DNA of 64,000 nucleotides, from assembly GCF_001005315.1 (NCBI RefSeq), contig NZ_LBMG01000031.1:1-64000 (forward strand). The letters run 5' to 3'. The DNA is from Kordia jejudonensis (lineage in GTDB: Bacteria; Bacteroidota; Bacteroidia; Flavobacteriales; Flavobacteriaceae). Positions within the stretch are counted from its first letter, which is position 1. Each line of letters opens with the position of its first letter. The translations under genes were made by a program, and so were the position numbers. This document shows positions 1 through 64,000 of the stretch, in pieces. The notes below the pieces were generated by a model. It did no database searches, was not told where the DNA came from, and saw only the letters and a list, made by a program, of their open reading frames with translations.

Positions 1-407
1 ATGCCTACTCTTGCGTTTTTCGGCTTCCACGGCTGTTTTTTGGGATATACAGCTACTTGCAATACAATTATGATATTAAAAAGTGTGTTTTGTGGTTCAT
101 TGCTACTTCAAAGCGGTTCTTTATTGGTCGTCAGCCCTATTGCAACCCTTTTGAAGCGGTTCGGAACCTATTTTATGCGGTTATCTACCATTTTGAAGCG
201 GTTCCTTAAGGGGCTTACCCCCTAAACGAACCCCTTTTTTTAGGTTTGGAACCTATTATAATGATTACAGAACCGCATCAAACTTATATACAACCGCTTT
301 GTATTATTATAAGACCATTTATAACTTACAAACAACCTTAATGATGCTTTACTGAACCCAATTGCACCTTTAGGAAACCTCCTATATTTGGTCTATAACC
401 TAAAATA
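1..407. other. Non-coding, apparently decayed stretch at the window edge
   Basis: I see no credible gene here. One open frame (1-225, plus strand) has an odd, Phe/Leu/Arg-rich composition and no recognisable domain, so I do not call it. The stretch carries three copies of AAGCGGTT at about 111, 154 and 196, spaced 42-43 bp, the last two inside a longer TTGAAGCGGTTC, plus a short GGGG/CCCC hairpin near 211-222. It looks like degenerate repeat DNA. Confidence 0.4.
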
Positions 408-672
408 TTACGTATCGGTCATGTTTAGTAATTCGTTCATTAAGGCTACACGTCTTTCGTTCTTTTCTATGGTTTGATGAAAGAGTTCTAGAATGGCATT
501 TTCTATTTTTTCATTTTTATTGAGTCCGTTAAATACATTTCTGATCATCGATGTTCCATAGGGTTTTCCCTGTCGGTTGGTAATCTTTTTTTTTTAGGAC
601 TTTTAACACCTTCCCCGTATAATGATGACCGATTGCTTTTTTTAGTTTCTGCCGTTGTTCTTCGTGTATCAT
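408..672 (-). pseudogene. Small conserved-type protein broken by a +1 frameshift in an A10 run
   Basis: On the minus strand an ATG at 672 opens a frame reading MIHEEQRQKLKKAIGHHYTG and then reaches a run of ten A (586-595 region) where the frame is lost. In the frame shifted by one base the protein continues, starting ITNRQGKPYGTSMIRNVFNG, to a stop at 408. Removing one A restores a single 87-residue reading frame. The composition resembles small helical hypothetical proteins common in flavobacteria, but I assign no function. It could be a true pseudogene, a phase-variable homopolymer, or a sequencing indel. Confidence 0.5.
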
Positions 673-807
673 GCGTTGTATTTATTTGACTGTGAAATTT
701 TTTTGTTACAACTTTTCTTTCATTTTAAAATTTAACCTTTAATTTAGGTATCAGATTTTTTTGATGGTGTAAAGTAACTTTGAAAAACTTTTCTATCAAA
801 GTGTATA

Positions 808-860
808 CCTTGAACATTCACGGAATATTCAAGGTAATTTCATGGAATATTCAAAGTAAT
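808..860. promoter_or_regulatory. Repeated half-sites upstream of the TPR-AraC gene
   Basis: The block holds a perfect inverted repeat CCTTGAA (808-814) / TTCAAGG (828-834), and GGAATATTCAAGGTAAT is repeated 22 bp further on as GGAATATTCAAAGTAAT (822 and 844). A 22-bp period puts both copies on the same DNA face, as expected for AraC-type or dimeric regulator sites. It lies 50-100 bp upstream of the start at 910. Binding partner is unknown. Confidence 0.35.
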
Positions 861-909
861 AGGCTTTGGTTTACACAACATTAAATAATTAGTAATCAGC
901 TTATTTTTT

Positions 910-2256
910 ATGCATTATGTTTATGTGATATGTTTTTTTGCTTTCTCCCTTGTAGGAAATGCACAAGAGAAAATAAATAATAATAAAGTTTCTGTTGAAG
1001 GCAAAAGTTATGATCAATTAGCAAATGAAATATATAAATTTCACGCTTTAAACGATACCATATCTGTAGATGTTTTAGCAAGTAAATACTTAAGAAAAGG
1101 AATCTATGATAATGATTCAATACGAATTTCCGAAGGTTATTTATTTATGTCAGGATCTACTTTAGAAAAAAATAAAAGATTAAAATTTTTAGATTCCTCA
1201 CTTTTCTTTTGTGGAAATAAGAATAAATATTTAGTTCCAGCAAGTACATATTTAACTAAATCTGTAATTTATTCAAGAAATTCTGATTACAAGAAAGCTT
1301 TAAATAACTTTATATTAGCTCACAATAGTGCAGAAAAATCTGGAAATGATTATTATAAGAGCTTGGCAAAATATAATATTGGTATAATAAAGAGTAGAAT
1401 AGGTTTACATGAGGAAGCTCTTGTCTACGCTAAGGATTCATGGAACTATCACGAAAAAATGCCAGTTAGTAGAAATTATCTATGGTCTTTATCTTTATTG
1501 TCAAGTGAATATTCATATACGGGAGAGTTAAATAAAGCCACCGACTTAAATACAAAAGGTATTATTGATTCAAAATCAGTAAATGATACCGTTTTGTATA
1601 GTATGTTTGTCTTATTAGAAGGGATAAATCAATATCACAAAAAAAATTACAAATCATCAATAGATAGTATTAATAAATCACTCCATACGCACATCAAAAA
1701 TGATCATAAAGTTTATGAAGCTGCATCTTATTTATATTTAGGGAAATCATATTATGAAAATAATGAATATAGTAAGGCAATATCAAACTTTAAAAAAGTT
1801 GATTCAATTTTTCATATAAATAATGGATTATTACCAAAAAGTAGAGAAGCCTATATTTTTTTAATTGAAAATGCAAAAAAAACAAATGACTTAGAAACAC
1901 AATTATATTATACGAATCAATTATTAAAATTTGATAATTTACTTCAAAATAATTACCAATACATAAGCAGTACTATTTATAAACAACATGAACAACCTAT
2001 TTTATTATCCAAAAAGCAAAGAATTATCAATGTATTAAAATCTAATAATAACAGATATCTATATTATGTTAGTACTTTAATGTTAATATCAATAGTGATA
2101 TTGATCATATTAATAGTTAATTATAAAAAGAAAAAAAAGTATAAGAGTAAATTTGATGAGTTGATGAGTAACTCTAATATTACTAGTAAGTATCAAATGG
2201 ATAAAAAAAATCAATCTAAATCAATTGATATAGATGAAAAAAATATCTCTTGGTAG
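910..2256 (+). CDS. TPR sensor half of a frameshifted membrane-anchored TPR-AraC regulator
   Basis: The protein begins with a short signal peptide (hydrophobic core to about residue 17, then NAQ), followed by helical TPR-like repeats to about residue 370, a transmembrane segment near 387-409 and a short basic cytoplasmic stretch. Two intact homologues in this window (4638-6416 and 47992-49704) have the same order and then continue into an AraC-type DNA-binding domain. Here the frame ends after the A7 run at 2237-2243, and the AraC domain follows at once in another frame (2234-2521). Deleting one A fuses the two into a roughly 530-residue protein. The TPR part should lie in the periplasm and sense a ligand, possibly a peptide. 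Either a pseudogene, a slippage-controlled gene or a sequence error. Confidence 0.75.
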   Translation: MHYVYVICFFAFSLVGNAQEKINNNKVSVEGKSYDQLANEIYKFHALNDTISVDVLASKYLRKGIYDNDSIRISEGYLFMSGSTLEKNKRLKFLDSSLFFCGNKNKYLVPASTYLTKSVIYSRNSDYKKALNNFILAHNSAEKSGNDYYKSLAKYNIGIIKSRIGLHEEALVYAKDSWNYHEKMPVSRNYLWSLSLLSSEYSYTGELNKATDLNTKGIIDSKSVNDTVLYSMFVLLEGINQYHKKNYKSSIDSINKSLHTHIKNDHKVYEAASYLYLGKSYYENNEYSKAISNFKKVDSIFHINNGLLPKSREAYIFLIENAKKTNDLETQLYYTNQLLKFDNLLQNNYQYISSTIYKQHEQPILLSKKQRIINVLKSNNNRYLYYVSTLMLISIVILIILIVNYKKKKKYKSKFDELMSNSNITSKYQMDKKNQSKSIDIDEKNISW

Positions 2257-2521
2257 ATTATCTGAAAACTTTAATACCAATTCAAAGTATATCTCAAAAA
2301 TAATTAATGAATATAAAGGTAAAACAGTTTCGCAATATATTAATTCGTTACGATTAGACTATTGTATAAATAGATTAAAAAATGATAATAAGTTTAGGAA
2401 ATATAGTCTCGATCATATTGCTGATGAATCTGGATATAGTACGCGTAGAGCATTTAATAACGCTTTTTTGAAGAAGACAGGTATTAGTCCATCTTATTTT
2501 ATAAAGAAATTAAGTGACTGA
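2234..2521 (+). CDS. AraC-family DNA-binding domain, detached from its TPR sensor
   Basis: This 95-residue frame is an AraC/XylS C-terminal double helix-turn-helix: LSENFNTNSKYISKIINEYK is the first HTH region, and DHIADESGYSTRRAFNNAFL with the following KKTGISPSYF is the second HTH plus the family signature end. It overlaps the end of the TPR gene by 23 bp in a different frame, joined across the A7 run at 2237-2243. In the intact paralogues the equivalent domain is the C-terminal about 100 residues of a single protein, so this is most likely the same gene broken by a one-base insertion rather than an independent regulator. The ATG used here is probably fortuitous. Confidence 0.75.
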   Translation: MKKISLGRLSENFNTNSKYISKIINEYKGKTVSQYINSLRLDYCINRLKNDNKFRKYSLDHIADESGYSTRRAFNNAFLKKTGISPSYFIKKLSD

Positions 2522-2570
2522 TTTTAAGATATTTATATTAGAATAGTCAAAATATTTTTATAATATTTAG

Positions 2571-2729
2571 ATCAAATTTTTCAAGATAGCTAGTTTAAAT
2601 AGATTAACGAAAATCTTAGGAGGAAATGATTCGCAGATACAACAAAACTGTGAAACAAATACGAATACAACAACAGATTTATGTCCAGTGCCGCCTACAG
2701 CAACTTGCCCAAAAGATGTAAACATATAG
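2571..2729 (+). pseudogene. 5'-truncated lanthipeptide-like precursor peptide remnant
   Basis: A frame without any ATG, GTG or TTG start reads FKIASLNRLTKILGG and then a 34-residue Thr/Cys/Pro-rich tail with three Cys (NCETNT, DLCPVP, ATCPKD), ending at a TAG. KIASLN...GG matches the leaders of the precursors at 46913-47506 (KSRIAELN...GG, KSKIAELN...GG), so this is very likely the core and distal leader of a precursor whose start was lost. An in-frame stop lies just upstream at 2568-2570. It sits between the broken TPR-AraC gene and an S8 peptidase, the kind of neighbourhood expected for a once functional peptide locus. Confidence 0.55.
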
Positions 2730-2757
2730 AAACTGAAAGTTGTTAAAAGTTAAATAA

Positions 2758-4413
2758 ATGTTTTTAAGAAAGACTTTAATTATAGTATTATTAATCTTAA
2801 TAGGATGTAAAACTTTTACGTCCGTAAAGATTGATAAATCATTCCCTAGAAAGAATTCAAAATTAACTATTCAAGAATGGCGAAATTGGATTCACAAAGA
2901 TATTATACGAGATACCATAGCAGGAATAAGTTTAGATAAGGCATACAAAGAATTATTGGATCATAAAAAGAAAAGAAATACTATAATTGTCGCATTATTA
3001 GATAATAGAATTGATGCTAAACATGAAGATATAAAGGATTTCATCTGGAAAAATATTCATGAAATCCCAAATAATAATATTGATGATGACCAAAATGGTT
3101 ACGTTGATGATACCAATGGATGGAATTTTCTCGGTACTACTTTTGGACAGAATGTCGATAGAGCAAGCTTCGAATTCACTAGAATAGTTAGAAAATATCA
3201 GAATGATTTTTTAAATAAAAATATTCTTGAAGTTCCTAAAAGTAGGAAAGAGGAATTCATTTTATATACTAAGGCTAAAACTCTTTATGATGAGTCCTTA
3301 AAACAATTAAAAAATTCCATTTTCTACCTAGACTCTATAAAGAATAAAAAAACAAAACTTTACAATGATCTAAAACTTATATACAATGACACTTTACTTT
3401 CTCAGGCTAACATAGAAAAAGTTTTTTCTAAAGATAGTTTAATCAATATCAAGATAAATAATTATAAAAATCTTTTAAATTATGAAGATTGGATCTCTAA
3501 TACTGAAAAAACACAAAAAAGATATTCAAATATTTATTTATCGCTATCATTTAATGATCGTGAACGTATTGGCGATGATGTAGACAATATAAAGGATACG
3601 AACTACGGTAATGGAAAAATCACTGCTAAAAATACTTCAAGTCATAATCATGCAATAAAGGTAGCTGGAGTTTTGGGGGCAAATAGATATAATAATATTG
3701 GGATTAAGGGTATTAGTAATGCTTTAAAAATTATGCCAGTATGTGTTTCTCCTTCAGGAGATGAGCAAGATAAAGATATAGCTTTAGGGATTAGATATGC
3801 TGTTGATAATGGTGCGAAAATCATAATAATGACATTTACCAAATATATTGTACAACATAATAATTGGATACAAAATGCCATAAAATATGCAAACGATAAA
3901 GATGTGTTAATTGTCTTATCTGCGGGTAATTCTTCAAAAAATAGCGATATTGAAATAACTTATCCTAATGATGTAGATAAACAAAATAATGAATATGTTA
4001 ATAATATTATTGTAGTAGGTGGTTCTACTTCACAAGCAAATGAAAAGCTAGTTGCCGACTTCTCCAATTATGGGAAAAACAATGTAGATATTTTTGCTCC
4101 AGCTAAAACTATTTATACAACTAAAAGAAATCAAAAATACGGTTACGAAAGCGGAACATCTATGTCAGCCCCAATAGTAGCAGGAGTTGCCGCACTAATC
4201 CGTTCCTACTACCCAAACCTAACCGCATCTGAAGTAAAACAAATTATCATGGAATCTGGTGTTTCCTATGATATTATGGTCAATAAACCTTCTGCAAGCA
4301 AAGAAAAAGAACTCGTTCCCTTTAGTTCCTTATCCAAATCAGGTAAAATAGTGAATGCCTATAATGCGTTGTTACTAGCGGAAGAGGTTTCTAAGAAGAA
4401 GAAACGCAAGTAA
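2758..4413 (+). CDS. S8 (subtilisin-family) serine peptidase lipoprotein
   Basis: A 551-residue subtilase with a lipoprotein signal peptide (LLILIGC, Cys17), so it should be anchored in the outer or inner membrane facing the periplasm or surface. The catalytic residues are recognisable: Asp82 (VALLDNRID, where the usual DTG/DSG is DNR), His298 (NHAIKVAG replacing HGTHVAG), the oxyanion Asn391 (SAGN) and Ser468 (GTSMSAP). About 190 residues, rich in Lys and Asn, are inserted between the Asp and His motifs, which is long for the family. It follows the precursor remnant by 28 bp, so a former role in leader cleavage (LanP-like) is possible, though general extracellular proteolysis is equally plausible. 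Few regulatory clues are visible. Confidence 0.9.
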   Translation: MFLRKTLIIVLLILIGCKTFTSVKIDKSFPRKNSKLTIQEWRNWIHKDIIRDTIAGISLDKAYKELLDHKKKRNTIIVALLDNRIDAKHEDIKDFIWKNIHEIPNNNIDDDQNGYVDDTNGWNFLGTTFGQNVDRASFEFTRIVRKYQNDFLNKNILEVPKSRKEEFILYTKAKTLYDESLKQLKNSIFYLDSIKNKKTKLYNDLKLIYNDTLLSQANIEKVFSKDSLINIKINNYKNLLNYEDWISNTEKTQKRYSNIYLSLSFNDRERIGDDVDNIKDTNYGNGKITAKNTSSHNHAIKVAGVLGANRYNNIGIKGISNALKIMPVCVSPSGDEQDKDIALGIRYAVDNGAKIIIMTFTKYIVQHNNWIQNAIKYANDKDVLIVLSAGNSSKNSDIEITYPNDVDKQNNEYVNNIIVVGGSTSQANEKLVADFSNYGKNNVDIFAPAKTIYTTKRNQKYGYESGTSMSAPIVAGVAALIRSYYPNLTASEVKQIIMESGVSYDIMVNKPSASKEKELVPFSSLSKSGKIVNAYNALLLAEEVSKKKKRK

Positions 4414-4637
4414 TACCCAATAAAGTATAAAGCGCAAATGTAAAGTATGTTACAAAATTTTTATTCAGTTTTTGTGCAGTTGAGCACATAAGAAAAATAG
4501 GTGTTTCAATGGAATTTCAACAGCATTCGAAGTAACATTTTTAGTGCCTTAAAAACCAATTCTTTAGACTTGTTTATGTATGTTTAGGTTTAGAAAAGAG
4601 CCGAACTTTAGTTATGAATAGTACGAATACAAATTCA

Positions 4638-6416
4638 CTAAGCACTTTCTTTCAATTCCTGATTTTCAAGTTGTTTTAAGAAATACGAAGGATGAATTCC
4701 TGTTTTTTTGTTAAAAGCTACTGAAAACGATTGTGCATTGTTAAACCCAACATCAATAGCAATTGCTTTGATAGTATACGATCGGAACTGTTTATTTTCT
4801 TTTAATTGTGTAATAGCATAATCAATTCTGATTTCATTCATATATTTCGCAAAGTTCATGCCTTTGGTCATATTAATGATTTTTGAAAGGTAGGTACTAT
4901 TGGTATCCAGTTCTTTGGCAAGTTTGGTAAGTGTGTAACTTCTTTTGGTAAACTTATGCGTTTTTTCAAACTTATCTAACTTGATTAATACGGCATCAAT
5001 AATTTCTTGCGGAATGCCTACAGCCGCCTTTTTTATGGTTGGTATTTTTTCAATAATAGGAATTTCTTTTTCCTTTTCTTTTTGTTCATATTCTAGCATG
5101 AGCGCGTCAAAACGTTTTTTGTACACGGCATTTCTTCGATAAAAGTAAAAGATGACGCCAGAAAGCAACACGGAAAGAATAATAAGAACCAAAATGGTTT
5201 TTTGTGATAAGAAGTTGGAATCTTCTAGTTTGGTAATTAATTCCTCTTTTTTGCTGAGTAATTCTTCTTTTTCAGAAATCAGCAACGGAGTTTCGTATTT
5301 CGTGACAATCTTTTTTCCTAAATTTTGATAATCTTTAGAAATCATATCATCTACATCGAGTAATTTTTCAATGGCAGACAAGCGTGCAGCATCATTGCCA
5401 GAAGTTTTGTGTGCTATATTTAATAACTCATACGCTTCCCGTGCTTGAAATATAACTTTTGGATGTTGCTGGAAAATAGAATCAACTTTATATAAATAGG
5501 GCAACGATTCTGCATTTTTTCCTTGTTTGTTCAAACACTTATATATATAAAGGTATGTAGAAGACAGTGCTTTTTGATTGGTTTTAAAAAATGTAGCTGC
5601 TTTTTGCAAGCTGTCATTTCCTTTAGCATAATCTTCTTTATAGTATGATGTAATTCCGTACGATAACAGGAACCAAGGATATAAATATTGATCAGGATGT
5701 TTCAAACTTGCGGCAATTCCACGTTGATGTGCTACTTCCGCAGAATCTAAAAGTCTATTTTTATTATACGAATCAGCTAATGCAAATAACGATTTTAGGT
5801 ATTGTTGCTGATCTTTTTGATGCTGATTGTTTTTTGTAATAAACGCTAAATTTTCTTGAAAAATGGTTAGTGCTTCTTCCTTTTCATCACTTACATTCTT
5901 TAAGAGTCCTATGTAATGTTTTATAGAGATTTGTTGTGCAATATCTTTCGCTGCAATGGCAAAATCATTAGCAATGGCAAAGTTGTCTAGCGCTTCATTG
6001 TACTTAGAATTATAGTACAATTGGATTCCTTTTAATAAGTACCCTTTCCCTGGATAATCGTTGAGTTTTGCATTTTTAGTGAGCAAAATAATGCTATCAG
6101 CATACGAAATAGCTGTTTTTGTATGACTATAATGTGTGATGAATTGCTCATAACCTGCAACAATTTTCTCTAAATCGTTGTTTCTTTTAGCGTTTTCGAG
6201 ATATAATTTGGCATCATTTAGCTTTTGTTCCGAGTTTTTAGGCAATGGAATGAAGTCAGATTTCAGTTTATCGAACTCATTTTCCTGTGAAAATGTGCTC
6301 CACATACCAAAAAGTGTAAAAAAAACACTAAAAAATAAGGTTCGTATGGATGTTTTTGTATGATTCGAAGCAATAGCCTCCAAAAAAATGGATCTTTTTT
6401 TACAAATAATCTTCAT
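4638..6416 (-). CDS. Membrane-anchored TPR-AraC one-component regulator
   Basis: This 592-residue protein has an N-terminal hydrophobic signal segment (about 25-44), TPR-like helical repeats to about 350, a charged coiled-coil stretch, a transmembrane helix at 406-426 and a C-terminal AraC DNA-binding domain (about 485-585; LAKELDTNSTYLSKIINMTK and IAIDVGFNNAQSFSVAFNKK). The sensor should be periplasmic and the DNA-binding part cytoplasmic. It is transcribed divergently from the duplicated 66-aa exported peptide genes at 6815 and 7080, across a 398-bp intergenic region. This suggests it controls that locus, perhaps in response to the peptide. It is an intact paralogue of the broken gene at 910-2521 and of 47992-49704. 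Confidence 0.9.
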   Translation of the reverse strand: MKIICKKRSIFLEAIASNHTKTSIRTLFFSVFFTLFGMWSTFSQENEFDKLKSDFIPLPKNSEQKLNDAKLYLENAKRNNDLEKIVAGYEQFITHYSHTKTAISYADSIILLTKNAKLNDYPGKGYLLKGIQLYYNSKYNEALDNFAIANDFAIAAKDIAQQISIKHYIGLLKNVSDEKEEALTIFQENLAFITKNNQHQKDQQQYLKSLFALADSYNKNRLLDSAEVAHQRGIAASLKHPDQYLYPWFLLSYGITSYYKEDYAKGNDSLQKAATFFKTNQKALSSTYLYIYKCLNKQGKNAESLPYLYKVDSIFQQHPKVIFQAREAYELLNIAHKTSGNDAARLSAIEKLLDVDDMISKDYQNLGKKIVTKYETPLLISEKEELLSKKEELITKLEDSNFLSQKTILVLIILSVLLSGVIFYFYRRNAVYKKRFDALMLEYEQKEKEKEIPIIEKIPTIKKAAVGIPQEIIDAVLIKLDKFEKTHKFTKRSYTLTKLAKELDTNSTYLSKIINMTKGMNFAKYMNEIRIDYAITQLKENKQFRSYTIKAIAIDVGFNNAQSFSVAFNKKTGIHPSYFLKQLENQELKESA

Positions 6417-6814
6417 TTTTTTTCAAAAATTTTCTTTTAGAGTTTCAAAACACTCCCTTAAATGTTTTTTTGTAAAAAATACTAACTCTAAAAAGTAGGT
6501 TAAATAATACAGTTCTGGTTACTAGAGCATTAAAATGAATATTCTGCTCGCAAATACATGATAAAGATATCAAATTTTGAAAGAATACTAACATTTTTAT
6601 GGCAATCTACTGTTTACAAGACTTCTTTTAAAAAAGTGCAACATGATATTTATAAATACCATGCCTGCATTTATAAATGGCAGCACTAACCATTTGAAAA
6701 TGTGAATATTACGCCATTATTTAGCACTGTCGATTTGTTGCAACAATCACATAAGGCGGAATCCGAAAAGCCTAAAACAGAGTAGGAGATCAAAACTTTA
6801 TAAACTTTAATATT
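6417..6814. promoter_or_regulatory. Divergent control region between TPR-AraC regulator and peptide genes
   Basis: This AT-rich region of 398 bp has no gene. It holds a perfect 10-bp inverted repeat, TTTTAGAGTT at 6435-6444 and AACTCTAAAA at 6484-6493, close to the regulator start, and the conserved leader motif at 6755-6787 close to the peptide start. Promoters for both directions should lie here, but I cannot place a convincing TAnnTTTG box. Confidence 0.45.
6755..6787 (+). promoter_or_regulatory. Conserved 5' leader motif, copy 1 (candidate cis-acting RNA or operator)
   Basis: GGCGGAATCCGAAAAG (6755-6770) is followed, 8 nt later, by AGAGTAGGA (6779-6787), 27 bp before the peptide ATG. The same two blocks in the same order occur at 55965-56002, in front of an unrelated secreted protein. 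AGGC before and GCCT after the GAATCCGAAAA segment can pair, giving a small hairpin. Placement in the probable 5' untranslated region suggests post-transcriptional control, but a protein-binding site is not excluded. I do not recognise it as a known riboswitch. Confidence 0.5.
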
Positions 6815-7015
6815 ATGAAAAAATTAATCAAATTAACAGGAGCATTAGCAGTAGTAGCATTATTCGCAGTATCTGCAATCAACACTACAAATGCACAAGA
6901 AGTAACTATGGATGACGTAAATGTATCTACAGTAGAGAACTTAGACAACATGTTGAAAGATGAGTGGACATTTATCTCAAGAGATTTCGTATACACTGGA
7001 TCTAGCGAGCGTTAA
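6815..7015 (+). CDS. Exported 66-aa peptide, copy 1 (candidate precursor of a secreted peptide)
   Basis: A Sec-type signal peptide (MKKLIKLTG, hydrophobic core, cleavage expected after NAQ at residues 26-28) is followed by about 38 residues, acidic at the start and ending WTFISRDFVYTGSSER. No Cys is present and no domain is recognised. It is followed 64 bp later by a near-identical second gene, then by a strong hairpin and by an HTTM-domain protein with its partner. That arrangement suggests a highly expressed precursor acted on by the downstream membrane proteins, as SdpC is by SdpA and SdpB in Bacillus. Function (toxin, signal or structural peptide) is not shown by the sequence. Confidence 0.75.
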   Translation: MKKLIKLTGALAVVALFAVSAINTTNAQEVTMDDVNVSTVENLDNMLKDEWTFISRDFVYTGSSER

Positions 7016-7079
7016 TCAACACACAATATCACATTAGTAATCAAATTAGTATTTAACCAAAATTTTAAAACACATTATT

Positions 7080-7280
7080 ATGAAAAAATTAATCAAATTA
7101 ACAGGAGCATTAGCAGTAGTAGCATTATTCGCAGTATCTGCAATCAACACTACAAATGCACAAGAAGTAACTATGGATGACGTAAATGTATCTACAGTAG
7201 AGAACTTAGACAACATGTTGAAAGATTCATGGACATTTATCTCTAGAGATTACGTTTATACTGGAACTTCAGAAAGATAG
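7080..7280 (+). CDS. Exported 66-aa peptide, copy 2
   Basis: The first 147 nucleotides (49 codons) are identical to the gene at 6815, including every synonymous position. The last 17 codons plus stop then differ at 15 of 54 positions. Amino-acid changes are only Glu50Ser, Phe58Tyr and Ser63Thr, so the C-terminal motif WTFISRD(F/Y)VYTG(S/T)SER is conserved under purifying selection while its DNA has diverged. The identical part covers the signal peptide and first half of the mature peptide, as expected from recent gene conversion. Both copies are probably on one transcript ending at the hairpin at 7292-7331, with some read-through into the next genes. Confidence 0.75.
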   Translation: MKKLIKLTGALAVVALFAVSAINTTNAQEVTMDDVNVSTVENLDNMLKDSWTFISRDYVYTGTSER

Positions 7281-7291
7281 ACTTCTCAGAA

Positions 7292-7331
7292 TTGAAAAAG
7301 AAAAGACCACTTTTCGGTCTTTTCTTTTCAA
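7292..7331 (+). terminator. Strong hairpin after the duplicated peptide genes (terminator or attenuator)
   Basis: TTGAAAAAGAAAAGACC pairs with GGTCTTTTCTTTTCAA (one bulged base) around an ACTTTTC loop. It stands between the peptide genes and the membrane-protein pair, where partial termination would keep peptide transcripts in excess over enzyme transcripts. Confidence 0.7.
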
Positions 7332-7374
7332 TCTTAACTCAAGCATTTTCAATCCAATAAAAAAATATATAATC

Positions 7375-7968
7375 ATGAAAACAACCAAAAAAATATTACT
7401 CGGATATCTTGCCGTTCATTTATTGTTTATGTTGATTATAGGATTTGCAAGCTTTACTTCATTTCAAGATGACGAATCACAAGCCAAACTAAATCCTGTT
7501 GGAAAATTCATCGCAAACAAAGCATCACTGTTTGAAACACCGAAACCGGTTACTGATTTTATATTCTTTTATGCAAAATACACAGGAACCAATAGAGGAT
7601 ATTCATTCTTTTCTCCAAATATTTCACCAATTAAAGTAAGCATGCGATTTATGGCTGATGGCGAAGAAATTCATCTTCCATTTAAGTCTCCAGAATCTTT
7701 CTTAAAGTTCAGATCGGCAAACTTACATTTCAATTCAAACATCTTTGATGTAGAAGAACGAGAAGTTATACTGAAATCAATTTCATCTTCCTTATTCTCA
7801 GATCATCAAGATATAGACAAAATAGACATTTACTTAGATTTATATCGTTTCAACACACTCGAAAGTGCAGCAACCGATGGACATCAAGTGATGTATAAAG
7901 AAATTTTAGGATTTTCTACCACAAAAAACAAGGAAGTTGCTATGCAAACCAATTCCTTTAAAAACTAA
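7375..7968 (+). CDS. Membrane-anchored partner of HTTM protein (SdpA-like position)
   Basis: This 197-residue protein has one N-terminal membrane segment (about 9-28) and a soluble remainder, presumably outside the cytoplasmic membrane. The stretch YTGTNRGYSFFSPNIS near residues 62-77 is its most distinctive part and recalls the aromatic FF motif (GFF) of SdpA-type proteins, though I cannot prove homology. It ends 5 bp before the HTTM gene, so the two are surely co-expressed. In the Bacillus sdp system, SdpA and the HTTM-like SdpB are both needed to mature the exported peptide; here the same pair follows two exported peptide genes. Function is inferred from this context only. Confidence 0.6.
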   Translation: MKTTKKILLGYLAVHLLFMLIIGFASFTSFQDDESQAKLNPVGKFIANKASLFETPKPVTDFIFFYAKYTGTNRGYSFFSPNISPIKVSMRFMADGEEIHLPFKSPESFLKFRSANLHFNSNIFDVEEREVILKSISSSLFSDHQDIDKIDIYLDLYRFNTLESAATDGHQVMYKEILGFSTTKNKEVAMQTNSFKN

Positions 7969-7973
7969 ACACC

Positions 7974-8882
7974 ATGAAAACTTTAGACACTTTTATCTTT
8001 GGAAAATCTGCCAGCGTTAAAAAAGACATCGCTATCAAAATGATTGCTGTATTCGCTGTTGTCAATGTACTCGTAATTTTACCAGATTTATTCTATATTT
8101 TTGGAGAACAAAGATTACTGCAAGAAGCTGTAAATGAGCGTTATGTATTTTGGTATCAACCTGTATTAGGTTGGTTTTCAGATATCTTTTCATACATTGG
8201 ATTTACAGAAAATATGACTTTCTTATTCTTTTTATTCGTATATGGAATTAGCTTGTTTTGTTTATGGAGAAACTACAAAAGACCACTTTTTGCTGTCATA
8301 GCTTGGTTTATCCACTTCATGTTTGTAAACTCAACATACTTATTTTCGTATGGAGCAGATTACTTCGTTTCATTCATGCTATTCATAAACATTTTAATAT
8401 GTGCAGGATATCTATTTAATAAAGAAGCTCGCAAGCCACTATACAGTTACGTGATCCGATTTTTACAACTACATTTATGCTTGGTATATTTCTTTGCAGG
8501 AATAGGAAAAGCATTAGGAACCGATTGGTTAGATGGAAATGCCATTTGGATGGTTATCAACACGTACACATCTAGTAGTGTGGTGGAAAGCTCTATAGGA
8601 TTGGCAGCGTATCCAATAATTTTCAAACTATTAGCTTGGGGAACTGTGGCTTTAGAACTATGTCATCCTGTGTTAATATACATGAAGAAAACCAGAAAAG
8701 TGACACTTGTACTTGTCATTATGTTACATGCCGGAATTGGAATATTCATGCAATTTTACACGTTCGCAGTCGTAATGATTTTACTAAACCTAATTGCTTT
8801 TGGACACTATTTCAACTGGAAATCAGTACTTAGCAAAGAAGAAGAAACAACCAATTTAGCATTGGAAACGGCAGTAGCCTAA
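7974..8882 (+). CDS. HTTM-domain multipass membrane protein (SdpB / gamma-carboxylase-like)
   Basis: A 302-residue protein with about eight to nine predicted membrane segments. RFLQLHLCLVYFFAGIGKAL followed by GTDWLDGNAIW is the hallmark of the HTTM (horizontally transferred transmembrane) domain, shared with vitamin K-dependent gamma-glutamyl carboxylases and with bacterial SdpB. It lacks the long lumenal C-terminal part of true carboxylases, so carboxylase activity should not be assumed. The gene sits 5 bp after its probable partner and downstream of the duplicated exported peptides, with a DCC-type oxidoreductase, another frequent HTTM companion, at the end of the locus. Likely role: maturation of the exported peptide. 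Confidence 0.8.
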   Translation: MKTLDTFIFGKSASVKKDIAIKMIAVFAVVNVLVILPDLFYIFGEQRLLQEAVNERYVFWYQPVLGWFSDIFSYIGFTENMTFLFFLFVYGISLFCLWRNYKRPLFAVIAWFIHFMFVNSTYLFSYGADYFVSFMLFINILICAGYLFNKEARKPLYSYVIRFLQLHLCLVYFFAGIGKALGTDWLDGNAIWMVINTYTSSSVVESSIGLAAYPIIFKLLAWGTVALELCHPVLIYMKKTRKVTLVLVIMLHAGIGIFMQFYTFAVVMILLNLIAFGHYFNWKSVLSKEEETTNLALETAVA

Positions 8883-8892
8883 AAAAGTTTCT

Positions 8893-8931
8893 CAAAATAC
8901 ATTGCATTACTATGTATTTTGTTTATATTTG
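8893..8931 (+). promoter_or_regulatory. PadR promoter overlapped by a 10-bp palindrome (probable autoregulatory operator)
   Basis: CAAAATACAT (8893-8902) and ATGTATTTTG (8912-8921) form a perfect inverted repeat around TGCATTACT. A flavobacterial promoter fits exactly: TTG at 8902-8904, 19 bp, then TATATTTG at 8924-8931. The ATG of padR is at 8936, so the transcript would start at or within a base or two of the start codon and be leaderless. The palindrome covers the -33 box, which suits a repressor. A second copy, 18/20 identical in inverted orientation, lies at 9880-9899. Confidence 0.7.
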
Positions 8932-8935
8932 AAAT

Positions 8936-9271
8936 ATGAATTCTGAATTTGTTCAAAAATGGCAGTCACAGGTTAAAAAAGGAACCTTAGCATTTATTCT
9001 ATTGAATATCCTAAAAGACAATGAGTTTTACGGATATGAATTAATGGAACAAGTTCGAAAGTTCACAACCATAGAAATAGCGGAAGGCACACTATATCCT
9101 TTAATGAATCGATTAAAAAAAGAAGGATTGGTTACTTCTAAATGGGTAGAACAGGAATCTGGAATCCCACGGAAATATTACCAGCTCACAGAAACAGGTG
9201 TAGCAACATTATTAGAAATGCGCGTATATTGGCAAAATTTGGAAACATCAATTCAAAAGCTTTTAAAATAA
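8936..9271 (+). CDS. PadR-family transcriptional regulator
   Basis: A 111-residue winged-helix protein typical of PadR subfamily 2: FILLNILKDNEFYGYELMEQ is the recognition N-terminus, EGTLYPLMNRLKKEGLV is the signature of the family, and SGIPRKYYQLTETG forms the wing. PadR regulators of this size usually act as repressors controlling efflux or stress exporters. The palindrome over its own promoter and the second site before the downstream operon fit autoregulation and control of the barrel-GLPGLI-ABC-DCC genes. It is followed after 4 bp by the HAAS-type membrane protein, a common pairing. Confidence 0.92.
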   Translation: MNSEFVQKWQSQVKKGTLAFILLNILKDNEFYGYELMEQVRKFTTIEIAEGTLYPLMNRLKKEGLVTSKWVEQESGIPRKYYQLTETGVATLLEMRVYWQNLETSIQKLLK

Positions 9272-9275
9272 ACAG

Positions 9276-9863
9276 ATGAAAAATATTGAATTCAACGATA
9301 AATCAGCACAAAAAATATACGATAGTTACTTCAGAAGAATCCGTAGAACGATTGCTGTATTAGCTAAAAGTGATAGAGAAGATGTGTTGATGGAGTTCAA
9401 TAGCCACATATATGAAGGCTTACAAAATGAAGAAGAAGGTGCAGAAGTAGAAAAACTACTTAAAATTACCCAAGGTTTAGGCGATCCAGAAGAAGTGCTA
9501 AAACCTTTAGTAGCAGAGAAAAAATTACAACAAGCTACACGAACGTTCAACCCAATGCACATATTTCAGGCAATATTCCTGAATATTAAGAGCGGAATTG
9601 TATACTCAGTTTTTGCCATCTTATATATATGTTTATTTGGTTTTGGGATCTTAATGTTTTTAAAATTTACAAATCCTGATAGTACAGGATTGTTCCTAAA
9701 AAATGGCGAATTTGTAGCCTTAGGTTCATTAAAAACGTCCGATCCAGCAGTTACTGAAGTTTTAGGCAACTGGTTTGTACCAGTAATGTTCTTTAGCGCT
9801 TTGGTATTATATATCATTATAACGTTAATCTTAAAATTGACACGAAAGAAAAAAGAAGAATAA
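9276..9863 (+). CDS. HAAS/DUF1700-type membrane protein paired with PadR
   Basis: This 195-residue protein has a helical cytoplasmic N-terminus (residues 1-85; IRRTIAVLAKSDREDVLMEF, then GLGDPEEVLKPLVAEKK, typical of HAAS/DUF1700 proteins) and two membrane helices at about 105-130 and 167-187. In Bacteroidota and Firmicutes such genes commonly follow padR directly and are thought to transmit membrane or envelope state to the regulator. The 4-bp spacing indicates one transcript with padR. The palindrome-like site at 9880-9899 lies immediately after it. Confidence 0.75.
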   Translation: MKNIEFNDKSAQKIYDSYFRRIRRTIAVLAKSDREDVLMEFNSHIYEGLQNEEEGAEVEKLLKITQGLGDPEEVLKPLVAEKKLQQATRTFNPMHIFQAIFLNIKSGIVYSVFAILYICLFGFGILMFLKFTNPDSTGLFLKNGEFVALGSLKTSDPAVTEVLGNWFVPVMFFSALVLYIIITLILKLTRKKKEE

Positions 9864-9879
9864 CCTTTTTTTTACACCT

Positions 9880-9899
9880 ATACATAGCAATGCAAGGTA
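9880..9899 (+). promoter_or_regulatory. Second PadR-operator-like site
   Basis: ATACATAGCAATGCAAGGTA matches the reverse complement of 8898-8917 at 18 of 20 positions, including the non-palindromic centre. It lies 50 bp before the barrel-protein start at 9949, so the same PadR protein probably controls the downstream operon. Confidence 0.55.
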
Positions 9900-9948
9900 A
9901 GTAGTATACAACATCACATTGTTAGTCACAATAAAAAGCAAAACAAAA

Positions 9949-12567
9949 ATGTTACCAATAAAAATCAAACATATTACCCTCTTATTTCTCATGATGCTCT
10001 CAGGATTGTGCCTGGCACAATCCAAGAGTATCCAAGGAAAAGTAACCGATACACAAGGTGTACCTGTTGATGGTGCTGCGGTTGTACTATACAATGCAAA
10101 GAAAAGTATCATTACATATACTGTGACAAATGAGTTTGGAGCATATGCTTTAGAAGGTGACGTAAAAGAAAACTACATTTTAGAATTTACACACATATCC
10201 TTCTTGAAGCAATCAAAAACAATTACGGCCAACCAATTAACACAATCGCCAATTGTAATTGATGTAATGTTAGAAGAAAATACAGCTTCGTTAGATGAAG
10301 TCATCATCATCTCCACAAATGAAGTAAAAGATACCGTTCGTTTAGATCTTGATAAATTAAAATTATATGAAGATGATAATTTAAGAGACATCTTAAACAA
10401 AATTCCAAACTTCAGATTAAGTGACGACGGAACAATTATCTATAAAGGAAAAAGTATTGATAAAATACTCGTAAACAAAAAACCTTCTTTTGAATATCAA
10501 AACAGTATTGCGTTAGAAAGCATTGAAAAAAATATCATTGAAGGAATTAGTGTCATCAATAACTACAACGACGATTTCTCGTTAGATTTTGAAGAAAATG
10601 AAGAAAGTGTATTAAACATTGACACAAAAAACCAATCGCAAAGTATCATGAACGGTTCGCTTGAACTAAAAGCAGGATACCAAGATAAATATGAATTTAA
10701 AGGAAAAGGATTTTTATTCTCTAAAAACTTAAACGCGTTCTTAACCAATAACACAAACAACATTGGAAAAACAACGGTTACGGCTGGAGAAGTAAAGAAA
10801 TTATTCAGCGAAGGACAACCATTTTCAAGATACCAAGGTGAGACGCTTAGCGGATTGTTTGCAACGAATGAAAACTTACTAAAAGATTTTTATACAAGTA
10901 CCAACTTAACGCTTCGCAACCAATCGCAACGTTTAAAAACATCAGGTTTATTTTACTTCATTGCGCCAGACAGAGTGAATAGTATTGTTCAAAACACAAG
11001 TACTTTAGATAATGTTTCCTTACTAAACACACTTGATGAAACGCAGGCAAAAACAACGTCATTTTTAGGAGCTTTATCTGTAGCTTATAAAATTTCAAAC
11101 AAAACAATTGCTACGTATAACATCAACGCAAATTACATCAACAATAAAAACAATAGCGATGTGCGTAACGAATTGTTTGACAACGGAACGCCAAACGGAA
11201 TGAACACAACATTCGCTAACAATAGAAACAATATTTTCTCTTCAAACCATGTACTTTCTGTAAAAAGTAAATTGAAAAAGAATCTGATTTTAGAAACAAA
11301 AGCAGCATACTATCACGAAGGAACAAAGTTGTTAAACGATTACACCATCTCACAAAACAACAGCATTTTTGACACAGCAACACAACGCTACCGTTTTGAC
11401 AAAAATCAAGTATTGGGAAGTGTTGGACTCAAATACAAAGCGTCTGATCAGTTTATTTCTTTAATCTCAGCAACGTATCACAAAGAAAATGAGGAAATTA
11501 AAGACAGAAACTTAAACAATACGATGTTGATCAAAAGATCACAAGATAATTTCTTAGTAGACGTAGAAGTTACAGGAGAAGACATTGTAAAAGGATTGGA
11601 TTATGAAGTTTCTTTAGGATTGAATTCATTCACAAACAACTTAACGGTTGATCAAATTGAAGCTTCGGAAACGTTTATTCCTGTGGACCTTTGGGTAGAT
11701 TATGAAAACAGATTGAATCGTTATGCGGTAAGTTACACACGTACACGTACATTCAATGACATTGTCTTGGGAATCAACAGTATACAACCTTTCAATAGCA
11801 TTTGGAACGGAACAAACCTTTTTGCTTTAGGATTCAATACCTCAAACAACTTTCATGCAAGTTATGACTACGACAATCTGTTTGATGGAGAAATATTCTC
11901 AATATCAGCAACGTACAAAAACCAAAAAGATGTGGTGCGTAGAAACTTTGTAAGTCAAGCAAACGGAATTTCAGAATTCAACTTTTTCATTGCAGACAAA
12001 GCAACAGATTTTAAACTAAGCACATTTTACTCAAAAACGATATCTCCGTTGAAATATCCAACAAAAATAGATATCTCAGCAAGTTACAACCAAGTAGAAT
12101 ATCCAGCAATCATAGCACAACAAGAAGTGGATGTTGTTACAAAAACCATTGCGCCAGAATTACGCGTAGAAACCATTACGGACAACTTTGTAAACTTTAG
12201 CTTATCATCAAAAGTATCATTTAGCAGTGATGAAATTCAAAACACCACTTACGATGCTACATACACAAGAAACAGTGTTGCAGTATTGCTCAAAAACAAA
12301 CAATGGAAAGGGAACATTACATTTTTATATGACAACAATCACATAAACAATGTAACCTATTCAAGAAAGAACTTAAACCTAGGGTTATCATACACAAAAA
12401 ACAACATGGTTTTTAGTATGGAAGCGAGACACATTGGCGAGTTGTTATCATTCTTTGAAAACGATGCATACAATTCTCAATTCATCATAAGCAACGGTAT
12501 TACAAATACTATCGTAAACAACCAATCATTAAACTATATCATTTTCGGAATCAAATTTAAATTATAA
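9949..12567 (+). CDS. Outer-membrane beta-barrel protein, TonB-receptor-like with carboxypeptidase-regulatory-like domain
   Basis: I place the start at 9949 rather than 9919 because it gives a clean signal peptide (MLPIKIKHITLLFL... ending LAQ). The mature protein, about 850 residues, opens with a carboxypeptidase-regulatory-like fold (IQGKVTDTQGVPVDGAAVVL), then a plug-like region (SLDEVIIIS, later LRDILNKIPNFRLSDDGTII) and a long C-terminal barrel with alternating strands ending ..NYIIFGIKFKL. It resembles the large outer-membrane proteins that sit next to GLPGLI genes in Bacteroidota. A TonB box is not obvious. Its place in this locus, between regulator genes and an ABC-2 exporter, suggests an outer-membrane exit or entry for the locus product, but this is inference. 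Confidence 0.8.
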   Translation: MLPIKIKHITLLFLMMLSGLCLAQSKSIQGKVTDTQGVPVDGAAVVLYNAKKSIITYTVTNEFGAYALEGDVKENYILEFTHISFLKQSKTITANQLTQSPIVIDVMLEENTASLDEVIIISTNEVKDTVRLDLDKLKLYEDDNLRDILNKIPNFRLSDDGTIIYKGKSIDKILVNKKPSFEYQNSIALESIEKNIIEGISVINNYNDDFSLDFEENEESVLNIDTKNQSQSIMNGSLELKAGYQDKYEFKGKGFLFSKNLNAFLTNNTNNIGKTTVTAGEVKKLFSEGQPFSRYQGETLSGLFATNENLLKDFYTSTNLTLRNQSQRLKTSGLFYFIAPDRVNSIVQNTSTLDNVSLLNTLDETQAKTTSFLGALSVAYKISNKTIATYNINANYINNKNNSDVRNELFDNGTPNGMNTTFANNRNNIFSSNHVLSVKSKLKKNLILETKAAYYHEGTKLLNDYTISQNNSIFDTATQRYRFDKNQVLGSVGLKYKASDQFISLISATYHKENEEIKDRNLNNTMLIKRSQDNFLVDVEVTGEDIVKGLDYEVSLGLNSFTNNLTVDQIEASETFIPVDLWVDYENRLNRYAVSYTRTRTFNDIVLGINSIQPFNSIWNGTNLFALGFNTSNNFHASYDYDNLFDGEIFSISATYKNQKDVVRRNFVSQANGISEFNFFIADKATDFKLSTFYSKTISPLKYPTKIDISASYNQVEYPAIIAQQEVDVVTKTIAPELRVETITDNFVNFSLSSKVSFSSDEIQNTTYDATYTRNSVAVLLKNKQWKGNITFLYDNNHINNVTYSRKNLNLGLSYTKNNMVFSMEARHIGELLSFFENDAYNSQFIISNGITNTIVNNQSLNYIIFGIKFKL

Positions 12568-12594
12568 CATATAACCATTTTAAAACTCAATATC

Positions 12595-13323
12595 ATGAAA
12601 ACTATCAAAATTTTAATCGCAATTTTCTTCGTAAGTATCACAGTAAATGTTAACGCACAAACGAAAGACAAAAACATTTTAAAAGTAAACTACACAACAG
12701 GATGTGTATCTGATTTCCTAGTAGGAATGTTAAAAAAACAAATCAAAGATCCGGCGCAATTATCAAAAATGTTGACAATGATGGAAGGATACAAAGTACA
12801 CAGTAGCTTTTACCAAAACATCAAAACGAAAGAATCATTTTTTGTAATTGACTCTATCAGTGAAGTAGAAAAACTAAGCACGGCAGGATACACGTATTAC
12901 ACATACAAAAACGCTGCAGGAGATTTACAAGGAAAAGAAATCTTCATGGGAAAAAAGATCAACTTCGAAGGGAAAGTAAACGAATTGAAGTGGAACATTA
13001 CAGACGAGCAAAAAGAAATCAACGGATATCAGTGTAAAAAAGCTCACTTAGAAGGAAATCCAGCAATTTATGTTTGGTTTGCTCCAGAAATTCCAGTAAG
13101 TGGCGGACCATATGTATTTTACGGATTACCAGGATTGGTATTAGAATCTGACAACTACTTTGAATCAGTTAGTGCAACAACTATTGCATACGAAAGCAAA
13201 GAAGTATTTGAAAAGAAATTAGCAGAAGTAAAAGACAAAATCAGCACTAAAAAAGCGATCTCTTTAGCAGAAGTATTTGCTAAAAAAGAAAACTTCCAAC
13301 GTATGATTTTAAAAGGAAAATAA
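12595..13323 (+). CDS. GLPGLI family exported protein
   Basis: The 242-residue protein starts with a signal peptide (MKTIKILIAIFFVSITVNVN, cleavage after NAQ) and contains the family motif FYGLPGLVLES near residues 177-187, preceded by YVWFAPEIPVSGGPY. GLPGLI proteins are Bacteroidota-specific periplasmic or outer-membrane-associated proteins of unknown activity, usually encoded next to a barrel protein of the type found 27 bp upstream. Their pairing suggests a shared complex. The rest of the operon continues 42 bp downstream with an ABC transporter. Confidence 0.9.
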   Translation: MKTIKILIAIFFVSITVNVNAQTKDKNILKVNYTTGCVSDFLVGMLKKQIKDPAQLSKMLTMMEGYKVHSSFYQNIKTKESFFVIDSISEVEKLSTAGYTYYTYKNAAGDLQGKEIFMGKKINFEGKVNELKWNITDEQKEINGYQCKKAHLEGNPAIYVWFAPEIPVSGGPYVFYGLPGLVLESDNYFESVSATTIAYESKEVFEKKLAEVKDKISTKKAISLAEVFAKKENFQRMILKGK

Positions 13324-13365
13324 AAACAAAGAAAACACGGAATATTCACTTTAATACGAAACAAC

Positions 13366-14226
13366 ATGGAATTAGCTATCAACAATTTAACAAAAAAGTA
13401 CGGCTCAAAAAAGTTAGGATTGAGTGACTATTCAATCAACATAACTTCTGGAATCTTGGGCTTACTCGGGCCTAATGGAGCAGGAAAATCTACTTTAATC
13501 AAAATGATTTCCTCGATCAGTAAACCAACCAAAGGAAGTATTTCACTCAATGGAAATGATATCCTAAAATCGCCCAACTACATTCGTAAGATGTTAGGAT
13601 ATCTTCCACAAGATTTTGGCGTCTATCCAAACTTAAATGCCTTTGAATTTCTGTCGTATATGGCAGCAATGAAAGGTGTTGGTGGGAAAGGATTGCATAG
13701 AAGAATAGAAAAATTATTAATGGAAGTAAATCTTATAGAATCGGCAAACAATCAATTGGGAACCTATTCTGGCGGAATGATTCAGCGTATCGGAATTGCA
13801 CAAGCCTTGCTAAACGATCCGAAAGTGATCATTTTTGATGAACCAACCGTTGGACTCGATCCGGAAGAGCGTTTACGATTCAGAGATTTAATTTCAGATT
13901 TGGCAAATGATAGAATCATCATCTTATCATCGCACATCGTATCAGACATTGAGACCATTGCAGATGAGGTTGCCATTATGAAACAAGGAGAATTAATTGT
14001 AAAAAACTCGCAGGAAGACATCATACAACTCGCCGAAGGAAAAGTATATGAAACGACAGTGAGCAAATCTAACATTAATAACTTCAAAAGCTACCATACT
14101 GTGGTAAGCTCACACAGAACACAGGACAACTTTAGAGTGCGTTACATCTCTGAAAATCCTAATGTTGGCGCAGAAAATGTGACCGCAACCTTGGAAGATG
14201 CATATATCTATTTAACCAAAAACTAA
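13366..14226 (+). CDS. ABC-2 type exporter, ATP-binding subunit
   Basis: A 286-residue ATPase with Walker A GPNGAGKST (about residue 36), Q-loop YLPQDFGVYP, ABC signature SGGM before QRIGIAQAL, Walker B VIIFDEPTVGLDP and the switch His in LSSHIVSD. The subgroup is the DrrA/NatA-like ATPases that work with ABC-2 permeases in peptide, antibiotic or sodium export and in self-protection. It is 12 bp before its permease gene. In this locus it could export the product or confer immunity; PadR-regulated ABC exporters are often protective. Confidence 0.93.
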   Translation: MELAINNLTKKYGSKKLGLSDYSINITSGILGLLGPNGAGKSTLIKMISSISKPTKGSISLNGNDILKSPNYIRKMLGYLPQDFGVYPNLNAFEFLSYMAAMKGVGGKGLHRRIEKLLMEVNLIESANNQLGTYSGGMIQRIGIAQALLNDPKVIIFDEPTVGLDPEERLRFRDLISDLANDRIIILSSHIVSDIETIADEVAIMKQGELIVKNSQEDIIQLAEGKVYETTVSKSNINNFKSYHTVVSSHRTQDNFRVRYISENPNVGAENVTATLEDAYIYLTKN

Positions 14227-14238
14227 TACGTTACTACC

Positions 14239-15780
14239 ATGTTTCAATTCAAAAATATCATCAAAGGAAATTATTTACAGTATGTACGAAGCTATTCGTT
14301 TCTCATCACTGTAGCACTAAGTGTATACATTGCGTTTAGCTTTGTACCATCGCCAGAAGCCAACTATACTACAATCAGATTGGGTTCATTTACAGGAGAT
14401 TACAACACGGCTTGGATCGGTTTTGTTACGGCAATCATGTCAAGCACCATCCTATCATTGGTTGGTTTTTTCCTCATCAATGGAAGCATCCGAAGAGATA
14501 TTGAAACACGAATTGGACACATCATAGGAACGACACGCATATCGAATACGGCATACATTATCACAAAATTATTGAGTAATTTTTTAATACTATTCTCCAT
14601 ATTGGTTATTGTGGGAATAGTAAGTGTTATATTATCATTCCTTTACGGGAATGGACAACGTTTTCAGCTTTCCGATTTTGTATTGCCGTATACGATTATT
14701 ACCATACCAACACTATTTGTAGTAGCTAGTTTTTCGCTATTGCTAGAAATACTATTGCCTAAAAAAACAATCCTTCAATACGGAATCTTTTTAGTAGGAT
14801 TCTTCATGATACTCTTTGCATCTTCGCCAGAAAAACAAGGTCTTTTTGATGTATTTGGAATGCAATATCCAACTGCCGTTGTGAGCAACCAAATTCAGGC
14901 AATGCACGTTGGCGAAAACACCGAATTGGCTATTGGTTTCATCTCAGGAGGAAGAAACATAGACAAAGTGGTTACTGTGGAAAGTATTTCATTTACAACC
15001 GCATACATGCTCAATCGTTTATTTTGGGTAGGATTTGCATTTCTCTTAGCTATAGCAAGTTCACTATTCTTTCATAGATTTAACATCAAAGAACGATTAA
15101 CAACGCAACTAAAGCCGAAGCAAAAAACTAACGGAAAAAGTGCCGATTTCCAACTTGGAAACATCACAGAAACTCCCGAATTTTCTTCGCAACTATCGCC
15201 ATTAATTGGTGCAGAAATACTAATGCTTGTACGTAAAAGTCCAAAATGGCTTTGGGGAATTTCCTTTGGTTTAATGGTAGCAATGATATTTGTTCCAATC
15301 ACATTTGCACATCATTACATGTTGCCATTGCTATGGTTTTTACAAGTGGGTGTTTGGTCAGATTTGGTGACTAAAGATATCGCGTTCCGAACACACTATT
15401 TCACAGCTTCATCGTACCAACCTGTGCAGCGTTTATTTATCTCAAGAATCATTGCAGGCGTTTTCATTGCACTATTCATTGCAGCGCCGTTACTCGTACG
15501 ATACATTGTAGAACTAGACTTTCATACGCTACTAAACATAGTACTTGGAGCATTATTTATCATTCTATTGTCTGTATTTTTTGGAACACTGACAAAATCG
15601 AAAAAACTATTCGAAATTGTATTTTTCTTCCTCATTTACAGCAACATCAACCTAGTTTCAGTAACTGACTACTTCGGTGCAGTACACACATCATTCAGTT
15701 ACACAGGAATCATGGCAGTGTTAACGATAGGATTATTTACAGGATCATACTTCTTAAAAAAACTAAGTTATGACTACTAA
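14239..15780 (+). CDS. ABC-2 type permease subunit
   Basis: This 513-residue integral membrane protein has about twelve hydrophobic segments arranged in two halves separated by a soluble loop (about 285-325). That is roughly twice the size of a simple ABC-2 permease and fits a fused two-half permease. It follows its ATPase by 12 bp and overlaps the next gene by 11 bp, so the last three genes are translationally coupled. Substrate is unknown; the neighbourhood suggests the 66-aa peptides, a derived product, or toxin removal. Confidence 0.88.
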   Translation: MFQFKNIIKGNYLQYVRSYSFLITVALSVYIAFSFVPSPEANYTTIRLGSFTGDYNTAWIGFVTAIMSSTILSLVGFFLINGSIRRDIETRIGHIIGTTRISNTAYIITKLLSNFLILFSILVIVGIVSVILSFLYGNGQRFQLSDFVLPYTIITIPTLFVVASFSLLLEILLPKKTILQYGIFLVGFFMILFASSPEKQGLFDVFGMQYPTAVVSNQIQAMHVGENTELAIGFISGGRNIDKVVTVESISFTTAYMLNRLFWVGFAFLLAIASSLFFHRFNIKERLTTQLKPKQKTNGKSADFQLGNITETPEFSSQLSPLIGAEILMLVRKSPKWLWGISFGLMVAMIFVPITFAHHYMLPLLWFLQVGVWSDLVTKDIAFRTHYFTASSYQPVQRLFISRIIAGVFIALFIAAPLLVRYIVELDFHTLLNIVLGALFIILLSVFFGTLTKSKKLFEIVFFFLIYSNINLVSVTDYFGAVHTSFSYTGIMAVLTIGLFTGSYFLKKLSYDY

Positions 15781-16195
15781 AAAATTAGATGAATTGATCG
15801 AGGCTCACATCATTATCATTTTTGATGGTGTTTGCGGATTTTGTGATGCTTCGATTCAGTTCATCCTTAACCAAAACCCTTCAAAAGAAGTACGTTTTGT
15901 ATCGTTTCAATCAGAAACAGGACAGCAACTCATGGCAAAATTGAAACTTGAAATCAACTTAGATACCATTATTCTTGTAGAAAAAGGCATTGTGCATCAA
16001 AAAGCAAAAGCTTTCTTAGGAATTCTAAAACACGTAGAAAGTCCGTATCGGTTTGCGGGTTACTTTACGATAATTCCATCATTCATAAGCAATGTATTTT
16101 ATGATATAATCGCAACATACAGATATAAAATTATGGGAAAAGTTGAACAATGTCGCTTGCTTACACCAACGGAAAGAGCTTTCTTTTTGGAGTAA
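15770..16195 (+). CDS. DCC-type thiol-disulfide oxidoreductase
   Basis: A 141-residue protein whose N-terminus carries FDGVCGFCDASIQFIL, the DxxCxxC motif that defines the DCC1-like family, a thioredoxin-fold group. Family members often neighbour, or are fused to, HTTM proteins. That supports linking this gene to the HTTM gene 7 kb upstream in the same locus, although the 66-aa peptides themselves contain no Cys. It overlaps the permease gene by 11 bp. No signal peptide is seen, so it should act in the cytoplasm or at the inner membrane face. Confidence 0.88.
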   Translation: MTTKKLDELIEAHIIIIFDGVCGFCDASIQFILNQNPSKEVRFVSFQSETGQQLMAKLKLEINLDTIILVEKGIVHQKAKAFLGILKHVESPYRFAGYFTIIPSFISNVFYDIIATYRYKIMGKVEQCRLLTPTERAFFLE

Positions 16196-16389
16196 ACTAA
16201 TAAGTATCTCTATAGAATCTGTTTATTTGTTTTTGTTGATTTATGTATTTGAAACTACTAGCAATTCAATACATCATAAACTCTTCAACTCATGAACCTT
16301 TATACTAGTTCCTTTGGAAGCTAAAAGATCAAATTTTACACTAAATCGTCTTGATTCTATACTCTTGACTCTTAATTCTATTTCAAAAC

Positions 16390-16929
16390 CTACTTCAACT
16401 TATCCGCAAATAACTGTCGTAACTTCGTTAATTTTGGCGTAATCACATAACTGCAATAGCCTTGTTGCTGGTTTTCTCTATAATAATTTTGATGTTCCGC
16501 TTCCGCTTCATAAAACGTTTCTAACGGCGTAATTTCGGTAACAATAGGCGCATCATAATAATCAGCCATTTGCTGCAATACAACTTCCGCAATCTTACGT
16601 TGTTCGTCCGTATGATAAAAAATTGCCGAACGATATTGTGTGCCCACATCTGCTCCTTGACGATTTAACGTAGTAGGATCGTGTGTCGCCATAAACATGA
16701 TTAAAAGTTCTTCAAACGAAACCACATCAGCGTCAAATGTCAATTGAATCACTTCTGCATGACCTGTAAGTCCTGAACAAATTTCTCTATACGTAGGTTT
16801 TCCAGGAACGGTTCCGCCAGTATATCCTGAAACTACAGTTTCTACTCCTTTTACCTCTTGAAAAACGGCTTCTGTACACCAAAAACATCCGCCACCAATA
16901 GTTGCTGTTTGTATATTTTTATCTTTCAT
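16390..16929 (-). CDS. msrA: Peptide-methionine (S)-S-oxide reductase
   Basis: MsrA reduces methionine-S-sulfoxide in proteins. The signature GGGCFWC with catalytic Cys15 lies near the N-terminus, followed by VSGYTGGTVPGKPTYREICS, GHAEVIQLTFD, and THDPTTLNRQGADVGTQYRS, all family-typical. I choose the internal Met at 16929 because it leaves the usual short lead before the active site; an upstream Met at 16965 would add 12 residues. At 179 residues it is a normal length single-domain MsrA, without a fused MsrB. It is a lone gene converging on the peptide locus and is not evidently part of it. Confidence 0.95.
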   Translation of the reverse strand: MKDKNIQTATIGGGCFWCTEAVFQEVKGVETVVSGYTGGTVPGKPTYREICSGLTGHAEVIQLTFDADVVSFEELLIMFMATHDPTTLNRQGADVGTQYRSAIFYHTDEQRKIAEVVLQQMADYYDAPIVTEITPLETFYEAEAEHQNYYRENQQQGYCSYVITPKLTKLRQLFADKLK

Positions 16930-17285
16930 AAATGTACGCTTTTGTTCTTTTTTATAGCATGGCAAAGATACGCATAAAACAGATTATTTTATATCGTATA
17001 AAAATGCTTTTTCGATTGTATTAGTCGTAATACATACAAAACCTTATAGGAGTTAATTTTTGTGTTTTTTTAGGCTTATTTTAAAAAAAAGCATCTAAAT
17101 AGATACAAAAATACTGTCAGTATCGTCACAAAATAATGTTGTTTTTTGTAGTCTAAGCCTAACAAAATCAAGTAGCTTGACATAAGTTTGACAATTTTGA
17201 TTTCATTGGTCTATAAAAAACATTCATTCGTCGAAGGTTTGGTAGTTATTGTCTAATATATAGGGTTTTATATATCAGAGAATAG

Positions 17286-17422
17286 TATATTTGGACTTAA
17301 CTTTTTTTCATGGTTAAAGTAATTTATTGGTTATAAATTATTTCCCTTATTACCCTAAGACCCCAAATAAGTATAACCAATTTTTGGTAAAAGAAAAGAG
17401 CTTCCGCAAGGAGGCTCTTTTT
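17286..17422 (+). ncRNA. Candidate structured small RNA with intrinsic terminator
   Basis: A good -7 box, TATATTTG at 17286-17293, would start a transcript near 17300. ATTGGTTATA (17326-17335) pairs perfectly with TATAACCAAT (17372-17381) to close a long stem-loop. A second hairpin, AAAGAGCTTCC / GGAGGCTCTTT around a GCAA tetraloop (17395-17420) followed by T residues, is a textbook terminator. No -33 TTG is found at the right spacing, and no known RNA family is recognised. Confidence 0.35.
17395..17422 (+). terminator. Intrinsic terminator with GCAA tetraloop
   Basis: AAAGAGCTTCC pairs with GGAGGCTCTTT (one G-T pair) around GCAA, followed by a short T run. It has no protein gene upstream on the plus strand, which is why an RNA gene is proposed here. 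Confidence 0.65.
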
Positions 17423-17445
17423 GATTTAGTGAAACTCGGTTTTGT

Positions 17446-17743
17446 GAAGTCGAAGACGCCCACAAAACCGTTAGTTGAACTAATTCCTTCGCAGGAAGGA
17501 ATATTTTAATATTAATTTCTAAATTTAAAGAGTAACTGCTTTTTCTTTAAAGCAATTTTTAGAGAAGTCGAAAGACGTATTCAAAAGTAATAGTTGAATT
17601 AATTCCGTCGTAGGACGGAATCTTTTATTTTCTACGAGATCTATTTTAGAATTCCTGAATTACGTGTCTAACTCGTAAAATTTTGCAAAGTCGAAGACGC
17701 CCACAAAACCGTTAGTTGAACTAATTCCTTCGCAGGAAGGAAT
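17446..17743 (+). repeat. Three dispersed units of the GAAGTC...TAGTTGAA-hairpin repeat family
   Basis: Units at 17446-17502, 17564-17621 and 17688-17743 share a GAAGTC-GA(A)AGACG box, a TTAGTTGAA(C/T)TA or TAGTTGAATTA box, and a closing hairpin. The hairpin is ATTCCTTC-gcag-GAAGGAAT in units 1 and 3 but ATTCCGTC-gtag-GACGGAAT in unit 2, so paired bases change together. The same architecture, with ATCCCGTT/AACGGGAT stems, makes the tandem array at 61188-61801. Confidence 0.75.
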
Positions 17744-17771
17744 CTTCAATTTACAATGAAGTCAATTCTTT

Positions 17772-17856
17772 TCGTCAAATCGAACTTGATTCGTTTTCTC
17801 ATCATATGAATATAAATACAATAAGATTTTGAATCAAGTTCAGAATGACGTTTCTT
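17772..17856 (+). repeat. Second dispersed hairpin repeat family, copy 1
   Basis: Shares TCGTCAAA, TTCTCATCATA, AGATT and ATCAAGT.CAGAATGACGTT with 49842-49928 over about 85 bp. The 3' hairpin is TTTTGAAtcaagTTCAGAA here and TTCTGGAtcaagTCCAGAA there, so pairing is kept while bases differ. Confidence 0.65.
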
Positions 17857-18139
17857 TTATAAAATAGTTACTTCTGTTAGCGCGAGTTTTTAATGCGTGC
17901 CAACAACCATAGAGCTTGATGCAATACTGAACCAAGTTTAGCACAGGCTTCAACAAAAAATCAATTCTGCCTGTTTGTTCATTATTTCTTTAGGTAGACG
18001 TACGATGTCATTACAACTTTTTTTTTCTTTTGATTTCGGTATCTGAACCTGTAAAAGCTATAACGTTTATGTTTCTCAATGATCACAAATAATCTAACTT
18101 CTAAAAGCGAAGCGCTCTAAAATCCAATAGTGAAACGGT

Positions 18140-19576
18140 CTAATTTACCAAAATAAAATACTGCCAAGGTTGTAATGCAACATCTTGTCCTTCTCTAAAC
18201 ATGATCATGTCGTCATTCATATAATTTGTAAAACTTCCGGTAAGATCAATTTTTGTAATTACAGGATCTTTTGAAAGATTTCCAATATAATATACTGACT
18301 TACCATCCTTTTCACGTTTAAAGGCTAATACCTTATCAGCAACACTGCTTGTTAGTTTTGTATACGAAGCCGCATTTTTTCCACCATGCAACGCTACATG
18401 TGTATTTTTTAACGTTCCTAACTTTTCTAAAAGAGGCCACATAGCACCTTTTTCCTTCGGAATTTCGTCTTTCTCAAAAAACTTCAAACGATGTTTCATA
18501 TCATATTCCTGTCCAGAATATATCAATGGCATTCCTGGTGCTGTGTATGCTAATGCAGTAAATGCTTCAGCACCTTTGCCCAAGCGTTCTTCAATAGTTC
18601 CATTCCAAGAATTTTCATCATGATTGGTTACAAAATTCATTAAAATATCATCACTTTCATACAACGAATCAATCTGTTTCATACGTTTGTCCCAATCTGC
18701 AACGGTTTCTTCGCCTTTCGCAATATGATTCATACGATGGTGTGTATCCCAACCGTAAGCCATGTCAAATAAATTGTCTTTCAACAATTCAGGTTCCCAA
18801 GCTTCAGCCAGCATAAAAATATCTTTGGTAGCGCGCAATTGTGGCACAGCTTCTACCCAAAAATCTGTTGGAACTGAACCAGCAACATCACAACGAAAAC
18901 CATCAACACCTTCTTCTGTCAACCAATATTTCATGTCTTTCACCATCGCTTTGCGCAATTCTTTATTGTCATAATTTAAATCGGCAACATCTGCCCAACC
19001 AACGGGCGTTCCATCTTCGTTTAACGGATCGGTAATTTCGCCTTTCGCATTTTTTGTGTAGAATTCAGGATTTGTTTTCAACCAAGTATGATCCCAACCT
19101 GTATGATTTGGAACCCAATCCAAAATTACATAAATGTCATTATCATGTGCTGTTTTTACCAACTCACGGAAATCTTCAATCGTTCCAAATTCAGGATTTA
19201 TCTTTGTAAAATCTGAAACAGCGTAGTAACTTCCTAAGTACTTTTTGCGTTCTTCGGGATCTTCAATTTCGCTAGCAAATTCTCCACCTGTCGCTTTACG
19301 CTTGGTTTCTGAAATTGGAAAGATTGGCATTAACCAAATTACTTTTACGCCCAATTGTTTCAATTGTGGAATGTCTTTCGTAAACGCATCAAACGAACCT
19401 TCTTTTGAATATTGACGAATATTAGCTTCATAAATCACGGCGCTTTCCATCATGTCAGGAGAAACAGCAGCAATTTGCTTTTCTTGCGTTTCAGGTGTTT
19501 TTTCAGCTTCCTTTTTCTTCGTTTCACACGAAAAAAACAAAAGTGTTGTGAGTACAAATAAAGTTAGATTTTTCAT
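18140..19576 (-). CDS. GH13 alpha-amylase-family lipoprotein
   Basis: A 478-residue glycoside hydrolase with a lipoprotein signal (LLFFSC, Cys17) and a single (beta/alpha)8 catalytic domain. The GH13 regions are clear: ILDWVPNH (region I), GFRCDVAG with the nucleophile Asp230, MLAEAWE with the acid/base Glu258, and FVTNHDENSW with the transition-state Asp320. It should hydrolyse alpha-1,4 glucans or maltooligosaccharides in the periplasm or at the surface, in the position of SusA/SusG enzymes. It is the last gene of the minus-strand run beginning at 24076, 42 bp after the GH31 gene. No starch-binding module is visible. Confidence 0.93.
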   Translation of the reverse strand: MKNLTLFVLTTLLFFSCETKKKEAEKTPETQEKQIAAVSPDMMESAVIYEANIRQYSKEGSFDAFTKDIPQLKQLGVKVIWLMPIFPISETKRKATGGEFASEIEDPEERKKYLGSYYAVSDFTKINPEFGTIEDFRELVKTAHDNDIYVILDWVPNHTGWDHTWLKTNPEFYTKNAKGEITDPLNEDGTPVGWADVADLNYDNKELRKAMVKDMKYWLTEEGVDGFRCDVAGSVPTDFWVEAVPQLRATKDIFMLAEAWEPELLKDNLFDMAYGWDTHHRMNHIAKGEETVADWDKRMKQIDSLYESDDILMNFVTNHDENSWNGTIEERLGKGAEAFTALAYTAPGMPLIYSGQEYDMKHRLKFFEKDEIPKEKGAMWPLLEKLGTLKNTHVALHGGKNAASYTKLTSSVADKVLAFKREKDGKSVYYIGNLSKDPVITKIDLTGSFTNYMNDDMIMFREGQDVALQPWQYFILVN

Positions 19577-19618
19577 TCTATGTTAGTTTATAAATAATAT
19601 ATTAGTTTGGGTTTGATT

Positions 19619-22009
19619 TTATAATTTAATGGTAATTTCTCGTTCTTTTTTAGTGTTCCAGCGTACTTTAAATTTTAGCATTTGTGTGTCTGAATTCCAA
19701 TCAAATTTGATTCGTTTTCCGCGAAATTTTACTTTTCTAGGTTTTTTAGGTATGTTGTGAATTACCATCGTAATTTCCTTTGCCTGCGAAGAATAATTTG
19801 TACCAATTTCAGCTTCAAGCTCAATGTTTAACTTCGTTTTTTTAACTTCACTTTCAAACTCTAGTATTTCATACATTCCTTTTTCAAAAGCATTTTTGGT
19901 TTCGCCATCATCCATATACAACATACGTTCACTTTCGGTAATGCTTTCATCGTGATAATAATGTAGTTCAAATGTATTTTGATCGTAATTTGCCGTTGTT
20001 AACATTGGTGTTGCCATCGGAATAAACGCGCCAGCACGCACATACGTAGGAATCGACGCTTCTTTGATATCTACCACTTTGGTTTGTCCACCAGCAACTT
20101 TTTCATCCGTATAAAAATTGTACCAATTGGTACCTTTTGGAAAGTAGACTTCTTTCATTTTTACGCTGTCTTTTACAATGGGCGTCACTAAGAAATCGTG
20201 TCCCCACAAATAGGTTGAAGCGTTTGTGTACAATGCTTTGTTGTCAGATTCTTCAAAAAATAACGGACGCATTAACGGTGTTCCTTTTTGATTGTTTTCA
20301 AACGCAATGGTATAATTGTACGGTAATAATTGATAACGCAATTCAATAGCTTGTTTGGCTAATTTTTTCGCTCGTGGCGAACGAAATACAGGTTCGCTAG
20401 GCACTTCTTCTTGTGCATGTGGTCTGTAAATTGGTTGAAAAACGCCGTATTGTAACCAACGGATGTACAAATTATCGTCCAAATTCGCGCCAGCAAAACC
20501 ACCCAAATCAGAATGCATATAGCTTAAACCTTGCATCGCCATTTGCATGGCAATTTCTGTCTGCGATTGCAATCCGCCCCAAGTTCTGTTTACATCGCCC
20601 GACCAAGGAATGAGTCCATACCGTTGCGAACCAGAATAGCCAGCACGCATCAAAATAAACGGTCGCACAGTTGGAAAATCTTTCGCGTAACCTTCGTAGA
20701 CCAATCGCGCCCAATCGTGTCCGTAAATATTATGTTTTTCGTTGGCTGTTCCTGTGTGATGAAGTAATTTTTCAGGATGCACTTCTGGTTCTCCCAAATC
20801 GCCCCAAACGCCTGCAATGCCTAATTCTGCTAGTTCTTTATAAATTGACCAAAACCATTCTTCGCCTTTCGGATTGTAAATATCGATCAATCCTGTATTT
20901 CCAAAATAGAAATCGAATTTAAACGGATTTCCAACAGAATCTTTTGCTAAAATGCCCAAGTTTGAAGCTTCGTGCCAACGTTTGGAAGTTGTTAAAACAA
21001 ACGGCTCTGTAATAAACACAGTTTTCACACCTTGATCGTTTAAGTTTTGAATCATCTGTTTGGCGTCAGGAAATGAATCTTTATAGACTTGCAAATTTCC
21101 CATTGTGCCTTTGATGTCTTTCCCAAACCAATACAAATCTAAAATAATCGCATCTACAGGAATTTTTTCATCCTTAAATGCTTTGATAGTAGCTTCCGTT
21201 TCTGCTTGCGAATGGTAGCCAAATCGGCTTGAAAAGTTTCCAAATGCCCAACGTGGCGGCAAAGGTTGTTTTCCTGTTAAATCCGTATAATTGTCAACAA
21301 GATCGTTCCAAGAATCGCCCACAATTACTTGATAAGTTTTGCGTCCCGAAATGGTTTCGTAGGTAAGCGTATTGTCTTTTTTACTATCTAAATCCAAATA
21401 TCCAATCGGCGCATTGTCAAAATGAATCATGTATTGGTTGGAAGAAATTACAATTGGCAACGTAAAATTCATCAATTCTGAACGTGTTTCGTATCCGTAA
21501 TGCGCTCTGTTGTAGAGTTTCAAGCGATTTCCACGACGATTCATGCCCAACGCGCGTGCGCCACCGCCAAATAGAATTTCATCTTTCGTTAAATTGAAAT
21601 CAATTGCTTCGCCACCTTCAACTTTTTGATAGCCATTTTTCTCAGAAATGATCGGTTTTCCTTTGTAACTGTATGAAATTTGGAATGGCATAACACGAAT
21701 AGTTGCGGTAATTCCTGTGGTATTGAATACAATTTCCTGCTTGTTTTCCCAAAATTCGGTATTTGGTAACGAAGATTCCATGACAACGGCATGCGAGTTA
21801 TTTTGTTCGGCTTCTCCTTTCGGGATAAATGTAGTTTCTATGATTTCATCCGAATATGCCTTTAAAATGTAAGTGCCATCAGTAACTTGAATCTTCAATG
21901 ATGCGGTTGTTTTATCATACGTCGTGCTTGAAACTTCACGTTGGTAGTTTTGAGCAACTGAAATTTGCCAAAAAAGACTGAATAGGATGAATATTTTAAA
22001 TAGTTTCAT
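19619..22009 (-). CDS. GH31 alpha-glucosidase, exported
   Basis: This 796-residue protein has a signal peptide ending SVAQ, an N-terminal beta-sandwich, and the GH31 barrel. GVWGDLGEPEVH carries the nucleophile Asp404 (WxDxxEP motif, here WGDLGEP), and IPWSGDVNRTW carries the acid/base Asp472. Family members release glucose from the non-reducing end of maltooligosaccharides, matching SusB-like function in this locus. It starts 3 bp after the esterase-like gene ends, so the two are co-transcribed. Substrate range (alpha-1,4 versus alpha-1,6) cannot be read from the sequence. Confidence 0.94.
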   Translation of the reverse strand: MKLFKIFILFSLFWQISVAQNYQREVSSTTYDKTTASLKIQVTDGTYILKAYSDEIIETTFIPKGEAEQNNSHAVVMESSLPNTEFWENKQEIVFNTTGITATIRVMPFQISYSYKGKPIISEKNGYQKVEGGEAIDFNLTKDEILFGGGARALGMNRRGNRLKLYNRAHYGYETRSELMNFTLPIVISSNQYMIHFDNAPIGYLDLDSKKDNTLTYETISGRKTYQVIVGDSWNDLVDNYTDLTGKQPLPPRWAFGNFSSRFGYHSQAETEATIKAFKDEKIPVDAIILDLYWFGKDIKGTMGNLQVYKDSFPDAKQMIQNLNDQGVKTVFITEPFVLTTSKRWHEASNLGILAKDSVGNPFKFDFYFGNTGLIDIYNPKGEEWFWSIYKELAELGIAGVWGDLGEPEVHPEKLLHHTGTANEKHNIYGHDWARLVYEGYAKDFPTVRPFILMRAGYSGSQRYGLIPWSGDVNRTWGGLQSQTEIAMQMAMQGLSYMHSDLGGFAGANLDDNLYIRWLQYGVFQPIYRPHAQEEVPSEPVFRSPRAKKLAKQAIELRYQLLPYNYTIAFENNQKGTPLMRPLFFEESDNKALYTNASTYLWGHDFLVTPIVKDSVKMKEVYFPKGTNWYNFYTDEKVAGGQTKVVDIKEASIPTYVRAGAFIPMATPMLTTANYDQNTFELHYYHDESITESERMLYMDDGETKNAFEKGMYEILEFESEVKKTKLNIELEAEIGTNYSSQAKEITMVIHNIPKKPRKVKFRGKRIKFDWNSDTQMLKFKVRWNTKKEREITIKL

Positions 22010-22012
22010 GTG

Positions 22013-24076
22013 TTACTTTTTAAGTAAAAATGTAAATGGAATGTGCAATCGTTTTTGCCAAGCATTTTCAGAATGATTTGCGCCTTCAAAGAATAAATTT
22101 TGATAATTTTCGTCTGTATATCCTTTTTTCTTAAAGATAGTATCCACAATTTTGGCATATTGCGGATAGTATTGATCTAAGGTTTTGTTTCCGTAATCAA
22201 AATAAAAACGATGCGTTTTTGGCGATGGCAAATTGTCACTCATATAGGCAAAAAATGTATCAGGAATCGGATTGTTTTCCATTGGCATAATGCCAACCCA
22301 ATGTGTAGAAATACACGCCGCCGCACTGAAAATTTCAGGATATTCACACATGGCATACATTGAAATGAGTCCGCCCATACTAGAACCTGCGACAAATGTA
22401 TGTTCGCGATTTGTTTTTACGGAATACGTGTTGTCAATATACGGTTTTAGTTCTTCCGTAAGGAATTTTAGATAATTATCAGCACTAAAAATCATATCGA
22501 AATTGTTCTTTTTAGCTTCCGTTATGAGTTCGTTTCTTGTTTCTTCATTTAAATACCCAAATGCTTTTTCAGGAAAGTAGTTTTGCCAACGAATTTCAGG
22601 AATGTTGTACGGTGCCACAACAATGAAATCTTGCACTTTTCCTTCTTTCATGAGTTGTGAAGCTACTTCGTCTACTTGCCATTCTTGACTGTTCCAAGTA
22701 GTTGTGGCATCAAACAAATTTTGTCCGTCGTGCATGTACAATACACTGTATTTTTTGTCTTTTGAATAGTTTTCAGGCAACCAAACATCAACATTTCGAG
22801 AACGAATATAGTTTGACGGAAAGTCTGCAACACGCATCAGTTTTCCGCTTGCCAGTTTTGCTGTTTTGACTTCTTTGGCAATCGGTTTTTTATTTGTTTT
22901 AATTTCTACGTCTTCTGCAAATAACCAAAGGATTGCTTTTTTGAATTCACTTCGCCAAAATACTTCGCTATGTGTTCCACTTGGTGTGATTTGTACATAG
23001 AAATTGTCTTTTGGAAAACCGTTTGTTTGTATAGCGTTTGTAACTTTTTCTAAGTTTTGAACCATATTTTCTCCTTCTTTTCCACCCATGAGGTAGTAAA
23101 GTTTAGAGTTGTTGGCTTCCGCCAGATTGTTCTCAGTAAACGGAATAATTTCGTTAGAAAACCAAAACGAAGGTGAAAAGATACCTGCTTTTCCAAATAC
23201 AGTTGGATGTTCAAAAGCGGCGTAATGTGAAATGAGTCCGCCCATAGAACTTCCCATGATTCCTGTGTTTTTGGCGTCTGGTTTTGTTTTATATTTCTTG
23301 TCAATAGCAGGTTTTAAAGTGTTTGCAATAAAGTCAATGTATTCTTTTCCTTGTGGAATACCATATTTTTCATGTTTCCAAGGTGTGTATTCTTGCATGC
23401 GCTTTTCACTATTGTCAATAGCAACAATAATGATGTCTAAACCATTGATATCATGCAATCGGTTCATCGTTTCATCGACTTCCCATTCGCCTGAATACGA
23501 CGTGGCTTTATCAAATACATTTTGTCCGTCATGCATGTATAATACAGGATAGGTTTTATCCGATTTTGTATAGTTTGGCGGCAAGTACACTTGAATTTTT
23601 CGGGTAGTATTGAGTTGCGGAATTTCAAAGGCTTCCGCAAATGTTTCTACATTGGGTTGTTTGGTAGACACGGTTTCGTTACTATTTCCATGTGTCCACG
23701 CACCAATAGAAATGTTGATGGTTTCAGGAGTTTCCTTAAATGTGTAGCTTCTATTTTCAACATTTTGTCGTTTCGCGTCTAGCTCAACACTTTCCCAAGT
23801 TCCCAATGTAAATTTGAACAGAATGGTTTCTTTATGATTTGGAAGTGTAATTTGATATGTTTTGTCTTTCTTCTCAAGTTTTAATTCGTCTCTTCCGCCA
23901 GACCAACCTTCAAAATCTCCTGAAATGTAGATATCTTTGGTATAATCGTGATCGGCTGGTAAATTGTTCACAATCATTGTGACTGATTTTTTACCATCGG
24001 TTCGATCATCTTTTTGCTGTCCTTTACAGGAAAGGAGAACTAAAGAGATGAGTATGATTGCGAGTTTTGTTTTCAT
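22013..24076 (-). CDS. Lipoprotein with carbohydrate-binding-like domain and two tandem esterase-like domains
   Basis: The 687-residue protein has a lipobox (VLLSC, Cys17), an N-terminal E-set/CBM-like module (about 30-130; IYISGDFEGWSGGRDELKLE), and two alpha/beta-hydrolase domains of the esterase-D type. Each has a YMHDGQN(V/L)FD motif and a GSSMGGL(I) nucleophile elbow. The domains are about 35-40% alike by eye and clearly arose by duplication. In starch loci such domains are usually annotated as putative esterase; whether they deacylate acylated glucans or have another role is unknown. It precedes GH31 by 3 bp and follows a repeat-filled gap. Confidence 0.85.
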   Translation of the reverse strand: MKTKLAIILISLVLLSCKGQQKDDRTDGKKSVTMIVNNLPADHDYTKDIYISGDFEGWSGGRDELKLEKKDKTYQITLPNHKETILFKFTLGTWESVELDAKRQNVENRSYTFKETPETINISIGAWTHGNSNETVSTKQPNVETFAEAFEIPQLNTTRKIQVYLPPNYTKSDKTYPVLYMHDGQNVFDKATSYSGEWEVDETMNRLHDINGLDIIIVAIDNSEKRMQEYTPWKHEKYGIPQGKEYIDFIANTLKPAIDKKYKTKPDAKNTGIMGSSMGGLISHYAAFEHPTVFGKAGIFSPSFWFSNEIIPFTENNLAEANNSKLYYLMGGKEGENMVQNLEKVTNAIQTNGFPKDNFYVQITPSGTHSEVFWRSEFKKAILWLFAEDVEIKTNKKPIAKEVKTAKLASGKLMRVADFPSNYIRSRNVDVWLPENYSKDKKYSVLYMHDGQNLFDATTTWNSQEWQVDEVASQLMKEGKVQDFIVVAPYNIPEIRWQNYFPEKAFGYLNEETRNELITEAKKNNFDMIFSADNYLKFLTEELKPYIDNTYSVKTNREHTFVAGSSMGGLISMYAMCEYPEIFSAAACISTHWVGIMPMENNPIPDTFFAYMSDNLPSPKTHRFYFDYGNKTLDQYYPQYAKIVDTIFKKKGYTDENYQNLFFEGANHSENAWQKRLHIPFTFLLKK

Positions 24077-24439
24077 GATATTTTTGTCATTTCCGCACAG
24101 GCGGAAAACTATTTGTTTACTATATTTTTGTTTCTATTTGCATCTCGACTGCGCTCGATGTGACATTTTGTTTGACCTTGTCATTCCGCACTTGATGCGG
24201 AATCTATTTTTGTTTTGTGGATTCCTGCCTTTGCAGGAATGACATTGTTGCTCGATCTCAATACAAATATCTCAATTCTCACTACTGTATCTAAAATCAC
24301 TCGACGTGACATTTTGTTTGGCCTTGTCATTCCGCACTTGATGCAGAATCTATTTTTATTTTTGTGGATTCCTGCTTACGCAGGAATGACATTGTTGTTC
24401 GATCTCAATACTAACATCTCATTTCTCAGTACTTATTAC
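24077..24439. repeat. Two copies of a ~140-bp repeat, each containing a 64-65 bp TIR hairpin element
   Basis: Copies span about 24144-24287 and 24298-24432. Each contains an element bounded by perfect 8-bp inverted ends, GTCATTCC and GGAATGAC (24180-24243 and 24326-24390), made of two hairpins: ATTCCGC..GCGGAAT and ATTCCTGC..GCAGGAAT. The flanking sequence also occurs without the element at 26486-26552. This is a REP/MITE-like arrangement. No gene is present in the interval. Confidence 0.75.
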
Positions 24440-26395
24440 TTACTTCGTTGTTAGTATGATGCTTCCTTTTTCTGTGAACTCAATATCTTCATTCCAAGTA
24501 AACGTTTTTCCTGTGATAACATTTCTCAACGTTTTTCCTGTTAGATTCATTTCTGCATAGCGTTTGAGATCAATGGTAATAGGTTTTTCATTTTTGTTGA
24601 TGATATGTACAACTGTTTCATCGCCAAGCGTTCTGAATAAGAAATACGTTCCCATGAATGGTGCAAAATGTGTTGTTTGTCCTTCATGAATTGCTTTGCT
24701 CGTTTTGCGATAATTTAATAGTTTTTTGAGAAAATCTTGCATATCTTTTTGCTGCACACTTAACCCTTCGCCTGTAAATGCATTTATGGTATCATCTTTC
24801 CAACCGCCTGGGAAATCTGTACGAATTAGTCCATGATCGCCAGGTTTTTCAAAATCGTTCATTAATATTTCTGTTCCGTAATAGAGTTGTGGAATTCTTG
24901 GTAATACCAATTGGTAACTCAGTGCCATTTTAGTATTCGGAATATCTCCATTGAGTTGTGTAAAGATGCGACTCATGTCATGATTGTCTGGAAATATCAT
25001 AATGTCTTTCGGATTTGCATACTGAAAATCATTTGCCAAACCTTCATACATTTTTACCAAACCGTTGTCCCAAGATTCTTCTTCGTTTAAGGCGCTGACG
25101 ATGTTTCGTTGCATGGCAAAATCCATACTTGAACGTAGATTACTTTCGTATCCATCTTTGTTGTTTGCGCCAGTTTGCCAATAGCCAATGAGTAACGGAT
25201 TGTAACTCCATTCTTCGCCAACGATAGAAAAATTTGGATATTCTGTCATGATAGCGCCTGCCCAATTGCTCATAAATTCTTTATCAGGATACGGATATGT
25301 ATCTTGTCGAATGCCACCAAGTCCTAAAGCTTCAATCCACCAAATACTGTTTTGGATGATGTAGGTTGCCATGTATGGATTTCGTTGATTTAGATCGGGC
25401 ATTGCACTTACAAACCAGCCGTTTGCCATACCTTCCTTGTCACTTTTTGAAGCATAGGTATCTTGATTTGACGTACGTCTGTGATTTGAAAAGTTCAATT
25501 TTTCGCCATTTTCAAATTCCTTTTGATTGTTTACCCAATCGCTGAATGGTAAGTCTTTCATCCACCAATGTTGCAATCCGCAATGGTTTGCCACTTGATC
25601 CATAATAAGTTTGATTCCTTTTTTTCGAGCTTCATCGGCTAGATTTCGATATTCGTCAAAAGTTCCAAAACGTGGATCAACTTCGTAGTAATCTGTAATG
25701 GCGTATCCGTGATAGGAACTGCGCGGCATGTCGTTTGTAAGTAATGGACACGACCAAATTGCCGTAAAACCTAAATCGTCTATATAGTTTAAGTGATTTG
25801 TAATTCCTGTGATATCGCCACCGTGACGTCCATAATCATCTTTTCGATTGATGGTTGCTTCTCTCAGCAGTGTTACTTTTTCGCCTATTTCGGTAACACC
25901 AGATTTTTTTAATGGAATGTCGTTTGAGGTGTCTCCATTGGCAAACCGGTCAGGAGTTATGAGGTATAAAACGTCTGAACTGTCAAAACCAATATAGTCT
26001 TTTGCGACTTTTTCACGTGTTTTGAGTTCGTAGGTTTGTGTGAGTGTTTTGTCGTTTTGAAGTTTAAATTCGATATTGAATTTCCCTGGGGTTGCTTTTC
26101 CAATGTTTAGATCGATGAATAAGTAGTTTGGACTTTCGCCTTTTTGTACTTTTTCGATGTTGATACTTTTGTCTGCAATTGTTGGTGTTGCGTTTGCAAT
26201 GTTTGGATGTTTGACTAAGAGTTGCAGTTTGGTATTTTTGAAACCTGTCCACCAATACGGTGGTTCTACACGTTCAATATCGTTTTTTGTTTCTGTAACT
26301 TCTGTTGTTTTTTGTGCTGCATCAGATGTTGGGTCTTCAGTTTTTTTACAAGAGAAGAAACAGATTAGTAGTATGAATACGATTGCTTTTTTCAT
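24440..26395 (-). CDS. GH13 amylase/cyclomaltodextrinase-type lipoprotein
   Basis: A 651-residue lipoprotein (ICFFSC, Cys16) with an N-terminal beta-sandwich (about 40-130), a GH13 barrel and a C-terminal beta domain. Catalytic positions: Asp365 in GGIRQDTYPYP, Glu394 in IVGEEW, Asp473 in FPDNHDMSR; region I is LIMDQVANHCG. N-domain plus barrel architecture is that of SusA-type neopullulanases and cyclomaltodextrinases. It probably works on imported maltooligosaccharides in the periplasm. It is separated from both neighbours by repeat-containing gaps (24077-24439 and 26396-26640), so it may have its own transcript. Confidence 0.93.
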   Translation of the reverse strand: MKKAIVFILLICFFSCKKTEDPTSDAAQKTTEVTETKNDIERVEPPYWWTGFKNTKLQLLVKHPNIANATPTIADKSINIEKVQKGESPNYLFIDLNIGKATPGKFNIEFKLQNDKTLTQTYELKTREKVAKDYIGFDSSDVLYLITPDRFANGDTSNDIPLKKSGVTEIGEKVTLLREATINRKDDYGRHGGDITGITNHLNYIDDLGFTAIWSCPLLTNDMPRSSYHGYAITDYYEVDPRFGTFDEYRNLADEARKKGIKLIMDQVANHCGLQHWWMKDLPFSDWVNNQKEFENGEKLNFSNHRRTSNQDTYASKSDKEGMANGWFVSAMPDLNQRNPYMATYIIQNSIWWIEALGLGGIRQDTYPYPDKEFMSNWAGAIMTEYPNFSIVGEEWSYNPLLIGYWQTGANNKDGYESNLRSSMDFAMQRNIVSALNEEESWDNGLVKMYEGLANDFQYANPKDIMIFPDNHDMSRIFTQLNGDIPNTKMALSYQLVLPRIPQLYYGTEILMNDFEKPGDHGLIRTDFPGGWKDDTINAFTGEGLSVQQKDMQDFLKKLLNYRKTSKAIHEGQTTHFAPFMGTYFLFRTLGDETVVHIINKNEKPITIDLKRYAEMNLTGKTLRNVITGKTFTWNEDIEFTEKGSIILTTK

Positions 26396-26485
26396 CTGAT
26401 TTGCTTTTTAGTATTTAGGTTTTAGTATTGAGTATTGAGATGTGCTTGCTTCTCGATACAATTTTCTTCATTTTATTACGAAAAT

Positions 26486-26552
26486 CACTCGAAGTGACGT
26501 TTTATTTGACATTGTTGCTAATCTCAATACTAATATCTCAATTCTCACTACT
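26486..26552. repeat. Repeat flank lacking the TIR element (empty-site-like copy)
   Basis: CACTCGAAGTGAC...TTTGACATTGTTGCT then ATCTCAATACTAATATCTCA matches the outer parts of the 24144 and 24298 repeats joined directly, without the GTCATTCC...GGAATGAC segment. The rest of the 26396-26640 gap holds nothing recognisable. Confidence 0.6.
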
Positions 26553-26640
26553 CAATTTCTAGCCCTGATTGCAGTGGCATCCTCCCGATTTTCTCGGGAG
26601 ATACAACGGAAAGCAGGAAATAGCTCCAAATCATTTACAG

Positions 26641-28947
26641 TCAAACTGTAACAAAATTGTTTGGCGAAACGGCTACTTTTTTACCATCGACAAGAATGAC
26701 TAAATCGTCTCCTTTTTCGAGTTCAAAAGAAGTTCCGTCTTGCGTAACGTTTATTTTGAGTATGTGATTTCTAAAGTTTACTTTGAATGAATAGCCTTTC
26801 CATTGCCATGGAATTCGCGGTTCAAACGAAAGTGTGTCGTTTTTCATACGCATACCACCAAATCCTTCAACGATGCTCATCCAAGTTCCTGCCATGGAGG
26901 TAATGTGCAAACCTTCTTCCACTTCTTTGTTGTAATCGTCTAAGTCTAAACGGGAAGTTCGGAGATAGAAGGTATACGCCATGTCCATTTTGTCCAGTTT
27001 TGCCGCTTGAATGCTGTGTACACAAGGTGAAAGTGACGATTCGTGCACGGTAAATGGTTCGTAGAAATCGAAGTGTTTTTCGAGTTGTTCTTTTGTGAAA
27101 TGATCTTCAAAGAAGTAGAAACCTTGTAAGGTATCGGCTTGTTTGATGTATGGCGAACGTAGAATGCGATCCCAACTCCATTTTTGATTTATTGGTCGCT
27201 GTGATGTGTCTAAATCGGCAACACTTACTAAATCTTTGTCTAAGAAACCATCTTGCTGTAAGTACACTCCGTATTGTTCGCTGTACGGATAATACATGTT
27301 TTCGGCAACTTCCATCCACGAAGAGATTTCTTGATCGGATAGGCGTACTTTTTGCATGATTCGCTCATAATCAGTGTTGTATTCTGATTTTACTTTTTCG
27401 ATGTGTTCTTGCGCAAATTTGATACACCATTGTGCAATGTAGTTTGTGTACCAATTGTTGTTTACGTTGTTTTCGTATTCGTTTGGACCTGTAACGCCAA
27501 GAATTACATATTTGTTTTTAGCGGTAGAGAATGTTGCTCTTTGATGCCAAAAACGTGCAATTCCGATCATGACTTCGAGTCCCATTTCTGGAATGTAGCT
27601 GTAATCGCCTGTGTAACGTGTGTAGTTGTAAATTGCGAATGCGATGGCGCCATTTCTGTGAATTTCTTCAAAGGTAATTTCCCACTCGTTGTGGCATTCT
27701 TCGCCGTTCATGGTTACCATTGGATATAATGCAGCGCCATTGTTGAACCCAAGTTTTTTTGCGTTTTCGATCGCTTTTTCTAAGTGATTGTAACGGTATT
27801 GTAATAGGTTTCGCGCTACTTGCTGATCTTTTGTGGTCATGTAGAACGGAATGCAATAGGCTTCTGTATCCCAATACGTACTTCCACCATATTTTTCGCC
27901 TGTGAATCCTTTTGGACCAATGTTGAGGCGTGAATCTTTTCCAAGATACGTTTGGTTTAGTTGAAAGATATTGAAGCGAATTCCTTGTTGCGCTTTTACA
28001 TCACCTTCAATGGTAATGTCTGCCATTTCCCAGATTTTTGCCCATGCTTCTTTTTGATTTTCCAGCAAGGCATCAAATCCTAGTGTAGTTGCATTTTGCA
28101 ATGCTTTTTTAGCGGCATCAATAAGATTGTATTTATCGTGATTTGTACAAACAGTGTAGCCACCAAATTTATGAATGGTAAGTGTTTGATTTGCTTTTAC
28201 GTTTTGTGTATAGTGAAACGAAATGTCTGTTGATTTTTGAGAGACATTCGTTGGTATGTCGAGTTTTTTGTCATCAAGTTTGATTTCGGTTTGCATGAAT
28301 GTACATGCATAGAAGTCTGTTTTTAATGTTTTGGCAACAATAAAAGCTTGATTGTTTTCTTCTTTTACTTGGATAGTTTCCCAGAATTTTTCTTCCCAGT
28401 TGGCATCTTCATTTTTGATGCCTGAATCTAAGTATGGTGTATATTTTATGGTCGCATCATTGTTGATTGGTTTTACGCTGTATGCGATGGCTCCAACTTC
28501 ATCAATATCTAAGCTTAAGAATCGTTTTGAAGTGACTTCAATTTCGATATCGTTTTGTAATGTAGCGGTAAATGAACGTGCATACCAACCTTCTTTCATG
28601 TTGAGTTCGCGACGGAATTTTTCCACTTTTTTACATTTGAATAAGTCTAGTGGTTCGTCGTTGATACGTACATTGATTCCGATCCAGCTTGGTGCATTTA
28701 ATACTTTTGCGAAATATTCTGGATAGCCGTTTTTCCACCATCCAACTTTTGTTTTGTCAGGATAATACACTCCTGCAATGTAGCTTCCCTGAAATGTTGG
28801 TCCAGAGTAGTATTCTTCAAAATTAGCTCGCTGTCCCATAGCACCGTTTCCGATACTGAATAGGCTTTCAGAAGATTTTACACTTTCGGTGTCAAATCCT
28901 TCTTCGATGATGGACCAGTTGTCTGGTTGTATATAATTCTGATTCAT
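26641..28947 (-). CDS. GH65 disaccharide phosphorylase (probable maltose phosphorylase)
   Basis: This 768-residue cytoplasmic protein (no signal peptide) has the GH65 three-part layout: N-terminal beta-sandwich, (alpha/alpha)6 barrel and small C-terminal beta domain. The catalytic-acid region is NGEECHNEWEITFEEIHRN (residues 414-432), typical of maltose phosphorylases. Reaction: maltose plus phosphate gives glucose and beta-glucose 1-phosphate. The next gene upstream encodes beta-phosphoglucomutase, which turns that product into glucose 6-phosphate, so maltose specificity is well supported by context; trehalose or kojibiose phosphorylase remain possible. It is in the MFS-pgmB-GH65 minus-strand operon. 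Confidence 0.93.
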   Translation of the reverse strand: MNQNYIQPDNWSIIEEGFDTESVKSSESLFSIGNGAMGQRANFEEYYSGPTFQGSYIAGVYYPDKTKVGWWKNGYPEYFAKVLNAPSWIGINVRINDEPLDLFKCKKVEKFRRELNMKEGWYARSFTATLQNDIEIEVTSKRFLSLDIDEVGAIAYSVKPINNDATIKYTPYLDSGIKNEDANWEEKFWETIQVKEENNQAFIVAKTLKTDFYACTFMQTEIKLDDKKLDIPTNVSQKSTDISFHYTQNVKANQTLTIHKFGGYTVCTNHDKYNLIDAAKKALQNATTLGFDALLENQKEAWAKIWEMADITIEGDVKAQQGIRFNIFQLNQTYLGKDSRLNIGPKGFTGEKYGGSTYWDTEAYCIPFYMTTKDQQVARNLLQYRYNHLEKAIENAKKLGFNNGAALYPMVTMNGEECHNEWEITFEEIHRNGAIAFAIYNYTRYTGDYSYIPEMGLEVMIGIARFWHQRATFSTAKNKYVILGVTGPNEYENNVNNNWYTNYIAQWCIKFAQEHIEKVKSEYNTDYERIMQKVRLSDQEISSWMEVAENMYYPYSEQYGVYLQQDGFLDKDLVSVADLDTSQRPINQKWSWDRILRSPYIKQADTLQGFYFFEDHFTKEQLEKHFDFYEPFTVHESSLSPCVHSIQAAKLDKMDMAYTFYLRTSRLDLDDYNKEVEEGLHITSMAGTWMSIVEGFGGMRMKNDTLSFEPRIPWQWKGYSFKVNFRNHILKINVTQDGTSFELEKGDDLVILVDGKKVAVSPNNFVTV

Positions 28948-29024
28948 TTTTCTTTAGGTATTAGCTGTTAGGTATTAGGTCGCTTCGCTTGTAGGCTTTT
29001 TGAGAGAAGCGATCTGATTCCAAG

Positions 29025-29681
29025 CTATCTATTTATTAATTCGTTTATAAAACTGGTTTGTATTTCTGTAAAATCATTGAAAACGTAGTCTGCATGGCCG
29101 AGTGTTTCTTTGAAACCAATTCCTATAGAAATCATGCCTGCCGTATTTGCGGCTGTGACGCCAGCGACTGAATCTTCAAATACAATACAATCCGTTGGGA
29201 CTTTGTTTAATTGTTGTGCAGCAATGAGGAATACTTCTGGATCGGGTTTTGCTTTGCTGACATCGTTTCCGTCAACAATACCATGAAAAACTTCGAATAG
29301 ACCTACTTTTTGTAGAATTTTACGAGCGTTTTTGCTGGCTGAACCAAGCGCAATTCCTTGCTGTGTTTCTTGTAAATAGTTTAGTATTTTTGGGACATCA
29401 GGAAGAATTTCTCCAGCGTCCATTTGTGCAATATGCGATAAATATTTATCGTTTTTCTCTGCCATGTATGTTGTGAACTGCTCTTGTGATAGCGTTGTAT
29501 TTCCCCATCCTAAAATAATTTCAAGAGAACGTACTCTACTGACACCTTTGAGTTGTTCATTTTGTTCTAGTGTGATGTCAAAACCTAGTTCATTGGCAAG
29601 AGCTTTCCATGCCAAGTAATGGTATTTTGCAGTATCAACTATGACACCATCTAAATCAAATATAAATCCTTTTTTATTCAT
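29025..29681 (-). CDS. pgmB: Beta-phosphoglucomutase
   Basis: A HAD-superfamily enzyme of 218 residues that converts beta-glucose 1-phosphate to glucose 6-phosphate. The start chosen (29681) gives [20 protein letters not shown] with the nucleophile Asp9 and acid/base Asp11; a longer start at 29708 would lie inside the MFS gene. Further motifs are the LGSASKNA (Ser of motif II), KPDPEVF (Lys of motif III) and VFEDSVAGVTAA (motif IV) sequences. Its start overlaps the MFS stop (ATGAATAA type), indicating coupling. It completes the phosphorolytic maltose pathway with the GH65 enzyme 77 bp downstream. Confidence 0.94.
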   Translation of the reverse strand: MNKKGFIFDLDGVIVDTAKYHYLAWKALANELGFDITLEQNEQLKGVSRVRSLEIILGWGNTTLSQEQFTTYMAEKNDKYLSHIAQMDAGEILPDVPKILNYLQETQQGIALGSASKNARKILQKVGLFEVFHGIVDGNDVSKAKPDPEVFLIAAQQLNKVPTDCIVFEDSVAGVTAANTAGMISIGIGFKETLGHADYVFNDFTEIQTSFINELINR

Positions 29682-31215
29682 TAATAAGTTCTGTTGAAGT
29701 TTTATCATTTACGGCTAATGAAAGTAAGCCAGCTAGAATCATAGAAGCACCACCAACGAGTAATGCATATACTGGTTGATTTTGAAAAAAGTACGATACC
29801 ATAAATCCTAAGATGGAAGCGGCAACTAATTGTGGAATTACAATAAAGAAGTTAAAAACGCCCATGTAGTACCCCATTTTTGATGCAGGTAACGATCCTG
29901 AAAGCATTGCATATGGAATAGATAGAATACTTGCCCATGCAATTCCTACTCCGATCATTGGTAACCATTCCACCATAAATGTTGAAGGTTCGGTAATAAA
30001 GAAAATAGAGATCAATCCGAAACCACCTGCAACTAATGCTAAAAAGTGTGTAAATTTTCTACTTGTAGCTTTGGCTAATACAGGTAATAAAAAGGCTACG
30101 ATTGCGGCAATTAAATTGTAATTGGCAAACATTTCTCCTACTTGATTTGCGCCAGTATTGTATGCTTCTGACGTTGCATCTGTAGTACCATAAATGTATT
30201 CTGTTATTGCTGGTGTCATGTAAATCCACATTGAGAATAATGCAAACCATGAGAAAAATTGAACCCAAGCCAATTGTTTCATCATTTTGGGCATGGATTG
30301 AAAATCATTTACAATGGTAATGAATCCGTTGTCTGTATTTTTATTTTGTTGCATTAATCCTGAAATGATCAAAGCAATTCCACCAAGTGTTATCAATCCT
30401 AATGTTAATACGTATAAATCTTTTTTGAGCTCAAAATGATAGATTAAATATGTAGTAATTAATCCGATAATAACTGCAATGCATCCTTTGGTAAGGTGTG
30501 ATTTTCCATTGGCAGCAAACCACGATTCGGAACGAGCTTCTTTAGCGAAATTATTATTTTTTTCATCGGCTGCTTCAAAAGCTTCCATTTCTTCAGGAGT
30601 ATATTCTTTAGAAAAAACTATAGTCCAAAGTACTGCAAAGAGAAAAGCAGCTCCACCAATGTAAAAAGAATATTTTACTGAATCTGGAATGATTCCTTCG
30701 GGTGCAGTATTGGCAACTCCCAAATATGTAAGGATATTTGGAAGTTTAGAAGCCACGTAAGCTCCAATTCCAATGAAAAAACTTTGCATAGCAAAACCTT
30801 TTGTACGTTGCTCATCAGGTAGATTGTCTCCTACAAAAGCTCTAAAAGGCTCCATAGAAATGTTTATTGAAGCATCCATAATCCACAACATTCCTGCGGC
30901 AAACCACAATACTGGTGAGTTGGGCATTATGATCAAAGCTAACGATGCTAAAATTGCGCCTACTAAGAAATAAGGTCTGCGTCGTCCCAATTTTGGATGC
31001 CAAGTACGATCACTGAAATATCCAATGATAGGTTGTACAATTAAACCTGTTAATGGAGCAGCAACCCACAGAATCGGTATATCATCTATTTCGGCTCCTA
31101 GTGTTTGAAAAATTCTACTGACGTTGGCATTTTGGAGTGCAAAACCCATTTGTATTCCTAAGAATCCGAAACTCATGTTCCAAATTTCCCAGAAACTTAA
31201 CTTACGCTTTTCCAT
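29674..31215 (-). CDS. MFS sugar transporter (maltose-type, SLC45/sucrose-symporter-like)
   Basis: The 513-residue protein has about twelve membrane helices and the MFS motif between helices 2 and 3, [20 protein letters not shown], characteristic of the sucrose/maltose symporter branch. An insertion of about 60 residues forms a charged cytoplasmic loop in the middle (about 210-245). Encoded directly before beta-phosphoglucomutase and GH65 maltose phosphorylase, it should carry maltose across the inner membrane after outer-membrane SusCD uptake. It heads the minus-strand operon; its promoter should lie in 31216-31416, where I see no clear box. Confidence 0.92.
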
Positions 31216-31416
31216 TATCGTAATGTATTAGTTAATAACTATGTACGATAAGCGCTATGACTTATCAAAACTTACTTTTAATTTGAGAGATAAAAATATA
31301 AGTCTTGATTTTATGCTGTAAATATAGGAGTTTTTTTGAAACAGTCGCTGTTAAATTTAGAATCTAGCTGTAAATTCTTCCAAAATTCAATAATTTCATA
31401 CTTGAAAATCATATGA

Positions 31417-32457
31417 TTATCGTGTAGTATCACGTTCTATGAGCGTTGTATTTATCACTTCCGTGTGGTACTGTTCTTCTTCTACAATTTCTTCTAATTT
31501 GTCAATTAACATGGTTGCTGCTTTTGCGCCCATTTCTACTGCATGTTGGCTAATGGTACTTAATGAAGGAATGGCATGTTTAGATAATACACCGTCTGTA
31601 AATGCAATGATTGATAGGTCTTCAGGAATTTTATATCCTTTGTTAATTGCCGCTTTCATTGCCGTAATAGCGTACAATTCATTTACTGCAAAAATACCAT
31701 CAATTGATTTTTCTTTGTCTAACAATGCTGAAATTTCTTTTTCTAAGGTTTCGATTTCAACTTCTTTGTCTTTGTTTTCTTCTACTTTAATTATTAAGGA
31801 AGCTTTTGGATCAACTTTATGCTCTTCCAACGCTTGCAAATAGCCTTGTGTTCTTAGTTTTCCAACATTTACATAATCTTTTGTAGTGATCAAGGCAATG
31901 TGTTTACAGCCGCTTTCTATTAATTTGGATACCGCTTTTTTAGAACCGAGTTTGTCATCAACGACAACTTTATCGCAGGCAATTTCATTGACAACTCTAT
32001 CAAACATTACAATAGGCATTCCTTGATTGATGGTTTCATAAAAGTGATGATAGTCTTGTAAAAGCAAGGTTTCTTTAGCAACCGACAGGATAAAACCGTC
32101 AATACTACCGTTGGCAAGCATTTCAATATTAATTACTTCTTTATCAAACGATTCGTTCGATAATCCGATAATAACATTATAACCTCTATTATTGGCTTCT
32201 TTTTCAATTCCACTAATTACTTTTGAGAAAAAATGATGTACAATTTCTGGAATAATAACACCAATGGTTTTTGTGCGTTTATTTTTTAAACTTAGTGCGA
32301 TATTATTTGGACGATAATTATACAGTTTTGCAAATGCCTGAACTTTGCTTCTAGTATCCAAACTTATCTCTTTACTATTTCGTAATGCTTTGGAAACAGT
32401 TGATACAGAAACGTCTAATTCTTTGGCGATTTGTTTAAGAGTTACTTTTCGTTTCAT
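31417..32457 (-). CDS. LacI-family transcriptional regulator of the starch/maltose locus
   Basis: At 346 residues it has the usual LacI layout: an N-terminal HTH (VTLKQIAKELDVSVSTVSKALRN, residues 5-27), hinge helix (YRPNNIALSLK), and a periplasmic-binding-protein-like effector domain beginning TKTIGVIIPE. It is divergent from susC with a 302-bp gap that contains a CG-centred palindrome (32565-32578) of the type bound by LacI regulators. Comparable genes control maltose loci in flavobacteria, sensing maltose or a product. Whether it activates or represses cannot be told from sequence. Confidence 0.93.
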   Translation of the reverse strand: MKRKVTLKQIAKELDVSVSTVSKALRNSKEISLDTRSKVQAFAKLYNYRPNNIALSLKNKRTKTIGVIIPEIVHHFFSKVISGIEKEANNRGYNVIIGLSNESFDKEVINIEMLANGSIDGFILSVAKETLLLQDYHHFYETINQGMPIVMFDRVVNEIACDKVVVDDKLGSKKAVSKLIESGCKHIALITTKDYVNVGKLRTQGYLQALEEHKVDPKASLIIKVEENKDKEVEIETLEKEISALLDKEKSIDGIFAVNELYAITAMKAAINKGYKIPEDLSIIAFTDGVLSKHAIPSLSTISQHAVEMGAKAATMLIDKLEEIVEEEQYHTEVINTTLIERDTTR

Positions 32458-32759
32458 AAGGGTATATTATAAGATCAATAATTAAAGCTACGATTTTTTA
32501 TTTTTTTGTTAAAAATACACCGTTTTATATTAGAAAAACCCAATGTTTATAAAAGTTTTCAACACGAAAACGTTTGCGTAAGATCAAAAGTTATGCCTAT
32601 ATTTTGATTTACTTAAAATTTACATAGTTTTAACATCGAGAGGTAAAAATATATAGTATTAAAACTAAAAATATTACGTATATTAAGAACAGTTTGTTCT
32701 GAAATGTTTATAAAATACGTGATTATTTTACGACAATTTGAAAACAAAAAACTTAACAA
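32458..32759. promoter_or_regulatory. Divergent lacI-type/susC control region with operator-like palindromes
   Basis: CGAAAACGTTTGCG at 32565-32578 is palindromic at 12 of 14 positions with a central CG, as expected for a LacI-family operator. A second perfect inverted repeat, AGAACA-gtt-TGTTCT, lies at 32686-32700, 60 bp before susC. No gene is present in the region. Confidence 0.6.
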
Positions 32760-35687
32760 ATGAAGAAAATGCAAAAATTTATTTTGTTTTTGGCTTTTTT
32801 AATTCCACTAGGAATGCTTGCCCAAACAAAAGTGACGGGTGTTGTTACTGAAAAAGCGACCGGAACTCCTTTATTGGGAGTAAACGTGATCTTGAAAGGG
32901 ACAACAAACGGAACCACAACTGATTTTGATGGAAACTATCAAATAACAGTTCGTGACGGACAAACCATCGTATTTTCCTATGTAGGCTTTAAGGATAAAG
33001 AAGTCTTATTTACAGGACAGGCTACTATAAATGTTGCACTTGAAGAAGATGCGTCCAGCCTTGATGAAGTTGTCGTAGTAGGATACGGTTCTGCGGTCAA
33101 GAAAGATGTTACAGGGTCGGTTGAGTCTGTAAGCGCTGATGATTTCAACGGAGGAGCTATTGTTTCACCAGAACAATTAATTGCGGGTAAAACTGCCGGA
33201 GTTCAGGTAACGCCACCAAGTGGAGCACCAGGATCAGGTTCGTCAATTAAAATTAGAGGTGGAGTTTCTTCATTAGCAGCAAACTCAAATCCTTTAATCG
33301 TAGTAGATGGAGTTCCGTTAGATCCTGCAAGTAGTGGATTAAACTACATCAATGCAAATGATATTGAATCGTTTACAGTATTAAAAGATGCTTCTGCAGC
33401 TTCTATCTACGGATCAAGAGCAACAGGAGGAGTTATCTTAATTACAACAAAAACAGGAAAGTCAGGACAACCATTTAATATCAGTGTAAATCATTATACA
33501 GCGGTTGGAGATAACTTTAATGAAGTAAATGTTTTATCGTCAACGCAGTTTAGAGATTTGGTAAATGCTAATGGAAATGCAAACCAAATTGCACAATTAG
33601 GAAATACAAGCACAGATTGGCAAGACGAAATTTATAGAGGATCATCAACTTCTGATACAAACGTAACAGTTTCAGGAGGTTTCGGAGATTCTAACTATAG
33701 AGCATCTGTTGGATATGTACAACAAGAAGGAACATTAAGAGGTTCTAAAGTAGATCGTTGGTCTGGTTCTGTAAAGTTCATCCAACGTTTATTAAATGAC
33801 GATTTAAAAATTGAAGCAAATGTATTGGGATCTTTATTAGAAGATACTTTTGCGAATACAGGTGCCATTGGAGCAGCCGTTTCTTTTGATCCTACACAAT
33901 CAGTTTTCGACCCAACAAGTCAATTTGGTGGATATACTGAAAATGTAAATGCAGATGGAACCATCAATACTATAGCAGTTCGTAACCCAGTTGGTTTATT
34001 AGAACAAAATAGCAATGTTGCCAATACAAAAAGAAGTACAGGAAGTTTAAAACTTGATTATACGTTACCATTCCTAAGAGATGTGAAGTTAACAGTTCTT
34101 GGAGGATATGACTACAATGAAGTTAGAGGAGATACATTTATTCCAGCAGAAGCAGCATCAAACTTTAACCAGCAAGGTGTAACAGGTTTCTATGAAAACT
34201 TAAACAGAAACAGACTTTTAGATGTATATGCAAATTATAGAAAAACATTTGAAGATGCAGGTATCACAGTTGACGCTACTGTAGGTCACTCGTTCCAACG
34301 TTTTTACAGATCAAACATATCTGAATCTACTACAGGATTAGGCGAAACCAATCAATTTAAAAGTATTGGAGAAAACGCTTTAGAATCATACTTCGGTAGA
34401 ATAAACTTAGATTACAACAGCAAGTACTTATTAACGTTAAATGTTAGAAATGATATTTCATCTCGACTAAATCCAGATGACCGTTCAGATATTTTTGGAG
34501 GAGCTTCTTTTGGTTGGAATATTATTGATGAAAATTTTATGAAAGATTCAAAAGTATTCTCTCAATTAAAGTTACGAGTTGCTTACGGAGAAACAGGACA
34601 GCAAGAAATTGGTCCTGACTACGGATATCTTCCACGTTTTACTACAGGTGATGCTAGAGTTCAGTATCAATTTGGATACAATACAGATGGTTCGCCACGT
34701 TTCGTTACAACGCTTCGTCCAGAAGAATATGATGAAAACTTACGTTGGGAACGTTCAAAATCGATCAACATTGGTTTGGACTTCGGATTTTTCAACGATC
34801 GTTTAACAGGTTCTGTGGAAGTATATGAACGTAAAGTAGAAGATTTATTAAACTTTATTCCAGTTCCAGCAGGAACAAACCTTTCTAATGCATTATTAAC
34901 AAACGTTGGTAACTTAGAAAACAGAGGTTTGGAAGTTAGCTTAAACGCTGCACTTGTTCAAAATGATAAATTCTCTTGGAATACCAATTTCAATGTATCT
35001 TTCTTTGACAACGAAATTACAAAGTTATTCCTAACAGATAATACAGATTCTCCAGGAGTATTAACAGGAGGTATTGCAGGTGGTGTTGGAAACACAATCC
35101 AAATTAACTCTGTAGGTCATGAAGTAAACTCGTTTTACGTATTTAAGCAAATATATGATGCAAGTGGTGCGCCAATTGAAGGAGCATATGCAGATATTAA
35201 CGGAGACGGAACGGTTGATATAGATGACCGTTACAGATACAAAAGTCCAAATGCGGATGCAGTTATCGGTTTCTCATCTAACATGCAATATGGAAACTTT
35301 GACTTTGCGTTCACAATGAGAGCAAGTCTTGGAAACTATGCATACAACAACGTAGCTTCTAACACAGGAAACGTACAATCGTTATTTGGTGCAAACTCTA
35401 TCAACAACGTAAATGCTTCTATTTTAGAAACTGGTTTCCAAAATCAGCAATTATTCTCTGATTATTACGTTCAAGATGCATCGTTCTTAAAATTAGACAA
35501 CATTACATTTGGATACACAATTGATAATTTATTCAAAGACGCTAGAATGCGTGTATATGTAGCAGGGCAAAACTTATTTACAATCACAGATTACGATGGT
35601 TTAGATCCTGAAATTAGTGGAGGAATTGATAACAATTTCTATCCAAGATCCCGAAACATATTAATGGGACTTAACTTGAATTTATAA
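32760..35687 (+). CDS. susC: SusC-like TonB-dependent outer-membrane transporter
   Basis: This 975-residue protein has a signal peptide ending MLAQ, a carboxypeptidase-D-regulatory-like domain (TGVVTEKATGTPLLGVNVIL), the SusC TonB-box region (SLDEVVVVGYG), a plug domain (LIVVDGVPLD, and DASAASIYGSRATGGVILIT) and a 22-strand barrel. It imports starch oligosaccharides across the outer membrane as a complex with the SusD protein encoded 23 bp downstream. It is the first gene of the plus-strand susCDE operon, under the divergent LacI control region. Length and motifs are normal for the family. Confidence 0.96.
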   Translation: MKKMQKFILFLAFLIPLGMLAQTKVTGVVTEKATGTPLLGVNVILKGTTNGTTTDFDGNYQITVRDGQTIVFSYVGFKDKEVLFTGQATINVALEEDASSLDEVVVVGYGSAVKKDVTGSVESVSADDFNGGAIVSPEQLIAGKTAGVQVTPPSGAPGSGSSIKIRGGVSSLAANSNPLIVVDGVPLDPASSGLNYINANDIESFTVLKDASAASIYGSRATGGVILITTKTGKSGQPFNISVNHYTAVGDNFNEVNVLSSTQFRDLVNANGNANQIAQLGNTSTDWQDEIYRGSSTSDTNVTVSGGFGDSNYRASVGYVQQEGTLRGSKVDRWSGSVKFIQRLLNDDLKIEANVLGSLLEDTFANTGAIGAAVSFDPTQSVFDPTSQFGGYTENVNADGTINTIAVRNPVGLLEQNSNVANTKRSTGSLKLDYTLPFLRDVKLTVLGGYDYNEVRGDTFIPAEAASNFNQQGVTGFYENLNRNRLLDVYANYRKTFEDAGITVDATVGHSFQRFYRSNISESTTGLGETNQFKSIGENALESYFGRINLDYNSKYLLTLNVRNDISSRLNPDDRSDIFGGASFGWNIIDENFMKDSKVFSQLKLRVAYGETGQQEIGPDYGYLPRFTTGDARVQYQFGYNTDGSPRFVTTLRPEEYDENLRWERSKSINIGLDFGFFNDRLTGSVEVYERKVEDLLNFIPVPAGTNLSNALLTNVGNLENRGLEVSLNAALVQNDKFSWNTNFNVSFFDNEITKLFLTDNTDSPGVLTGGIAGGVGNTIQINSVGHEVNSFYVFKQIYDASGAPIEGAYADINGDGTVDIDDRYRYKSPNADAVIGFSSNMQYGNFDFAFTMRASLGNYAYNNVASNTGNVQSLFGANSINNVNASILETGFQNQQLFSDYYVQDASFLKLDNITFGYTIDNLFKDARMRVYVAGQNLFTITDYDGLDPEISGGIDNNFYPRSRNILMGLNLNL

Positions 35688-35710
35688 TAAAGTAATACCA
35701 AATACAAAAA

Positions 35711-37294
35711 ATGATGAAAACAATAAGAAAACAATCAAACCGTATAGGTATTGTACTATTACTACTCGTAGCGAGTTTCGGATTCACTTCATGTGAAAGC
35801 GAACTAGACTTAGAGCCAGTAATAGAACAAACGGCAGCGAACGCCTTTGACGATCCTGCAGCGTACGAACAATTTCTTGCAAGAATTTATGCAGGATTTG
35901 TAGTGAGTGGACAGCAAGGTCCTGCGGGAAATCCTGATATCTCAGGAATCGACGAAGGATTCTCAAATTATTTGAGACAATATTGGAAACACCAACAATT
36001 AACTACTGATGAAGCATTAATTGCTTGGAATGATGGAACAATTCACGATTTAAACTGGCAAGTATGGACACCAGCAAATGAATTCATTACAGCAATGTAT
36101 AACAGAATTTATTTTCAAATTGCCATCTCTAATGAGTTTTTAAGAACTGCAGCAGATGTGCCAGAATCAGAATTTTTACCAGCAGCATACAAAGCTGAGG
36201 TACGTTTCTTAAGAGCTTTGAGTTACTGGCATGCCATTGACATGTTTGGAAATGTTCCTTTTGTAACAGATGCAGATCCAGTTGGAGCATTTTTACCAAC
36301 GCAAGGAAGTAGACAAGAAGTGTTTGACTTTATCGTGTCAGAATTGGAGTCAATAGAGCCAACAATGATTGATGCACGCCAAAACGTATACGGAAGAGCA
36401 GACAAAGCAGCCGTTTGGATGTTATTAGCAAAACTGCACTTAAACGCAGAAGTATACACAGGAACAGATCAAAGTGCACAGGCAATTCCATACCTAGAAA
36501 ATATTATTGGAGCTGGATATACACTTCATGATAATTATGAAGAATTATTTTTAGCAGACAACAATACCAATGGAGCACAAAACGAATTTATCTTTACATT
36601 CAATTCTGATGGTTTAAATACACAAGGATTTGGAGCAATGACATTCTTAGTACACGCACCGGTTGGAGGAAACATGAGCGCAGCATCTTTCGGTATCAAC
36701 GGAGGTTGGGGAGGAATTAGAACGACAAGTGCGTTTGTTAACAAATTCTCTGCAACAGAATTGGTAACTGACCAAAGAGCAAACTTCTTTACCGATGGTC
36801 AAGAATTAGAAATTTCAGATGTATTCAACTTCAATGATGGATATGCAGTAGAAAAGTTCAAAAATGTAACAAGCAACGGAATTGCTGGATCAGATACATC
36901 AGGAGACTTTATTGATACAGACTTTCCAGTATTCAGATTAGCAGATGCATACTTAATGTACGCGGAAGCAGTAAAAAGAAGTGGAACAGGCGATCAAGGA
37001 TTAGCCGTACAATACATAAACTTAGTAAGACAACGTTCTAATGCAGCACCAATTGGTGGTTTCGCAGATATTACAGACGAATTCTTACTAGCAGAACGTT
37101 CAAAAGAATTACACTGGGAAGCACACAGAAGAACAGACCTTATTCGTTTCGGACAATTCTCAGACCAAGGTGTATGGCCGTGGAAAGGAAATGTAGAAAG
37201 TGGAACTACAACGGAATCATTTAGAGACTTATTCCCAATTCCGTCTACAGATATTACCGCAAACCCTAATTTAACTCAAAACCCAGGTTACTAA
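35711..37294 (+). CDS. susD: SusD/RagB-family starch-binding lipoprotein
   Basis: A 527-residue surface lipoprotein (signal ending FTSC, about Cys28) with the SusD TPR scaffold: FLRALSYWHAIDMFGNVPFV is the conserved SusD signature and ELHWEAHRRTDLIRFGQF the C-terminal RagB motif. It acts as the lid of the SusC transporter and binds the polymer or oligomer. The gene starts 23 bp after susC and ends 11 bp before the SusE gene, so all three are one operon. Two adjacent Met codons begin the frame; either may be the start. Confidence 0.96.
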   Translation: MMKTIRKQSNRIGIVLLLLVASFGFTSCESELDLEPVIEQTAANAFDDPAAYEQFLARIYAGFVVSGQQGPAGNPDISGIDEGFSNYLRQYWKHQQLTTDEALIAWNDGTIHDLNWQVWTPANEFITAMYNRIYFQIAISNEFLRTAADVPESEFLPAAYKAEVRFLRALSYWHAIDMFGNVPFVTDADPVGAFLPTQGSRQEVFDFIVSELESIEPTMIDARQNVYGRADKAAVWMLLAKLHLNAEVYTGTDQSAQAIPYLENIIGAGYTLHDNYEELFLADNNTNGAQNEFIFTFNSDGLNTQGFGAMTFLVHAPVGGNMSAASFGINGGWGGIRTTSAFVNKFSATELVTDQRANFFTDGQELEISDVFNFNDGYAVEKFKNVTSNGIAGSDTSGDFIDTDFPVFRLADAYLMYAEAVKRSGTGDQGLAVQYINLVRQRSNAAPIGGFADITDEFLLAERSKELHWEAHRRTDLIRFGQFSDQGVWPWKGNVESGTTTESFRDLFPIPSTDITANPNLTQNPGY

Positions 37295-37305
37295 AAAAAA
37301 TCAAA

Positions 37306-38367
37306 ATGAAAAAATTAAATAAAATATCAGCAGGCTTTTTAGCATTAGTCGCATTCGTTGGATTCAACGCATGTAGTGAAGATGATAACTTAATCATTGC
37401 TTCTCCAGAAGGAGGACCAGAATTGGTGACACCAGCATCTGGAACTTCATTAGTTTTAAGCGCAGCAAACGAACAAAGTGTAGCAACAACGTTGGTGTGG
37501 AATGACGCAGATTACAATGCGCAAACTGCAATTAGTTATGATGTAGAACTCGCTTTATCAGGAACAGAATTTGCTGCTCCAATTGCAGGTGGTTCTACCA
37601 ATGAAAGATTCCTTTCTTGGACAAACCAACAATTAAATGATGCATCAATCGCCGCAGGATTAAGTCCGTTTGTAGCTGGAGATATAGATATTCGTGTTAT
37701 CTCTTCTATAGGAACGCAAGATGCACAAGAGCAAGTATCTAACGTAATTACAGTAAATATTACACCATACACAACTTCATTGCCTAAAATAGCAGTTCCT
37801 GGTAATCACCAAGGATGGGATCCAGCAACAGCTCCAACATTAGCAGCTTCTGAATTTGGAGCTTCTGACTATGAAGGATATGTTTGGTTAGAAACTGAAT
37901 ATAAATTTGTTGCTCCAGATGAAACAGGAAACTTTGCTTGGGGGAATTTAGATTGGGGAGATGACGGAAGCTTCTCAGGAATATTAGTAGACGATGGAGA
38001 ATCAAACGTGCCAGCTACACCAGGATATTACTACTTGCAAGTAGATACTGAAAATTTAACGTACAGCGCTTCTCAATATTCAAACTGGGGATTAATCGGA
38101 TCAGGAACACCAACAGGTTGGGATAGTGATAACGATATGACATATGATCCAGCAACACAAACATTCTCAATTACAATCGACTTAACTGCTGATGAAATCA
38201 AATTCAGAGCAAACGACGGATGGGATTGGAATTATGGAGACACTGGAGCTGATGGAAAACTTGACAATGGTGGAGACAACATTGCCGTACCAGCAGCAGG
38301 AAATTATACAGTGGTACTCGACTTTAGCAATCCAAGAGAGTATTCATACACATTGACGCTTAACTAA
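37306..38367 (+). CDS. susE: SusE/SusF-like surface glycan-binding lipoprotein
   Basis: The 353-residue lipoprotein (FNAC, about Cys23) has an N-terminal SusE-type Ig-like domain (about 30-155) and two C-terminal starch-binding modules, each with paired Trp residues: NHQGWDPATAPTLA with GYVWLETEYKF (about 165-245), and TPTGWDSDNDMTY with FRANDGWDWNYGD (about 265-353). Such modules bind helical alpha-glucan on the cell surface next to SusCD. The gene follows susD by 11 bp and is closed by the hairpin at 38381-38416. With one Ig-like and two binding modules it is closer to SusE than SusF. Confidence 0.9.
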   Translation: MKKLNKISAGFLALVAFVGFNACSEDDNLIIASPEGGPELVTPASGTSLVLSAANEQSVATTLVWNDADYNAQTAISYDVELALSGTEFAAPIAGGSTNERFLSWTNQQLNDASIAAGLSPFVAGDIDIRVISSIGTQDAQEQVSNVITVNITPYTTSLPKIAVPGNHQGWDPATAPTLAASEFGASDYEGYVWLETEYKFVAPDETGNFAWGNLDWGDDGSFSGILVDDGESNVPATPGYYYLQVDTENLTYSASQYSNWGLIGSGTPTGWDSDNDMTYDPATQTFSITIDLTADEIKFRANDGWDWNYGDTGADGKLDNGGDNIAVPAAGNYTVVLDFSNPREYSYTLTLN

Positions 38368-38380
38368 TTTAATGATCACT

Positions 38381-38416
38381 AAAAAGGCTGTAACAACAAT
38401 TGTTACAGCCTTTTTT
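38381..38416 (+). terminator. Terminator after susCDE
   Basis: AAAAAGGCTGTAACA pairs with TGTTACAGCCTTTTT around ACAAT, followed by T residues. Confidence 0.85.
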
Positions 38417-38531
38417 ATCTAAACATATTAAAAGAGTAAAAAAAGTAATCGCTATGAAATTCGTTATGATATATTCATGATTAAAATGAAATATTGCATA
38501 ACAAGTTCCATCTGACCAAAAACAAAAACAG

Positions 38532-41408
38532 ATGAAAAAAAAATTACACATACTATTCTTATTACTTGCAAGCATTACATATGCGCAAGTAACCATAACA
38601 CCTACACCGTTTGAAGTAAATCAAATGATTACCATTACAGTAGATATCAATAGTACCGCTACAGATTGTGATGGAATTACCAACCCAAACAAAGTATACA
38701 TGCACTCAGGTGTTGGAACCGACAGTAATCCGTGGACATACGTTACAGGAAACTGGGGACAAGATGATGGTGTTGGAGAAATGACAAACTTAGGTGGCGG
38801 TTTATGGCAAATTCAAATTGTGCCTGAAACACACTACAACTTAACGGCGCCACAAGCAGCAACCATTACAAAAATGGGAATGGTTTTCAGAAACGAAACT
38901 GGAACACAAGAATTTAAAGCAAGCGGATGTGCTGACTTCTTCTTTGATGTGGGCGCATTTCAAGCTACATTAGTAACTCCAAACGATGGAAGTACAACCA
39001 TACTAGCTTCAGGATCAAACCTAGCAATCTCTGCAAACAATACAGGCGGAAGTGCCACATATGTATTAAAAGCGAATGGAACAACTATAAATTCTAACAG
39101 TGGAACATCGTATGCATATACAGATACGAACATCACAGAAAATAAAAATTACGCATTAGAAGTTACACTAACTGGAACAACGATTACGAAAAACTTCAAT
39201 GTCATCATCAATCCTGGATCGGCAACACAAGCAATGCCAGCAGGCATGGAAGATGGTATCAACTATGATGCTGATACTTCAAAAGCAACATTGGTGTTAG
39301 ATGCGCCAAACAAAGACTTTGTCTACGTTGCAGGAAGTTTCAATAATTGGCAACCAAGTGGAACATATGCCATGAAAAAAGATGGTACAACAGGGAAATT
39401 TTGGTTAGAACTTACAGGATTAACGCCTGGACAAAACTATACTTACCAATATTGGGTGGTTGACGAAACGCCAATTGCAAATTCGCCATCATTAGTAAAA
39501 ACGGCAGATCCGTACTCAACATTAGTATTATCTCCGTTTGATGATCCTTTCATTCCAGCAACAACATATCCAAACCTTCCAACGTATCCTACTGGGCAAG
39601 AACGTGAAGTAACGGTATTGCAAACAGGACAAACACCATACAACTGGCAAGTAACTAACTTTGTGAAGCCAAAAAAGGAAGACTTAATCGTATATGAAGT
39701 ATTAATTCGTGATTTTGATGCTGATAGAAACTATCAAAACCTAATTGATCGTATTGACTACTTTAAAAACTTAAATGTAAATGCAATTCAGTTAATGCCG
39801 ATCATGGAATTTGAAGGTAATGAAAGTTGGGGGTACAACACATCTTTTCATTTAGCATTAGACAAATACTACGGAACGGCTGATAAATTCAAAGAATTTG
39901 TGGACTTATGTCATCAAAATGGAATTGCAGTTATCTTAGATGTAGCTTTAAACCACGCCTTTGGAAGAAACCCAATGGTACGTATGTGGATGAATGATCC
40001 AGATAACGACGGTTGGGGAGAGCCAAGCTCAGAAAATCCATACTTCAATCAAGTTGCAACGCATAGTTACAGTGTAGGTTCTGATTTAAATCATCAACAG
40101 CCAAGAACACAATACTATACAGAACGTGTTGTAAAACATTGGATTGAAGAGTACAAAATTGACGGTTTCCGTTGGGATTTAACCAAAGGATTTACGCAAG
40201 AATGTACTGCAAGTGATGAAGGTTGTACAAACGGATATAGAAATGATCGTGTAGCCATCTTAAAACAATATGCAGACTATTCATGGAGTTTGGACGATAG
40301 TCATTATGTCATCTTTGAACATTTAGGTCAAGACAACGAAGAAAAAGAATGGGCAGATTACCGTTTAGGCGAAGGAAAAGGAATTATGATGTGGGGAAAA
40401 ATGACTAATGAATACAACCAATTAACGATGGGATTTGCTTCCAATGCAAACATCAACCGAATGGGACATACAAGTAGAGGTTTCAACGGTCCACGTTTAA
40501 TGGGGTATGCAGAAAGTCATGATGAAGAACGCTTAATGTACAGAAACTTACAATTTGGAAACAGTGCTTTATCATCTCATAATGTACAAGATTTAAACAC
40601 GTCATTATCTAGAATGTCTGCACTTGGAGCAGCATCTTTAACAATTCCAGGACCAAAAATGATTTGGCACTTTGGAGCATTGGGTATGGAAAATTCAATC
40701 TTTACGTGTAACAATGGAGTTGTAAATACGCCAACTGATCCAGCACCAGGCGATTGTAAATTAGACACAAAACCACAACCACAATGGACAGACAACTGGT
40801 TGGGTGATCCAAACAGAGCAAAAATCTATAACGATTGGGCACGAATTATCAAGTTAAAAGTTGGTGAACCTGTATTTGAAGGAAACTATTCTATCAGTCC
40901 ATATATCAATGATATTCGTCAACGTATCTATGTTTGGGATGACAACATTCCTTCAACACAATTGAAAAACGTAGTGATTCTATGTAATTTCTCTGTGGCA
41001 GATTTAACAATTGTTCCAGATTTTCCATACACGGGAACTTGGTACGATTTAATGGACGAAACAGGAACAACAAGTATCAACGTAACCAATACGGCTGATC
41101 CAATTGCGATTCCTGCGGGACAATTTAGAATGTTTGGAAATCAACAAACAACGTTAAGTACCGAAGAATTCCAAAATATAGAAAGTGCAATCTCGTTATA
41201 TCCAAATCCTGCTTCTGACAGTTTCAAATTGAACAAAAACGTAGAAGAAGTACAAATTTACGATATCACAGGAAAGCAAATCAAAACATTTGAAGGCGGA
41301 TTTTCTGCTGGAAAAACATTTGATGTTTCAGAATTATCAAGAGCGTTGTATGTGGTTAAAATCATTTCCAGCAATGGAACAGCAACAAAACGATTGCTCA
41401 TTGACTAA
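38532..41408 (+). CDS. T9SS-secreted GH13 alpha-amylase
   Basis: A 958-residue extracellular amylase. Order: signal peptide (ends TYAQ), about 215 residues of beta-rich N-terminal modules, a CBM48-like domain (about 245-330; VYVAGSFNNWQPSGTYAMKK), the GH13 barrel, a C-terminal beta domain, and a T9SS type A sorting domain (last ~75; YPNPASDSFKL, then VVKIISSNGTATKRLLID). Catalytic motifs are GFRWDLTKGF (nucleophile Asp), VIFEHLG (Glu) and AESHDEERL (Asp). It should cut starch at the surface or outside the cell and feed the SusCDE system. It has its own leader after the susCDE terminator and ends at the 41503 hairpin. Confidence 0.94.
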   Translation: MKKKLHILFLLLASITYAQVTITPTPFEVNQMITITVDINSTATDCDGITNPNKVYMHSGVGTDSNPWTYVTGNWGQDDGVGEMTNLGGGLWQIQIVPETHYNLTAPQAATITKMGMVFRNETGTQEFKASGCADFFFDVGAFQATLVTPNDGSTTILASGSNLAISANNTGGSATYVLKANGTTINSNSGTSYAYTDTNITENKNYALEVTLTGTTITKNFNVIINPGSATQAMPAGMEDGINYDADTSKATLVLDAPNKDFVYVAGSFNNWQPSGTYAMKKDGTTGKFWLELTGLTPGQNYTYQYWVVDETPIANSPSLVKTADPYSTLVLSPFDDPFIPATTYPNLPTYPTGQEREVTVLQTGQTPYNWQVTNFVKPKKEDLIVYEVLIRDFDADRNYQNLIDRIDYFKNLNVNAIQLMPIMEFEGNESWGYNTSFHLALDKYYGTADKFKEFVDLCHQNGIAVILDVALNHAFGRNPMVRMWMNDPDNDGWGEPSSENPYFNQVATHSYSVGSDLNHQQPRTQYYTERVVKHWIEEYKIDGFRWDLTKGFTQECTASDEGCTNGYRNDRVAILKQYADYSWSLDDSHYVIFEHLGQDNEEKEWADYRLGEGKGIMMWGKMTNEYNQLTMGFASNANINRMGHTSRGFNGPRLMGYAESHDEERLMYRNLQFGNSALSSHNVQDLNTSLSRMSALGAASLTIPGPKMIWHFGALGMENSIFTCNNGVVNTPTDPAPGDCKLDTKPQPQWTDNWLGDPNRAKIYNDWARIIKLKVGEPVFEGNYSISPYINDIRQRIYVWDDNIPSTQLKNVVILCNFSVADLTIVPDFPYTGTWYDLMDETGTTSINVTNTADPIAIPAGQFRMFGNQQTTLSTEEFQNIESAISLYPNPASDSFKLNKNVEEVQIYDITGKQIKTFEGGFSAGKTFDVSELSRALYVVKIISSNGTATKRLLID

Positions 41409-41502
41409 TATTTTTCTCTAATAAAGAATCGGCTATATTATTATTTGACTAAACTTGTTCGTAGCTAGTGTTACAATAATATTACGAGAAAGGTATTTAA
41501 GG

Positions 41503-41534
41503 AAAGTCGCTATGAAAATAGCGGCTTTTTTTTG
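41503..41534 (+). terminator. Terminator after the secreted amylase gene
   Basis: AAAGTCGCTAT pairs with ATAGCGGCTTT (one G-T pair) around GAAA, followed by a T run of nine or more. Confidence 0.8.
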
Positions 41535-41678
41535 TTTTACTATCCGTTGCTGTGAGTGTTTATTTAATAAAATGAAGGAAATTAAGTTGAGCTTTTAAAA
41601 TTGAAATCGAATACTGTACCAACAATCTAACATTCCAAGAGCAAAGCGATACCAAAAGCAAAGCGCTCTAACACCAAA

Positions 41679-42965
41679 TTACTCCTCAAACAAACGAAAA
41701 TCGTCATCAATCTTAATATCAGGAATGCCTTCGTATTTGCCTTCTAGGTAGTCTTTTTCAAAAGAAGCATCTTTACGAATCTTTTTATCATATAAAGATT
41801 CCAAATTGGTCACGCCATAACTGTCTTTTTCGGCAATCATAATCTGATCTCTTCTAAAAAGTTTGCGTTTCGGATTGATTAACGATGAATTGTGTGAAGC
41901 AAAAATTAACTGTGCACCATGCGGATTGTTTTTTTCAGAATTGAACAACTCAATAATAGCTTTGCTCAAATGTGGATGCAATTGCGCATCAAATTCATCA
42001 ACAATTAGTGTTTTTCCGTGTAATAAGGTATCAATAATAGGACCTGAAAGTGCTACATATTTACAAGTTCCTAGCGATTCGTTTGCAAAAAGGTTGAAAT
42101 AAATATTGTCTACTTCTTCATTATTTTCATCGTACACAACATGTTTTGTACTAACCACAACATTTTCTTCATCCGATTCTAAAATCATTTTCCGAATCTC
42201 TTTTGGCACATTTCCTTTCTCTAAAATTTCTTCGGTAAGCTTAAAACGTTCAACTTTCGTTTCGGTAAATCCTAAACTAGCGCCCGCAATAAAATTATCG
42301 ATATATTTTTTCTTTTCAGGATTGTCCATCATATCAATCGTAAAATTTATGGTATGACGATCTTGCATTCCCGAAATATATTGCACCGTATTCATCGCTT
42401 TCAAAATACCAATACCTGTAGGAATATTAAATTGCGCACACACAGAAATAAACAAGGCATTTTTACGTGTAATAGAAGTCAAATTAGCACTTGCTGCATC
42501 AAACTTTTTCGTGATTTTAATCTCTTGAAATTCACGTTCAAACAACAATTGTTCTTTATTTTTTGTGGTGGCATACAACCATTCGTTATGAATTTCTTCC
42601 TCATCAACCTTAAAACCATATCGATACTTTACCGCTTCATGAATAAAAACGAGTTCAAACAAACTTGGTTCTTCAATAGAAGTTGTAGACAAGCAAAACG
42701 GTTGTACATTAATTGCTTCATCGGCTTGCGAATCTTTAGACGAATTCAAAATCATCTTTCGCACAAAATTGATGGCTTTAAATAAATTGCTCTTTCCATT
42801 AGAATTTGCTCCATAAATAACCATACTTTTTAAGAGTGTTACGTTTTTCAATGGCGTATCAAAAAGGTTGGTCTTTCGTAGTTCAGTTAAAGAAGTTGCA
42901 GTCAAATCAATAGTGGATCTATTTTTGAACGACAAATAATTTTCTACTGTGAATTTTACGAGCAT
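41679..42965 (-). CDS. AAA-family ATPase (AAA_15/AAA_21, OLD/Abi-like)
   Basis: The 428-residue protein has Walker A GANSNGKSN at about 50-58, an N-terminal MLVKFTVENYLSFKN typical of SMC-like stand-alone ATPases, and Walker B LIVDEFDAQLHP followed by QLIFASHNSSLI. Related ATPases occur in abortive-infection and RloA/RloB-type pairs, but no partner nuclease is adjacent: the neighbours are the amylase operon and the lanthipeptide exporter. It has no signal peptide. A defence role is possible but unsupported here; treat it as a lone ATP-binding protein. Confidence 0.85.
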   Translation of the reverse strand: MLVKFTVENYLSFKNRSTIDLTATSLTELRKTNLFDTPLKNVTLLKSMVIYGANSNGKSNLFKAINFVRKMILNSSKDSQADEAINVQPFCLSTTSIEEPSLFELVFIHEAVKYRYGFKVDEEEIHNEWLYATTKNKEQLLFEREFQEIKITKKFDAASANLTSITRKNALFISVCAQFNIPTGIGILKAMNTVQYISGMQDRHTINFTIDMMDNPEKKKYIDNFIAGASLGFTETKVERFKLTEEILEKGNVPKEIRKMILESDEENVVVSTKHVVYDENNEEVDNIYFNLFANESLGTCKYVALSGPIIDTLLHGKTLIVDEFDAQLHPHLSKAIIELFNSEKNNPHGAQLIFASHNSSLINPKRKLFRRDQIMIAEKDSYGVTNLESLYDKKIRKDASFEKDYLEGKYEGIPDIKIDDDFRLFEE

Positions 42966-43042
42966 TTAAGTCAATTTTTCATGTTTGATATCACAAATAT
43001 ATAAATTCACACGATATTTTCGTGTAAAAAGGCAAATTTATT

Positions 43043-43072
43043 TTGGTTAGAAAAAATAAAAATATATATTTG
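43043..43072 (+). promoter_or_regulatory. Flavobacterial promoter for the lanthipeptide exporter operon
   Basis: TTG at 43043-43045, 19 bp, then TATATTTG at 43065-43072 match the Bacteroidota -33/-7 pattern. Predicted start is near 43078, leaving a 5' leader of about 180 nt before the exporter gene at 43256. Confidence 0.65.
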
Positions 43073-43255
43073 TACGTGTTTTTCTCATAAAGCATTCAGT
43101 TTTTAGAGTAAATACACGAATAGTTGAGGAGATTTCGTAAATATCGTATAAAATTGACGAAATAATGTTTACAGCTTGAAAATCAGTTACTCTCCATACT
43201 ATAAGAAAGCATAAAAAGTTACCAAAAAGAATAAGTTACACTAGAAAAAAAGTTA

Positions 43256-45463
43256 ATGATAAAAAGAGAATTTCCTTTTTACCGACAGTTAGATCAGATG
43301 GATTGTGGACCAACGTGCTTGCGTATGGTTGCAAAACATTTTGGTCGTGCGTATGCCATTGATTTTCTACGGAAGAAAGCAAACATTACTCGTGAAGGAG
43401 TTTCACTTGGAGGAATTGCGGAAGCTGCCGAAGAAATTGGATTGCACACACTTGCTGTTAGTGTCGATTTTAAAACCTTAGTCGACGAGGTTCCATATCC
43501 ATGTATTGCACACTGGAGACAACGTCACTTTGTAGTGGTGTATAAAATAAAAAGAAATACGGTATATGTAGCAGATCCTGCTCACGGATTGGTAAAATAC
43601 TCCAAAGAAGACTTTATTAAAGGTTGGATTGGAAGTACAGCTGATCCTGAAGCTGCCGAAGGATATTTGCTATTGTTAGAACCAACTCCTGAGTTTTACG
43701 AAATGGAGAAGGAAGAAAAAAAAGAATACGGATTCAAGTTCTTATTCTGGTATTTCAAACCGTACAAAAAATATATAGCTCAGCTAATTTTAGGACTACT
43801 GGTCGGAAGTTTGCTGCAATTGATATTTCCGTTTTTAACACAATCCGTCGTCGATTACGGTATCAATTATCAGAATAAAAACTTTGTATTTCTGATCTTA
43901 ATTGCGCAGCTAACCTTATTTATTTCGCAAACAACGGTAGAATTGATTCGAGGTTGGATATTACTCCACATGACAAGTAGGATCAATATCAACCTGATTT
44001 CCGATTTCTTAATCAAGTTGATGCGCTTGCCAATTGCCTTTTTCGATTCCAAAAATACGGGAGATATCATTCAGCGTATTTACGATCACAACCGAATTCA
44101 AAGTTTCTTATCGTCTACAACGTTAAATACACTTTTCTCGGCGTTTAACATGATTATTTTCGGAGCCGTATTAGCGTATTACAACATGCAAATATTTACC
44201 GTATTCTTTATCGGTTCTGCATTGTACATCGGTTGGACGTTATTATTCATGAAGAAAAGAGCTGAACTCGATTACAAACGATTCGATCAATCTTCGGACA
44301 ATCAAAGTAGTTTGTATCAGTTAATTTCTGGAATGCAAGAAATAAAATTGAACGGTTCTGAACGCAGAAGACGTTGGGAATGGGAAGCAATTCAGGTACG
44401 ATTATTCAAAATTTCCATCAAAGGATTGGCACTTTCACAAACGCAAAATACTGGTGGACGATTTATTAACGAATTAAAAAACATTATCATTACATTTATC
44501 GCGGCAACGTCTGTAATTGACGATCCGTTATTTACGTTGGGTATGATGCTTTCGGTACAATATATTATTGGACAGCTAAACTTGCCAATCAATAACTTTA
44601 TCACGTTTATTCAGTCGGGACAAGATGCAAAAATCAGTTTAGAACGTTTATCTGAAATTCACAACAAAGATGATGAAGAAGATCGTTTTGAAGAAAATAT
44701 TAAAGAACTTCCAGCAGATAAAACCATCAAATTGACCAATGCAAGTTTCCGTTACGGAGGAAAAAGTTCGCCATTAATTTTGGACAATTTAAATGTGGAT
44801 ATTCCAGAAGGAAAAGTAACAGCAATTGTTGGAGCGAGTGGTAGTGGTAAAACTACATTGATAAAATTATTATTGAAATTCTACGAGTTTAACGAAGGTT
44901 CACTAAGTATTGGACCGCACAAAATTGGCGATATCAGTACCAAAGTTTGGCGTAAATCCTGCGGTTCAGTAATGCAAGATGGTTTCCTTTTCGGAGATAC
45001 CATTGCACGAAACATTACAGAATCGGATTCAGAAGGAATTATTGACAAGCAACGATTGGTCAATGCTGTAAAAGTGGCAAACATTGAAGAATTTATTGAA
45101 GATTTACCATCAGGATACAATACAAAAATTGGATCGAGTGGTGTAAATGTTTCTGGAGGACAAAAGCAACGTATTTTAATTGCACGTTCGGTATACAAAG
45201 ATCCGAAATACATTTTCTTTGATGAAGCTACAAGTGCCTTGGATGCAAATAATGAGAAGGTAATTATGGAAAACCTTCAAGAATTTTACAAAGGAAAAAC
45301 AGTAGTTGTGGTAGCACACCGTTTGAGTACGGTAAAAAATGCAGATCAAATTATTGTATTAGATAAAGGAAAGATCATAGAACTCGGAAATCATGAAGAG
45401 TTAACCGCGAAACGTGGAGCATATTATACATTAGTAAAAAATCAATTAGAGCTAGGAAACTAA
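43256..45463 (+). CDS. Peptidase-containing ABC transporter (C39, PCAT/LanT-like)
   Basis: A 735-residue exporter that should cut double-glycine leaders and export the core peptide. The C39 peptidase domain (1-130) has Cys17 (DQMDCGPTCLRM), His91 (RHFVVVY) and Asp107 (ADPAHG). The membrane domain follows (about 165-450), then the ATPase with Walker A GASGSGKTT, signature SGGQ and Walker B YIFFDEATSALD. Two precursors nearby carry Gly-Gly leaders, so substrate and enzyme match. The gene ends one base before the HlyD gene. C39 exporters usually accompany class II lanthipeptides; here they go with class I enzymes, as in other Bacteroidota clusters. Confidence 0.95.
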   Translation: MIKREFPFYRQLDQMDCGPTCLRMVAKHFGRAYAIDFLRKKANITREGVSLGGIAEAAEEIGLHTLAVSVDFKTLVDEVPYPCIAHWRQRHFVVVYKIKRNTVYVADPAHGLVKYSKEDFIKGWIGSTADPEAAEGYLLLLEPTPEFYEMEKEEKKEYGFKFLFWYFKPYKKYIAQLILGLLVGSLLQLIFPFLTQSVVDYGINYQNKNFVFLILIAQLTLFISQTTVELIRGWILLHMTSRININLISDFLIKLMRLPIAFFDSKNTGDIIQRIYDHNRIQSFLSSTTLNTLFSAFNMIIFGAVLAYYNMQIFTVFFIGSALYIGWTLLFMKKRAELDYKRFDQSSDNQSSLYQLISGMQEIKLNGSERRRRWEWEAIQVRLFKISIKGLALSQTQNTGGRFINELKNIIITFIAATSVIDDPLFTLGMMLSVQYIIGQLNLPINNFITFIQSGQDAKISLERLSEIHNKDDEEDRFEENIKELPADKTIKLTNASFRYGGKSSPLILDNLNVDIPEGKVTAIVGASGSGKTTLIKLLLKFYEFNEGSLSIGPHKIGDISTKVWRKSCGSVMQDGFLFGDTIARNITESDSEGIIDKQRLVNAVKVANIEEFIEDLPSGYNTKIGSSGVNVSGGQKQRILIARSVYKDPKYIFFDEATSALDANNEKVIMENLQEFYKGKTVVVVAHRLSTVKNADQIIVLDKGKIIELGNHEELTAKRGAYYTLVKNQLELGN

Positions 45464-45464
45464 T

Positions 45465-46823
45465 ATGGCTAAGAAAAAAGGAGAACATAAAGAAGAAGAA
45501 AAGAAGGAACAAAGACGCAAGAAAATCAATGACTTGGACGAACGTTCGGATCAGGTGAAAGAAATATTGGGTCAGGCACCAAATTGGGTTATCCAATGGG
45601 GAATTTCAGTGGTGTTTCTTATTATTGTAATGTTTTTAGTAGGATCTACTTTAATAAGTTACAACGATATTATTCCTGCGAGAGTAACCATTACTTCAGA
45701 GAATCCACCAGCGCATTTAACCGCAAATGCTTCTGGGAAATTAACGAAAATCTTTGTAGAAGCTGGTCAAAAAGTAGAAGCAGATCAAATATTAGCCGTT
45801 ATTGAAAATACAGCTGATTTTAAAGATGTACAGTTTATTAAAAACAAATTAGAAAACTTTACACCTGATTTAAGCGACTTTGATTCACTAAAGTATTCAT
45901 TCCCTTCAAAATTAAAGTTAGGGCAAATACAAGGAGCTTACAATGCTTTTAGACGTGAGTACTTATCGTATTTAAATTATAATATTCAAACACCAGAGAA
46001 AAGTCAGGTTATTAATTTGCGTTCACAAATCATTACTGCGCAAAATCGTTTGAATAATAGAAAAACAGAACTTTTTATCTACGAGTCAGAGCTCGAAAAT
46101 GCACGGGTAGAATACGAAGCGCAAAAACGTTTGTATGAGAAAGATATCATTACACGCCAGCGATTTCAACAAGAAGAAAACAAATATGCAACCGCAAAAC
46201 GTAGCTATGAAGGTTTAAAATCGTCTATAAAAAGTGAAGAAAGTTCGTTGTATGCTTTGCGTGGAAATTTGAAGCAAGCAAGTATTGGCGATAAAACATC
46301 GTTTTTGTCTACAGATCAAAACTTAGAACAAGCCAAGCAAGATTTGGAAAACCAAATTATACAATGGGAACAGCAATTTGTATTAAAATCGCCGATAAAA
46401 GGAGAAGTCACTGTTTTTGATATTTGGTCACAATACCAAAATGTAAATATTGGACAAGATTTATTCACGGTCATTCCAGATGATATTGACGGTATTATCG
46501 GACGTGTAACGGTTCCAGTGCAAAATTCTGGAAAAGTAAAAGTTGGGCAAAGTGTACTTATCAAACTTGACAGTTATCCGTATCAAGAAAACGGAAGTTT
46601 ATCTGGAGAAATTGTAAGTATTTCTGGAGTGCCGCAACTCAGTATGCAGGGCGGACCACCAACATATGTTGCGTACTTAAAAGTTCCGTCGTTAGTAAGT
46701 TCGTTTGAAAAACCTATTGATTTTAAACAAGAAATGGAAGGAACTGCCGAAATTGTCGTAGAAGAATTAACGGTAATGCAACGAATCTTCTATCAATTGC
46801 GCGAAGTATTTAGCAGAAAATAA
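45465..46823 (+). CDS. HlyD-family membrane fusion protein (exporter adaptor)
   Basis: The 452-residue adaptor has a charged cytoplasmic N-terminus, one membrane helix at about 44-66, a biotinyl-lipoyl-like half (PAHLTANASGKLTKIFVEAG), a long coiled coil (about 170-290), a second lipoyl half and a beta-barrel domain ending GTAEIVVEELTV. It bridges the inner-membrane PCAT exporter to an outer-membrane channel; no TolC-like gene is in the cluster, so the channel must be encoded elsewhere. It starts one base after the exporter gene and is closed by the hairpin at 46857. Confidence 0.93.
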   Translation: MAKKKGEHKEEEKKEQRRKKINDLDERSDQVKEILGQAPNWVIQWGISVVFLIIVMFLVGSTLISYNDIIPARVTITSENPPAHLTANASGKLTKIFVEAGQKVEADQILAVIENTADFKDVQFIKNKLENFTPDLSDFDSLKYSFPSKLKLGQIQGAYNAFRREYLSYLNYNIQTPEKSQVINLRSQIITAQNRLNNRKTELFIYESELENARVEYEAQKRLYEKDIITRQRFQQEENKYATAKRSYEGLKSSIKSEESSLYALRGNLKQASIGDKTSFLSTDQNLEQAKQDLENQIIQWEQQFVLKSPIKGEVTVFDIWSQYQNVNIGQDLFTVIPDDIDGIIGRVTVPVQNSGKVKVGQSVLIKLDSYPYQENGSLSGEIVSISGVPQLSMQGGPPTYVAYLKVPSLVSSFEKPIDFKQEMEGTAEIVVEELTVMQRIFYQLREVFSRK

Positions 46824-46856
46824 ATTTTCATGATTCTATACATATATTAGTACATT

Positions 46857-46892
46857 AAAAAGCCTCAAACAGATACATGTTTGAGGCTTTTT
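46857..46892. terminator. Bidirectional terminator between HlyD and precursor genes
   Basis: AAAAAGCCTCAAACA and TGTTTGAGGCTTTTT form a perfect 15-bp stem around GATACA, with A and T runs on each side. It can end both the plus-strand exporter transcript and the minus-strand precursor transcript. Confidence 0.85.
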
Positions 46893-46912
46893 GTTTTTTT
46901 AAAGCAAGTTGC

Positions 46913-47164
46913 TTAACAAGAGAATAAGCAAGATAAAATAGCTTGAGTATTACATGTTGGGTCATTAGAACCACAGTTACCACTTGGTCCGCCAGTACCT
47001 GGACAATCATTTGCAGTTACATCACATCCATCAAATATTCCAGTCAATAAACAGTTTGGATTCGTAGATACTCTAGTTCCACCTTTTAGACTGTTTGTAT
47101 TTAATTCTGCAATTCTTGACTTTGTTAAGTTTAATTTTTTCAATCCTAATTTTTGTTTTTTCAT
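46913..47164 (-). CDS. Class I lanthipeptide-type precursor peptide 1
   Basis: An 83-residue peptide with leader MKKQKLGLKKLNLTKSRIAE followed by LNTNSLKGG, and a 54-residue core after Gly-Gly rich in Thr/Ser and Cys: seven Cys, ending LSCLFSC. This is the typical Bacteroidota lanthipeptide leader (KLxLxKxxIAxLN...GG). LanB would dehydrate Ser/Thr, LanC would form thioether rings, and the C39 exporter would cut after Gly-Gly. It is closely related to the next precursor upstream (47231-47506): leaders match, and both cores start with ..STNP.C. Ring pattern cannot be predicted. Confidence 0.88.
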   Translation of the reverse strand: MKKQKLGLKKLNLTKSRIAELNTNSLKGGTRVSTNPNCLLTGIFDGCDVTANDCPGTGGPSGNCGSNDPTCNTQAILSCLFSC

Positions 47165-47230
47165 GATCTAAATTTATTTTAGTTAATAAAAAATACAATT
47201 AGAAAGATTATTGGGGAAAACTATAATTTT

Positions 47231-47506
47231 TTAGCAATCTTCATAACATGAAATCAATTCAAGTCGTGTTTGGCAATTGTTGGAGCCGCAGTTATTGGTG
47301 CCACAATTATTGCTGCCACCACCGCAATGATTGGCTGTGTTACAATTTTCGGTTACATTACAACCGTCATCATAATATCCTGTTGCTAGACAAAACGGAT
47401 TTGTGGAAGCAGTATTCCAACCACCTGTAACTTTTGAAGAATTTAATTCAGCAATTTTCGATTTCGATAAACTTAACTTGCTTACTTCTAATTTTTGTTT
47501 TTTCAT
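47231..47506 (-). CDS. Class I lanthipeptide-type precursor peptide 2
   Basis: This 91-residue peptide has leader MKKQKLEVSKLSLSKSKIAE then LNSSKVTGG and a core of about 62 residues with ten Cys, including a stretch of (C)GxNN repeats: HCGGGSNNC, GTNNCGSNNCQ. Shared elements with precursor 1 are STNP(F/N)C, LTG/LATG, GC(N/D)VT and the terminal Cys. The Asn-Cys-Gly repeats are unusual and may come from internal slippage or duplication. Processing should follow the same LanB, LanC and C39 route. No terminator separates it from precursor 1, so both probably share a transcript. Confidence 0.88.
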   Translation of the reverse strand: MKKQKLEVSKLSLSKSKIAELNSSKVTGGWNTASTNPFCLATGYYDDGCNVTENCNTANHCGGGSNNCGTNNCGSNNCQTRLELISCYEDC

Positions 47507-47618
47507 AATCTAAATTTTTTAGTTACTAAAAAATACAATCATTAGACACTTTGGGGCTCACTTTTCATAAAGATAACGAACAAACGAAAAAAATCTTATA
47601 AAGTAAATGTTAATTAAC

Positions 47619-47651
47619 AAAAAAAGCTTTCACAAGTAGTCGTGAAAGCTT
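47619..47651 (-). terminator. Terminator after the 73-aa precursor-like gene
   Basis: On the minus strand GAAGCTTTCAC pairs with GTGAAAGCTT around GACTACTT and is followed by seven T. It closes the transcript from 47905. Confidence 0.75.
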
Positions 47652-47683
47652 CTGTGTAGTAAAAATATGTAAGTTAGTGTTAG

Positions 47684-47905
47684 TTAGTTTTGAACGCCAC
47701 TGTGAGCAGGTTGTGCAACACCAGTTCTATTTGTTCTATTATTATTAGTCTGTGGATTACAATCTCCATAAATCTTAGTATCTCCACACAAATCGAAATC
47801 CGTAATTCTATCTGCTTGTTGAGCGTCTTGTCTAGGCAATGCTCCTGCGACGATATTATTTATCTTAGAAATTTTTATTTTCTTCAATTTTAATGACCTC
47901 TTCAT
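47684..47905 (-). CDS. Precursor-like 73-aa peptide with atypical leader
   Basis: The leader MKRSLKLKKIKISKINNIVA resembles the other precursors (basic, K/I/L periodic) but ends in AGA rather than Gly-Gly. The 50-residue tail is polar, rich in Asn, Thr, Gln and Asp, with only two Cys (LCGDTKIYGDC) and a Thr/Asn/Arg-rich end. It could be a lanthipeptide with few rings, a differently cut RiPP, or a signal peptide for the TPR-AraC regulator encoded upstream, 86 bp away on the same strand. It has its own terminator, so its expression is separate from the other precursors. Confidence 0.6.
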   Translation of the reverse strand: MKRSLKLKKIKISKINNIVAGALPRQDAQQADRITDFDLCGDTKIYGDCNPQTNNNRTNRTGVAQPAHSGVQN

Positions 47906-47991
47906 AATTTTATTGTTTAGTTAACTTTATAAATATCAGTAAATTTTAGTGAAATGTCACATTTTTGTTGTGATATTTTATAAAACGTCAC

Positions 47992-49704
47992 TTATGTATT
48001 TGTTTGATTTTCAAGACTTTTAATATAGTAGGACGGATACATGCCCGTTTGTGCTTTGAAGGCTCTGGAAAAGGTTTCCGAACGTTTGAAGCCAAATTCT
48101 TCAGCAATAGCTTTGATGGTATACGAACGTAATTTATCATCATTTTTTAGTTTTACCAAAGCGGCATTAATTCGCAACTCTGATAGGTAAGATTTGAATG
48201 ATTTTTCTTTGTAGGTATTAATTACGTTTGACAAATAGGACGTATTCGTTTTTACTTTTTTGGCAACATATCCTAGCGTACAATCTTGTCGTAAATACAA
48301 TTCTTTTTCTTCAAACGTTTCCAAGGCTTTTAGGATTTGTACCACATTTTCATCGGTGACAGGGTTGGTATTTTCTTTAACTATAACTTCAGGAATTACT
48401 TTTTCTTTAGGTTGTTCTAGCTTTTCAATAGTTAATAATAGTTCTTGAAAACGCGTTTTATTTTGTAATTGTTTGCGTTTATACCATATAAAAAATCCAA
48501 TAAGTGAAAGTAATAATAGGATGGAAGCTCCGTATAAATAGTTGGTATATTTCCCTAAAGAGTCAATTTCTTTTTGCATTGGGATAATGTCGTATTTCTC
48601 ATGAATTTCATTATTGAGTTCCATGGCAATGCTATCATTTATCCTATCTATTGTTTTATATTTATTCAGATTTTCCTTAGCCTTAGCGGAATTGCCAATT
48701 TCTGTGTAAGAAAGATGTAATAATTCATGAGCATCTTTTTGATCTGAAAATCCAATATTATTATCAGCAGCAATTTGGATGGCATCTTCTAAGTATTTGA
48801 TGGTTTCTGGATATTTTTTTAACTCAAAATAACTTTTTCCTAAGTAAAAATATGGGGTTATTAATTGATCTTTGCTATCTATACTCAAATAATAATGTGC
48901 TGCTTTTTTTGAAATTTCAATAGCTTTATCATAATTTTTTTGCTGATAATTGATGATAGCATCATTTATGAGCAGTAAATGATAAAACAATGTAGCTTCT
49001 TTTTCACTAGATATTTTTAATGCTAGATCATTAAAAACTTTAGCTTCTTTGGGTTTTTTTATGCGTAAATAACAATCGGCAAGATTGGATAAAATTTGTT
49101 TTTTATAGGTTTCTTTTTTTGGATCAGAAGTGTTAATTGTTTCAAGAAACGCTAGACTTTCTTTGAACATAGAAATAGCTTCGTTATGATCGTTATGAAT
49201 TTTTTTAAGATAGGCAACATTAACATCAACAACGATTGTATTTAATGGATTCTTAGTTAAATCAGCATATTTTTTTGCAAGTTCATATTCATCAAGTGCA
49301 GAGAAGTCATTTTCTGTTTCTGATAGTATATTTCCTTTTAAGTTGTGGTTTTTGAAAAGCAATACATTATTTTTTAGCTTTTCTGCAATTTGAAGTGATT
49401 CTTCAATTCCGCTCAATGCCAAATCAAATTCTGCTATAAAACTATTGGCATAGGCAACATGATATATTGACCATGCTATTTTTTCCTCATCATTTTGTTT
49501 GTTAGCAATATAATTGGCTTCCAATGCATACACTTTAGCATCGTTGGCATTTCTAAAAAGAGCACTTTCATATAGTTGAGTTAACTCTTCATACGATTTT
49601 CCTTGCAGTGAATCTGTTTGTGCATGAAGTGAAACAAAACAGGAAAGCATCACAATAGTTACTACAAATACAAGTGGAGGAAAAAGTGATTTTTTAGGTT
49701 GCAT
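47992..49704 (-). CDS. Membrane-anchored TPR-AraC one-component regulator of the lanthipeptide cluster
   Basis: The 570-residue protein has a signal peptide (ends LHAQ), TPR-like helical repeats to about 370, a transmembrane helix at about 388-408 and a C-terminal AraC domain (about 465-565; VAKKVKTNTSYLSNVINTYK, IAEEFGFKRSETFSRAFKAQ). It is the third such protein in the window. Here it lies between precursor genes and the biosynthetic genes, all on one strand, so control of the cluster is likely. A periplasmic TPR sensor beside exported peptides suggests feedback by the mature peptide. The gene ends 86 bp before the 73-aa peptide start. Confidence 0.9.
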   Translation of the reverse strand: MQPKKSLFPPLVFVVTIVMLSCFVSLHAQTDSLQGKSYEELTQLYESALFRNANDAKVYALEANYIANKQNDEEKIAWSIYHVAYANSFIAEFDLALSGIEESLQIAEKLKNNVLLFKNHNLKGNILSETENDFSALDEYELAKKYADLTKNPLNTIVVDVNVAYLKKIHNDHNEAISMFKESLAFLETINTSDPKKETYKKQILSNLADCYLRIKKPKEAKVFNDLALKISSEKEATLFYHLLLINDAIINYQQKNYDKAIEISKKAAHYYLSIDSKDQLITPYFYLGKSYFELKKYPETIKYLEDAIQIAADNNIGFSDQKDAHELLHLSYTEIGNSAKAKENLNKYKTIDRINDSIAMELNNEIHEKYDIIPMQKEIDSLGKYTNYLYGASILLLLSLIGFFIWYKRKQLQNKTRFQELLLTIEKLEQPKEKVIPEVIVKENTNPVTDENVVQILKALETFEEKELYLRQDCTLGYVAKKVKTNTSYLSNVINTYKEKSFKSYLSELRINAALVKLKNDDKLRSYTIKAIAEEFGFKRSETFSRAFKAQTGMYPSYYIKSLENQTNT

Positions 49705-49841
49705 AGTTTAGATTTCTGTGGCAGTAAACCAACACAAGTATAACGGTTTTATGTGTAGAAAAAAAATAAGCTGGTTAAAAGACGCATCTTTTAGGATGAA
49801 GTATTTATCATAAAAAGTGGCTGTTTTAAAAGCTAAATAAA

Positions 49842-49928
49842 TCGTCAAACCGAACCTTATTCGGTTTCTCATCATACTTAAAAATCAGTTTGATGAGATT
49901 CTGGATCAAGTCCAGAATGACGTTCCTA
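49842..49928 (+). repeat. Second dispersed hairpin repeat family, copy 2
   Basis: Partner of 17772-17856. Contains CCGAA/TTCGG and TTCTGGA/TCCAGAA hairpins, the latter a perfect 7-bp stem around TCAAG. It fills the gap between the regulator and the LanB C-terminal gene; the rest of 49705-49974 holds nothing recognisable. Confidence 0.65.
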
Positions 49929-49974
49929 AGAAACTTTTAAGACAGCCAATTTTTTAAAATAGTTGCAAAAAAAA

Positions 49975-50892
49975 TTATTTCTTCTGCTTGTCTTTATTTT
50001 TGTTCATGTGCTTTTTACGCGCAATCATCGATTTGTAATAACGATATAAGAAATCGTAACATACCATTTCATGAATACGGTTTTTAGACTTGAATAATCT
50101 GTTCATTAACATGTGCAAATAACTTCCCATAAGGTCGTTAAGTGGCATCATTAAGGTTTCGTCATCTCGGTGTTTTAAAATCCCAGCGGCAATGTCTTTG
50201 ATACCTTCTTCTTTTTCTTTCAGTACATCAAGAATTGGCTCATAATCTGGATTTTCCTCGGCAGTAAACACCATAAATTCCTCGATTTTTTTACGTTCGG
50301 CACGGAATTTATCATCCAATTGTTTTTTTAATGGTCGTCCCATCCCAAATTCGTTTCCGAATCCAGTTTTTAAACGATCCATGATTTCAAGCTTCTCATC
50401 ATCATTGTATCCGTAACTCGTTAGATGTGAATCCATGGCACGAATAGAGAATAACCAACGTAATTCTTCGCCTTCGTCACCTTCAATCATATCTACGAAA
50501 TCAACAATCATTTTACTGTCATGGTAAAATAAATCTTCGGCTAAGATCATGGTATTGGCTCCATAACGTTCTATTTCACGTTGATAGGTGTCAATTTGAA
50601 TTTTATAAATTAAATCCTGATCAATAAATTCTTTAAACTTTGGATATAATCCGTTAATGATCATTCCAACATGTTCAGGTTTAGTGTAGTGAAAACGCAC
50701 GCGTATGTGGTGTTTTGGATCCGCGTATCGTATAAAAAACCATTTGTCAATGATATTGTGTTCAATTAGCTGTTCTGCTATTGGCTTTATAATCTCCGTT
50801 AGCACAGCATCTGAGGTTTTTGGTCCTGTATAAATTTTATAATACAGCCAACTATCTCCTAAAATAAAATTTCTTTGTATTTCGTTATTCAT
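49975..50892 (-). CDS. Lantibiotic dehydratase C-terminal (SpaB_C, elimination) subunit
   Basis: A 305-residue protein matching the SpaB_C/thiopeptide-type family: RNFILGDSWLYYKIYTGPKT at the start, then IDKWFFIRYADPKHHIRVRF and later RWLFSIRAMDSHLTSYGYND. In nisin-type LanB this part eliminates glutamate from glutamylated Ser/Thr to give dehydro residues. Here it is a separate protein, overlapping the end of the glutamylation-domain gene by 8 bp, so the two are translationally coupled and probably form a complex. A highly basic C-terminus (KKHMNKNKDKQKK) ends the protein. Confidence 0.92.
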   Translation of the reverse strand: MNNEIQRNFILGDSWLYYKIYTGPKTSDAVLTEIIKPIAEQLIEHNIIDKWFFIRYADPKHHIRVRFHYTKPEHVGMIINGLYPKFKEFIDQDLIYKIQIDTYQREIERYGANTMILAEDLFYHDSKMIVDFVDMIEGDEGEELRWLFSIRAMDSHLTSYGYNDDEKLEIMDRLKTGFGNEFGMGRPLKKQLDDKFRAERKKIEEFMVFTAEENPDYEPILDVLKEKEEGIKDIAAGILKHRDDETLMMPLNDLMGSYLHMLMNRLFKSKNRIHEMVCYDFLYRYYKSMIARKKHMNKNKDKQKK

Positions 50893-53140
50893 TGCTCTGC
50901 TTACTTTGAGTTAATTTTTTTTCGTTATAAAATGAAACTACTACTTGATTGGTGTAGTATTCTTGCCCTTCTTTTACGACTCCGCTTTCGCTGAAAAGGA
51001 ATTCGGTAAGTTTAAATGAACCTCGTTTACTCACAGTGTTGAGTAACATGCGCACAGAAGTAAGATTTCCAAAGTTTACAAGCAATTCGTTGTCTCCATC
51101 AGCTAACATTACGTATTGCGGAATCTTAAGACTTTCTCGCAATGTTTTTATTTCGGCAGTTAATTTATCATTGTCGTTTTTACTTTTTAGTAACGGTTCA
51201 ATGTGACTTTTCTTTAAGTTCCAAGTTGCATCATGAAGGATAAGATTGTTAAATTCTACACGTGGTAAAAAGTCAAAATCTCCTGAAAAAGGTCCTAATC
51301 CGAAACCAACTCCACTTCGAATTCCTTGCGTCTGCATGTCAGCTAGGAAGTGATAAATTGGAAGTGAGTTTGCAGAGTAATTGTGTGCATTTGTTAAATG
51401 TGGCACAACTTCTTTGTTGTATTTTTTAGAACGCAATAATACTTTGCTATGATTTTTTACAGAAACCATTAAGTCATCAATAGGAAGTTGATCTTCTTCT
51501 TCTTTAATTGATTTTGCTAAGTATGGAATTTCGTATTTACGTAAATCTGGACGCATTAAAATGTTTCCTACTCGTGATTCTGGTAAATGCACAATTTCCG
51601 CTAAGATTTTATCTTTGTTCATCTCCGCTTCCATGTCTACCATTTCTTGCGTATAATCAAATAATTCTTGATCTCCATGACAAAAACGTCCTAGTAAGTT
51701 TGCCGCACTAGATCCGCCACCACCGCTAAATTTGATTTTGTGACCACCATCTTCGCCGTCTAAAATTTCAATCATGCACGACATGGTATCTGGAAGATCG
51801 TCCCAGTTAAGATCGTAATCTTTGAAATCATTATCCGTTAATGTGATTACATAATCATCATTTTTGAATGCTTCAATAAGCTTTTTCTGCAAGAAACCAT
51901 TGATAGATGACCAGCGTACTTCCATCATTGGATTTTTTGCTTGTCGCCCAGGAATCATAATATTATCTACTAACGGGTTTACGTCTCCTGCACCTTGATC
52001 TTGCTTGTAGCCAATTCCAATTTCAACGTCTAACGCGGTAGAAAGTGGCACTTCACGTTCTTCAAATCGTTCGTGAAACGCATCTCTAAATTTCGTAAGT
52101 GTTGTGGTATTTTGTGGAAATGTAATTCTGTTTAGTAAGGCATATCCTTTTTGAATATCATCAACCACAGACTGACTAAGCGTATTTTTTGTGTTTTGTA
52201 ATACCATGTCTGTTTGGAACATGAATTTCAATTCAAAATCAGTGTCTAATTGCTGTAAAAATTCACTAAGTTCCAGATATACTTTAGGATTGTTTCCTAT
52301 AGATTGGTCAATTGCATTGATTTTTTTGTCTGCTTCTTTCAGTGCTTTCAAAATGTCTTCAACACCTTGCAAACGTTCTAAAACAGCACAAATTTGATCT
52401 AGGAATTCAGGTCCAGAAACGGATGGTTCTAATTCGCTAATCAGCAATTGACTTGATACCAATTCTTCAATAAATTCGGTAGCTTCTTCGATGGTAATTT
52501 CATCATCTACTAAAAGTGCTGCCAATTGTGAAAGTGAAGCTCCATGTGAAGCTTTTTCTAACACAACCGCTAAGTATTCCGTATCATCAACGGCTACAAT
52601 ATGGTGATGTCTTCTACTATTGAAGTATTTGTATTCTATGTATCGCAATTGTGGTCCAGCTTTGTAGATACTAGAGTTTGGAAAGAATAAGAGTTGTTCT
52701 CTAATTTTCTTGTTCGTCACTAAATCTTGCGAAAGCGCCACCAAATAGTTCATATCTAGTCGTGTATGACGCTTATTTTGGGCAGAACCTTTTAGTTGAA
52801 TATCGGTTTCTTCTCCAAATTCTCCTACAGAACATCCTGCAAATAGTCCAAAAGGTGTACATCTTGACGACATTCTGGAAATATATTTTAGGATGGAATA
52901 CCGTAGTTTTTCTTCTTTCTTTTGATCTTCTTTTTCGCCATCAAGCCATCTGTTCATTTCTTCATAAAGTGATGGAGAAGCTAAGAATAGAGCTTCTTTT
53001 ACGATAGGATTTTCACAAACTGTTTTGAAATCTTCATCTGAAATTTCAGTGTTAGCTGTCAATTCTTGATAAGAAGAGAATGAGAAAAGAGGTGTTCGTA
53101 ATATGTATTTTGAAAAATTCTTATATGGATTCTTACTCAT
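50885..53140 (-). CDS. lanB: Lantibiotic dehydratase N-terminal (glutamylation) subunit, LanB-like
   Basis: The 751-residue protein corresponds to the N-terminal domain of class I LanB: it begins NFSKYILRTPLFSFSSYQEL, has the RMSSRCTPFGLFAGCSVG motif (about 90-107) and, later, PDLRKYEIPYLA, all typical of the family. It transfers glutamate from glutamyl-tRNA to Ser and Thr of the precursor before elimination by the SpaB_C subunit. The family is usually one polypeptide of about 1000 residues; here it is divided. It follows the LanC gene by 7 bp and overlaps the SpaB_C gene by 8 bp. Confidence 0.94.
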   Translation of the reverse strand: MSKNPYKNFSKYILRTPLFSFSSYQELTANTEISDEDFKTVCENPIVKEALFLASPSLYEEMNRWLDGEKEDQKKEEKLRYSILKYISRMSSRCTPFGLFAGCSVGEFGEETDIQLKGSAQNKRHTRLDMNYLVALSQDLVTNKKIREQLLFFPNSSIYKAGPQLRYIEYKYFNSRRHHHIVAVDDTEYLAVVLEKASHGASLSQLAALLVDDEITIEEATEFIEELVSSQLLISELEPSVSGPEFLDQICAVLERLQGVEDILKALKEADKKINAIDQSIGNNPKVYLELSEFLQQLDTDFELKFMFQTDMVLQNTKNTLSQSVVDDIQKGYALLNRITFPQNTTTLTKFRDAFHERFEEREVPLSTALDVEIGIGYKQDQGAGDVNPLVDNIMIPGRQAKNPMMEVRWSSINGFLQKKLIEAFKNDDYVITLTDNDFKDYDLNWDDLPDTMSCMIEILDGEDGGHKIKFSGGGGSSAANLLGRFCHGDQELFDYTQEMVDMEAEMNKDKILAEIVHLPESRVGNILMRPDLRKYEIPYLAKSIKEEEDQLPIDDLMVSVKNHSKVLLRSKKYNKEVVPHLTNAHNYSANSLPIYHFLADMQTQGIRSGVGFGLGPFSGDFDFLPRVEFNNLILHDATWNLKKSHIEPLLKSKNDNDKLTAEIKTLRESLKIPQYVMLADGDNELLVNFGNLTSVRMLLNTVSKRGSFKLTEFLFSESGVVKEGQEYYTNQVVVSFYNEKKLTQSKQSNE

Positions 53141-53147
53141 CTGTTTT

Positions 53148-54365
53148 TTAGCTTATCATTAAACATTCATCCCAATTTGTATCGTAATCTGCCAAGTAGT
53201 CTAGGATTGAGAGTCCAATACCTGCAATTCCTTCAAGTAATGAAGTTTCAGGTTCCCAACTCTTATCAACACCTTTCCACTGTTTGTAACCAGCGTAACC
53301 GTCTTCATGAATTGCTCTATCGATTCCGTCTTGAATCCAAAATTCGAAAGCATCTTTGAAAACTTGATCGCCAGTTTCTTTGTACATTCTTAAGAACATT
53401 TGCGCATTTCCGTAAGAACCGTGGCATAATCCAGCATCTCTTACCATGCTATCTTCTTGCGCAGTACGAGCAGCAGAATGTTTTAAAACTTCTAATGCCA
53501 TATCTCCAAGTTCTTTGTCGTTTAAGGTTTTTGAAGCATACCAAAAACGCATCGCTACACCCAAATCTCCGTAACACCAAGCCAATCGACTTTGTCCATT
53601 TTGATCTTCTTCTTTACCAGTAATCCAACTTGGGAATATTGAGAACGGATCTTCTTCTTCAGTTTTATGGCTTTTAATATAATTGATTGCTCCTTTGAGC
53701 ATTGGTTCGGCTCTTTCTTTGAAAGCTTCATTTTCATGAAATTTTGTCAAAATCCCTACAATACTCGACATTCCGTGAGATAAACTTAAGTTGTATCCGC
53801 GTTCTTTGGTTTCGATGCTCAATTCAGATTCCCACTTCAGCATGTCGTCCCCTTCTTTTTCTGATAAACCTTCCAACAAGTCCATAAATTCATTGATGAA
53901 ACCTTTGTATTTTTCTTTCAATTCATCCGATTTGGTATTTCGGTAACGATTTAGGAAGTAAAATGCATATCCAATAGCACCGTGAAGGAAATCGTAGTTT
54001 CCATTTTTCATATCGGTAACCATGAATGTGTGTATATACTGATCTAATTCTGGAAGTAAATCATCATTGTCAGCATCCATAAATTCTTCTTGCTCTAAGT
54101 GATCTAACACCCAACCTGCACCAGCAATACCAGTACAAAAAGTTGGATAGCTATATCCTTCATTGATTTTATCAATACAATCTGTAAGCATTTCTACACC
54201 AACATCAGCATGATCGTCAATGTCAAGATATTTAGAATAGTAAAACTCAAATAATGAGATGCCCGCAAGTCCAGCAAGTACTCCTATTTGTGTTTCTTCT
54301 GCACGTTTTGATTTAATAATTCGGTCAATTTCTTTTAACTTTTTTTCTAATAGCTCTTTATTCAT
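53148..54365 (-). CDS. lanC: Lanthionine synthetase C-like cyclase
   Basis: At 405 residues, this is a LanC zinc enzyme that adds Cys thiols to dehydrated residues to close lanthionine rings. Zinc ligands are visible: Cys264 in WCYGDLG, Cys314 and His315 in GLCHGSYGN; His198 in LSLSHGMSS is the other conserved family His. GxxG-type barrel repeats (GLAGISLFE, GIAGAGWVL, GAIGYAFYF, GDLGVAMRF, GIAGIGLSIL) mark the toroid fold. It is first in the minus-strand lanC-lanB-spaB_C operon. Enzymes of this type in Bacteroidota accompany Gly-Gly-leader precursors like those at 46913-47506. Confidence 0.95.
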   Translation of the reverse strand: MNKELLEKKLKEIDRIIKSKRAEETQIGVLAGLAGISLFEFYYSKYLDIDDHADVGVEMLTDCIDKINEGYSYPTFCTGIAGAGWVLDHLEQEEFMDADNDDLLPELDQYIHTFMVTDMKNGNYDFLHGAIGYAFYFLNRYRNTKSDELKEKYKGFINEFMDLLEGLSEKEGDDMLKWESELSIETKERGYNLSLSHGMSSIVGILTKFHENEAFKERAEPMLKGAINYIKSHKTEEEDPFSIFPSWITGKEEDQNGQSRLAWCYGDLGVAMRFWYASKTLNDKELGDMALEVLKHSAARTAQEDSMVRDAGLCHGSYGNAQMFLRMYKETGDQVFKDAFEFWIQDGIDRAIHEDGYAGYKQWKGVDKSWEPETSLLEGIAGIGLSILDYLADYDTNWDECLMIS

Positions 54366-54503
54366 AATTTTATAAGTAATTCGTGTTTTGGTCTACCTCA
54401 AATTAAAGGCTTTTTTTGCTGTATTACAAGTGTATGCGAGACTATAAATGCTAAAAACGCAAATAAGTCCTCGAAATTTATAAAAATGGAGAGAATATTA
54501 TAT

Positions 54504-55310
54504 TTATTTTAACTTTTTGAGCAGTACTTTTGCTTTTTCAGAATTGTAAAAGTTAGGATGTTGCGCTAGCGTCTGTAGCGTATTTTTTGCTTTTTCTGTA
54601 TTTTCTTGTTTTAAATGTACAAGCGCTATATACCAATATGCTTTGTGATGATCAATGGCATCACTGTTTTTTAACACATTAAATGTTTTTAAAGCTTCTG
54701 TGTATTCTTCAAGTTCTAATTGCGAAACTCCAATATACAAAGCTACATTAGGATTGTAGATTTCACCTTTTGTATAGGATTTGAATAGAGAAAGTGCTTC
54801 AGAATACTTTTCGTTTTTAAACAAGTTACGTGCTTGTTCTAAACTCGTAGTGGTATCGCTTTTGGTTTGAAACGCAGGAAGTGTGCTCCAATCATGATAT
54901 TGATCAAAAGCGTCAGTTGCAGTGAGCGATTGCATAAAAGAAAAATAAAACAACGTAAACACGGCAGCTATTGCAACTGCTGTAGAAATATAATAGAAAT
55001 AGGTTTTCTTTTTGGATGATTTTTTTGGATGATTCTCTTGTTGAATGGCGCGTATTTTTTTGGATATATTTGCCACATCATCAGCTCTAAATGCTTGTGC
55101 AAGCTCTTTAATTTCTGTTGCGGATGCTGTAGTGGTTATTGTCCATTTCTCATCATTATACACACCTTCTAATGTGCTATAAGTTTCTAAAAAAGAGGCT
55201 AAATCGGCATCACTTTCTAAGCGTGCTTCAAAATCTTTTTTTGCGGTGTCATCCATTTGATTGTTCAAATAAGATGCAATTTGGGCATAAGTTTGATCGT
55301 CAAAACTCAT
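54504..55310 (-). CDS. Putative anti-sigma factor with TPR domain
   Basis: The 268-residue protein has a cytoplasmic N-terminus with anti-sigma-like features (YAQIASYLNNQMDDTAKKDF, as in zinc-finger-less anti-sigma proteins), a basic stretch, one membrane helix (about 104-124) and a C-terminal TPR domain (about 160-265; ARNLFKNEKYSEALSLFKSY). Its start overlaps the sigma gene stop by 4 bp, the usual arrangement for a sigma/anti-sigma pair. The TPR part would face the periplasm and could sense an envelope or secreted partner, for instance products of the divergent genes at 56029 and 59776. Confidence 0.75.
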   Translation of the reverse strand: MSFDDQTYAQIASYLNNQMDDTAKKDFEARLESDADLASFLETYSTLEGVYNDEKWTITTTASATEIKELAQAFRADDVANISKKIRAIQQENHPKKSSKKKTYFYYISTAVAIAAVFTLFYFSFMQSLTATDAFDQYHDWSTLPAFQTKSDTTTSLEQARNLFKNEKYSEALSLFKSYTKGEIYNPNVALYIGVSQLELEEYTEALKTFNVLKNSDAIDHHKAYWYIALVHLKQENTEKAKNTLQTLAQHPNFYNSEKAKVLLKKLK

Positions 55311-55864
55311 AATTTCTTTATTTTAGAAAACGAATCGTCTTCCTTTATTAGCTTGGTTAATTTTGCTTTGCATTTAAAAACACGTTGTCTAGCTACTACT
55401 TTCGATGCGTATGAAAATGTTTTTACAATTTCGTCATACGAAGTACCATTAAACAACAATGTCAATACTTTTCTACAATTTTCTGAGAGCAATTGAAACT
55501 TTTCAATATACAGCTCCCATTTTTCTTGTTCAAGTAATGCATGGGCATTTTCTACTTCTTCACTTTTCAGTTCAGTAACCTTCATTTTTGTTACCCGTTT
55601 TTTATTTAATTCTCTTCTCCAAAGATTTTTACAGGTGGTAAAAAGGTACGCTTCAAACGAAGATTTAATAACTAATTGTCTTTTTTTTAGGCGAACAAAT
55701 AATTGAATCAATGCATTATGAAAAATATCTTCTGCATCGGTAGCATTGCCTTTATTTTGAATCACAAAGGTTTTTACTTTTGAAAAAAATGTGGTATAAA
55801 TTTCTTCTAATATTGTTTCGTCTCCAGAACGTAATCCTTCAATAAAATAAGTATCATTTGACAT
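55307..55864 (-). CDS. RNA polymerase ECF-type sigma-70 factor
   Basis: This 185-residue sigma factor (start taken at the second Met, 55864; 55879 adds five residues) has region 2 (GDETILEEIYTTFFSKVKTF, ATDAEDIFHNALIQLFVRL, SSFEAYLFTTCKNLWRRELN) and region 4 (LLSENCRKVLTLLFNGTSYD, EIVKTFSYASKVVARQRVFK). It should direct transcription of a regulon that may include the divergent secreted-protein genes. It overlaps the putative anti-sigma gene by 4 bp. The intergenic region to 56029 is 164 bp and contains the conserved leader motif copy 2. Confidence 0.92.
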   Translation of the reverse strand: MSNDTYFIEGLRSGDETILEEIYTTFFSKVKTFVIQNKGNATDAEDIFHNALIQLFVRLKKRQLVIKSSFEAYLFTTCKNLWRRELNKKRVTKMKVTELKSEEVENAHALLEQEKWELYIEKFQLLSENCRKVLTLLFNGTSYDEIVKTFSYASKVVARQRVFKCKAKLTKLIKEDDSFSKIKKL

Positions 55865-55964
55865 AAAAATAGGGTTCACTATAAGCTTTCCTAAAATTAA
55901 TGAAATAAATCGGGTAACAAAATTTCTTACGCCTAACTATATGATAGTCGACTTATTTTATGAG

Positions 55965-56002
55965 GCGGAATCCGAAAAGCCTTTAACCATAATAGAGTAG
56001 GA
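55965..56002 (+). promoter_or_regulatory. Conserved 5' leader motif, copy 2
   Basis: GGCGGAATCCGAAAAG at 55965-55980 and, 13 nt later, AGAGTAGGA at 55994-56002 repeat both blocks of the element at 6755-6787 in the same order and orientation. It lies 27 bp before the ATG of the 1212-aa secreted protein, again a likely 5' leader position. Spacing between the blocks differs (8 versus 13 nt), and flanking sequence is unrelated, so conservation is specific to the two blocks. Confidence 0.5.
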
Positions 56003-56028
56003 ACTAACCAAACTAACATATTTTAAGC

Positions 56029-59000
56029 ATGAAAAAAGTTATTTTAAGTATGTTTTGTATACTCATGATGAGTTCTTTTTGCCAAATAAGAGCCCAAGCA
56101 CGAGTTGACAATTCTACGAAACAGCAACAAATGTTGCAAGAAGAAAAAAAAGTAGATGCTTACATAAAGGAGAATCTACGAAAATCACTGCCAAGTGATA
56201 TAAAACAACAATTTATAGAGGGCTTTAATAACTCTGAACGCGAAATAAAGTATAACCAACTTTCAAGTAGTGAGCAAAAAGCTGAATTACAATCTTTTAA
56301 ACAAGGATACTTACGTTATAAGTATTTTAGTGAAAAACCAGGAGCTTGGGTTCCATATCAAGCAGAAGCAGTTCCAACATGTGTAAACGGAAGTTTTGAA
56401 GATGGAAACTTTAACAACTATCAAGGAAATACAGCTTTTGGAAGTCCAGGAGGCTACACATCAGGGGAATGTGGAGCAATTCCAACTACAGGATTTGGAA
56501 ACTTTACTTGGACTCCAAATAATTTATTTACAACAAGTGTAGATAACTTTGATATTGTAGGCGCAGGAAATGATCCTATTGTAGCAGCTGGCGGACAAAC
56601 GTTAAGCATGATAAATCCCAACAGTCCTACTATGGGAAATCAATTTGCAGCTAGAATCAACGGTCCAAAACCTATGGTAAACCCTACGAATGATACTTAT
56701 GGAAGGTGTTGGCCAGATTGGGGAATTAATAGATTAACAAAACCAATAACACTTACAGAAAGTGGTATCCAAACGGTTCGTTTTTACTATGCATTGGTTG
56801 CTGAATTTCCAGATCATAACAATGGGAATCCAATTTTTGTAGCTAGAGCTTTAGATGGAAACGATACTGAATTGGATAGAGTTTGTGTTATTTCAAATCC
56901 AGCAGGAAACCCTTTCTTTAATGAATTAAATGGTATTGTAAATGATGGTTGTGGATTATCAACTGTTTTATGGCAAAACTGGACATGTGCTGAATTAAAA
57001 ATCTCTGGAGAAGTAGGGGATGTTATTAATTTAGAATTCATAGCAGCAGACTGTGGAGCAGGTGGACATTTTGGATATGCATATGTAGATGATATTTGTG
57101 CTGATGAATGTGTGCCAGGATCAGATTTTCAAGGAAGTATTCGTTTAAATGAATTTGATCCGTGTGAAGTTGACTTTCCTTTTGATGTATGTGCAGATTT
57201 TACCTTACCACAATTAAACGGAGAAACAGGAACACTTACCGCAAATAATACCTCTTTAGATATTGTACAAAACGGACAGGTTGTAAACACGTTAACAAAT
57301 GGAGTAATTACAGGAAATACAGTATGTTTTTCAGTTACAGCTGGAGATTTTCCATCGCAAACTGGAGGTTATGATTTTCAAGTAAACGCTACATTTGGTA
57401 TTGCTGGAGAAACACAAGGTTCAGATGATGTACATACAATTCCAGGACAAAACAACGATTACATTTTTAACAATCCTGACTGTTGTGATATTGATGCTGT
57501 AATATCAGATATTATTTGTGACGATCAAGGAACTACAGATCCAAGTGATGATACATGGTCTTTTGTATTAAATGTAACCAACTCTTCGGGTACTTTTTGG
57601 AGAGCAACTACGCCAGATAGTGATGCAGGACCTTACAATGATCCTAAAACCATTTACATGGGATTAATCTCAGATTACACTAACGGAATAGCAAACTTTG
57701 TAGTATTTGATGATGGAGACAATGATTGTCATACAGACGTTACAATTCAAGTGCCAGAAGCATGCTCACCACCTTGTGACTTAGATTACGCAGTAACAAT
57801 AGGAGAATGTGATGACAATGGTACACCATCCGATTATTCAGATGATTTCTATCACGTTACAATTACTGTTACAGGAACAAACGGATTGCCTTGGATGGCA
57901 AAACAAAAGCTTGAAAGCGATGGTTCTGAAACGGTAATTTATAGTGGTACTACTAATGTTGTCGACTTACAATTAGGACCTTTTGATGTCAGTGATGGCG
58001 ATTGGACATTATGGATTGGTCTTACCGATTATTTCGACTGTTTAAAAGATGTATACATCGAAGTACCTAAATGTTGTAATGATGAACCATATATTATTCC
58101 ATATTGGCAACATCCTAGTTGTCCAGAAGTAGTTTGTACTGCTGATCAATGGCCAGTTCATGTATTAAGTAGTGACGGAAGTACCATTTCAAATGGAAAC
58201 GGAATTACCATTGTTTGGGATAACTTAGATACACCTCAAGATGAAAACGATATTCAAGATTGGATTTTCGTTTCAGCAGAAGAAAACTGGCAAGCAACAA
58301 TTACATATCCAAACGGATGTCAATACATTGTTACATATTATGAAGACTGTTGTGATGAAGATATTTTTATTAAAGTATACGAATGTCCATCTATTCCTCA
58401 GTTACAAGCATACCAAACTGCACTTGAAAAAGCAATGGAAGCTGCATCAGCAAGTCAATCTCTTGAAAAAAGTAGCGCACAAAATGCACAACAAGCACAA
58501 ATTCAAACGGAGTTAGACAGACTAAGAGTCTACAGAGAACTTCGTGCTAGCAGTGATGATGGTGAATGCGAGCCGTGTGAAATAGGATTCATATTCATAG
58601 AGTTGGTAGACGCAAATGGCGATTCAATAGATATCGATGATTACGACTCATTTAGTTGGAATAATGGATCAATGGCAACAAATGTTTTAGTTGACTTGCC
58701 AATGGATGATGGTCCAATTTGTTTCACTGCCACAAAAATTGAATATGGTAAAGAATGTGTATATCAAGATTGTTTCTTCTACGAATGTGAAAAAGAATGT
58801 TTATGTGACGAATTAACACTTGGAGACTTAAATATATTTGAAGTAACTGACGACTGTTTATACTCAATATCAGCGAGTTCAATTGTTAACTGTTCTTCTG
58901 ATCAAATTGCTGATGAAGAATATAGTTTCACAATAAACAATGGAACACCAATTACATCTTCAGGAAACGGAATTTACTATACATTCCCAGGTAATGGAAT

Positions 59001-59667
59001 ATATGACATTACGATGACATGGACGGTAACCGATATTGAAGGATGTGAAACTACAGTATCTACTTCTAAATCAGTAGAAATCAAATGTGAAGAAAGACCA
59101 TGTGATGTGGCTACAGACTTACGATTCGATTGTAGAAGAGCAGGAATGAGCTGGATAGGTGATCCTAACCAAACGTATATTGTTCAGGTAAATTGGGATG
59201 CATGTTGTGAACCTTTACGTCCGCCATCATCACAAGTATCTAATCAATGGGAAGTTATAGGAACTTCAACACAATTGCCTTTCATTAGAGAATCTAACTG
59301 TTTCAGCTGGAAAGTTGGAGTGAAGTGTGAAGATCAGATTTTATGGTCTGAAGCAGATTGTGTAACTTGTTATGGTCCTACCAAACCACATGACGCAGCA
59401 GTGGATGTGAAAACTTCAGCGAAGATTTCGCCAAATCCAAATGACGGTAATATGAATATCGAAATATCAGGAAGCGACAAAACTAACTTTACAATTAAAG
59501 TATATCGTTTTGATGGAATCCTAATCAAATCTTTCGATAATAATCGTATAGAAAATCAAAATACCACCATCTCTTGGAATGGAAAATCAGTATTGTCACC
59601 AGGAATGTACTTCTTCGTGATTACGACCGATTCAGAAACCATTACTAAGAAAGTTATTATAGAATAA
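56029..59667 (+). CDS. 1212-residue Cys-rich T9SS-secreted surface protein
   Basis: Signal peptide to about residue 23 (ending RAQA), a helical Gln/Lys-rich region to about 110, a jelly-roll domain (about 120-360; FEDGNFNNYQGNTAFGSPGG through FGYAYVDDICADECVPG), then several Ig/PKD-like modules with paired Cys (many CC or CxxC: DCCD, CCND, CCDE, ECEPCE), a short Ala/Gln-rich helical insert (about 793-845) and a T9SS type A sorting domain (ISPNPNDGNMNIEI to the end, TITKKVIIE). It is probably exposed at or released from the surface; adhesin, stalk or substrate roles are possible. It is divergent from a sigma/anti-sigma pair and precedes an S8 peptidase gene. Confidence 0.85.
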   Translation: MKKVILSMFCILMMSSFCQIRAQARVDNSTKQQQMLQEEKKVDAYIKENLRKSLPSDIKQQFIEGFNNSEREIKYNQLSSSEQKAELQSFKQGYLRYKYFSEKPGAWVPYQAEAVPTCVNGSFEDGNFNNYQGNTAFGSPGGYTSGECGAIPTTGFGNFTWTPNNLFTTSVDNFDIVGAGNDPIVAAGGQTLSMINPNSPTMGNQFAARINGPKPMVNPTNDTYGRCWPDWGINRLTKPITLTESGIQTVRFYYALVAEFPDHNNGNPIFVARALDGNDTELDRVCVISNPAGNPFFNELNGIVNDGCGLSTVLWQNWTCAELKISGEVGDVINLEFIAADCGAGGHFGYAYVDDICADECVPGSDFQGSIRLNEFDPCEVDFPFDVCADFTLPQLNGETGTLTANNTSLDIVQNGQVVNTLTNGVITGNTVCFSVTAGDFPSQTGGYDFQVNATFGIAGETQGSDDVHTIPGQNNDYIFNNPDCCDIDAVISDIICDDQGTTDPSDDTWSFVLNVTNSSGTFWRATTPDSDAGPYNDPKTIYMGLISDYTNGIANFVVFDDGDNDCHTDVTIQVPEACSPPCDLDYAVTIGECDDNGTPSDYSDDFYHVTITVTGTNGLPWMAKQKLESDGSETVIYSGTTNVVDLQLGPFDVSDGDWTLWIGLTDYFDCLKDVYIEVPKCCNDEPYIIPYWQHPSCPEVVCTADQWPVHVLSSDGSTISNGNGITIVWDNLDTPQDENDIQDWIFVSAEENWQATITYPNGCQYIVTYYEDCCDEDIFIKVYECPSIPQLQAYQTALEKAMEAASASQSLEKSSAQNAQQAQIQTELDRLRVYRELRASSDDGECEPCEIGFIFIELVDANGDSIDIDDYDSFSWNNGSMATNVLVDLPMDDGPICFTATKIEYGKECVYQDCFFYECEKECLCDELTLGDLNIFEVTDDCLYSISASSIVNCSSDQIADEEYSFTINNGTPITSSGNGIYYTFPGNGIYDITMTWTVTDIEGCETTVSTSKSVEIKCEERPCDVATDLRFDCRRAGMSWIGDPNQTYIVQVNWDACCEPLRPPSSQVSNQWEVIGTSTQLPFIRESNCFSWKVGVKCEDQILWSEADCVTCYGPTKPHDAAVDVKTSAKISPNPNDGNMNIEISGSDKTNFTIKVYRFDGILIKSFDNNRIENQNTTISWNGKSVLSPGMYFFVITTDSETITKKVIIE

Positions 59668-59688
59668 AAAAGTAAAATAATGCAAGAG

Positions 59689-59722
59689 AATTCCAGTCAA
59701 TTTCGATTGGCTGGAATTTTTA
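59689..59722 (+). terminator. Terminator after the 1212-aa protein gene
   Basis: AATTCCAGTCAAT pairs with ATTGGCTGGAATT (one G-T pair) around TTCG, followed by T residues. Confidence 0.8.
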
Positions 59723-59775
59723 TCATACCTAAACCATTATTACACACTTAGTATTAATTTAAACTTTAAAAAAAC

Positions 59776-61092
59776 ATGAAAAAAGTATTTGTAAGCTGTA
59801 TTGCCCTATTATGCATCATTTTATATGGTTGTCAAACAGAAGCACTCAATATTGAAGAAACAGCAAAAGAAACAAAAACATTTGAAGCACCTGAAAAAGG
59901 TGGTGCTTACAACACTTCCAACTCAGAAGGTAATGAATTAGTCATATTATATCCTGACGGAACTACAGAAGCAGAAAAAATACTTAAAAGACAAGAATAT
60001 AATATAGAAGATTATAAAAAATGTGAATGTGCCGATCCAAATTTAGAACTATGGATTTTTGACAAAGGAGGAGCTGCTGGCGGCGGCTTGGAAGAAAGAA
60101 AAGGAACTGCCAAGGCTGATGAAGAAATAGAAGGTGCAGAATACAATCCAATCATACGAATTCAAGAAGATATTTTTATAGACTATGGCGGAATCGCTTC
60201 CACAGAACAAGGTTTAGCAAAAACAGTAGCTGCTAACCAAGGTGTTACAGTTGCAGTGTTAGATACAGGAATCATGTATGATTATCCAGGTTTTACACAA
60301 CCTTTTTTATATAACAGTAATCAAAATGCATGTGTAAATAATGGGCAAACTGAAATGTTTGGTTGGAATTTCGTTGAAGATAACAACAATCCTTATGATA
60401 ACCACTACGGACGACATGGAACTATCGTAACAGATTTAATCATGTCTAAACTTGATGCTACAAATACAAGCTATCAAATACTACCAGTAAAAGTGGCAAA
60501 CAAGTTTGGAAATATTCGATATTTTGATGCGTTGTGTGGTTTTCAATTTGCGGCAAACAAACAAGATGTTGATATCATAAACATGAGTTTTGGTTGGTAT
60601 CACCAAGAGCGTGAATTATTACAAAAATTTGTAACGGATGTAGAAGATACAATTCTTGTAGTTACTTCAGCAGGAAATAGCGGCGTAAATACGGATCAAG
60701 TCGCTCATTTTCCATCTTCTTATGATACTGATAATATTATTGCTGTCGCTAGTTTAGGAATGCAAAATTCAGGATTCAATAATCCTCATTATGCAGCAGA
60801 TGTAGTTGGTTTTCCTAGTGGAAATTCTAATTCACCATTAGCTGATTTTTCTAACAGAGGACAAGTTACAGTAGACATTGCAGCACAAGGACAAAATATT
60901 CCGTTTACTTACAATAATCAAGTGGTGTATATTAGTGGAACTTCTTTTTCAGCAGCATTAACCACAGGATATGTAGGTTCATTATATGTAGATGGAATGT
61001 CCACAAATATGTTAAAATCAACATTATTGTCAAACTGTATATACAATCCAGAATTACATGAAATAAGATATGCCAAGCATATTCCTCAATAA
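59776..61092 (+). CDS. S8 serine peptidase lipoprotein
   Basis: A 438-residue subtilase with lipoprotein signal (IILYGC, Cys19), a propeptide-like region (about 25-140, with EGNELVILYPDGTTEAEKIL) and the catalytic domain: Asp163 (VLDTGIMYD), His214 (GRHGTIVTD), oxyanion Asn301 (TSAGNSG) and Ser390 (SGTSFSAAL). It is shorter than the peptidase at 2758 and lacks its long Asp-His insertion. It follows the 1212-aa protein and its terminator by about 50 bp, so the pair may be expressed separately but be functionally linked, for example maturing that protein at the surface. Confidence 0.92.
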   Translation: MKKVFVSCIALLCIILYGCQTEALNIEETAKETKTFEAPEKGGAYNTSNSEGNELVILYPDGTTEAEKILKRQEYNIEDYKKCECADPNLELWIFDKGGAAGGGLEERKGTAKADEEIEGAEYNPIIRIQEDIFIDYGGIASTEQGLAKTVAANQGVTVAVLDTGIMYDYPGFTQPFLYNSNQNACVNNGQTEMFGWNFVEDNNNPYDNHYGRHGTIVTDLIMSKLDATNTSYQILPVKVANKFGNIRYFDALCGFQFAANKQDVDIINMSFGWYHQERELLQKFVTDVEDTILVVTSAGNSGVNTDQVAHFPSSYDTDNIIAVASLGMQNSGFNNPHYAADVVGFPSGNSNSPLADFSNRGQVTVDIAAQGQNIPFTYNNQVVYISGTSFSAALTTGYVGSLYVDGMSTNMLKSTLLSNCIYNPELHEIRYAKHIPQ

Positions 61093-61138
61093 TATATAGT
61101 TTAAATTAGGTTTAGGTAATCTTGCATTTAGACTATTC

Positions 61139-61166
61139 AAAAGGGGAGTGTCACAACTCCTCTTTT
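61139..61166 (+). terminator. Terminator after the S8 peptidase gene
   Basis: AAAAGGGGAGT pairs with ACTCCTCTTTT (one G-T pair) around GTCACA. It lies just before the tandem repeat array. Confidence 0.65.
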
Positions 61167-61187
61167 ACCTTAATGAAACTCAATGTT

Positions 61188-61801
61188 GAGAAGTCTGAAA
61201 GACGCACGCAACATTGATAGTTGAATTAATCCCGTTGGATAACGGGATCTCAACCTTTACGGAGTTTTGAGAAGTCTGAAAGACGCACGCAACATTGATA
61301 GTTGAATTAATCCCGTTGGATAACGGGATCTCAACCTTTACGGAGTTTTGAGAAGTCTGAAAGACGCACGCAACATTGATAGTTGAATTAATCCCGTTGG
61401 ATAACGGGATCTCAACCTTTACGGAGTTTTGAGAAGTCTGAAAGACGCACGCAACATTGATAGTTGAATTAATCCCGTTGGATAACGGGATCTCAACCTT
61501 TACGGAGTTTTGAGAAGTCTGAAAGACGCACGCAACATTGATAGTTGAATTAATCCCGTTGGATAACGGGATCTCAACCTTTACGGAGTTTTGAGAAGTC
61601 TGAAAGACGCACGCAACATTGATAGTTGAATTAATCCCGTTGCATAATGGGATCTCAATCTTTATGGAGTTTTGAGAAGTCTGAAAGACGCAAGCAACAT
61701 TGATAGTTAAATTAATCCCATTGCATAACGGGATCTGAGTATCTAACATTGATAGTTGAATTAATCCCGTTGGATAACGGGATTTGAATGTACAACATTG
61801 C
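61188..61801 (+). repeat. Seven 81-bp tandem units plus a partial one, each with an AACGGGAT-type hairpin
   Basis: Units begin at 61188, 61269, 61350, 61431, 61512, 61593 and 61674, exactly 81 bp apart, starting GAGAAGTCTGAAAGACGCA; a truncated unit follows near 61745. Each holds TAGTTGAATTA and the hairpin ATCCCGTT-ggat-AACGGGAT. The middle units are identical, while the last two have substitutions. The first part matches the dispersed family at 17446-17743. Because 81 is a multiple of three, the minus strand is open for 207 codons, but this is a by-product, not a gene. Confidence 0.9.
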
Positions 61802-61823
61802 AAAAGAGATGAACTTTTTAAGT

Positions 61824-61943
61824 TTATTCAATTTCCTCGTCAGACTTCGCTGTTGCTCTTTTATCTCCACCATTTATTTTGGCGCTAATAGTTGAAGATA
61901 TTTGAAATTGTTTTAGTTTAAAAATACGGTGTAAATTTTTCAT
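61824..61943 (-). CDS. 39-aa Gly-Gly-leader peptide (candidate secreted signal or RiPP precursor)
   Basis: An ATG at 61943 opens MKNLHRIFKLKQFQISSTIS followed by AKINGG and then a 13-residue tail, DKRATAKSDEEIE. The leader has the basic, amphipathic, Ile/Leu-rich look and Gly-Gly end of Bacteroidota peptide precursors exported by C39 transporters. The tail has no Cys, one Thr and one Ser, so extensive lanthionine chemistry is impossible; it would be a short, charged linear peptide. It lies between the tandem repeat array and, divergently (84 bp), a TPR-CHAT protein. It could use the exporter at 43256. No paralogue is seen in the window. Confidence 0.55.
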   Translation of the reverse strand: MKNLHRIFKLKQFQISSTISAKINGGDKRATAKSDEEIE

Positions 61944-62027
61944 AATAAATGTTTTAAATAGTAATAACGTAAGAAAGATACCAAATATTTTATAGATTTA
62001 TGTCAAAAGCCTAATACTCCTATTTAT

Positions 62028-64000
62028 ATGATTATTTTTAATTCAAAAACTCATAAATTCACACTCACAATACTTTTTTTACTCGTTTGTTATTCACTTC
62101 AAGGACAAACTATAGAATTGTCTAAATACTATTATGAACAAACTAATTTAAAAGAATTTACCTTAGTTGAAAAAGAACAATTAGTAGACAGTTTGTTACT
62201 TCAAGAAAACATAAAAGTTGATACACTAGAGTTAGTAAAAATTTATCGAAGTATAATTAGAGAATTAGTTTTCTCAGATCTTAAAAAATCATTTTCATAT
62301 ATTGACGAAATTGAGAAAATAGCTATTGAACTCGGAGATCCTGATATTGAAAGTTTTGAAAAGAATCGTTTAAATAAAATAGTTTTTTTAAATAAAGATC
62401 AACAGTATTACAAATGTTTAAATACAATCAGCGATTATTTTAAACGCTATCCTAACGAAAGTATTAATCATGGAAAGGTATATCGAATTGTAGGCAATAT
62501 TTACAGTAAATTAGGAGATTTTAAAAAAGCTACAGATAATTATGATAAGTCTATTTCTATTTTAAAAAAAGTTACTGATTCAAAACTAGAAGATATTTAC
62601 AAACAATTATATAAAACATTAGTTTCAAAATTAGAATTATTAGTGAATGATTATGATTCAAAGTTTATGAGCGAGATAGTTAATATTGAAGTGCAATTAG
62701 ATAGTATTGGTTTAAAATATGATATTAAAGTGAACGATAAAGTAGTTGCTTATTGGAATTTAGGATCATATTATGACTCAAATAAATTTTACTTAAAAGC
62801 TAAAAACAGTTACCAAAAATCTTTACAATTATCTCATTCAATTGAAGATTCTTCAAAAACTTCTATCAGTTATATGAATTTAGGTATTATTAGTAAGAAG
62901 GAAGATGAGTTTTCAGTTGCCAAAGAGTACCTAAATAAATCTTTAATCTACGCCAAAGACGATATGACATTGATGGCAATGATTTCAAACAATTTTGCTG
63001 ACATTTATCAAATCGAAAATAACCACAAAAAAGCACTTATTCACTACCAAAAAGCAATTACGCAAGCACTTCAAATTAAAGATATTGACTATCAAAAACT
63101 GCCAAATTATAAAGATCTCCAATTTTCTGTGAATAAAATTGACGTTTTAGGATACCTAATAGACAAAGCAAACGGTTGGATTGCTTACTACGATGTCGAA
63201 AAAAAGTCCGAATACCTCGAAAATGCCCTAGAAACGTTCACACTTGCCGATCAATTAATTGATATTATATATGTAGAAAGTAGAGAAGACTTATCAAAAC
63301 TATTCTGGCGAAAAAAAGGCGCTACGTTCTATCCAAAAGCTGTTGAAGTGTGCAATAAATTACAACAACCCGAAAAAGCATTCTCCTTCATGGAAAAAAA
63401 CAAAGCGATGGTATTGTTAGAAAACATGACAAATGCCACCGCAAAACGCTTATCAAAACTCCCTGAAAACATTTTGGAACGTGAACAAAATCTCATCAAA
63501 GCCATAAAAACGATAGAATCTGAAATTCAAGAATATACAAATAAGGAAAACCCAGTAGTTGATTCACTTAAAAATAATGTCTTTCAATACAAAAAAGAAT
63601 ATACAGCGTTCATCGATTCATTAGAAACAGAATTCCCAAAATATTACAACTACAAAAAAAATATCAATACTGTAAAACTTGAAGAAGTTCAAAAACAACT
63701 CAAAAGTGACGAATTAATACTACAATACATTGTTGGAAAAGAAAAAGGATTTGTCACCTTAATAAATGCTGAGAAGATTCAATTAAAAGAGTTGCCAATT
63801 ACCAAAGAACTTATTGCTACAGCAACAACGTATAAAAATGCGGTTTCAAAGCCTTTTGTAAATACCAATGATAAAAATACGTATACGGAAGTTGCCAAAA
63901 AACTATACCAACAATTAATTCCGTTTGACGATGCGGAAACACTGCTCCAACAAAAGAAAATTACAATCATTGCTGACGGAATATTACAATACATTCCTTT
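62028..64000 (+). CDS. TPR-CHAT domain protein, 3' end beyond the window
   Basis: The frame opens at 62028 and is still open at 64000 (657 codons). It starts with a signal peptide (core TILFLLVCYSLQG), then many TPR-like repeats (for example KVYRIVGNIYSKLGDFKKAT, and YMNLGIISKKEDEFSVAKEY), a linker with EKAFSFMEKNKAMVLLENM, and the beginning of a CHAT domain, a caspase-like peptidase fold (LEEVQKQLKSDELILQYIVG, then KKITIIADGILQYIPF). The catalytic His and Cys would lie beyond the window. In CHAT families the TPR part binds partners that regulate proteolysis. It is divergent from the 39-aa Gly-Gly peptide. Confidence 0.85.
   Translation, partial: MIIFNSKTHKFTLTILFLLVCYSLQGQTIELSKYYYEQTNLKEFTLVEKEQLVDSLLLQENIKVDTLELVKIYRSIIRELVFSDLKKSFSYIDEIEKIAIELGDPDIESFEKNRLNKIVFLNKDQQYYKCLNTISDYFKRYPNESINHGKVYRIVGNIYSKLGDFKKATDNYDKSISILKKVTDSKLEDIYKQLYKTLVSKLELLVNDYDSKFMSEIVNIEVQLDSIGLKYDIKVNDKVVAYWNLGSYYDSNKFYLKAKNSYQKSLQLSHSIEDSSKTSISYMNLGIISKKEDEFSVAKEYLNKSLIYAKDDMTLMAMISNNFADIYQIENNHKKALIHYQKAITQALQIKDIDYQKLPNYKDLQFSVNKIDVLGYLIDKANGWIAYYDVEKKSEYLENALETFTLADQLIDIIYVESREDLSKLFWRKKGATFYPKAVEVCNKLQQPEKAFSFMEKNKAMVLLENMTNATAKRLSKLPENILEREQNLIKAIKTIESEIQEYTNKENPVVDSLKNNVFQYKKEYTAFIDSLETEFPKYYNYKKNINTVKLEEVQKQLKSDELILQYIVGKEKGFVTLINAEKIQLKELPITKELIATATTYKNAVSKPFVNTNDKNTYTEVAKKLYQQLIPFDDAETLLQQKKITIIADGILQYIP

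Follow-up and report, generated by a model that had tools for sequence, protein, structure and literature searches.

The window analysed here, a 64,000-nt stretch of Kordia jejudonensis DNA, carries a short two-block motif ahead of two genes (Table 1). The first block, GGCGGAATCCGAAAAG, was located by string search at 6755-6770 and 55964-55979, and the second, AGAGTAGGA, at 6779-6787 and 55994-56002. The motif of the original prediction is thus real, both blocks being present at both loci, although its second copy begins at 55964 rather than 55965, and the gap of 27 nt ascribed to both genes holds for the ATG at 6815 but is 26 nt for that at 56029. The surroundings, described as not conserved, do share features, in that the stem runs on to AGGC...GCCT and the sequence TTACGCC-N13-GTCGAYTT lies just upstream in both copies. 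That such a match would be very unlikely by chance is borne out for the exact 16-mer, which has five copies in the 5.36-Mb genome against none for the reversed control. With up to three mismatches allowed, only the two sites are found in the window (shuffle mean, 0.26), but this window-only test is weak because 2 of 100 shuffles also give two matches.

Profile searches of the 66-aa peptide encoded behind the first copy gave no NCBIfam or Pfam match, and the RF02914 scan reported no match ahead of its near-identical tandem neighbour. Both peptide genes cluster (6815-8882) with an SdpB-like/HTTM gene, whose TIGR04033 match of 42.8 bits is below the curated cut-off of 178.4; the cluster is possibly a sporulation-delaying-protein-like peptide system. 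Ahead of the second copy, a 405-aa LanC-like protein is encoded at 53148-54365, near an ECF sigma gene (55307-55879) and the type IX secretion system (T9SS) protein. A Flavo-1 sRNA (RF01705; 61.9 bits) is located at 26557-26624.

Table 1. Features of the 64,000-nt window (P1 and P2, helices of the DUF805b RNA)
Feature	Position	Strand	Basis
TTACGCC-N13-GTCGAYTT, possible promoter (function inferred)	6709..6736	+	pattern search
DUF805b RNA, copy 1	6753..6788	+	Rfam RF02914, 51.4 bits (cut-off 35.6)
Copy 1, P1	6754-6757 with 6770-6773	+	RF02914 hairpin
Copy 1, P2	loop strand 6762-6764 (UCC), 3' strand 6785-6787 (GGA)	+	covariation
Copy 1, conserved strands	GAAAA 6765-6769; AGAGUA 6779-6784	+	
66-aa secreted peptide gene behind copy 1	6815..7015	+	ORF list; signal-peptide-like (heuristic)
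Near-identical tandem copy of the 66-aa gene	7080..7280	+	ORF list
SdpB-like HTTM membrane protein, same cluster	7974..8882	+	TIGR04033, E 4.9e-11; HTTM PF05090
TTACGCC-N13-GTCGAYTT, second copy	55927..55954	+	pattern search
DUF805b RNA, copy 2 (linker longer)	55962..56003	+	RF02914, 42.3 bits
Copy 2, helices	P1 55963-55966 with 55979-55982; P2 55971-55973 with 56000-56002	+	
1212-aa protein with type IX secretion C-terminal signal, behind copy 2	56029..59667	+	TIGR04183, E 7.7e-11; PF18962
DUF805b RNA, third, weaker copy at contig edge (gene off contig)	2..33	-	31.1 bits (below cut-off), E 1.5e-6

Both copies belong to Rfam family RF02914, the DUF805b RNA (clan CL00115; type 'Cis-reg'; no function given), and each exceeds its gathering score. 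The two copies first described are joined by a third, sub-threshold one on the minus strand. Across the whole genome there are 38 matches at E<=0.001, 22 of which exceed the cut-off; as scoring covered 150 of the 3443 first-look candidates, 38 may be an undercount. All 11 Kordia genomes searched carry the element, at 11-50 matches each. At least one match was found in at least 176 of 299 genomes of the family and at least 118 of 395 genomes of the phylum, with copy counts that are lower bounds at both levels (up to 22 and 17 candidates scored per genome, respectively); fourteen well-known control genomes gave zero matches. For comparative work, 121 copies (119 distinct) were collected, comprising the 38 from this genome and 83 from relatives, the latter being the loci of best matches and so biased to strong scores. 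A complementary exact-pattern scan, with both outer P2 letters left free, returned at least 114 genome stretches, of which 114 were read. Of 80 titles among the matches listed, 75 were Bacteroidota and five were not; in three of these five, P1 and P2 are both broken and the matches look like chance, while the remaining two are metagenome-assembled (MAG) contigs with intact structure, which may be mis-binned. RF02913, considered as a sister DUF805 family, was ruled out, as it is pemK.

The printed RF02914 model contains a single 4-bp hairpin (P1) and no P2 pairs. P1 closes a 12-nt loop; in alignment A3, composed of the 100 of 119 distinct copies with a 12-nt loop and a total length of 32-38 nt, 93% of P1 cells are canonical and all four pairs have changed on both sides, a signal towards which model-based selection itself leans. 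Across the 119 distinct copies, a loop trinucleotide (NCC) stands opposite GGN' at the 3' end. Of the resulting P2 pairs, the outer one is canonical in 108 of 119 copies (shuffle mean, 51.2; maximum, 71), taking the forms G-C (44), U-A (43), A-U (10), C-G (5) and wobble (6), and is non-canonical in 11. The third pair has switched from C-G to U-A in six of the 119, and the middle pair is invariant throughout A3. Selection by the search model cannot explain the outer pair, since that model has no P2 pairs. The two-helix covariation score for A3 is 0.579 versus 0.145 for shuffles, and the score for P2 only is 0.402 versus 0.112, neither being reached by any of 500 shuffles; sliding the P2 partner by 1-3 columns abolishes the covariation. 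The count of further pair types for the whole A3 structure was equalled by 35 of 500 shuffles, and that of pairs with a change on both sides, for P2 alone, by 51 of 500. Within the pattern-based sets, a canonical outer P2 pair is present in 98 of 112 distinct genome copies (shuffle mean, 51.4; maximum, 68) and in 59 of 61 copies of the viral set, which holds at least 61 distinct copies (shuffle mean, 43.3; maximum, 53). The comparative sequence evidence establishes an H-type pseudoknot as the predicted fold of the DUF805b RNA, in which a P1 of 3-4 bp is interlocked with a P2 of 3 bp (NCC/GGN').

Conservation outside the helices is concentrated in two strands. GAAAA, which follows the loop side of P2, is kept in 117 of 119 distinct copies, and AGUA, which precedes the 3' side of P2, is invariant in the 100 rows of A3. 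The bulged-G (loop E, sarcin-ricin-like) module, a common surface for protein docking or tertiary contact, is recognized by GAA opposite AGUA beside a helix; the GAAAA and AGUA strands of DUF805b would probably form such a module. In the window copies, P1 on its own reaches ~-5 kcal/mol, which does not surpass shuffled sequences; of four motif copies folded in isolation, one adopts a different structure.

Placement relative to the start codon is equally regular. In 110 of 121 copies, the distance from the end of the element to an ATG-started open reading frame (ORF) of at least 30 aa is 15-26 nt, versus 148 of 2054 random points at the same loci. Among the 112 copies spaced 10-35 nt from the ATG, the spacing has a standard deviation of 2.9 nt and is uncorrelated with motif length. 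The other eleven of the 121 include seven at other distances, two at contig edges and two for which no ATG-started ORF of 30 aa occurs within 160 nt despite 1500 nt of downstream sequence. For pattern-based genome copies with intact P1, 74 of 104 lie 15-26 nt before an ORF and 30 do not. In the K. jejudonensis genome, the 3' half of the motif with the correct ATG spacing occurs 16 times, against two for the reversed control, and 14 of these 16 sites are full DUF805b copies by their coordinates. In the 80 nt that precede the element, the adjoining base is the sole conserved position (121 copies), and a fixed upstream promoter was rejected on this basis.

The 3' strand of P2 ends ~20 nt before the ATG, outside the Shine-Dalgarno position, and the spacer is G-poor. 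Relative to 36 window genes, A is more frequent in motif genes at -3 (95 of 110 versus 53%) and at -12 (91 of 110 versus 58%) and is not enriched at -6 (59 of 110 versus 69%); an A-rich stretch from -11 to -13 is frequent in motif-less window genes too. For Flavobacterium johnsoniae, A at -3, -6, -12 and -13 and low structure from -20 to +20 are reported to tune initiation, A at -6 being a positive determinant (PMC6847099), and Shine-Dalgarno pairing is blocked in that organism (PMC9976891). The 3' end of the pseudoknot lies immediately outside this -20 to +20 zone of low structure.

The element is also carried by viruses. An exact-pattern scan of IMG/VR returned at least 120 stretches, of which 80 were read, containing 82 places; P1 is intact in 78 of these. 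Among the matches listed, 65 of the 78 intact-P1 copies lie 15-26 nt before an ATG-started ORF, and 32 viral records hold one or two matches each. Copies often sit directly behind another gene: 23 of 70 among the matches listed start 0-13 nt behind a same-strand upstream stop codon (random, 66 of 2256), and these 23, with upstream ORFs of at least 45 aa, follow 19 distinct upstream C termini. For host copies, 9 of 119 lie within 20 nt behind an upstream stop (random, 24 of 1083). At C134:45157, the element follows a different motif-led peptide gene, beginning 8 nt past its stop codon. Of 66 viral targets among the matches listed, 11 match a ParB-like PHROG family and 11 a DNA-methyltransferase one; from their length and sequence, the two groups appear to be largely the same proteins. 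Pfam searches gave single matches to HU, N6_N4_Mtase and Acb2/Tad1, with most viral targets lacking a match. Of ten large proteins, one from each of ten of these viral contigs, five match portal, head or virion structural families, one a DnaB-like helicase, three GroEL and one a family without assigned function. When three viral target proteins were compared with 50,697 phage records, one had a weak match to a Streptococcus phage and the other two had none, so that the viral evidence rests on IMG/VR contigs and not on named phage isolates.

Cellular targets are diverse. In the K. jejudonensis genome they include class I lanthipeptide-like leaders, a putative bacteriocin, DUF2589, DUF1842, a PixA-like protein, an M12 metallopeptidase and a RidA-like lipoprotein, and in other genomes rhodopsin, DUF805, DUF6520 and subtilase. 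DUF805 itself (PF05656) accounts for none of 36 targets in this genome and for 1 of 81 and 2 of 79 elsewhere, and neither window copy has a DUF805 gene behind it (ORF list, NCBIfam, Pfam); a downstream DUF805 gene is a namesake of the RNA and not its defining feature. In a set of 20 stretches hand-picked partly for similar match length (19 from one-match genomes and one from a two-match genome), 13 lead to a single secreted family of 210-259 aa with a DFNT motif, whose K. jejudonensis member has no Pfam or NCBIfam match. In four genomes the DFNT-family target lies within two genes of a gene with a CxxC zinc-ribbon-like N terminus (adjacent in three), and in three of those four it stands beside a paralogue.

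The original prediction had the motif governing exported products. Export signals are indeed common in cellular targets: by a crude heuristic, signal-peptide-like and double-glycine-like proteins make up 26 of 35 targets in this genome (11 + 15; ~12 of the latter 15 look correct on inspection) and, for the pattern-based genome set, 53 of 79 (41 + 12), versus 23 of 50 window ORFs (20 + 3), a thin background drawn from one window. Double-glycine peptides are the clearest excess among cellular targets. As a unifying rule, however, an exported-product regulon was rejected, as only 9 of 66 viral targets are signal-peptide-like or double-glycine-like and 57 of 66 show neither signal. A RiPP-leader regulon was likewise rejected: among the best 30 of 128 NF038153 loci, one carries the element and one a degenerate form (by eye). 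The NF038153 (RiPP-like leader) profile itself has 128 loose matches in the genome at E<=1, with 27 exceeding the cut-off.

The pattern TTACGCC-N13-GTCGAYTT, derived post hoc from its two window copies, has two genome matches at up to one mismatch, each upstream of a window DUF805b copy; a shared ECF-type promoter is possible, given the nearby ECF sigma gene. A further sequence, GGTAACAAAA, occurs 48-49 nt ahead of 3 of the 38 genome copies, among them the window copy at 55962, and is possibly a common promoter box.

In sum, the reading of the motif as a cis-acting RNA at gene starts is supported by the RF02914 match, two covarying helices, fixed ATG spacing and 38 matches in the genome. We infer, with a probability of roughly 70%, that the DUF805b pseudoknot acts in cis on translation initiation of its one downstream gene. 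Translation of the element's own gene is the best explanation because copies recur on single genes, some of them within gene strings, and keep a constant distance to the AUG but not to any upstream landmark. Such placement, close to the start codon and gene by gene, speaks for a translation-initiation element rather than one belonging to promoters or operon heads. A site acting at the DNA level, as a promoter or transcription-factor box, would fit the promoter-like boxes upstream of some copies (one box at 2 of 38, another at 3 of 38), but interlocked covarying helices, a fixed ATG distance, the lack of upstream positional conservation over 80 nt bar the adjoining base, and copies directly behind an upstream gene's stop codon make this reading highly improbable. 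An element for processive antitermination or for mRNA 5'-end stability at operon heads would suit the few copies per phage record; as neither would require fixed ATG spacing or copies within gene strings before their own gene, we consider it quite improbable. The proposal of a small RNA acting in trans on the motif, part of the original prediction, is slightly more doubtful still: conserved unpaired strands could serve as seed targets, and the window itself encodes a Flavo-1 sRNA, but the P1 arms, like the outer P2 pair, are free to change as long as both strands change together, such that conservation there follows structure and not a fixed antisense partner.

If the pseudoknot acts on initiation, the folded element would sit at the upstream edge of the 30S-covered region. 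There, it might itself help ribosome loading in a phylum almost without Shine-Dalgarno use, or it might serve as a platform where a trans factor (a protein, ribosomal protein or ligand) switches loading. We lean slightly towards an activating role, on the phage-economy argument that phages keep copies on single genes within compact gene strings. Bacteroidota ribosomes hide their anti-Shine-Dalgarno tail. A bolder and rather unlikely version of the initiation reading would make DUF805b a portable ribosome-loading pseudoknot, i.e., a Shine-Dalgarno replacement read by the 30S platform and carried by phages for the translation of chosen genes. Tentatively more plausible, though still short of an even chance, is that the element is bound by a global RNA-binding protein, a translational regulator that phages would exploit or counter as well. 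The near-invariant, non-helical GAAAA and AGUA strands resemble a recognition surface, and dozens of targets are scattered through one genome; this proposal overlaps with initiation control in cis, the partner being the sole difference. Alternatively, a metabolite or second messenger could open or close the ribosome landing site through a riboswitch of preQ1-I size. The ~35-nt length, H-type topology and weak fold when alone would fit, and many copies could respond to one signalling molecule. We regard a riboswitch as unlikely, as RiPP-like peptides, T9SS proteins, proteases, rhodopsin and ParB-like phage proteins have no evident common pathway, P2 falls short of the Shine-Dalgarno position, and DUF805b is the only Rfam family at the window sites at gathering level, with no preQ1 match there.

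Ultimately, it is an open question how start codons are selected and tuned in Bacteroidota when Shine-Dalgarno pairing plays no part, and a compact, widespread, phage-carried and easily mutated pseudoknot at the edge of the initiation region offers a test handle. A translational role would also assign a function to RF02914, for which none was found: our search of the available literature returned no description of DUF805b or DUF805 RNA function. Within that literature, RF02914 is named once, in a machine-learning paper, and the available sections of PMC8040213 and PMC7366714 contain no mention of DUF805 or 'DUF'. The RF02914 family and its 'Cis-reg' type are known already; novelty may lie in the pseudoknot, the viral spread and the per-gene placement. 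The element described here agrees with RF02914 in sequence, P1 hairpin, 'Cis-reg' type and place upstream of genes, whereas the Rfam model holds the 4-bp hairpin only, to which the P2 pseudoknot, viral copies and fixed AUG spacing are now added.

Among characterized systems, preQ1-I riboswitches and their kin are small H-type pseudoknot translational switches of ~35 nt that lie just before the start codon. DUF805b resembles them in its ~35-nt size, interlocked P1 and P2, and position; in contrast, its P2 does not overlap a Shine-Dalgarno sequence, and it occurs in dozens of copies per genome on unrelated targets. The pseudoknot of the E. coli rpsO mRNA, bound by S15, is a structured translational operator that docks on the 30S platform. 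It likewise lies just upstream of the initiation region, with a possible effect on 30S loading in common, but it regulates one autoregulated ribosomal protein gene, as opposed to the many unrelated targets of DUF805b. PMC9976891 describes autoregulation of Flavobacterium bS21/rpsU through an extended Shine-Dalgarno sequence that pairs with 16S rRNA on one gene. The two share a start-proximal mRNA feature that sets initiation (for DUF805b, by our reading) in a group whose anti-Shine-Dalgarno tail is sequestered (PMC9976891); they differ in that rpsU relies on 16S pairing at a single gene, whereas DUF805b would place a folded element before many.
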